Part shown: positions 1-28,799 of the stretch, in pieces | Layout of the letters: each line of letters starts with the position of its first letter | Numbering within the stretch: the first letter of the stretch is position 1 | Source of the DNA: a virus | Reading direction: 5' to 3' (one strand) | Length of the DNA stretch: 28,799 nucleotides | Virus record (IMG/VR): IMGVR_UViG_3300006737_000129 | Span: 1-28,799 of that record | Translations under genes and position numbers: made by a program | The notes under the pieces: model-generated | Told to the model about the DNA's origin: nothing | Seen by the model: only the letters and a program-made list of their open reading frames with translations | The model's database searches: none

Positions 1-935
1 CCGAAAATAAGTCCGCCCGAGTAGTCAAGCCACTGGCCGTCCACTGTGTTGTGATACATATATTCCCCACCTGTGTCGTAATGGTAGGGCATAACATTTC
101 CCCAAGTGTGGAACCAGAAGTCCTCTGTAAAGTGATAGAAGTCGAACCCGGCAACCACCGAGTAATTCCACTGGCGAGCAAGTTCATTTCTTTTTCTAGC
201 AGAGTATTCAGATAAGACTTCAGGGATAGTGACTGCTTCCCAGACCTCAGTGTTTGAAGCGACAACTGTTCCGTCTGGAGCCATGTATTCTCCAGTTGTA
301 AGGTTGTGAGTATATCCTTCTTGAAGCGCGAGGTAAGTGTAGTGGATATCTCCGTTTGCAAGCTTCCATTCAGCAAGTGGATCATATCCATAGGGCTCTG
401 AGATACGTTGAGCGACTCCTGCGTGGAGAGAAAACTTCTTACCGAGTTTAAGTCTATATCTTTGAGAGGCTTCAAAGTACTCAATGTCTGCAAAACCGTC
501 TTCATGGTATTCAACCTTTGCCATAACTTTGTCTCCGATGTAACGAAAAAAGTGGTGTTGATTAAAGAACTCTCGGCCTTGCTGTCTTTCGTATGTAACT
601 TCTCCAAGAAACTCTATGCCGTTACGCTTACCTATATTAGCGTCAGCAGACCAAGATGTTTCTGACCCGTCGTAAAAAGCATTAGCTCTGTTTTCATAGC
701 CAAACCTAGCGATCTTACGTACACCCATAGATAAGCTATAGTCAAACGGAGTTGCTACAGTCTCTTGAGTCAATCCGTCAGTAACAGAGTATATAGTCTG
801 ATCTGATACAGAGTTGCCTCCGTTAACAGCCGCATAGAACGTAGAAAACTTAAAAGCTTTCTTTAGCTCTTGAGCTTGTACTAAAGTACAACTAAATAGT
901 AAAGTTAGTAATAAACTTAATCGTGATAATAACAT
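1..935 (-). CDS. Exported (secreted or outer-membrane type) phage protein, 3' end outside window
   Basis: This frame opens with ATG at 935 and stays open for 311 codons to the edge, so the C-terminus is missing. Residues 1-21 form a signal peptide: Arg5, a Leu-rich core, then a VQA|QE signal-peptidase I site. Cys16 sits in a weak lipobox-like LFSC, so a lipoprotein is possible. The mature part alternates aromatic and polar residues (for example YSLSMGVRKIARFGYENRA, and Tyr/Phe/Trp pairs further on), suggesting a beta-barrel or other outer-membrane fold. I recall similar proteins in marine flavobacterial phages, without known function. The start lies 19 bases inside the end of the giant gene upstream, and no other Met occurs before about residue 70. 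G+C is near 49% in the lines I counted, against about 30% in the giant gene. A role in host-surface modification, superinfection exclusion or lysis is inference only. Confidence is high for a gene, low for function. Confidence 0.85.
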   Translation of the reverse strand, partial: MLLSRLSLLLTLLFSCTLVQAQELKKAFKFSTFYAAVNGGNSVSDQTIYSVTDGLTQETVATPFDYSLSMGVRKIARFGYENRANAFYDGSETSWSADANIGKRNGIEFLGEVTYERQQGREFFNQHHFFRYIGDKVMAKVEYHEDGFADIEYFEASQRYRLKLGKKFSLHAGVAQRISEPYGYDPLAEWKLANGDIHYTYLALQEGYTHNLTTGEYMAPDGTVVASNTEVWEAVTIPEVLSEYSARKRNELARQWNYSVVAGFDFYHFTEDFWFHTWGNVMPYHYDTGGEYMYHNTVDGQWLDYSGGLIF

Positions 936-3900
936 TTTCCTGATTTATTTTTTGTTTTCATTTTACAACGTTTACCGTCTTTCTTTATGTGTGAGCACTG
1001 TACTTCGTTTGCTTGCTGAGGAACTTCGTCGTGTACTGTACAGAAACTTTTACCATCTAAAGCCATGTTAGAACAGCGTTTGCCTGATCCGCTGACGGCA
1101 GCACACTGCACTTCAGTAGCGCCATCGTCTCTTTTTTCTTCTTGATCTAACTTATTGTCTTCGATAACTTGAGCATCTTCCTCCGCTTTTTCAATCTCTC
1201 TTTCTCTTTTCTTTTGCTCTCTTCTTTCTTCTGCTTCTGCCGCTTTTATTTCTCTAACTTCATCACGAGCTACCATAACGTCTTGGTTTTCTATTCCAAA
1301 ACTCCAACGGCTCCAACCTAAGAACATAGCTATTCTTTTCCAAGTTTCATGGTCAGAGTCCATAGACTCTCTTACATTCATGAACTTATTATAAAGCCTG
1401 TGAAGAGGTATGTTTGTTATAGCTTCTGTTGCGTTAAACAAAGACTCATACATTGGATTATCAATATCTGTTTTATCCATTTGATTAATGACGTCTCTGT
1501 TGTAGTGCCAAGTTCTTAAAGCACTAGCTAGTTTTCTAGCTTTAATACCTATTGGAGGAGATATATTAAGAGCTTCTAATATAATTGGTCCTTCTTCAGA
1601 GTCAGTGTAATACTTGTCATCATCAAGTTTTTCTTTTTGATCTATAAATTCTAGTATAACATTTTTAGTTGTAGATATAACAGCTCCTCCTATACCAGCG
1701 CCTCTCAACAAACTATCAAGCATGCCGTTTAGAAGGTTAGCTTTTTCATCTTCATCTATTTGATCTTCTTCGTCATCACCAAATAAAGCTGCAAATAAAC
1801 CTTGCTGCAGTCCGTAGAATATTAAGTTCTGCACCATGCCGTAGTAAACAATCTTTGACACGTTAGATTTAATATCACCTCTACCATTAACTAAATCTTG
1901 TGCAGCTCGCTTCATAAGTCTGTTATACTGCATTGTTACGTTTTGGAACGCTAGTATAATCTTACCAAGAGGAGAAGCTTGTTGTTGAGATATTTTATCT
2001 TCTCTTGTAGACTGCTGGCTTTCTTCAGCAATTTCTCTCATGTCTTCGTAAGCTTTTGCCTCAGCCTCTTGCTTACTTAAACCTTGCTCTTGATATGTTT
2101 TAATTCTATTTCGGTACATAGTAGCACCACCAGTAGCAATAGCTAAACTATCAGCTATTTGAGTAGGTGTAAAGCCTAGCTTAAGCATAAAAGCTATAGC
2201 TACTTTCATAGGGTTTTTAGCGCCTTGCAGCTCTCTTAATAACTCAGCCGCGTTTAAGTCAGTACCAATACCACCTCTTCTTTGTTTTAACCACGGTGAG
2301 TTAAATATCATAGACACGTCAGTCCAATATTGCTTTTGATTTGCAAACGCAGCAGCCGCTTTAAGTGGATTATTGTCATGCCAGTTTATAAAGTTGATGT
2401 TCGATATCATCTGGAGCATTGCTGATCTAGCGTTGAAGAACATCGTTGCACCTACAGAACCGTTCAACCACTGCGTAAAGGTGTTCATCAATCTGTTGCT
2501 ACCAAAGTTTCTGGTACTACCAGTCTTCATACGATACAACATATCTTCAATAGCTTCTCTATGATTACTACCAAATACAGCTTCTATCTTATTTAAGTTT
2601 TCTTCAGAAAATACTATGTCAGCATTTTCAATAAACTCAGTTAAGTATATTTTTCTAGCATCTTTCATAGCGTCTGCTATGTCTGATTCTATAGTACCAG
2701 CAGTCCAGTCGTTGCCAGGCTTTACATCGCCTTGAACAGACTGTTGGGTTATAGTGTTAATTCCGTCAGCATACGCCATTAAGTCAGCATCACCTTTTAC
2801 AATATTAACTAAGTTAGTTAAATCAGCTTGAGACAAACCAGGTATATCAACACCCATACGGTTCCAGTTGTATACTCTAATAGCATCTTGGTATGTAAAC
2901 TCTGAATTAGGTATATTTGCTCTAAGTCTAGACTTAACATTAGGTAAAGCTTTTTTAAGCTCTTTAACGTCATTTGCTATAGCTTGAGTTACCATGTCTA
3001 AATGTCTAACACCTCTAGCAAACGGATCGAATATGTTTTCTTTAAACCAAGCGTGATGCTTTTCACCAACTCTACCTTTACCTAAGAAAGGATATATAAG
3101 ACCTTTTAAATCTTCTGCTGAAGGTGGTAAAAAGAATTTAAATTTACCTTTATTTTTACCTCGTTTTCTAGCTTTAGCTGCAGAAAATCTTTTATTTCTA
3201 CCTACACCTTTAGTCTCTTCAAGTATAATATTAAAAGTTGAGTCAAGATCTGCTGCGCCTTCTTCAAGTATCTCTGCAAAAATTACAGGTCCTCTTCTAC
3301 TAAAGTTTAATTTAGCTTGTTGAACACTGCTTTTAACATCGTATTGATCTAGTAATTCTTGTACCGCATCTACGTTTTGCAAAGCGTCGTCAGCAAATCC
3401 TATATCATTATATCCTTCTGCAATAATATTCTCTGCTATCCAGTTAGCTTTAGCAGCACCAGTTGAGTTACCTAAACCAACAATATTTTTAATAGGTATT
3501 TTTAAACCTATTGCATCTAAAAACTCTTTAATAGCTGGTTGAGATTCTGGAGCTCTTGCTGTTAATATAAACGTATCTTTAGTTCCAAACTTCTTAGCTC
3601 TTTCTAAAGCTTTATCAAACATAGGACCAGGCTGACCTCCCGTTACTTTGTTAAACTCTGAGAAGTCTGGCGTCCAACCTTCAGCTACTAGATCAGCACC
3701 TTGTTTTGCAAAGTCTTCAGCGCTAACTATTTTAGTTTGACCTTCCTTATTAAATATAACATTAGACTTTGTAGTAGCTAACGTATCATCAAAGTCCCAA
3801 ATGCTAGCGCCTTTTCTACCTTCACGAGCGCTTTTAGAAAATAAAAGCTTATTAGCTACTGCTGCTTCTTTTATAGCCTGCTGTTTTCTATTTATAATCT

Positions 3901-6900
3901 CTGAAACAGCAGCGTGTCCTTGACCTACATTAACGTCTGTATTAGCTCCAATGCCTAGCAGACCAACCATTTTACCAGTCGCTACAGTAGCATTGTTGTA
4001 GTATCTCATCCAAGAAGGATCTGTTAAGCTTTGGTTTTCAGCTAAAGAGTTATTAAGCTTAGCTTCTTTAAGACCTTTGTCCATGCTATCAGATATAATA
4101 GCAACATCGTAGTTGGCAAACTGAACGTTTACATCTGATACACCACCTTCAAAAAGATGAGCATCAAATAGACCTAACACAACGTTAACTCTTGGCTGCA
4201 TGTGCTCGTATACAGGCTTTAACTTTCCTTTGTTTCTCTGCCTTAGCTTACGCTTATAGTCACGAAGCTGCTTAGCGTTCATGCCTTTAGTCTCTTGTTT
4301 CCAGTTTTCTGGCAATAAGTCTTCGCCTATGTACTTAGGCTGAGCAGCTCTAGCTAAGCTTGGGTTCATGTTAGACAACAAGTTAGCAGCTGCCATTTGA
4401 AGATCTTCAGATCCAGTTATACCGTTGTTGTATAAACTTACGTGAAACTCGACAAATCTATTTAAATGCTCTCTAGCCTCTAGGACACCCTTGCTTCTTT
4501 CGTCTACAGTATTGGTACCGTTAACGTAGTCGTCTACAACTTGATCTAGCACAGCAGGTCCTGACTGTGCATCTAAAGATAAGTCTGCTTGAGTAATGCT
4601 TACGGTTTGACCTTTATAAGTAATAGGCTTACTAAAGTCTATACTAACGCCTTGTTTAGTTTCTTTAATACTAAACTTTAGATCTGGATTATTTTCTAGT
4701 ACTTGCTCTAAAAACAATCTACCTGTGAATAGCTGAGCTCTTTTACCTCCGATCTTACCAGCGGTAGACATCTGCTGCTTTAGCATAGTCATTGACTTCA
4801 TTATCGCAAAACCAGCTTCTGCCTCGTTAGCAGATTCTTCGTCTATCCTAGCAACTTCTTGCCTCATGAAGGCCATAGCGTGGCCTTGATGCTCTTTTAC
4901 TTTAACTGGGTCGTTGTACAAAGATACAGTATCAACATTAGTGCCAAAGTATAGCTTGACTTTAGTGTCGTTATCTACGACTAATTTATTTATTTCTGTT
5001 TGTATAGCTTCTTGTCTAGTAACTTTACCTTTGTCTGTCTTAGGTATTTTGTTACTAACAGCTATAGCGTGTATTGCATTTACTAAATTATCTATTTGAG
5101 TTTCGTTAAAAAACTTACCGTACGTAGCTACAATAGCGCCTCTTATATTTTCTTTAGAATACTGTTCTTTTGCAGCTACATTATTGCCTTCTTCAATAAC
5201 TGTTATTGGTGATAATATATTTTGTGACAATTGACCAGATAGGCCTAGCAATATACCTTGATCTATCTCAGATCTCAATAGCTTACCTAAGCTACCAATG
5301 CCTTTTTTAGAGAACATAAGACTACCTCTACCTTCACCTAGTGTAGCCACAACAGATAAAGGATTAGTTTCGTTTTGTATAGCCTGCTGCCTCATAGTTT
5401 GATTAGCACTAATCATAGCTGCTTGAACAGCTATGGCTCTAAGCGCACCGTCAAACTTTTTGTTATTTATAAAGCTGCCATCAGGATTTATACCAAACGC
5501 TGCTTTAAACTCTTCAATACTTATATCTTGTCTTTTGTCTTGAGAAAACTTACCTGCTGCAGTTGCGCCAGACTTCATAGCAAGTCTATCACCTTTTACA
5601 TAAAACTTATTTAACAACGCTCTTGGTAAACCTGTAGCTTGGCCGCTTTGAGTTTGACCTTCAGGAAGCATGTCAATTAACTCTTGAGCAAATGAGTTTA
5701 CAAAAGTCTGAGCACTAGATCTTTCTGCGCTAGTTAAATCTTTGTTTTCATTTATTTTTTTAGTAGCTATACCAAACTCGTTACCTACTAGATCCATAAT
5801 ACCTTTTAAAGGCGCGTTGGTACCTACGACTAATTTCTTTACATCTTTGTAAGTTAAGCCTTGAATATCTACACCAGCTTTCTGTACTTCTTTATTTATA
5901 GCTGTAACTAGCTCTGGCGAAGCATTAATACTTTCTAAAAATACAGTAGCTCCTTCAACTTCTTTTATATCAATAGAGGTGTCTGCTCCAGTACCTGATA
6001 CTGTTTCAGCAAAAGTAACATTAGAGTCTTCTGCAAGCATAGCGTCTAGCGAAGTTGTTTCAGCTTGGCCAGACTCTTTATAAGCTTTCATAACGTCACC
6101 TTTAGCTCTATATATAATAGATCTACCAGCGCCGCCAGACACACCTGTCAACCAACCAAATAAACTATCGTTTTTAGTAGGATCAAAGTTTGTAAGTAAT
6201 CTTTCTTGTATATTTTCTTTTGCAGATCTAGTAAACTCTCGTAAAGCTTGAGGTGGTAAACCTAACTCTGTCATACCTTGCTGTACTAAACCGTCTAACA
6301 AAGGTGTTTCAACTACTTTTAGTAGCGCGTTGCTAAAGTCTATTGATCTTCGCCATGAGTCTAAGCTATTGTATTTTGGAGTTCCATTTTCGTTTTTAAC
6401 AAGCTGATCAAACTCTTGCATTAAATCTGGCTTAGATCTTATAGCATCTTCTATTGCTCTAGAAAAACTAGTTCTCTGCCTAGCTTCTTGTATAGCGGCT
6501 TGAGACTGAGCTAAAGAAACTTGTACAGGTCCTTTTGATTTTAATCTACCAGTAATACCTTTAGCAGCAGATCTTTGCAAAGTTCTATTAGTATAATTTT
6601 TCTTAATAGAATCTGAATAATTTACAACAAATCTTCTAACATCATCATCCGTGTTAAACTCTATGTCTCTACCTAAGCCTGTTCGCTGAACAAGTCTTTG
6701 TATGCTGTCTTTAATTCTACCACCAAACGTATCGGCAGATAAACTTACATCACCATCTTGTATAGCTTGAGATAAATTAGTAAGTATCTCTTCACCTCTT
6801 TGAGTGCCTTCGTACGAAGCTATAGTACGCTCAAAATTATTTTTAGCAGCTTCGCTTTTCCATTTAGCTTTGTCAGACATAGCGATGTCTAATAAATTCT

Positions 6901-9900
6901 GGCCTAATATACCTCTAGTAACAGGGTTTTGACGTATAGTATTATGCAAAAGAACATGCATAAACTCGTGAGATCCTGTGTTAAATTTACCATCAGTTAC
7001 AGAAGTTTGTTTGTTAACAAACATTTCGTATCTAACGAGCTTACCATCTTCAATAATAGGTAGCATAGCGCCATATTCTCTACTACCTTGTTTAGCAAAG
7101 TTTCTTAAATTATCTATATCACCTTGAGCGTCTGATTTTTCTTGCTCAGTAGAGTTATCATTATCTAGTACAGCTTGTTTATCAGCTATTGCTTCATCTA
7201 TACCTTCTTGGTTTTTTATTTGATCGCTGTCTAAGTATTCTTCAAACTGTTTTGTATTACCTTCTTTTATTACTACTTCAGTTCCAGTACGCTTAGTAAA
7301 GTCCGCGGCTCTTCTTTTAACTGAGTCCATATAAGACTTATAGCGCTTGTCTACTACGTTAGGAGGATATCTTTCTAGTATCTCATTTTTAATCTTCTGC
7401 TGAGACTCAAATGTTTTAGCAAGCTCTTCTAGTTTTTGGTTTTTCTCAGCTTCCGTAAGATTATTATCTTGCTGTATTTCTAAAGCGTCTTGTTTAGCTT
7501 TTCTTTGAACCTTGTCAGCTTTTATTAAAAGCTTTTTTTCTGGATTAGTAAGTAGATCTACTCTTTTTATGTCTAGCTCTATAGCTTCTGACTTCTCTAC
7601 ATGTATAGCAGCTAACTCATCTCTAGCTTCTTCTAGTAAAGCTTGATCTGTACTAGGATCGTTTGCTAATTTTTTAATTTTAGCTAATACAGTTTGTTCT
7701 CTAACGTCTAAATTAGCTAAAGTTCTCTGCGTGTCTATACTTTTAAAAGGCGCGTATACTTTAGCAAAAACTTGTGGTGTTTTTATACTAGTAGCTATTA
7801 GTGATCCAGTAGCAATTGCCTCTGTTACATTATCAAATACACCTACATCTTTCTTGCCTAATACAAAAATATCTGTTAAGTTGTTACCTATTTCAGCAAA
7901 ACCTTCCGTTATACTTTCTTCAGCAACATCTCCTAATTGATACCTAACAGTTTGGAAAGCAGACTTAGCGGTGTCACCAAACATAGATCTTCTTAACGCA
8001 GTGCCAAAACCGTCTTTTAAATCTTTTTGAAACTTTTTTCTAGCAGCAGTGCTAAATGAACCAGTAATACCGCTTCCAGTACCTTTAAGCATTTTAAAAG
8101 TAATTTTTTCAGATAAAGCTTCTACAACTCCAGACACTCCTGAGGCAAGAACCATCTGTGATAGACTATACTCTTCGCCGTATAAGCCTCCACTCTCTAC
8201 ATATAGCTCATTAGATTCTCTAAGCTCTTTGTATTTACTACCCATAGCGTTAGCACCCATAGTGCTTAGAGACATTATCTCAGCAACTGCACCAGCTCTT
8301 GCGGCAGTCATTTTCCCTGCAGCTAAAGCTCCTCTAGTAGCTACACTACCTATACCGCTAGTAGCTAGCATTAAAGCTAGTTGAGGTGCTTGTTGAGCCA
8401 CGGTCATTAAAGCCCATTCTCCAAAATCACTAAAGCTGTCTATGTCACTCATAGAGACTGTTTGTCTTACATCATAAGATGCACCAAACTCTCCTTCAAT
8501 TAAAGCGCCAAAGCCATAACGCATAACACCTTCTTCTTGAAACTCATCAATCCATTTTTGAACTCTTCTGTCACCGAACATTGTCTCAGCGTACCAGTCG
8601 TCAATAGCTTCATCAGCTTCTTCTCCAAAAACTTTACCTGCTAGGTAAGAAGTAACGCCTAATGAAACGTCTCCTACAATACCGCCTAGCTCTATAAAAC
8701 CTTGACCAAGCTCTACAACAGCATTTGCAAAAGCGTCTGCTGCTAAAAAAGCTAAACCATTCTTATCGTCAATAGTCTCCATGTACCACGATAAGTCCTC
8801 TGCTTCAAGTTCAAGCTCTCCTAGCTCGTTCTGTATATTTCTAGTAACTTGTAAGTTTACTTTAGCAGCATCCATATACACCTGCACGTTATCGTATGCA
8901 GTTGTATATATACCTTTTATTCTTTCAAGTTCTTTTTTAGCAGCGTCAAGCTCTTCTTTATTTTTATATTCTTTGCTAGTTAGTTTTTCAACAGCCTCTT
9001 CAAAAGTTAAACCATCAAATCTTAAATTGTTTAAGTGTTCTATGGCTTTGTTTAGCTGTTTACCGTTGTTTTCAGTTTCACCTTTTATTTCTTGAAGCGC
9101 ACCTATTTTGTTTTTGATTGTTTCATCAATCGTCTCCCATCTTTCTGCGGCGTCTTCTTCAAGATCTTCTTTAAATTTTTCTTCACTATACCAAGTGCTA
9201 GACTTTGCGCTGATATTTTCTTGTAAGTTTTTTTGTATTTGATCACCTTTGTAATATGAGTAAAGGTCGTTATACATTGTACTTATAAGATCAGGGTTAC
9301 TTCTATCGATGTTTTCAAACTCATCGTAAGCGTCGTAACCTTCTTGATATAAAGTTTGTGCAACTTCAGAGCGAAAAAGAGAATCACGGCCTTCAGCGTA
9401 CAACCTTTTTTTCTCGTCTTGAGTCAAAGCTTCTACGCCGTTTGTTACTAGAGCGTATTCATCGTAGCGCTTAATCATATTTGCTATAGCAACTTTTACT
9501 CTAGCATCGGCTTCAACCTGCTCAATTAATTGTCGATCTTTTTCTTCGGCTTGCATGCTTACCATGCCTTTCTTAGCAATATCTGCCGCTTTATTTGTTA
9601 TCTCAATATCTTGCTCTTCAGTTGGTCTAGACAACTCAAGGCTTTGCTCGAGAGCAGAAGTATAATCAAACGCGTTTTCTTTTAACCAGGCGTTTAAATT
9701 GTCAACATCATCTTGTTCTGCGTTTCCTTCTGTAGATATTTTAAATTGTTCACCAGTCTTAACTGATTTAAAAGTAAGCTCTCCAGCCCAAAACTCGTCT
9801 TCTAAATCTAAAACTTCAATACCAAGTTTTTTTAAATCGCTTTCGTTAAAAGCTCTTTTAGCCCAGTTTTCTTTCCCAAGCATATCAAGAGTTATAGTAG

Positions 9901-10837
9901 GTAGTTGAGCAGCAGCAGAGTCTTTTTTACCTTGCTCTTGATCTTGGTCTAGTTTCTGTTGTTTTTTCTGAACTTCAAGAGCGCGATTTATTTGTTCGTT
10001 TTCAGTATTTCTATTTTCGTCTGCTAAGTAAACACCTTCTATACTTTCCCAACCCTCTTTATCACCAAGCGTTATGTCAAACATAAGTTGCTCATAACCT
10101 CCTTCGTAATTTTCATCAACAACTGACTTGTGAATAGCGTATGCTACGCCAGTTTTGTTATTCTCGGTATATGCAATGTCGTCTACAGAATAACCGTCTA
10201 CTGCAAGAGAAGCTCTTTCACTATCAATATTGTTTTGCCTTGACTTAATAGTATCTGTTTCTTCTTCTACGTCGACAATTTCTTTAGATACAAAATCTAT
10301 TTGATCTGTTTGAAGAGATAATTGTGAGCCTAGTTTAGCAGCTTCGTAAGGATCTAACCCATCAGCTTCCCACATGAAGTACCCTTCGTTATCTACTTGT
10401 CTAAGACCTGGCGCTAAGTCAGACGGTACATTTCTATTTTTACGTAAAGAATAATTATCGCTTGTATAGTTACCTTCAGAGTCTAAATTATAATCTTGAG
10501 CACTGTTGCCAAGATTAGAATTTTCATTCCAGAAGTCTTGGTGCTGTAGGTTATTTGCTGCTATTAAAGCTTCTTCGCCTTGTAATGTTTCACGCTCTGG
10601 TGCTTCAGGTTTTTGATCTTCTTCAACCTCTGGCTCTGGAGATACAGTAATACCGTCAGGTGAGTATGCAGTTAAGAACGACTCAAAATCATTGCTATAT
10701 AATTCATATTGACTTACAGTATCAAAAACTTTTTGCTGATAATCCGGCCTTAAATACTGCCTTTGAAAATCTTCAAACGTTCTTGTATACAACCCTTCTT
10801 TTACAAGGGTATCATATAACTTTTGTAATTCGTTCAT
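917..10837 (-). CDS. Giant 3306-residue multidomain virion/ejection-type protein (zincin, HAD, twin zinc motifs)
   Basis: Role inferred: internal virion protein delivered into the host with the DNA. Residues 7-28 and 37-58 are a duplicated motif (L-Y...F-E-x-F...Y) with a 30-residue period. About 60-700 is charged and probably helical. Hydrophobic Ala/Gly-rich segments lie near 700-733, 800-867 and 891-911. An HEFMH zinc-protease motif is at 1290-1294, followed by EE at 1349-1350, a candidate third ligand. A HAD-type domain has DFDDT at 2348-2352, Thr2426, Lys2463 and DD at 2483-2484, so all four motifs are present. About 2780-3030 is a membrane-like region reminiscent of the C-terminal domains of large polyvalent phage proteins. 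Cys/His motifs at 3245-3269 and 3281-3305 share the spacing C-x9-C-x10-C-x2-H. The ATG overlaps the upstream stop (TAATG), so translation is probably coupled. A virion RNA polymerase is possible by size and position, but I found no DxDxD motif. Confidence 0.92.
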   Translation of the reverse strand: MNELQKLYDTLVKEGLYTRTFEDFQRQYLRPDYQQKVFDTVSQYELYSNDFESFLTAYSPDGITVSPEPEVEEDQKPEAPERETLQGEEALIAANNLQHQDFWNENSNLGNSAQDYNLDSEGNYTSDNYSLRKNRNVPSDLAPGLRQVDNEGYFMWEADGLDPYEAAKLGSQLSLQTDQIDFVSKEIVDVEEETDTIKSRQNNIDSERASLAVDGYSVDDIAYTENNKTGVAYAIHKSVVDENYEGGYEQLMFDITLGDKEGWESIEGVYLADENRNTENEQINRALEVQKKQQKLDQDQEQGKKDSAAAQLPTITLDMLGKENWAKRAFNESDLKKLGIEVLDLEDEFWAGELTFKSVKTGEQFKISTEGNAEQDDVDNLNAWLKENAFDYTSALEQSLELSRPTEEQDIEITNKAADIAKKGMVSMQAEEKDRQLIEQVEADARVKVAIANMIKRYDEYALVTNGVEALTQDEKKRLYAEGRDSLFRSEVAQTLYQEGYDAYDEFENIDRSNPDLISTMYNDLYSYYKGDQIQKNLQENISAKSSTWYSEEKFKEDLEEDAAERWETIDETIKNKIGALQEIKGETENNGKQLNKAIEHLNNLRFDGLTFEEAVEKLTSKEYKNKEELDAAKKELERIKGIYTTAYDNVQVYMDAAKVNLQVTRNIQNELGELELEAEDLSWYMETIDDKNGLAFLAADAFANAVVELGQGFIELGGIVGDVSLGVTSYLAGKVFGEEADEAIDDWYAETMFGDRRVQKWIDEFQEEGVMRYGFGALIEGEFGASYDVRQTVSMSDIDSFSDFGEWALMTVAQQAPQLALMLATSGIGSVATRGALAAGKMTAARAGAVAEIMSLSTMGANAMGSKYKELRESNELYVESGGLYGEEYSLSQMVLASGVSGVVEALSEKITFKMLKGTGSGITGSFSTAARKKFQKDLKDGFGTALRRSMFGDTAKSAFQTVRYQLGDVAEESITEGFAEIGNNLTDIFVLGKKDVGVFDNVTEAIATGSLIATSIKTPQVFAKVYAPFKSIDTQRTLANLDVREQTVLAKIKKLANDPSTDQALLEEARDELAAIHVEKSEAIELDIKRVDLLTNPEKKLLIKADKVQRKAKQDALEIQQDNNLTEAEKNQKLEELAKTFESQQKIKNEILERYPPNVVDKRYKSYMDSVKRRAADFTKRTGTEVVIKEGNTKQFEEYLDSDQIKNQEGIDEAIADKQAVLDNDNSTEQEKSDAQGDIDNLRNFAKQGSREYGAMLPIIEDGKLVRYEMFVNKQTSVTDGKFNTGSHEFMHVLLHNTIRQNPVTRGILGQNLLDIAMSDKAKWKSEAAKNNFERTIASYEGTQRGEEILTNLSQAIQDGDVSLSADTFGGRIKDSIQRLVQRTGLGRDIEFNTDDDVRRFVVNYSDSIKKNYTNRTLQRSAAKGITGRLKSKGPVQVSLAQSQAAIQEARQRTSFSRAIEDAIRSKPDLMQEFDQLVKNENGTPKYNSLDSWRRSIDFSNALLKVVETPLLDGLVQQGMTELGLPPQALREFTRSAKENIQERLLTNFDPTKNDSLFGWLTGVSGGAGRSIIYRAKGDVMKAYKESGQAETTSLDAMLAEDSNVTFAETVSGTGADTSIDIKEVEGATVFLESINASPELVTAINKEVQKAGVDIQGLTYKDVKKLVVGTNAPLKGIMDLVGNEFGIATKKINENKDLTSAERSSAQTFVNSFAQELIDMLPEGQTQSGQATGLPRALLNKFYVKGDRLAMKSGATAAGKFSQDKRQDISIEEFKAAFGINPDGSFINNKKFDGALRAIAVQAAMISANQTMRQQAIQNETNPLSVVATLGEGRGSLMFSKKGIGSLGKLLRSEIDQGILLGLSGQLSQNILSPITVIEEGNNVAAKEQYSKENIRGAIVATYGKFFNETQIDNLVNAIHAIAVSNKIPKTDKGKVTRQEAIQTEINKLVVDNDTKVKLYFGTNVDTVSLYNDPVKVKEHQGHAMAFMRQEVARIDEESANEAEAGFAIMKSMTMLKQQMSTAGKIGGKRAQLFTGRLFLEQVLENNPDLKFSIKETKQGVSIDFSKPITYKGQTVSITQADLSLDAQSGPAVLDQVVDDYVNGTNTVDERSKGVLEAREHLNRFVEFHVSLYNNGITGSEDLQMAAANLLSNMNPSLARAAQPKYIGEDLLPENWKQETKGMNAKQLRDYKRKLRQRNKGKLKPVYEHMQPRVNVVLGLFDAHLFEGGVSDVNVQFANYDVAIISDSMDKGLKEAKLNNSLAENQSLTDPSWMRYYNNATVATGKMVGLLGIGANTDVNVGQGHAAVSEIINRKQQAIKEAAVANKLLFSKSAREGRKGASIWDFDDTLATTKSNVIFNKEGQTKIVSAEDFAKQGADLVAEGWTPDFSEFNKVTGGQPGPMFDKALERAKKFGTKDTFILTARAPESQPAIKEFLDAIGLKIPIKNIVGLGNSTGAAKANWIAENIIAEGYNDIGFADDALQNVDAVQELLDQYDVKSSVQQAKLNFSRRGPVIFAEILEEGAADLDSTFNIILEETKGVGRNKRFSAAKARKRGKNKGKFKFFLPPSAEDLKGLIYPFLGKGRVGEKHHAWFKENIFDPFARGVRHLDMVTQAIANDVKELKKALPNVKSRLRANIPNSEFTYQDAIRVYNWNRMGVDIPGLSQADLTNLVNIVKGDADLMAYADGINTITQQSVQGDVKPGNDWTAGTIESDIADAMKDARKIYLTEFIENADIVFSEENLNKIEAVFGSNHREAIEDMLYRMKTGSTRNFGSNRLMNTFTQWLNGSVGATMFFNARSAMLQMISNINFINWHDNNPLKAAAAFANQKQYWTDVSMIFNSPWLKQRRGGIGTDLNAAELLRELQGAKNPMKVAIAFMLKLGFTPTQIADSLAIATGGATMYRNRIKTYQEQGLSKQEAEAKAYEDMREIAEESQQSTREDKISQQQASPLGKIILAFQNVTMQYNRLMKRAAQDLVNGRGDIKSNVSKIVYYGMVQNLIFYGLQQGLFAALFGDDEEDQIDEDEKANLLNGMLDSLLRGAGIGGAVISTTKNVILEFIDQKEKLDDDKYYTDSEEGPIILEALNISPPIGIKARKLASALRTWHYNRDVINQMDKTDIDNPMYESLFNATEAITNIPLHRLYNKFMNVRESMDSDHETWKRIAMFLGWSRWSFGIENQDVMVARDEVREIKAAEAEERREQKKREREIEKAEEDAQVIEDNKLDQEEKRDDGATEVQCAAVSGSGKRCSNMALDGKSFCTVHDEVPQQANEVQCSHIKKDGKRCKMKTKNKSGKCYYHD

Positions 10838-11907
10838 TAGTTATTCTTCTTCTCGTCTAGTGCTAGAGACTTCTTAGTTACATAGGCATTGTGACCGTTA
10901 GTCCATACCTGAAAACGTTTAGCAGCCATGTAAGCCGCTATTTCTCTTCTACCTGCTTCGTAGCCCTCAGGAGTTCTAAAAAAAGCTAATATTTCTTCAG
11001 CAGTAACCGTGCCATTGCCATCTTTATCAGCCAACTGTTCGTTAGCTTCGCTAAGAGGATATACTAGCTCACCAGCTTGCAAATCTCTGTCAGCACCACC
11101 ATCGTCTCTTAATCCAAAGTCGTGGTCACCATTTAAAAAATCCTCTTTAAAACTAGTAGATCCAGCCCAAGCATCGTCAATATATCCTCCAATATTGTTT
11201 TTATTAATCTGAGATAAAGCTTCGTTTGCAGCTTTAGCTTGATTAAAGCTTAGCCCTTGGTAACCCCTCATTTCATCACTGTCAAGAGTTTCAAACCACT
11301 TGTTTGATCTAGCTGTAGGCGCAATACCACTAGCTACCATCTCGTCAACTTCTCGTTTAGTAACAACTCTTCCATTTATCTCAAATCCCATCTCACCGTC
11401 TGGTGTCATAACAAGCTTAGCGCTACCATCATTAGAAGCTAACGCGCTTAATATAGCTTTATTTTCAGGTGAAAGGCTAGCGCTCCAGCCTACACCATCG
11501 TTTACTTCTTTAGCTTGCTGCATCACATCGGTCCAACCTTGTAACGACTTAGCTCTTTGAGCTTGATCTTGCAACATCCTAGCAGCGCCAGCAGTATTAC
11601 CGGTAGCTATAGCTTTTACATACTCCTCTTTATAACCTGCTTCCATGGTCTGAAACTCATCATATAGCTGACCAGAAGCCCATTGACCTCTATCACCCAT
11701 TTTAGAAAAGCCAACATCCCAAGCAGCTTCACCCGCTTGAAGAGTTTTACCTTTCTGGTTTACCATTGTGCCAGCACCTGTTAATAGCTCTCCTCTAGTT
11801 GTAGCTAGATCTTCTAAGCCAATAGGTTTCTCAGCTCTCTTTACTCTGTCTAATATTTGAGAATCAATAGCGTAATCTAAAGTTCTGCTTGCTGCTTCTT
11901 TACTCAT
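10837..11907 (-). CDS. EF-hand-containing virion-associated protein, 356 residues
   Basis: I do not recognise the overall family. The protein is mostly polar and helical, with Ala/Gln/Lys-rich stretches. Residues 294-305 read DKDGNGTVTAEE, a textbook 12-residue EF-hand calcium loop: Asp, Asp, Asn, Thr, Thr and Glu sit at positions 1, 3, 5, 7, 9 and 12, and helix-forming residues flank both sides (SEANEQLA before, ILAFF after). I see only one such loop, so calcium binding might need dimerisation or another partner. The gene overlaps the end of the upstream Gln/Ala-rich protein by 8 bases, and its stop overlaps the start of the giant gene (TAATG). It is therefore the middle member of a translationally coupled trio. 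Position suggests an internal or ejected virion protein; that is inference from context. Confidence 0.85.
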   Translation of the reverse strand: MSKEAASRTLDYAIDSQILDRVKRAEKPIGLEDLATTRGELLTGAGTMVNQKGKTLQAGEAAWDVGFSKMGDRGQWASGQLYDEFQTMEAGYKEEYVKAIATGNTAGAARMLQDQAQRAKSLQGWTDVMQQAKEVNDGVGWSASLSPENKAILSALASNDGSAKLVMTPDGEMGFEINGRVVTKREVDEMVASGIAPTARSNKWFETLDSDEMRGYQGLSFNQAKAANEALSQINKNNIGGYIDDAWAGSTSFKEDFLNGDHDFGLRDDGGADRDLQAGELVYPLSEANEQLADKDGNGTVTAEEILAFFRTPEGYEAGRREIAAYMAAKRFQVWTNGHNAYVTKKSLALDEKKNN

Positions 11908-12730
11908 TTCCGATTGGTTTATAAGATCCGTCTGCTTGTAACTGATATGCTATACCATTAATTGTTGTTGTAGCGCCAGCGCCTGTTTGACCAAAGCCCG
12001 ATAAAAAGTTTATTAGCTGAGTAGAGTCAGTTATATTACTAGGAGCCTGTGATGGTGTAACAACACCGTCTGCAGCTGCGCCTTTTTTGCCAAGACCTTG
12101 GAAAGCAGCCATACTAGCAAAATCTGATGCAGCACCTACCGCCGTGCCTATACCTTGCATTTGTTGTTGCTTTGCTATATTCTGCTGCTCTCTTGCATTA
12201 GCTAATTCATCAGCTGACATACCTAATAAAGACTGTATCTTACCAAACTCCGCTTGTCTGCTAATAAGTTCGCCTTCTCTTTGAAGACCTTGTATCTTGC
12301 TAGCTTCTTCAGCTGACTTAAGCTGATTAGCTTGCTCTTGTTCTGCAATAGTTGCTGAAGCTTTTTGAGCATCAGTAGAAGCTTCGTTAGCTAGTGTCTG
12401 TGCTAATGCTGCTATACCAGACGCACCAGCGGCACCACGCATCTGCTGCATAATATTAGCTTGGCTTTGCATAGACTGCTGCCTTGTAAATTCAGCAGCT
12501 TGCTGATTTACAGTTAAATCTTCAAATGTATTTTCTAAATTAAGATAAGGATTACTAGTATCGAGCTGTGCAAATCTTTCTTTCTGCCTTTCCATCTCTA
12601 TTCTTGCGGCATCAGCTTCTTCTTTTGCTGCTTTAGCTTGTATACCACCGTCGATAGCTTGAACTATCCCACCGATAGCCTCTAAACCAGTGCCTACAGC
12701 CATTAATCCTATAGTTCCAAATGGTGCCAT
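11900..12730 (-). CDS. Gln/Ala-rich internal virion (ejection-type) protein, 276 residues
   Basis: Residues 1-30 are hydrophobic and Gly/Ala-rich (MAPFGTIGLMAVGTGLEAIG), like a membrane-interacting N-terminus. About 30-200 is a long Ala/Gln/Glu-rich helical region likely to form coiled coils, and 205-276 is a Gly/Thr-rich tail. The block NPYLNLENTFEDLTVNQQAA and the Gly-Ala segment near residue 105 match what I recall from small virion proteins of marine and Bacteroidota phages. Size, composition and placement just before two larger coupled genes resemble T7 gp14-type internal proteins, which help form the DNA-ejection channel; this is analogy, not homology shown here. The A/T-rich leader before ATG (AATATATTAAAATAAAA) has no Shine-Dalgarno sequence. 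The 47-base gap separating it from the 122-residue gene upstream is the longest in the left half of the window. Confidence 0.85.
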   Translation of the reverse strand: MAPFGTIGLMAVGTGLEAIGGIVQAIDGGIQAKAAKEEADAARIEMERQKERFAQLDTSNPYLNLENTFEDLTVNQQAAEFTRQQSMQSQANIMQQMRGAAGASGIAALAQTLANEASTDAQKASATIAEQEQANQLKSAEEASKIQGLQREGELISRQAEFGKIQSLLGMSADELANAREQQNIAKQQQMQGIGTAVGAASDFASMAAFQGLGKKGAAADGVVTPSQAPSNITDSTQLINFLSGFGQTGAGATTTINGIAYQLQADGSYKPIGNE

Positions 12731-12777
12731 TTTTATTTTAATATATTGGTTATGTTTATAATTACACTTTTTAGTAG

Positions 12778-13146
12778 TTATTTACTACTTGGTATTGCTT
12801 CTGTGCTTACCGAGAACAACTCAGCTTCAGTAGTAGAGTCGTTTACAAACTTTACGCTTGCAAAATAACCAAGTGGCGAGCTTAAGTTTGCTTTATTATC
12901 TTTTGAAAAGAATATAAACTGATTACTTAAGGCTCCTGTAAAACCAGCTAAAGTATCTGAAGTTCTAACTATTAAAGTAGGTGTAGCTAATTGATCTTGT
13001 ATTTGTATAATAGTACCTATCTCAACAATGCTACTAGAAGCGACATTGAAACCGCCATCTGTAGTTGTTGATACATAGTACGCTGTGTCACCTACTTGAC
13101 ACGAAACGTTTAAAGGTTGTGTAAATTCTAAAGTTACTAGTGCCAT
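12778..13146 (-). CDS. Small conserved virion-associated protein, 122 residues, function unknown
   Basis: A compact, beta-strand-rich protein with alternating hydrophobic residues throughout (MALVTLEFTQPLNVS at the start). A C-terminal block, LGYFASVKFVNDSTTEAELF, resembles small proteins I recall next to tail genes in marine flavobacterial phages. It has no signal peptide, membrane segment or catalytic motif that I can see. Its start codon overlaps the stop of the upstream tail gene (TAATG), so the two are likely made together. A role as a tail accessory or decoration protein fits the context but is inferred. It is well above the length expected by chance in such tight packing, and it has no competing frame. 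Confidence 0.8.
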   Translation of the reverse strand: MALVTLEFTQPLNVSCQVGDTAYYVSTTTDGGFNVASSSIVEIGTIIQIQDQLATPTLIVRTSDTLAGFTGALSNQFIFFSKDNKANLSSPLGYFASVKFVNDSTTEAELFSVSTEAIPSSK

Positions 13147-15500
13147 TATGATGCTGTAAATAAAGTGTCTAAATTAACTGGTAATGTAATATCTTCATGC
13201 ACTTTTCGTACATATAAATATCCTTCGTAGTGTGCTTGATCTGTAGAAGCGTTAGTAAATCTACCTTGAACATGTAAAACAGTTATATCTCCTTGTGCGT
13301 TAGTAATAGTTGTAACGTCTGGATCTTCTATAACAGTAAGAGCTGTTCCATTAGCTATACTCTGAGGAGCATCGACAGTTATAGTTTTACCACTAACACT
13401 TTTTATAATAGTATGATTTTGGCCTCTAATACCTATAATGTTTGTACCAGTAATAGCTTGACCTACAACAATTTTATTAGTTGATCTTAGCACTATATCA
13501 GCGCTGTTAGTTACAACTCCGCCTGTAACTACATCAAAACCAGAATTTAAATTTGTTATAGTTTGACGAGGTAATAAAGCAGTACCAGTTCTTAAACCTA
13601 TAGTAATTGCTCCGCTAGCAGCATTAATTGTTTTTGCAAAAGGAACTATACAAGGATTTTTTCTTTCAAAATATAGTTCATCTCCACTTGTTATAGTAGC
13701 GTTAGCACTTAATGTTATTATATTTCCGTTAATAGAAGATATTGTTGTTTCATGTGCTATGCCGCTACCACCAAACCTTAGCATTACGTACATACCTGTT
13801 TCTAATAAAGGATTTGGCCTTTCTATAGTTAGCCTCGTACTATTAGACACAGCAGCCGCCGCAGTTGCTGTAGTAAATCTCCTCCTTGAAGATGCTTCTT
13901 GATTTATCTTAGACCTTACTATGTTTATTTTCATAGCGTCTGTAGTTAAATCTTCGTAATTTGCCGTGCTATTTTCACTTCTAGGAACTAAAGACGCCGT
14001 AACTATACCTCTCTGTATAGTTGATCTGTCACCTACAGCGCTAGGCACATTACTTCTTAACGTAGTAGTATTTAAAGCTCTAATAAATACATCGTACCTA
14101 CAATCAGTAGTTCTAGATGGTGCGTTGTAGTAATGTATTCTTCTACCGCTTGATGGTATTGTAAAGTTATTGTTATAAGGTTGAGTATCTTGAAAGCCTG
14201 TAACACCTGTAAACCTGTAATAACCGCTAGTAGAAGCTACAACATTACTATTTAAGTCAGTCATTTTTTGTAAGTTAAGCTCATACTCAGCGCCAGGTGA
14301 TCCAATTACAGTTATACTTCTACTACCTCCTACGTGGCTAATCTCACTGTCATATTGTACGTCTGATATTATTATACCATCAGGCTCTGTTACAGCTGAC
14401 ACTGAAACATCAAGAACTATTCTATGCCCAAGATCACACATATTAGCTGGATCTGGATATACATTTAAAAAAGATGAATTAGCGTCACCTTCATCTTGAG
14501 GGTTATACCTAATTCTCATAAATTTTAAATAACAAAAACCGTCTTGAAATAAAAAGTTTTCAGTTAAACTTTGCGCTGTATTATAAGTTGTAGTATAACC
14601 TATAGACATGTTTTGCTCATCAAAGCTAGCGTTATCTAAGAAGTGGCTAAATCCGCTTTCAGCTAAAGTACCGCTAGGAAAATCAGAATCTGAAATATCT
14701 CCGTTAATGAGTCCAGGACCATCAATTGGAGATCCAAAGCTAGCTCGTCTAACTAAAAGCTTAACTACATCATAGTTAAGAAGTGCATTATAACTGTTTT
14801 GAGGTATAGTACCAGAAAACTGATACTTATAATAACCGTCTTCTATAAAAGTAGTTGGATTTAATAAAGTTCTAGTTATATCTATAGAAGAATTATTTAA
14901 ACCATGTTGTGTATACGTAAAATCTGCAAACGATCCTCCATGAGTTCCATCTCCAGCTTGATTCCAGCTGTTCTCGTTGTTTGAAGTATTAAGCATTAAA
15001 AAATCGTACTCTACAACAGAGGTAGTATTTAGAAAACCACCCATATCTATCTCCTGTTCTATATAAGGTAGCCATAACTGAAAGCATACTTTTCTGTCTT
15101 GACCATATTGTATAGGTGAATTAGGGTTTTCGTCTATATCTATATTATATACAGTATCAACGTTTGGAGCTGTTGTGTTAGCAAAAGTAACTAATGCTAT
15201 AACGTAGTTGTTAGGTTCACCGTTAATACCTCCGTTTTGAAACTCAACTCTGTCTATTACACTATCAGAATCTGAGTCAGGGTCTACGTTCCAAGACCCT
15301 CCAGTAGCTTCCCAAATGCAACTACCAGGAGCAGTCTCTGTACTACCACCTATTTTAAAATTTTCTTTTACAAGATAAGCGCCAGTAGGATTACCGTCTG
15401 CATCTTCAGGATGTATTTCCAAAGTTACAGTCTGATTGTCTATACTAGTACCTCCTGTAGTAGATAAATTTCCATTAAGTGTTACTGTCCAATCTGCCAT
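13146..15500 (-). CDS. Large beta-rich tail protein (fibre, hub or appendage candidate), about 784 residues
   Basis: I place the start at the ATG at 15500 (MADWTV...), one base after the upstream stop. An earlier in-frame ATG at 15533 would add 11 residues and overlap the nozzle gene by 32 bases. The protein is Thr/Ser/Asn/Gly-rich with many short beta strands and few charged helices, as in tail fibres and spikes. About 567-610 and 676-725 hold two divergent copies of a beta module (G-x-x-V..., T-x-I-x-S-I/V-x-G-x-x-I-T-L/V, ...I-x-x-G-x-x-L). A related stretch occurs near 161-213 of the upstream nozzle protein. No glycanase or lyase active site is recognisable. Position straight after the nozzle gene suggests a structure attached to the tail tip, perhaps an adsorption protein. 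That is inference, and a baseplate-like hub is an alternative. Confidence 0.82.
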   Translation of the reverse strand: MADWTVTLNGNLSTTGGTSIDNQTVTLEIHPEDADGNPTGAYLVKENFKIGGSTETAPGSCIWEATGGSWNVDPDSDSDSVIDRVEFQNGGINGEPNNYVIALVTFANTTAPNVDTVYNIDIDENPNSPIQYGQDRKVCFQLWLPYIEQEIDMGGFLNTTSVVEYDFLMLNTSNNENSWNQAGDGTHGGSFADFTYTQHGLNNSSIDITRTLLNPTTFIEDGYYKYQFSGTIPQNSYNALLNYDVVKLLVRRASFGSPIDGPGLINGDISDSDFPSGTLAESGFSHFLDNASFDEQNMSIGYTTTYNTAQSLTENFLFQDGFCYLKFMRIRYNPQDEGDANSSFLNVYPDPANMCDLGHRIVLDVSVSAVTEPDGIIISDVQYDSEISHVGGSRSITVIGSPGAEYELNLQKMTDLNSNVVASTSGYYRFTGVTGFQDTQPYNNNFTIPSSGRRIHYYNAPSRTTDCRYDVFIRALNTTTLRSNVPSAVGDRSTIQRGIVTASLVPRSENSTANYEDLTTDAMKINIVRSKINQEASSRRRFTTATAAAAVSNSTRLTIERPNPLLETGMYVMLRFGGSGIAHETTISSINGNIITLSANATITSGDELYFERKNPCIVPFAKTINAASGAITIGLRTGTALLPRQTITNLNSGFDVVTGGVVTNSADIVLRSTNKIVVGQAITGTNIIGIRGQNHTIIKSVSGKTITVDAPQSIANGTALTVIEDPDVTTITNAQGDITVLHVQGRFTNASTDQAHYEGYLYVRKVHEDITLPVNLDTLFTAS

Positions 15501-15501
15501 A

Positions 15502-18500
15502 TTAATCTGGTGTTGTATCCCAATTAGTACCATCTGTACTAGTTGAGCTATTTTGTACTGTTATCGTTACCGCTGCTCCAGAAGGATCTGTATCCGCATT
15601 AGTTATATTAGCAAGGCCAATACCTTGAACTGAGAACTCGTTTGTATCTAAATTATTTAACGTAGTAGTATCTCCAGTTGGATATGCAAAATACTTACCT
15701 TCTTTATTTTTAAACTCTAACTCTCCACAAGTCTGCAGGTTTGTAGTTAAGTTATCTACATACCAACCAGCTGTTGTATCGCCTATGTTGTAATACTCGC
15801 CGTCAGTAACACCATCAACTTCTATTGTGCCTTGCTGTGTTCCGTCACCTGTAGGATCGTTAGTGCTGTTGTTAAAAAAGTACTGATCGTTTACAGTATC
15901 AAAGTTGGTTATTCTAGCAGCTGAGCCTTCGTAGTTTAAAGTCATAAAGCTCTTAACAACGTCTGGCTGCTGGTTAAATAAAAAAGTTATATCTGATACG
16001 TTCTGAGTAGCGTAGAAGTTGTTTCTTATAGGATTTATATGATGTTGCCATATATGCCCGTCAGAAAACGTGTAGTAGTTGTTATTTAAACTAACTCCAT
16101 TTTGTACGCCTCGTATATTTCTATTATTACCTTGTGTCCAGAAAGTTTTAAAGCTAACCCAACCTTGAGATCTTTCGCTATACGATACTGTTACTTGATT
16201 GTCAGGAGTTAATTGCAAAGGCGTGTGCTTCTGAGTTAACGTTAAGTTGTACTCGTTTTTACGCTCGTCGTAAGAACCTAAAGCTCTTTGCACTTGATAA
16301 CCGCCTTGATTATATCCAGCCATGTAATCTGCAAAGTAATCTTTCATGCCTTTTTCAGATATAGCAGTAACACCTTCTGATGTTACTTGCAAAACTTTAC
16401 CTCGGTTAACATCGGTAAAATACATTTTATATGGAGTAGTAGCTAACGACTCAGGGTTTGTAGATATGCCAAAGTCTCCTTGATACGCGTTGATATCACC
16501 TATAACAGCATTACTAGCTACTACTTGAGAGTTGCCATCAGCATTAAATAGTATATTTCTATTAGTAGGAGCCCTTAATACTTTGTCTTCACAGAATAAA
16601 AGTATTCTAGTGTCTCTAGTTTTTAAAGCTTGTATACTACCGTTTGAAGGGTTTATTTCCTTAGTTATTGGCTCTGCTGCAATAAACTGATTTGTTTCGT
16701 TTACTTTAGCTACAGCATTGTATATTCCAGACCATATTAAACCAAATCGTCTCCTCTCTTGCCTTAACTGATCGTTAGATACTGTAGCAGATACTTTAAC
16801 ACCGTTGTCCATCTGAGGCGCGTTAAAATCATCTCTTATACGATCTGATTCTAAGCCGTTACCAAAGCACCAGCAATTGTTCCATGCTAAAACATGTTTT
16901 TGACTAAACAGCATATTCCCTGCGTTAACAGTGTCAGGCCCACCGTGCATGAGCATTGATGTAGCGCCTTCGTTAACGTTTTGTGCTACGATCATAGTTC
17001 TTAAATTATGATCTCTAACTGTAAAAGTAACAACGTTACCGTTTTGAAAAGGTAGGGATGCGTTAGGGTTTTGAGTAGTATTATTTATAGCTGCTAAGTT
17101 CGTAGGTAAAGCTGGAGTAAAATTAATTGAATTACCAGTCCAAGACGTAACAGTGTGAACTGTATTAACGGCTACAACATTAATAGTTCCAGGAGAATCA
17201 ACGTCAGTAAGGTCAACTAGCTCGAGTTGAAAACCATTAAACTCAAAAGTAGAACCTATAGGTATATATTCTTCTTTAGTTTTGTCTGAAAGATGAATAG
17301 GTATCAAACCGCTAGCCTGATAGTAAACATCTAACTCCGTACTTTGTTTTGGTTCTGTTTCCCATATAGCAGCGTTGTCTGTATAGGTATCAGAGTTTAC
17401 TAATATATCTGATACTATTTCTATAACATCAGGCGCTCCAAGATTATCATGTCTAAGAGCTCTTCTGAAGTTTGGATCGTTGCCGTCTGTAACAAGGTTT
17501 GGATCAGTTCCGTGTATAGGATTATATCCAAAATCTCCGCTACCTATTTTAGGAAATACACGTATTGTAAATCTTTGCCTTCTATTCCAAGGCTGCCAAG
17601 ATTTTTGATTATCGTCATTACCTTCTACGCTTTCATGATGGAAGTTTTGTATACCCCAACAGCCATCATCAGAGTTTGTTGCCCATTGCGTATTGTCATA
17701 TGCATATTGTCCGTTTGCAGGATTACTCGACGCCGCAAAGCTTTTTGTTGTATATATAGTACCTCCTGGATCGTTTTGAAATCTAAAATTAGTACCAGGC
17801 GTAGTCATTTGCTCTATAAACACTCTAGCTCCAGCGCTAGATCCAGCACTTGTATCTCCAAGAGTTACGTCAGATAATTTACGTATATTTACTTGAGAAC
17901 TAAAGCTGGCGTTACCTATTGCTTGCGGGCTATCCCAATCGCCTTGTGATAGACCTCCTAAAGGAAAACTACACCAAGACAAATCCATTAAAGAGTATTG
18001 AGGGTGAGATCCCCATATACCTCTACTAGGAAAACCATACCCAGTATCTTCACCGCCTGCACCGTGTCCTTCAGCATCGCTATTTTCACTCCAAGCGCTT
18101 CCAGCTCCTTCTGCAGAGTTCCAACCATCGTTGTCAGCCCACATGTAACTACCGTCAGGAAAAAGGTTATGACCATCTTCAGGGTCTGCAGGTCCGTACC
18201 AGTCGTGATCATCAGCATTTACAAAACCAGCGCTTTCGTCTAAAGGATTAAAAATTGTTCCAGGCTTCCTTCTTCTACATCCACTCCATGAAGCAGCAGA
18301 AGCTGCATCAATAAAAAATCTATTTTTACTCCACATGTCGAGCCAAAAACTATACGCGGATTGTCTATAGGTGGAAATATCTCCAACTCCATTAATTCCA
18401 TATATAGTATTTGATACTACATTTCCGTATATATCACCTTGACCTTGATAAAAAAGACGAGTTGATTCGTCTGTAACTTCTCCAGATGGAGGATTTGTTA

Positions 18501-21500
18501 TATTGTTTGCCGCATCACTAGCGTCGTTAGGATTACCCCAATAGTGTTCGGTAGGGTGATATGCGTTATATGGATAACGCCTATGAGAGTACCATGCGCC
18601 TGAAGCGTCTTCACTTACGTCTGGCGTGTTGCTATCGCTCCATGGCATGCCTATACCGCCGTGATATGCTTGTTCAGGCATTGCTCTTGCATAGCCTAAT
18701 CCGTGATGAGAGTTATTACTTAAACCACCTCCGCCGTACGTTGGATCACCAGTAGCCCAAGTGCCAGCGTTAATGTAAGCGTTATTATTTATATAACCAA
18801 CAGCAAACGAATCTACTATTTGTAAAGTATCAGCAGAAAATTCACTTAAATACTCGTCAAGACCTTTGCTCCTGTATATTTTAACAAAAAATCTACCATC
18901 AAACTCAGGTAAATTTTTTACAATTAATTCAGTTAACTCTATTTGAACGTTATCGTTTGCTGTAGCAAATGTATTACCTGAAGAAGTAAAAGCAATATCT
19001 TCTTCAAAAGGTTCTACTAATTTAATTTTATATGTACCACTACTTGATAGATCACCTATTCTCGCTATATTAGCTACTTCATAATCTCTACTTCTATTGT
19101 CTTCATGAGAAACTTGAAGCACTAATTTGTTTGGCTGAGTTATATATAATTGATCTCCAAACACGGTTTCAAAAACACCTCCATCAACTTCAACTGTATC
19201 GTAACCTATTAATGGAAAACCGTTTCCACTAGGTGCTAGCGAGCCTACTGTGCCTAAAAACTCTCTTTTTGTTTTAATAAAATCAGGAGCTTCACTTTCT
19301 ATAGCAATAACTCTATATTTTGTATCGTCATAAACAGGCTCGTCAGTACCATGAGCTTTTTTCATTATTAAAAAGCTCTCTTCGTCTATTTTGTTTCTAT
19401 CTGCTGAAGGAAAAGCCAACCAAATGTTACCGTCTGCTGCATCGTACCAACGATCCATAGACATACTGTAGTATTCTATAGAACTCTCTTTAACATAGAA
19501 AGTGTAATATTCAGCCCAATTAGGTATAACGTAGTCTTCAGGTATACTAGCTTGAAGCCTGTTCCTAGAAGCTGAATATCTTTTTTGTAGCCTTATGCTA
19601 CTCTCACTAGACAGAACAGGTGTTTCTCTGCCATATCTATCGCTAAACACTACGCCTAACTGGTAGTCACGAAGTGTTTTTACAGATGGTAAAGGAAAAT
19701 TTTGTGTAGGCTTAGCTTCTGATAAAATACTGAAATTCAGCTTAGGCTCTTTATCAATATCGTAGTTTTGTACATAATTACCGTAGACTAATCTATTAGC
19801 AGTAATTTCTTGAGCTAAGGCTCTAATAGGCACATTATCATAAGGCCTTAACAACTGATTTGATGGAACAATAGTATGTACTATATCAGTAGTTATTCCT
19901 ATTTCACCTCTAGAGTTAGGGTTATTTTCAAGGTCTGGCCATAAAGGGTGATCGTCTGTACTTCTAATAGTATCTACAGTATATACAGTTGGATCATTAG
20001 TCTCTTTATAAAGTATATCTATTTCAACAACATCTTGAGGTATAGAGTCTTCGCTAGGATGGTAACCTTTTAATACAAGACTACGTATCATATTTTTCAT
20101 ACCAAGGTTGTGACCTTTTTTAGGATGGTAATCAAAATCGTCAGGTAAAAAAGCTACTTGTGAAAAAGGAGCAAAAGGTGAGTATTCACCATCGCAATAT
20201 TTATATCTGTAAGAAAATCTAGGAAACTTAAAATTAAATAAAGTATCTTGTTGCTCTAGCTTTACGTCGTAAGTTTCAGCACCGGCAGTCTCACTATTTA
20301 CAGGGTCTAATAACGTAGAAGATATAGATAAAATTTCTACTGTATAAGGACCGTTTGATACTGTTGCAGGATCATTATCTACAACATTAGTATTTACAAC
20401 TCTAGCTCTTACTGTAGGATATATTGGGTCATCTGTAACTTCATCGTATATACCTTGAAGCGTAAATACCAATATATCGTTTGGTCTAAGATCAACTGCA
20501 GGTGATATATTAACGTTAGCAACTTGTGTACCTACTGGTAAAACCTCACTAAAAGAAACAAAATTAACGTTAGCAATACCACTTGTAGGATTTTCAATGC
20601 CAGTTTCTGGGTTTACTCTATCTACAGGACCTCTAAACATATTAAGTTCTAAAGGTTGAGTTGGCGCTTTACGTATAACAGTAGCATCTTCTAATCCTAC
20701 AAATACAGCTTCATTGCCTTCAGCATTAGTTACTACTTCATAACCAACAGTATCGTATAAAGGTATTACTAATCTAGTGTGGAAGAAATCAGTATCTCCT
20801 AAAAATGTTTCGTTTGTTGGGTTAGCAGTAGTACTGTTTATACCGCCGTTGTCTGCTCCAACTAAATAATTTAAACCACCAGTTCCTCTGTATGATCGCT
20901 CTATATTTATTTTTTTAGGCTCGTGCTCGTTGTCTGTCCAGTATATATAATCATCTACTACATTAATACCAGTTACCAACTTAAGATGATTAAGCTCTAG
21001 TACTCTTTCGCTGTAAAATCTTATAAGAGCATTAGTTAAAGTTACAGGTTCATTAACTGTTATTTGCCATTGACCAACTGTAGCGTCATATAGTATATCA
21101 GTTACAAACACACCGCTGCCTTGAACAATAGCTCCTTGAGCTATCTCCATACCTACACGTATACCTGTTTGGTTACTTGTAGTAGAAGCTCCGTTATTTG
21201 ATATATGAAACGTTGTTGATTCAGTTACAGCTGCATTAACTGTATTAGTTACTCTGTATATATCTACAAATATATACTTTATTCTTTGAGTAATAGTGTC
21301 GTACTCTAATATATAGTCTTTAGCTATTAATCTTTCGTTACCATTATCTCCGTCTACACCGTTAGCTACAAGATAATATATTTTATCTCTGTCTGGAACT
21401 GCTATTGATCCTACGCAAGTAGCACCTGTGTTTTCTATATTAACAGTAGCCTGGCCAGTTCCGTCACCAGTTATTATGTTTTCACGTCTTAAATTACCAA

Positions 21501-21648
21501 GCAAAGTCTGCACAACTCCAGCATCGTCAGACTCTGACGTTGATACTTCTATGTTATGTGCTTCTCTATATTCTCCTACAGGCAACAGACGCTCGTCGAT
21601 GTCTCTGTTCATCTTGCCGGCAGAGAAGTTATTTCTCAACTCTCCCAT
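15502..21648 (-). CDS. Tail nozzle/muzzle-type protein, 2048 residues
   Basis: The N-terminus (NNFSAGKMNRDIDERLLPVG, then YREAHNI...VQTLLGN) matches the start of tail nozzle/muzzle or 'stabilization' proteins I recall from crAss-like and marine phages, which by analogy with P22 gp10 and T7 gp12 extend the tail tube below the connector. At 2048 residues it is long for the role. Part of the excess is a Gly/Trp/His/Asp/Tyr-rich stretch at about residues 965-1240 that reads unlike the flanking beta-rich sequence and may be an exposed insertion. Near residue 1980 is a conserved-looking block (EFKNKEGKYFAY followed by LDTNEFSVQGIGL), also familiar from phage tail proteins. The start lies 3 bases after the stop of the connector gene, consistent with co-expression. 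Nozzle assignment is good; the function of the insertion is unknown. Confidence 0.88.
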   Translation of the reverse strand: MGELRNNFSAGKMNRDIDERLLPVGEYREAHNIEVSTSESDDAGVVQTLLGNLRRENIITGDGTGQATVNIENTGATCVGSIAVPDRDKIYYLVANGVDGDNGNERLIAKDYILEYDTITQRIKYIFVDIYRVTNTVNAAVTESTTFHISNNGASTTSNQTGIRVGMEIAQGAIVQGSGVFVTDILYDATVGQWQITVNEPVTLTNALIRFYSERVLELNHLKLVTGINVVDDYIYWTDNEHEPKKINIERSYRGTGGLNYLVGADNGGINSTTANPTNETFLGDTDFFHTRLVIPLYDTVGYEVVTNAEGNEAVFVGLEDATVIRKAPTQPLELNMFRGPVDRVNPETGIENPTSGIANVNFVSFSEVLPVGTQVANVNISPAVDLRPNDILVFTLQGIYDEVTDDPIYPTVRARVVNTNVVDNDPATVSNGPYTVEILSISSTLLDPVNSETAGAETYDVKLEQQDTLFNFKFPRFSYRYKYCDGEYSPFAPFSQVAFLPDDFDYHPKKGHNLGMKNMIRSLVLKGYHPSEDSIPQDVVEIDILYKETNDPTVYTVDTIRSTDDHPLWPDLENNPNSRGEIGITTDIVHTIVPSNQLLRPYDNVPIRALAQEITANRLVYGNYVQNYDIDKEPKLNFSILSEAKPTQNFPLPSVKTLRDYQLGVVFSDRYGRETPVLSSESSIRLQKRYSASRNRLQASIPEDYVIPNWAEYYTFYVKESSIEYYSMSMDRWYDAADGNIWLAFPSADRNKIDEESFLIMKKAHGTDEPVYDDTKYRVIAIESEAPDFIKTKREFLGTVGSLAPSGNGFPLIGYDTVEVDGGVFETVFGDQLYITQPNKLVLQVSHEDNRSRDYEVANIARIGDLSSSGTYKIKLVEPFEEDIAFTSSGNTFATANDNVQIELTELIVKNLPEFDGRFFVKIYRSKGLDEYLSEFSADTLQIVDSFAVGYINNNAYINAGTWATGDPTYGGGGLSNNSHHGLGYARAMPEQAYHGGIGMPWSDSNTPDVSEDASGAWYSHRRYPYNAYHPTEHYWGNPNDASDAANNITNPPSGEVTDESTRLFYQGQGDIYGNVVSNTIYGINGVGDISTYRQSAYSFWLDMWSKNRFFIDAASAASWSGCRRRKPGTIFNPLDESAGFVNADDHDWYGPADPEDGHNLFPDGSYMWADNDGWNSAEGAGSAWSENSDAEGHGAGGEDTGYGFPSRGIWGSHPQYSLMDLSWCSFPLGGLSQGDWDSPQAIGNASFSSQVNIRKLSDVTLGDTSAGSSAGARVFIEQMTTPGTNFRFQNDPGGTIYTTKSFAASSNPANGQYAYDNTQWATNSDDGCWGIQNFHHESVEGNDDNQKSWQPWNRRQRFTIRVFPKIGSGDFGYNPIHGTDPNLVTDGNDPNFRRALRHDNLGAPDVIEIVSDILVNSDTYTDNAAIWETEPKQSTELDVYYQASGLIPIHLSDKTKEEYIPIGSTFEFNGFQLELVDLTDVDSPGTINVVAVNTVHTVTSWTGNSINFTPALPTNLAAINNTTQNPNASLPFQNGNVVTFTVRDHNLRTMIVAQNVNEGATSMLMHGGPDTVNAGNMLFSQKHVLAWNNCWCFGNGLESDRIRDDFNAPQMDNGVKVSATVSNDQLRQERRRFGLIWSGIYNAVAKVNETNQFIAAEPITKEINPSNGSIQALKTRDTRILLFCEDKVLRAPTNRNILFNADGNSQVVASNAVIGDINAYQGDFGISTNPESLATTPYKMYFTDVNRGKVLQVTSEGVTAISEKGMKDYFADYMAGYNQGGYQVQRALGSYDERKNEYNLTLTQKHTPLQLTPDNQVTVSYSERSQGWVSFKTFWTQGNNRNIRGVQNGVSLNNNYYTFSDGHIWQHHINPIRNNFYATQNVSDITFLFNQQPDVVKSFMTLNYEGSAARITNFDTVNDQYFFNNSTNDPTGDGTQQGTIEVDGVTDGEYYNIGDTTAGWYVDNLTTNLQTCGELEFKNKEGKYFAYPTGDTTTLNNLDTNEFSVQGIGLANITNADTDPSGAAVTITVQNSSTSTDGTNWDTTPD

Positions 21649-21651
21649 ATG

Positions 21652-22590
21652 TTAGTGCTTAATTATTTTAGAGCTACCTCTAAGTACTTGAGTTAATTCT
21701 TCTAGCTTAATATTTGAAAGCCTAAGCTTAGCTTTTCTAGTTTCTGCAAACCTCTCTTTCTTTATAACTTGTAAAATTGTAGGTTGCGTATCTTTTCTAG
21801 CAGATAATACTCCATATAGTATGTGCTTGTATATAGCTTCTTCTGCTAGTTTAGGAACCTCACACATTGTAAGATCAATACCGTCAAAGCCTGCAGTTGA
21901 TGCTATGCCATCACTTATATATTTAAGCACAACAGTTTTGCCAGATATATTAGAACTAAAGTGAAACTTGCCTTGTGTTTCGTCTACAAAAAACGTTCCG
22001 TTTACTTGAGCGTACTGAGGATCAATACCATATCTACCGCCAATTAAGTCGCCATATACGTCGTCTATTTCGTCTGCATCAAGATTACCTATATCGTTAG
22101 TAATATTGCTTTTAAAATTTTCAAAACTAGTAGATCCAAGGTTTCCATCAGAGTCTGCGGCTGTTCTAGTTAAGTCGTTATTAGCGCCTGTAGTAGTAAA
22201 ACCACCGTAACCTTGCACTGGTTCGTTTACATCAAACGGATTACCTGATTTGTTTGTAGGATATAATCTACGAAACATACCGTCTGTATCAACCCACTGC
22301 AAGCTCACGTAGTTAACATAATCTAAAGGCATAACTAAAACTAAAGACGACGGTACTTCTACTTCTAAATCTTTAGTACACTTAAGCGTGTCGTAACTTA
22401 ATTCTTGTAAACCTCTAATAGCATGAAACGTAACATCTGAAAGCAATACGTTTTCACACAGCTTACCTTTACCTATATAAGTTGCTGCAAAAGAATCTAT
22501 AATCTCATTTAAAGGTATATACCTATAGTTACCAAAATCTTGATCTGTGTTATCGTAATAAGCTTGAGGAGCTGATTTTATTATACCCAT
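21652..22590 (-). CDS. Head-to-tail connector/adaptor-type protein, 312 residues
   Basis: The segments NYRYIPLNEIIDSFAATYIG, DVTFHAIRGLQELSYDTL and LPLDYVNYVSLQWVD-like text (here MPLDYVNYVSLQWVD) are features I associate with adaptor proteins of marine and crAss-like phages: a helical N-terminal part followed by beta structure. Such proteins form a ring below the portal, comparable in role to P22 gp4 or T7 gp11. The C-terminus (about 260-312) is basic and helical, ending in Lys/His. It lies between the 244-residue ring-type protein (4-base gap) and the nozzle gene (3-base gap), exactly where a connector belongs. The assignment rests on context and remembered sequence similarity, and which ring it forms cannot be told from sequence alone. 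Confidence 0.82.
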   Translation of the reverse strand: MGIIKSAPQAYYDNTDQDFGNYRYIPLNEIIDSFAATYIGKGKLCENVLLSDVTFHAIRGLQELSYDTLKCTKDLEVEVPSSLVLVMPLDYVNYVSLQWVDTDGMFRRLYPTNKSGNPFDVNEPVQGYGGFTTTGANNDLTRTAADSDGNLGSTSFENFKSNITNDIGNLDADEIDDVYGDLIGGRYGIDPQYAQVNGTFFVDETQGKFHFSSNISGKTVVLKYISDGIASTAGFDGIDLTMCEVPKLAEEAIYKHILYGVLSARKDTQPTILQVIKKERFAETRKAKLRLSNIKLEELTQVLRGSSKIIKH

Positions 22591-22594
22591 TTAT

Positions 22595-23329
22595 TTATAG
22601 TTTTTGAAGTTCTAATTCAGCAGCACCCATTTGAGCACCAATACTTGTAACATCAGGTTGGTTAATAACTATACCAGCTAATTCTAGTATTTTATTTACA
22701 AGAGTATCTTCTTCTGATATGTGTAGCTCAAAGTCTACCGCTGCGTTAGCATTAAAAAGAGCTTGGTTATTAACAACTACATAAGCCCACTCAGCGGTTC
22801 TGGGTGTACAAAAACATTCAACAGTAACGCTACTTGAAACAGGAGTGTCACCACCATCATAAACTTGAATATCTTCTCCAGTAGTTCTACTATCACAATA
22901 TATGGGTCCTAAACCAGCTGTAGTTGCCATATGTCTAGTAGAGTTTTTTAAACGTTGAGCTTCAAATACACTAACTTTCTGACAAGGTTCATTACCAGAT
23001 AATACCATACCGTACTGAAATACCGGTCTAGCTACACTTGATATAGTTCCATTTGCTGGAAACGTAGTTCCACTTGTTACTGTTTGAAAAATAGAAAACG
23101 GCGATAGCTTCCTAGCTAACAGCTCGTCAATATCTGTTTCGTCTATCTCGTTAGTTCTATTAGGTTCTTGCCTATTACGTAGATTCTTTGAATAAAAATA
23201 AGACTCAAAAATTTTCATTTGAGCCTGGTTTGCCAATAAGTTAAACTCTTGCGGAGTTATATAACCGCGCTGCTCTTTATTAGCCAGCACTAATACTCTT
23301 GAATATACTGTGTTTATACTTACTGCCAT
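22595..23329 (-). CDS. Connector ring-type virion protein, 244 residues
   Basis: The N-terminal block (VLVLANKEQRGYITPQEFNL, then NQAQMKIFESYF) is one I recall in ring or head-completion proteins next to the capsid gene in Bacteroidota phages. The helical N-terminus is followed by a beta-rich middle and a short C-terminal helix (about 205-244, with EEDTLVNKILELAGI). The phrase 'ANKEQRGYITPQEFN' gives an EF-hand-like appearance but lacks the calcium-ligand pattern, so I do not call calcium binding. The gene follows a UUCG hairpin and has an A/T-rich leader without a Shine-Dalgarno sequence. It is separated from the next gene by 4 bases. The role in the neck is inferred from position between capsid and nozzle genes. 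Confidence 0.8.
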   Translation of the reverse strand: MAVSINTVYSRVLVLANKEQRGYITPQEFNLLANQAQMKIFESYFYSKNLRNRQEPNRTNEIDETDIDELLARKLSPFSIFQTVTSGTTFPANGTISSVARPVFQYGMVLSGNEPCQKVSVFEAQRLKNSTRHMATTAGLGPIYCDSRTTGEDIQVYDGGDTPVSSSVTVECFCTPRTAEWAYVVVNNQALFNANAAVDFELHISEEDTLVNKILELAGIVINQPDVTSIGAQMGAAELELQKL

Positions 23330-23348
23330 AATTCGTTTTTAAAGTATA

Positions 23349-23372
23349 GTGACTGCCCCGAAAGGCAGTCAC
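23349..23372 (-). terminator. UUCG-loop hairpin between the 276- and 244-residue genes
   Basis: On the minus strand the 9-base arms GTGACTGCC and GGCAGTCAC are perfect complements. An inner U-G pair closes a UUCG tetraloop (loop 23359-23362). It sits 9 bases after the stop at 23381 and about 20 bases before the next ATG. The following tract (TATACTTTAAAAA) is only moderately U-rich, so it may be a leaky terminator or an RNA-stability or processing element. Confidence 0.7.
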
Positions 23373-23380
23373 ATTACTAG

Positions 23381-24211
23381 TTAATTTAATCTTTTCTCTA
23401 TATTAGAGTATATCTCCATACCTTCATCGGTTTTAAACCAAGCAGCTAACGCTGAGTATGGGTGTTCGTCAAACGGTATTGTCATAATCTTTCTATCGTT
23501 TGATCCCCACTTAAAGTAGCGCTGATCATTAGAAAGCTTTATAATACCTAACTCTGTAGCTCTAATACCGAAGTTTCTTAAAACTACATTGTCATCATTA
23601 ACAAGCTCTAAGAATAAAGCTGGATTTCTCTTTGCATAAAGCAAGACATCTCTTTTTAATTCTTTAGAACTCATGTCTGATACTTTAGAACCAAGTTCAA
23701 CTCTCATAATAGCTTCAGCTAAATCAATATCAATTGTCTTAGCTGTCATAAGAGCTTCTACTTCTAGCTCAAGTCTGTCAAGTTGACTTTCTGCAACTTC
23801 AACTGGCTTGTACTCGTAGAATAAATTGTTTCTATGAGGATGGTATAAAGAAAGTAGCTTTTGCAAAGTTACTTCTTCTTTAGGTACAAATAAAGATCCG
23901 CTTCTAAAAACAATATGCTCAAGCCTTTGATCGCCTTTCATCTCATCAACAAAAGGTGTTTTTTGGTTCTTGCAATATTTAAGCTCTCTTTCGTAACCTT
24001 TTTCTTCGTCAAAGTAGTATATATCAGCAGACTTTATTGATCTAGACAAAGGCTTTCTACGTCCTTTGAGATAATATATTCTATCTTTAAACTCCCAACC
24101 TTTATTTTTAGGTTTTTCTATAACTGGAGCAGGAGCTGGCATAGGCGCCTCTACTACTACAGTTTCTAATTGAGGTTCTTCTACAACCTCTTCTTTTTTC
24201 TTTTTAGCCAT
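23381..24211 (-). CDS. Conserved head-region protein following the capsid gene, 276 residues, function unknown
   Basis: Residues 1-38 are low complexity: a Lys-rich start (MAKKKK), then acidic Glu/Val and Pro/Ala-rich linker. From about 39 on the protein is folded, beginning GWEFKDRIYYLKG and including a YFDEEKGYERELKY block and LQKLLSLYHPHRNN near residue 115. I recall this arrangement in proteins encoded straight after the capsid gene in marine flavobacterial phages, but no function. The middle (about 140-200) is helical. The charged, flexible N-terminus would suit a head auxiliary or DNA-contacting protein. The gene is bracketed by UUCG hairpins on both sides, so its transcript level may be set apart from its neighbours. 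The function is unknown; a virion role is inferred from position. Confidence 0.8.
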   Translation of the reverse strand: MAKKKKEEVVEEPQLETVVVEAPMPAPAPVIEKPKNKGWEFKDRIYYLKGRRKPLSRSIKSADIYYFDEEKGYERELKYCKNQKTPFVDEMKGDQRLEHIVFRSGSLFVPKEEVTLQKLLSLYHPHRNNLFYEYKPVEVAESQLDRLELEVEALMTAKTIDIDLAEAIMRVELGSKVSDMSSKELKRDVLLYAKRNPALFLELVNDDNVVLRNFGIRATELGIIKLSNDQRYFKWGSNDRKIMTIPFDEHPYSALAAWFKTDEGMEIYSNIEKRLN

Positions 24212-24235
24212 AATATAATATAATTAAATAATATA

Positions 24236-24265
24236 AAACTACCCCACCCGAAGGTGAGGTAGTTT
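24236..24265 (-). terminator. UUCG-loop hairpin after the major capsid gene
   Basis: On the minus strand the 13-base arms AAACTACCTCACC and GGTGGGGTAGTTT pair with a single G-U wobble around a C(UUCG)G loop (24249-24252), one of the most stable RNA tetraloops. It starts 13 bases after the capsid stop and is followed by an A/U-rich run (TTTTATATTATTTAATTATA). This is a good intrinsic terminator or attenuator. AAA/TTT ends make it symmetric. Confidence 0.82.
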
Positions 24266-24278
24266 CGTCAAATATAGT

Positions 24279-25775
24279 TTACTTCATCAACATGAAGTTG
24301 TTCGCGCCTTGTACAATTAAGCAACGCTCAGATAAGAAGTGCATTTGCATCGCGTCAAGCGCAGATGTAGCAGCACCTACTGAACCAGTTACCCAAGTCT
24401 TCATACGACGGTCATCAGTTTGAGAAGCTCTGTAACGTACGTGTAGGAACGGACGCTTTAAGTTCTTACCTAACTGCTGATCGTATACAGTTGATGTACC
24501 AGCTGGAATAATAACTCCACGGATAGCATTTGCAGCGTTAGCAGCGTTAATACCTCCACGAGTAGACTTATCGTTTAAGTAACGGAAGTCAGACTTGTAG
24601 AAGTCGTAAGAACCTCTGCGGAAACCAGAGAAGCCAAGGTTTAGAGCCATGTCTTCATCATTTTCAAACACTCCGTAAGAAGTACCGCCAGCACCGTATG
24701 AGTTCATTGAAGCAAGCATATCGTCTATAGCTAAAGATGTAGCACGGTTAACGAATAGCATGTTTTCTTCAATACCACCTTGAGAGTCAAACTCAGCAAG
24801 AATAGCGTCAAACTCAGCTAGATCAGTAGCAGCGTTTACTCCAGTAATACCTGAAGTTAAGTTACCGCGATCTTCGATAGCAGCAAATAAACCTTCAGAT
24901 CCTACAGTAGTATCAGTTCCAGTTCCAAGATTTTGGTCTACTTCTGTACCAGTCTGACCTTTTTCAGCCTCAAGCATCGCCATCTCTAAGTAGTCGTTGA
25001 AACGAGCACGAGTGTCTGCTTCAGCTTTTAAGTACCATAAGAAACCTGATTGTCCGTCTTCAGCAGCTACTTCAACCCAACCAATACGAGATGCATCAGA
25101 ACCTGATACTTCGTAGTAGTCTTTCATAATGATAGGCTTGTTAGTAAATGTCTTGAACGAAGGCTCGTTAGCGTCTCTTGCATCAACTAGAGCATCGCCT
25201 CCTTTGTTGTAACCAACTCCTTTAGAGAACTCGCTACCGTAAACTAGGATTGTAGCACCTAGCGCAGCAGTAGAAGAGTAACCTAAGTTAGCAGCGCTGT
25301 AAGGAGACACTGTGAGTAAGTCAGCATCTGTACCATCAATTGATTTAACTAAACACTTGTGTACTCCATTAGCACTTGCAATAATTACAGTATCATTAAC
25401 TCTAATACCGTGGTTTATCACTGCCGGAGAAGCTCCGCCAGAAATACCATTGCCAGTGTCTGAGTTATTACCGTCAATATCAGATTGAATCTGAATAGTA
25501 GTGCTTGATTTAACTTCACCTTTGTATGAAAGGTGTAGACGACCTTGCTCAGACCAAATAACTTGGTCAGCTGTCATCGCCTCTTCAGCTCCAACTTGCG
25601 AAAGGAAACCTGAAATTGTTCTTGGTCCGAACACTTCTGCTTCTTTCTCCATTAGATCTGGAACGTATTGTTGACCCCAACCTGCAGAGGTTGATAGGTC
25701 TAAGTAATTTGTAGATAACGCCTGCTGAATTGGAGCAGGTACGCTATTCAAATTATCTCCTGGTGTTAATGCCAT
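24279..25775 (-). CDS. Major capsid protein, 498 residues
   Basis: The block PDLMEKEAEVFGPRTISGFL and the following MTADQVIWSEQGRLHLSY (about residues 40-85) are the signature I associate with HK97-fold major capsid proteins of crAss-like and marine flavobacterial phages, and the length of 498 fits. Further support is position: portal, then scaffold-like protein, then this gene. The C-terminal part (about 300-498) holds the mixed alpha/beta text expected of the A domain. The leader is TAAAAATTAAGAAAAA before ATG, with no Shine-Dalgarno sequence. A strong hairpin follows the stop. Its G+C (29 of 60 in the line I counted) is higher than that of the giant gene, and it uses CGT for several arginines where the giant mostly uses AGA, which fits strong translational selection on the most abundant protein. 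Confidence 0.95.
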   Translation of the reverse strand: MALTPGDNLNSVPAPIQQALSTNYLDLSTSAGWGQQYVPDLMEKEAEVFGPRTISGFLSQVGAEEAMTADQVIWSEQGRLHLSYKGEVKSSTTIQIQSDIDGNNSDTGNGISGGASPAVINHGIRVNDTVIIASANGVHKCLVKSIDGTDADLLTVSPYSAANLGYSSTAALGATILVYGSEFSKGVGYNKGGDALVDARDANEPSFKTFTNKPIIMKDYYEVSGSDASRIGWVEVAAEDGQSGFLWYLKAEADTRARFNDYLEMAMLEAEKGQTGTEVDQNLGTGTDTTVGSEGLFAAIEDRGNLTSGITGVNAATDLAEFDAILAEFDSQGGIEENMLFVNRATSLAIDDMLASMNSYGAGGTSYGVFENDEDMALNLGFSGFRRGSYDFYKSDFRYLNDKSTRGGINAANAANAIRGVIIPAGTSTVYDQQLGKNLKRPFLHVRYRASQTDDRRMKTWVTGSVGAATSALDAMQMHFLSERCLIVQGANNFMLMK

Positions 25776-25788
25776 TTTTTCTTAATTT

Positions 25789-26934
25789 TTATTTTTTACT
25801 TTTCATTTTAAATTTAAAAGAGGCTGAGTCATCACCTAGTATTTTAACTTTATATCCGTCTTCACCACCGACAAACTCTTGTCTAGAACTAGTGTCAACG
25901 TTTTTAGATTTTGCAAATGTTTCTTTTAAAGCATCTGCTTTACCTTGCTCGTAAAAATGTTTAGCGACTGCATCCGCATTCATAGCTGTGAATAAGCTTT
26001 TGTGGTAACCTTTAGCATCGCCTAAAGTATTATCTTCATCAAGAAACTTTCCGATAAAGTTATTAATATCACTTTGGCTGTTTTTAATTTGCTCGGCGTC
26101 TTTAACTGAATACCTATAATTTTTGTCACCGACGTTGTATTCAAAACCTTTGAACTTATCGTTAAACACTTTATTGGTCTTCTTATTAAAAACTAACTTT
26201 TGCCTTTCACTAGTTTTCTGCGTCTGTTCAGACTCTTTATTATATCTATTAAAGAAGTCAATAGCTTTCTGCTGCTCATTAGTGAGCTTGCTTCCAGCTT
26301 TAATTTCTTCATAGTACTTAGACTTTTGCCCGTCTAAATAGGCTTTAGCCTCGGCAACTTGCTCTTTTCGGGCTAATTTTCTTCTCTTTATATCTCGCTC
26401 ATCATCTATTGATTCGTCATAGGCAAATTGATCTTCCATCAAAAAGTCTACTTCTTCAGAAGATAGATGAGGTTTAGTTTCTTTGTAGTATTCACGTAAA
26501 GCGTCTTGATCGTCTATGTCTTCAATATTTCTATTTAGTCGTACATAGTCTTCAAGGTCTCCGCCTGTCTCGTCCATAAAGTTAATAAGCTTTTGTACGT
26601 TATCAGGAAGTGGACCACCTGTAGCTTCAGCTTCATCTATAGCATCAGATATTTCTTCTTTTAAATCTTCAACTTCTTGTTCAGAAACTTCTTCTAGTAC
26701 TGGTTCTTCTTGTTGTACTTCTTCAATAACTTCTTCTGTGGTTTCTTCTACAGTTTCAGCATTTTGATTTGATAAATCTACTTTAATAACGTCAGGATCT
26801 TCTGCGCTATTGAATTTAGTTAAATCAATCTCTGGTTGCTCTTCTACAACCTCTTCAACTTCCTCAGCTTGAGGTGCCTCTTGTTCTACCTCTTCGATTA
26901 CTTCTTCGAGGTCTGTTTGTTTATTTTCTTCCAT
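25789..26934 (-). CDS. Scaffolding-type protein, 381 residues
   Basis: The N-terminal 110 residues are extremely acidic and low complexity (runs of Glu, Val and Gln such as EEVIEEVEQEA). The middle is helical and rich in charged pairs, and the C-terminus is basic, ending KFKMKSKK. Acidic and helical with a basic C-terminal tail, directly between portal and capsid genes: this is the usual profile of a phage scaffolding protein, which guides capsid assembly and binds the coat protein through its basic tail. I see no serine-protease motif, so if the head is processed the protease is elsewhere. Gaps are 13 bases to the capsid gene and 17 bases from the portal gene. The name rests on composition and position, since scaffolds diverge too fast for motif evidence. 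Confidence 0.78.
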   Translation of the reverse strand: MEENKQTDLEEVIEEVEQEAPQAEEVEEVVEEQPEIDLTKFNSAEDPDVIKVDLSNQNAETVEETTEEVIEEVQQEEPVLEEVSEQEVEDLKEEISDAIDEAEATGGPLPDNVQKLINFMDETGGDLEDYVRLNRNIEDIDDQDALREYYKETKPHLSSEEVDFLMEDQFAYDESIDDERDIKRRKLARKEQVAEAKAYLDGQKSKYYEEIKAGSKLTNEQQKAIDFFNRYNKESEQTQKTSERQKLVFNKKTNKVFNDKFKGFEYNVGDKNYRYSVKDAEQIKNSQSDINNFIGKFLDEDNTLGDAKGYHKSLFTAMNADAVAKHFYEQGKADALKETFAKSKNVDTSSRQEFVGGEDGYKVKILGDDSASFKFKMKSKK

Positions 26935-26951
26935 AATAAAATATTATATAA

Positions 26952-28799
26952 TTAATTTCCAACTTGTGGGTTGAACTTATCTAAACCCAATCCGCCTCCA
27001 AGTATATCATTACCTGAAGACTCAAACTTTTTAATTTTTTCTCTTTTATCTTTTCTGTCTTCACCAACTTTTTGCATACGCTCACTTCTCATGCCATCTT
27101 GTTGCCTTAATTTTTGGTTAAGTTCAAACTCAAACTCCATTAACTCTTTCTTTAATTTAACCTCTTCTCTAAGCTGATTTAATCTACCTTGGCCACGCAT
27201 CTGTTCTAGTTGCATGTCCGCTTGAGTTTTTGCCTGATTTTTTTGTATCTCAGTTTGAGCAATGGCTTGTTGAGCTTGCGCATTTGCTTGTGCTTGCGCC
27301 TGTGCGTTTTGTTGTTGGATTTGTTGATCTCTTTCTTGTTTTCTTTTTCGCTTTATCTTTAACAGTTGATTAGCTAGCTTAATGTTCCTAACTTCTCTAA
27401 TATCTATTGCATCATCTAAATCTATTAACTGTTGAGTTAACGCTGTTTGTATATTGTTTTCTAATTGCTGCTTTTCTTGCTCGTCAGGCTCTAGTTCTAG
27501 GAATATACCAAAATCATATAAGTATAGATCAGACATTTCTTTTAATGTAGCTACGTTGTGAGAGCCTATAGCTTGTATAAAAGCATCTTTAGTCGGAGAG
27601 TATTCTAGTATGTCAGATATACGTAGTGACAAAGACTCTGCAACTTCTGAAGTTAAATACATAGAACCTAATAGAATATGCCTTGTAGCTACGTTTGAGT
27701 TAGCAGCCGCTAGCTTTTGTACACCTACTAATGACTTAGGATCTGGCAAACTAGCATCTCTAGCTTCGTTTAAACCAGTTACATCTCTAATCATTTGCAA
27801 GTAATAGTTGTAATTACCTATTAAAGCCTGTAACTTTCCGCCTGCTCCTTGGCCATTAGATATTTGTTGGATAGGCACTTTGCCAGGGTTTTGATCACCA
27901 TCAGCAGTAAAGCTTCTACCAATAACACTACCAGTTTGGAAGAACATGTTTAGAGCTTCTTGTGGGTTATAATTAGTACCGTTACCTAAATCTATTTCAG
28001 CAAGTCCGTCTGCATCAAGGTATACTCCATCTGGAACCATGCGCGACATCACTTGCTGTAGTTTTAAATGAGTAAGTTGTATCATATCTGCAAAGCCAGT
28101 TATTCTGCTTACTAACGATTCAACTCTACCTTCATACATACGCGGAGCCACTAAAGAGTAGTTCATTTTAACTTTGTTAAAGTCAGACTTGCTTCGCATC
28201 ATATTCTTTGACTTACCCCACTTGAGTAACTTATCTGTACCAAGAACTATAGCGCCATCAAAAACGCACTCAACAGATCTAGATAATCTACTGTAACCTC
28301 TTTCTTCATTATCAGGAGCTTTAAACGCATCTGATTTTTCAATAGCCTTCATGCCTCCGGTTCCAGTCTGCTTAACTTTGTAAACATCGTTCATATAAGT
28401 CTTATAATTAAAATATAAAACTTGAACTTTGTTCTTGTCAACTTCACTTATTCTTCTACCTCTTAAATATCTTTTTGAAGAGCTGTCGTATATTTCTTTT
28501 AAATCAAGCTCTGTTAAGTTTGGAAACTCTCTAGCTAGCTCATTAATTGGTATTGTTTTAACTTCACCGATGTAGTATATATCATCAAAGTGAGGTGACT
28601 CAGTGTAAGAATAAACAACATTAACTGGATCTACGTAATCAATAGTTACACCTTCGCTATAATTAAAATTAGTTTTAACACAAGCAATACCTAAAACAGT
28701 TAGGTCGTATATTAATCTTCTTCTTGTTAAATCGTATTTATTACCTTCTAGTAAAACGTTAATGGCTTGCTCTTCTGCCATTTCAACAGCTTGCTTATA
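26952..28799 (-). CDS. Portal protein, 5' end outside window
   Basis: The frame is open to the right edge: the six codons before the first in-window ATG (28781) read YKQAVE with no stop, so the true start lies outside. The signature is at about residues 330-365 counted from that ATG: RDVTGLNEARDASLPDPKSL followed by VGVQKLAAANSNVATRHI, which I recall as the most conserved part of portal proteins in crAss-like phages. Portals form a dodecameric ring at one capsid vertex through which DNA is packaged and ejected. The C-terminal 130 residues are Gln/Ala-rich (AQAQANAQAQQ near 490) and then charged helix, ending in a Gly-rich tail (LGGGLGLDKFNPQVGN). Such helical C-termini form the portal barrel. 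The scaffold-like and capsid genes follow directly, as in a standard head module. Confidence 0.93.
   Translation of the reverse strand, partial: YKQAVEMAEEQAINVLLEGNKYDLTRRRLIYDLTVLGIACVKTNFNYSEGVTIDYVDPVNVVYSYTESPHFDDIYYIGEVKTIPINELAREFPNLTELDLKEIYDSSSKRYLRGRRISEVDKNKVQVLYFNYKTYMNDVYKVKQTGTGGMKAIEKSDAFKAPDNEERGYSRLSRSVECVFDGAIVLGTDKLLKWGKSKNMMRSKSDFNKVKMNYSLVAPRMYEGRVESLVSRITGFADMIQLTHLKLQQVMSRMVPDGVYLDADGLAEIDLGNGTNYNPQEALNMFFQTGSVIGRSFTADGDQNPGKVPIQQISNGQGAGGKLQALIGNYNYYLQMIRDVTGLNEARDASLPDPKSLVGVQKLAAANSNVATRHILLGSMYLTSEVAESLSLRISDILEYSPTKDAFIQAIGSHNVATLKEMSDLYLYDFGIFLELEPDEQEKQQLENNIQTALTQQLIDLDDAIDIREVRNIKLANQLLKIKRKRKQERDQQIQQQNAQAQAQANAQAQQAIAQTEIQKNQAKTQADMQLEQMRGQGRLNQLREEVKLKKELMEFEFELNQKLRQQDGMRSERMQKVGEDRKDKREKIKKFESSGNDILGGGLGLDKFNPQVGN

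Follow-up and report, generated by a model that had tools for sequence, protein, structure and literature searches.

What does a single protein of 3306 residues do for the phage that encodes it? The question is raised by IMG/VR record IMGVR_UViG_3300006737_000129, of which positions 1 to 28,799 were analysed here (the window). In one giant gene the first-pass annotation had read a zinc protease, a HAD-type phosphatase, membrane-like segments and Cys/His motifs, all within a polyvalent virion protein.

The giant reading frame and its relatives

917..10837, minus strand: giant ORF, 3306 codons, 3306 amino acids, close to where the virion-gene run ends

The plus strand of this interval has stop codons throughout, and coding is on the minus strand, where there is indeed a single ORF for the one 3306-residue protein described at first. 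It lies on the same strand as the portal gene of the run (E 1.4e-99) and four genes with PHROG matches to 'virion structural protein', and the next gene overlaps it by one base. It is very improbable that this is an early-expressed effector gene, with a product outside the virion, that merely happens to lie at the end of the structural run. That no mass-spectrometry evidence for the protein was found in the accessible literature would suit such an effector, but the position, strand and one-base overlap of the gene, and the size of the product and its homology to proteins annotated as structural (see below), all argue against it. As a whole, the protein matches nothing above cut-off in Pfam or among PDB sequences.

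Relatives were collected as a set of 112 unique proteins, 102 of which came from scans without any pattern from the zincin region. These scans used the pattern DFDDTLA, and so HAD motif I is present partly by construction in those loci. The patterns that fetched the first 13 loci lacked DFDDTLA, one of them lying in the zincin region beside HExxH; all 13 loci carry DFDDTL. At least 455 of the 599 candidate viral stretches listed encode a relative. When a phage collection was searched by tblastn, residues 1-1973 gave zero matches and the remaining residues gave two weak ones, to an unannotated faecal phage fragment and to a 462-kb phage, a 187-residue frame of which matches the HAD HMM at 4.8e-13. 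Two exact peptide patterns, which distant relatives may escape, retrieved 25 stretches from bacterial and archaeal genomes, none of which encodes a relative.

Two predicted enzyme domains

6398..7300, minus strand: zincin-like metallopeptidase region, residues 1180-1480 (span of alignment and model)
6956..6970, minus strand: HEFMH, residues 1290-1294, with H, E and H invariant in 42 sequences
6788..6790, minus strand: Glu1350, predicted third zinc ligand, invariant in 42 sequences and on model helix 166-181
3305..3814, minus strand: HAD phosphatase domain, residues 2342-2511, from alignment, model and VIA
3782..3796, minus strand: HAD motif I, DFDDT, residues 2348-2352, invariant in the alignment
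3728..3766, minus strand: cap site, about residues 2358-2370, short here and the site of inserts in relatives
3554..3565, minus strand: HAD motif II, LTAR, residues 2425-2428, invariant in 49 sequences
3449..3451, minus strand: HAD motif III, Lys2463, invariant in 49 sequences
3386..3391, minus strand: HAD motif IV, Asp2483-Asp2484, invariant in 49 sequences

Every residue originally cited for the two motif sets is exactly where it was said to be, and in shuffles of the giant protein the HEFMH and DFDDT motifs are each expected only about 0.02 times. The zincin-like region was aligned for the window and 41 of 58 relatives found by BLAST, at identities to the window of 16-97%. All 42 regions share H1290, E1291, H1294 and E1350 without exception, and the pair EE 1349-1350 falls exactly on conserved columns; the invariance of E1350 makes it the predicted third ligand. 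HExxH occurs in 104/112 unique relatives, compared to 24/2240 shuffled proteins, and in 94 of the 102 proteins fetched without a zincin-region pattern.

The model of this region is of modest quality (pLDDT 66.5) and contains the expected secondary structure, namely strands 77-84 and 87-96, a helix (108-122) carrying HEFMH, and a helix (166-181) in which residue 171 is Glu1350. Foldseek returned no zincin under E 0.001 for the model, and its rows, like those of VIA, are dominated by long N-terminal helices; one VIA structure, with Z 4.3 over 136 residues, is one that we take to be a zincin. Peptidase_M78 matches 6 of the 42 members (best E 0.012). The zinc-protease motif is borne out by its invariant residues and by the model, and a zincin-type protease domain is a supported prediction.

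The HAD alignment comprises the window and 48 of 98 eligible relatives. DxD and the threonine of motif I, the threonine of motif II, the lysine of motif III and the two aspartates of motif IV are invariant in all 49, with Thr2426, Lys2463 and DD 2483-2484 exactly on conserved columns, and by pattern the full motif set is present in 111/112 relatives. For the HAD model, Foldseek gave phosphoserine phosphatases at probability 0.99, though with E of only 0.1-0.2, while VIA reached Z values of up to 13.5. The predicted fold is that of a HAD protein, in agreement with the phosphatase domain first proposed. Profiles built from the alignments of HAD, HAD plus C-terminal module, and kinase found nothing relevant in the PDB; judging by their names, the best rows for the HAD profile (E 0.011, 0.071) are designed coiled coils.

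Further conserved elements flank the HAD domain:

4193..4207, minus strand: EHMQP (EHxxP motif), residues 2211-2215, conserved in relatives
1292..3277, minus strand: conserved all-helical C-terminal module, residues 2521-3182, from HMM and model
1031..1105, minus strand: Cys/His motif 1 (C-x9-C-x10-C-x2-H), residues 3245-3269, by pattern
923..997, minus strand: Cys/His motif 2 (C-x9-C-x10-C-x2-H), residues 3281-3305, by pattern

EHxxP is found at most 450 residues before the HAD motif in 62/112 relatives, compared to 0/112 shuffled proteins. The C-terminal module was matched in all 92 loci tested and is helical in the model. By BLAST, Gundel_1 and the unannotated faecal fragment gave short C-terminal matches, whereas the HMMs of the C-terminal module and the zincin region matched nothing among the 12 proteins of named phages and the other frames searched. 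The two C-terminal Cys/His motifs of the first-pass annotation are present, at residues 3245-3269 and 3281-3305, and among the first 13 relatives a pattern search found two such motifs in 7; DUF5763 gave E=0.14, below its cut-off. The membrane-like segments, on the other hand, are not borne out in this protein: no 19-residue window reaches a Kyte-Doolittle mean of 1.3, and shuffles average 4.4 such segments. Among relatives, hydrophobic segments occur before the zincin in 61/93 and in the C-terminal module in 60/93, as raw counts.

Likeness to Pnkp, and kinase inserts in relatives

The HAD domain had been suggested to be polynucleotide 3'-phosphatase-like, which is supported by its predicted fold, by PHROG matches and by the kinase inserts of relatives but fails in comparisons with the Pnkp sequence family. 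In VIA, the eight top matches of the HAD model are all entries for T4 Pnkp or Pnkp1/Rnl/Hen1, at Z 12.4-13.5 and rmsd 2.5-3.4 over 118-133 residues, so that the 3'-phosphatase domain of T4 Pnkp / Pnkp1 is the closest predicted fold; the next HAD follows at Z 11.5, about 1 to 2 Z lower. VIA re-ranks only the first 1000 of Foldseek, and Pnkp is absent among the 50 matches listed by Foldseek itself. A polynucleotide kinase family, phrog_415, matches 23/49 HAD members (best 5.4e-7; the window, 7.2e-5), and the arginine of motif II, in the invariant LTAR of the giant family, is likewise found in SGR of T4 Pnkp. There is no sequence-level match to T4 Pnkp / Pnkp1. HAD_PNKP (PF25109), which finds T4 Pnkp at 2.8e-59 as a control, does not match the giant protein, even with the HAD domain taken to E 1 in one search and to E 0.1 in another, nor is it among the 25 Pfam families listed, out of 30, for the 49 HAD members. 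Against the HAD HMM, T4 Pnkp itself reaches 1.8 bits and scrambled copies of it up to 3.3, and hhalign aligned motif I alone (probability 16%). Because these sequence comparisons fail, we say that the HAD domain may work like Pnkp, not that it is one.

The new observation concerns the cap site, at which the window protein itself has no insert and no kinase domain. Of 44 loci tested in one set, 38 have a predicted P-loop kinase of polynucleotide or zeta type at this single position within the HAD domain, as do 7 of the 112 relatives, making 42 contigs once 3 shared ones are removed. The spacing from P-loop to LTAR is 243 in 44 of the 45 inserts. In Pfam, the insert of one relative, L009, has AAA_33 (4.5e-11) ahead of Zeta_toxin (4.1e-8), and among PHROGs it matches a polynucleotide kinase at 3.6e-8; higher-ranking PHROG matches of the kinase insert are an ATPase (9.5e-10) and, best of all, a family with no assigned function (1.3e-19). 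AAA_33 is also matched by the T4 Pnkp kinase, with which the insert aligns at the P-loop alone. Pnkp enzymes have their kinase and phosphatase domains in tandem. T4 Pnkp resembles these relatives in having a P-loop kinase in the same chain, and differs from them in that theirs is inside the HAD domain and the whole is embedded in a giant protein.

An intein at this position was considered and dropped, as the inserts proved to be P-loop kinase or ART-like. The ART-like ones, in the relatives L012 and L035, are weak: ART-PolyVal gives E=0.11 for L012, the assignment otherwise comes from inspection by eye, and neither insert has an ART match in PHROGs.

Of the 33 kinase records, 3 have an RNA-ligase match (2 of them over the cut-off), compared to 0 of 69 kinase-less ones (19 + 50 records; Fisher p 0.03), an association of three records by a statistic that ignores kinship. 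The RNA_lig_T4_1 model matched 0/24, with a control that was also without a match anywhere, and so carries no information. Kinase inserts and ligase together suggest virion-delivered healing of nucleic-acid ends. PMC7824862 describes PKN-HAD RNA-repair enzymes of jumbo phages, in which, as in our relatives, a HAD phosphatase is coupled to a polynucleotide kinase, congruent with RNA ligases; there the kinase is usually N-terminal, in contrast to the cap-site kinase in a probable virion protein seen here. In the open-licence literature, as far as it was accessible, we found no previous description of a HAD cap with a kinase inserted in it.

It is possible, if rather doubtful, that the HAD domain is a phosphatase of nucleotides or small molecules, removing nucleotide immune signals or recycling nucleotides, and that the inserts, as sugar kinases of zeta type, act on cell-wall precursors. 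Non-Pnkp HAD families follow closely in VIA, at Z 11.5 and below, and DUF2608 is the commonest Pfam match among the families listed (23/49 HAD members, best 6.4e-4); the Pnkp entries nevertheless occupy all of the first eight rows. The Zeta_toxin match on L009 and a BFVD relative named UDP-N-acetylglucosamine kinase fit a sugar kinase, as do the zeta-like kinases reported in polyvalent proteins (PMC5512222), but AAA_33 outscores Zeta_toxin on L009, the one insert tested, and the ligase is found only in records of the kinase form.

Virion context and proposed role

7313..8500, minus strand: pre-zincin module, residues 780-1175, from an HMM of 16 sequences (window + 15)

The pre-zincin HMM matches four proteins annotated as structural, Gundel_1 gp074 (1e-28), phi46:3 gp120 (2e-28), phi38:1 gp101 (7e-26) and elemoF gp18 (2e-25), and has no match in the giants of MW202828 and Panino. 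The genes of phi38:1, phi46:3 and elemoF lie last or nearly last in the virion-gene run, and that of Gundel_1 is located before terminase. HExxH is present in elemoF gp18 and Gundel_1 gp074, and, unlike the giant protein, all four lack the HAD motif and give no match to the HAD HMM. HExxH, too, is missing from the proteins of phi38:1 and phi46:3, so that the enzymes would be dispensable for the shared role. This and the shared module favour a mainly structural protein of the internal core or ejection channel, whose zincin and HAD domains are domesticated and serve assembly only; we find this improbable, given that the catalytic residues are invariant even though zincin identity is 16-25% in most relatives. 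No statement on virion mass spectrometry of homologues was found in the accessible literature, including parts of PMC13288928 (where phi38:1 gene numbering differs from the GenBank record) and PMC8776804.

Among 50 BFVD matches listed for the model of HAD plus C-terminal module, 8 bear the name PolyVal or large polyvalent protein, with E down to 4.1e-9, which agrees with the polyvalent frame of the first reading. Pfam LPD/PolyVal models do not match the giant protein, and in the N-terminal parts of relatives the only match at E 0.001 is SHOCT, in 1/20. As described in PMC5512222, phage polyvalent proteins are very large and combine several unrelated enzymes, with a zincin HExxH and later Glu, and are encoded with virion genes, as here. 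The giant protein is best filed in this class on account of its unrelated enzymes in one chain, its place in the virion-gene run, the BFVD names and the pre-zincin module that it shares with proteins annotated as structural. The same source reports two giant or head-packaged proteins with a zincin, N4 virion RNA polymerase, packaged uncleaved, and P1 DdrB, cleaved before packaging; their cargo enzymes differ from ours, and the uncleaved N4 protein, a comparable giant, speaks against release by cleavage. A HAD domain is fixed in the giant family, while a term search of the main text of PMC5512222 found no HAD, phosphatase or polynucleotide kinase, and the accessible open-licence literature gave no earlier mention of polyvalent proteins with a HAD phosphatase.

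The giant protein is probably carried in the particle. We give roughly even chances to a virion cargo protein in which the zincin frees the enzymes and the HAD domain heals nucleic-acid ends, helped in sister proteins by a kinase. The phage, related to podovirus-like flavophages, would most likely carry it as a minor virion protein, cargo or ejection, with an N-terminal part that differs between phages. The zincin would most likely cleave the polypeptide during assembly or after entry, possibly by autoprocessing, and so free the enzyme parts. Once injected, the HAD domain would most likely act early in infection, ahead of phage gene expression, by stripping the 3'-phosphates of broken ends in RNA or DNA, for example to reverse the damage that host nucleases do to tRNA. 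Sister proteins, with the P-loop kinase at the cap site of the same HAD domain, would have both end-healing activities in one polypeptide.

Although polyvalent proteins are known in outline, what they carry has mostly been predicted; the giant family offers a definable catalytic core whose residues can be targeted by mutation. It raises the testable idea that phages bring RNA or DNA end repair along rather than making it, and a kinase within a phosphatase would be an unusual build for a repair enzyme. More speculatively, and we think it somewhat unlikely, widespread uncultured phages may bring an end-healing enzyme inside a self-cleaving giant, the HAD cap being a docking site for a 5'-kinase or an ADP-ribosyltransferase-like domain, to give a kinase-inside-phosphatase Pnkp that would act at entry.

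Gene order and related named phages

The record is a 28.8-kb virus whose main genes lie on the minus strand, as follows.

Minus strand: portal gene (PHROG match, E 1.4e-99)
Minus strand: four genes with 'virion structural protein' PHROG matches, one of which is taken as the capsid candidate by its position
10837-11907, minus strand: gene just upstream of the giant gene
917-10837, minus strand: giant ORF of 3306 residues, close to where the virion-gene run ends
3-935, minus strand: gene with a signal-peptide-like start, which ends beyond the window and shares 19 bases with the giant gene

Among named phages, relatives of the portal were found in 87 records (68 Flavobacterium, 15 Cellulophaga, 2 Tenacibaculum, 1 Maribacter and 1 Caudoviricetes sp.), and relatives of the capsid candidate in 85, with the same breakdown less Tenacibaculum.

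The residue positions cited in the first-pass annotation are exact when read on the minus strand. The C-terminal Cys/His motifs that it described are present in the giant protein, and its membrane-like segments are no more hydrophobic than shuffles of that protein.

The protein of 3-935 has no PHROG match, and by eye is perhaps an outer-membrane barrel. It is matched in 66 of 92 related loci (tblastn, contigs not dereplicated), at up to 98% identity in the related locus L007; superinfection exclusion or receptor masking are possible roles. The gene at 10837-11907 is matched in only 7 of the 92 loci. Because the N-terminal part of the giant is also matched in all five of these seven that were listed, the gene is suggested to be a dedicated partner of the giant.

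The family of giants and its zincin region

A scan with the whole giant protein gave 13 viral loci. Scans with an alignment running from the HAD domain to the C-terminus, and with HAD alone, gave at least 455 and at least 450 matching stretches respectively, of which 80 were taken in each case. Removal of ORFs with identical last 300 residues left 112 unique proteins of more than 1500 residues, 10 from the whole-protein scan and 102 from the other two. BLAST matches span residues 2401-2800 of the window protein in all 112 relatives (by selection). They reach residues 2801-3200 in 108-111 relatives, and the first eight 100-residue blocks in at most 8. In a tblastn search over 92 loci (contigs not dereplicated), every locus matched HAD and the C-terminal module, 39 matched the zincin region and 16 matched residues 1-1179. 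The secreted protein encoded downstream has 98% identity between the window and L007, although their giants gave no match over residues 1-1480. The giant gene is a mosaic.

The first-pass annotation had proposed a zinc protease. HExxH is found in 104 of the 112 relatives, including 94 of the 102 that came from scans using no zincin-region pattern, and lies 810-1506 residues ahead of the HAD motif, with a median near 1008. In an alignment of 42 zincin regions, the five invariant columns are a Gly, H1290, E1291, H1294 and E1350. This alignment comprises the window together with 41 relatives, out of 58 that BLAST found, and therefore leaves out the more divergent half of the 112. Conservation of HExxH and E1350 makes the zincin identity near certain, but the fold is unproven. 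The structural model has strands, HExxH helix and Glu helix in the expected order, with a mean pLDDT of only 66.5, and Foldseek gave no match to it under E 0.001. Re-ranking of Foldseek matches by structure (VIA) gave mostly alignments to long helices. One match that spans the domain, to a structure we take for a zincin, scores Z 4.3, which is too low to warrant naming a zincin family. Pfam M78 touches 6 of the 42 members (best E 0.012).

An EHxxP motif (4193-4207, minus strand; residues 2211-2215) precedes the HAD domain in 62 of the 112 relatives and in 0 of 112 shuffled sequences, at a distance of 115-211 residues in 58 of the 62. When 20 N-terminal parts are aligned, the column of its His is invariant. 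The motif is perhaps another active site.

The HAD domain and its insertions

None of the HAD catalytic positions varies across the 49 sequences aligned, and a pattern for the full motif set fits 111 of the 112 relatives, the exception (L085) having Ser-Lys instead of Ala-Lys. In Foldseek, the model of HAD with the C-terminal module (pLDDT 76.7) matched HAD phosphatases at probabilities reaching 0.99, though with E of at least 0.1, and polynucleotide kinase/phosphatase (Pnkp) was absent among the 50 rows listed. VIA, confined to Foldseek's first 1000, placed eight Pnkp entries on top (Z 12.4-13.5; next HAD 11.5). PHROG 415, labelled polynucleotide kinase, matches 23 of the 49 HAD members, and the Pfam family HAD_PNKP does not match the giant protein. 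The likeness to Pnkp is thus one of fold by VIA, whereas by sequence the likeness to T4 Pnkp is limited to motif I and is no better than with a scrambled sequence. The fold ranking suggests that the domain would work like a Pnkp phosphatase, but by the HAD_PNKP and T4 comparisons it is not a member of that family.

In a metagenomic phage of 462 kb (L020:9959 onward), a frame of 187 residues, apparently a stand-alone protein, matches the HAD of the giant (HMM E 4.8e-13).

The spacing from motif I to LTAR (motif II) is 77-78 in 102 of the 112 relatives and 277 in 7; spacings of 145, 214 and 217 occur once each. The 277 form holds a predicted P-loop kinase. In one example (L009), the insert matches AAA_33 (4.5e-11) and Zeta_toxin (4.1e-8) in Pfam, and in PHROGs an unknown-function family (1.3e-19), ATPase (9.5e-10) and then polynucleotide kinase (3.6e-8). 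Its alignment with T4 Pnkp is confined to the P-loop stretch. A scan for the inserted kinase gave at least 184 relatives, of which 80 were taken; 44 of these were examined together with the original 7. The kinase lies inside the HAD domain in 45 of the 51, on 42 contigs (three pairs share a contig). Of these 45, 44 have a P-loop-to-LTAR spacing of 243 and the remaining one has 241. L035 and L012 (spacings 214 and 217) appear to carry weakly ART-like inserts, sited where kinases insert. The 145 form (L028) has a 67-residue insert at the same cap site.

Of 33 records taken as kinase-bearing (32 satisfy the kinase-in-HAD pattern and L190 fails), 3 gave a match to the RNA ligase family PF09414, one of them under the curated cut-off. 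The family was found in none of 69 records with no insert or a different one (two sets, 19 and 50). When only records of at least 48 kb are counted, the figures become 3 of 9 and 0 of 24. Fisher tests give p 0.03 for all records and 0.015 for the longer ones. The records are fragments and include near-identical phages, and a single lineage probably accounts for the kinase form; the association is therefore a hint only.

Probable virion location and proposed role

An HMM of residues 780-1175 matches annotated structural proteins of four cultured phages, Gundel_1 (gp074), phi46:3 (gp120), phi38:1 (gp101) and elemoF (gp18), at 1e-25 to 1e-28 (scaled to a notional 100,000 sequences), although composition may raise these scores because the region is Ala/Gly-rich. 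Three of the four genes close the virion-gene run or lie near its end. The GenBank structural note on phi38:1 gp101 is similarity-based, and no mass-spectrometry statement on the giant protein or its homologues was found in the open-licence literature searched. With the model of HAD and the C-terminal module, 8 of the 50 listed BFVD matches are named polyvalent, and the Gundel_1 structural protein is among the rows listed.

The HMM does not match the giants of MW202828 or Maribacter phage Panino. The last giant gene of Panino (L016:14229-19718, minus strand) is annotated as a tRNA methyltransferase, lacks both HExxH and the HAD motif, and has a stretch of some 240 residues in common with phi46:3 gp120. 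The syntenic giant of MW202828 (L018:741-12320, minus strand) carries HEFGH twice, at a distance of 885 residues, and lacks the HAD motif.

Iyer and co-workers (PMC5512222) propose that polyvalent zincins cut the long polypeptide into parts, either ahead of packaging, inside the head or once the host has been entered; they also describe N4 virion RNA polymerase as packaged uncleaved. We infer that the giant protein is delivered into the host. On the simplest reading, the zincin would free parts of it by a presumed cleavage, and the HAD part, alone or with the kinase, would heal nucleic-acid ends, its presumed substrate, at entry.
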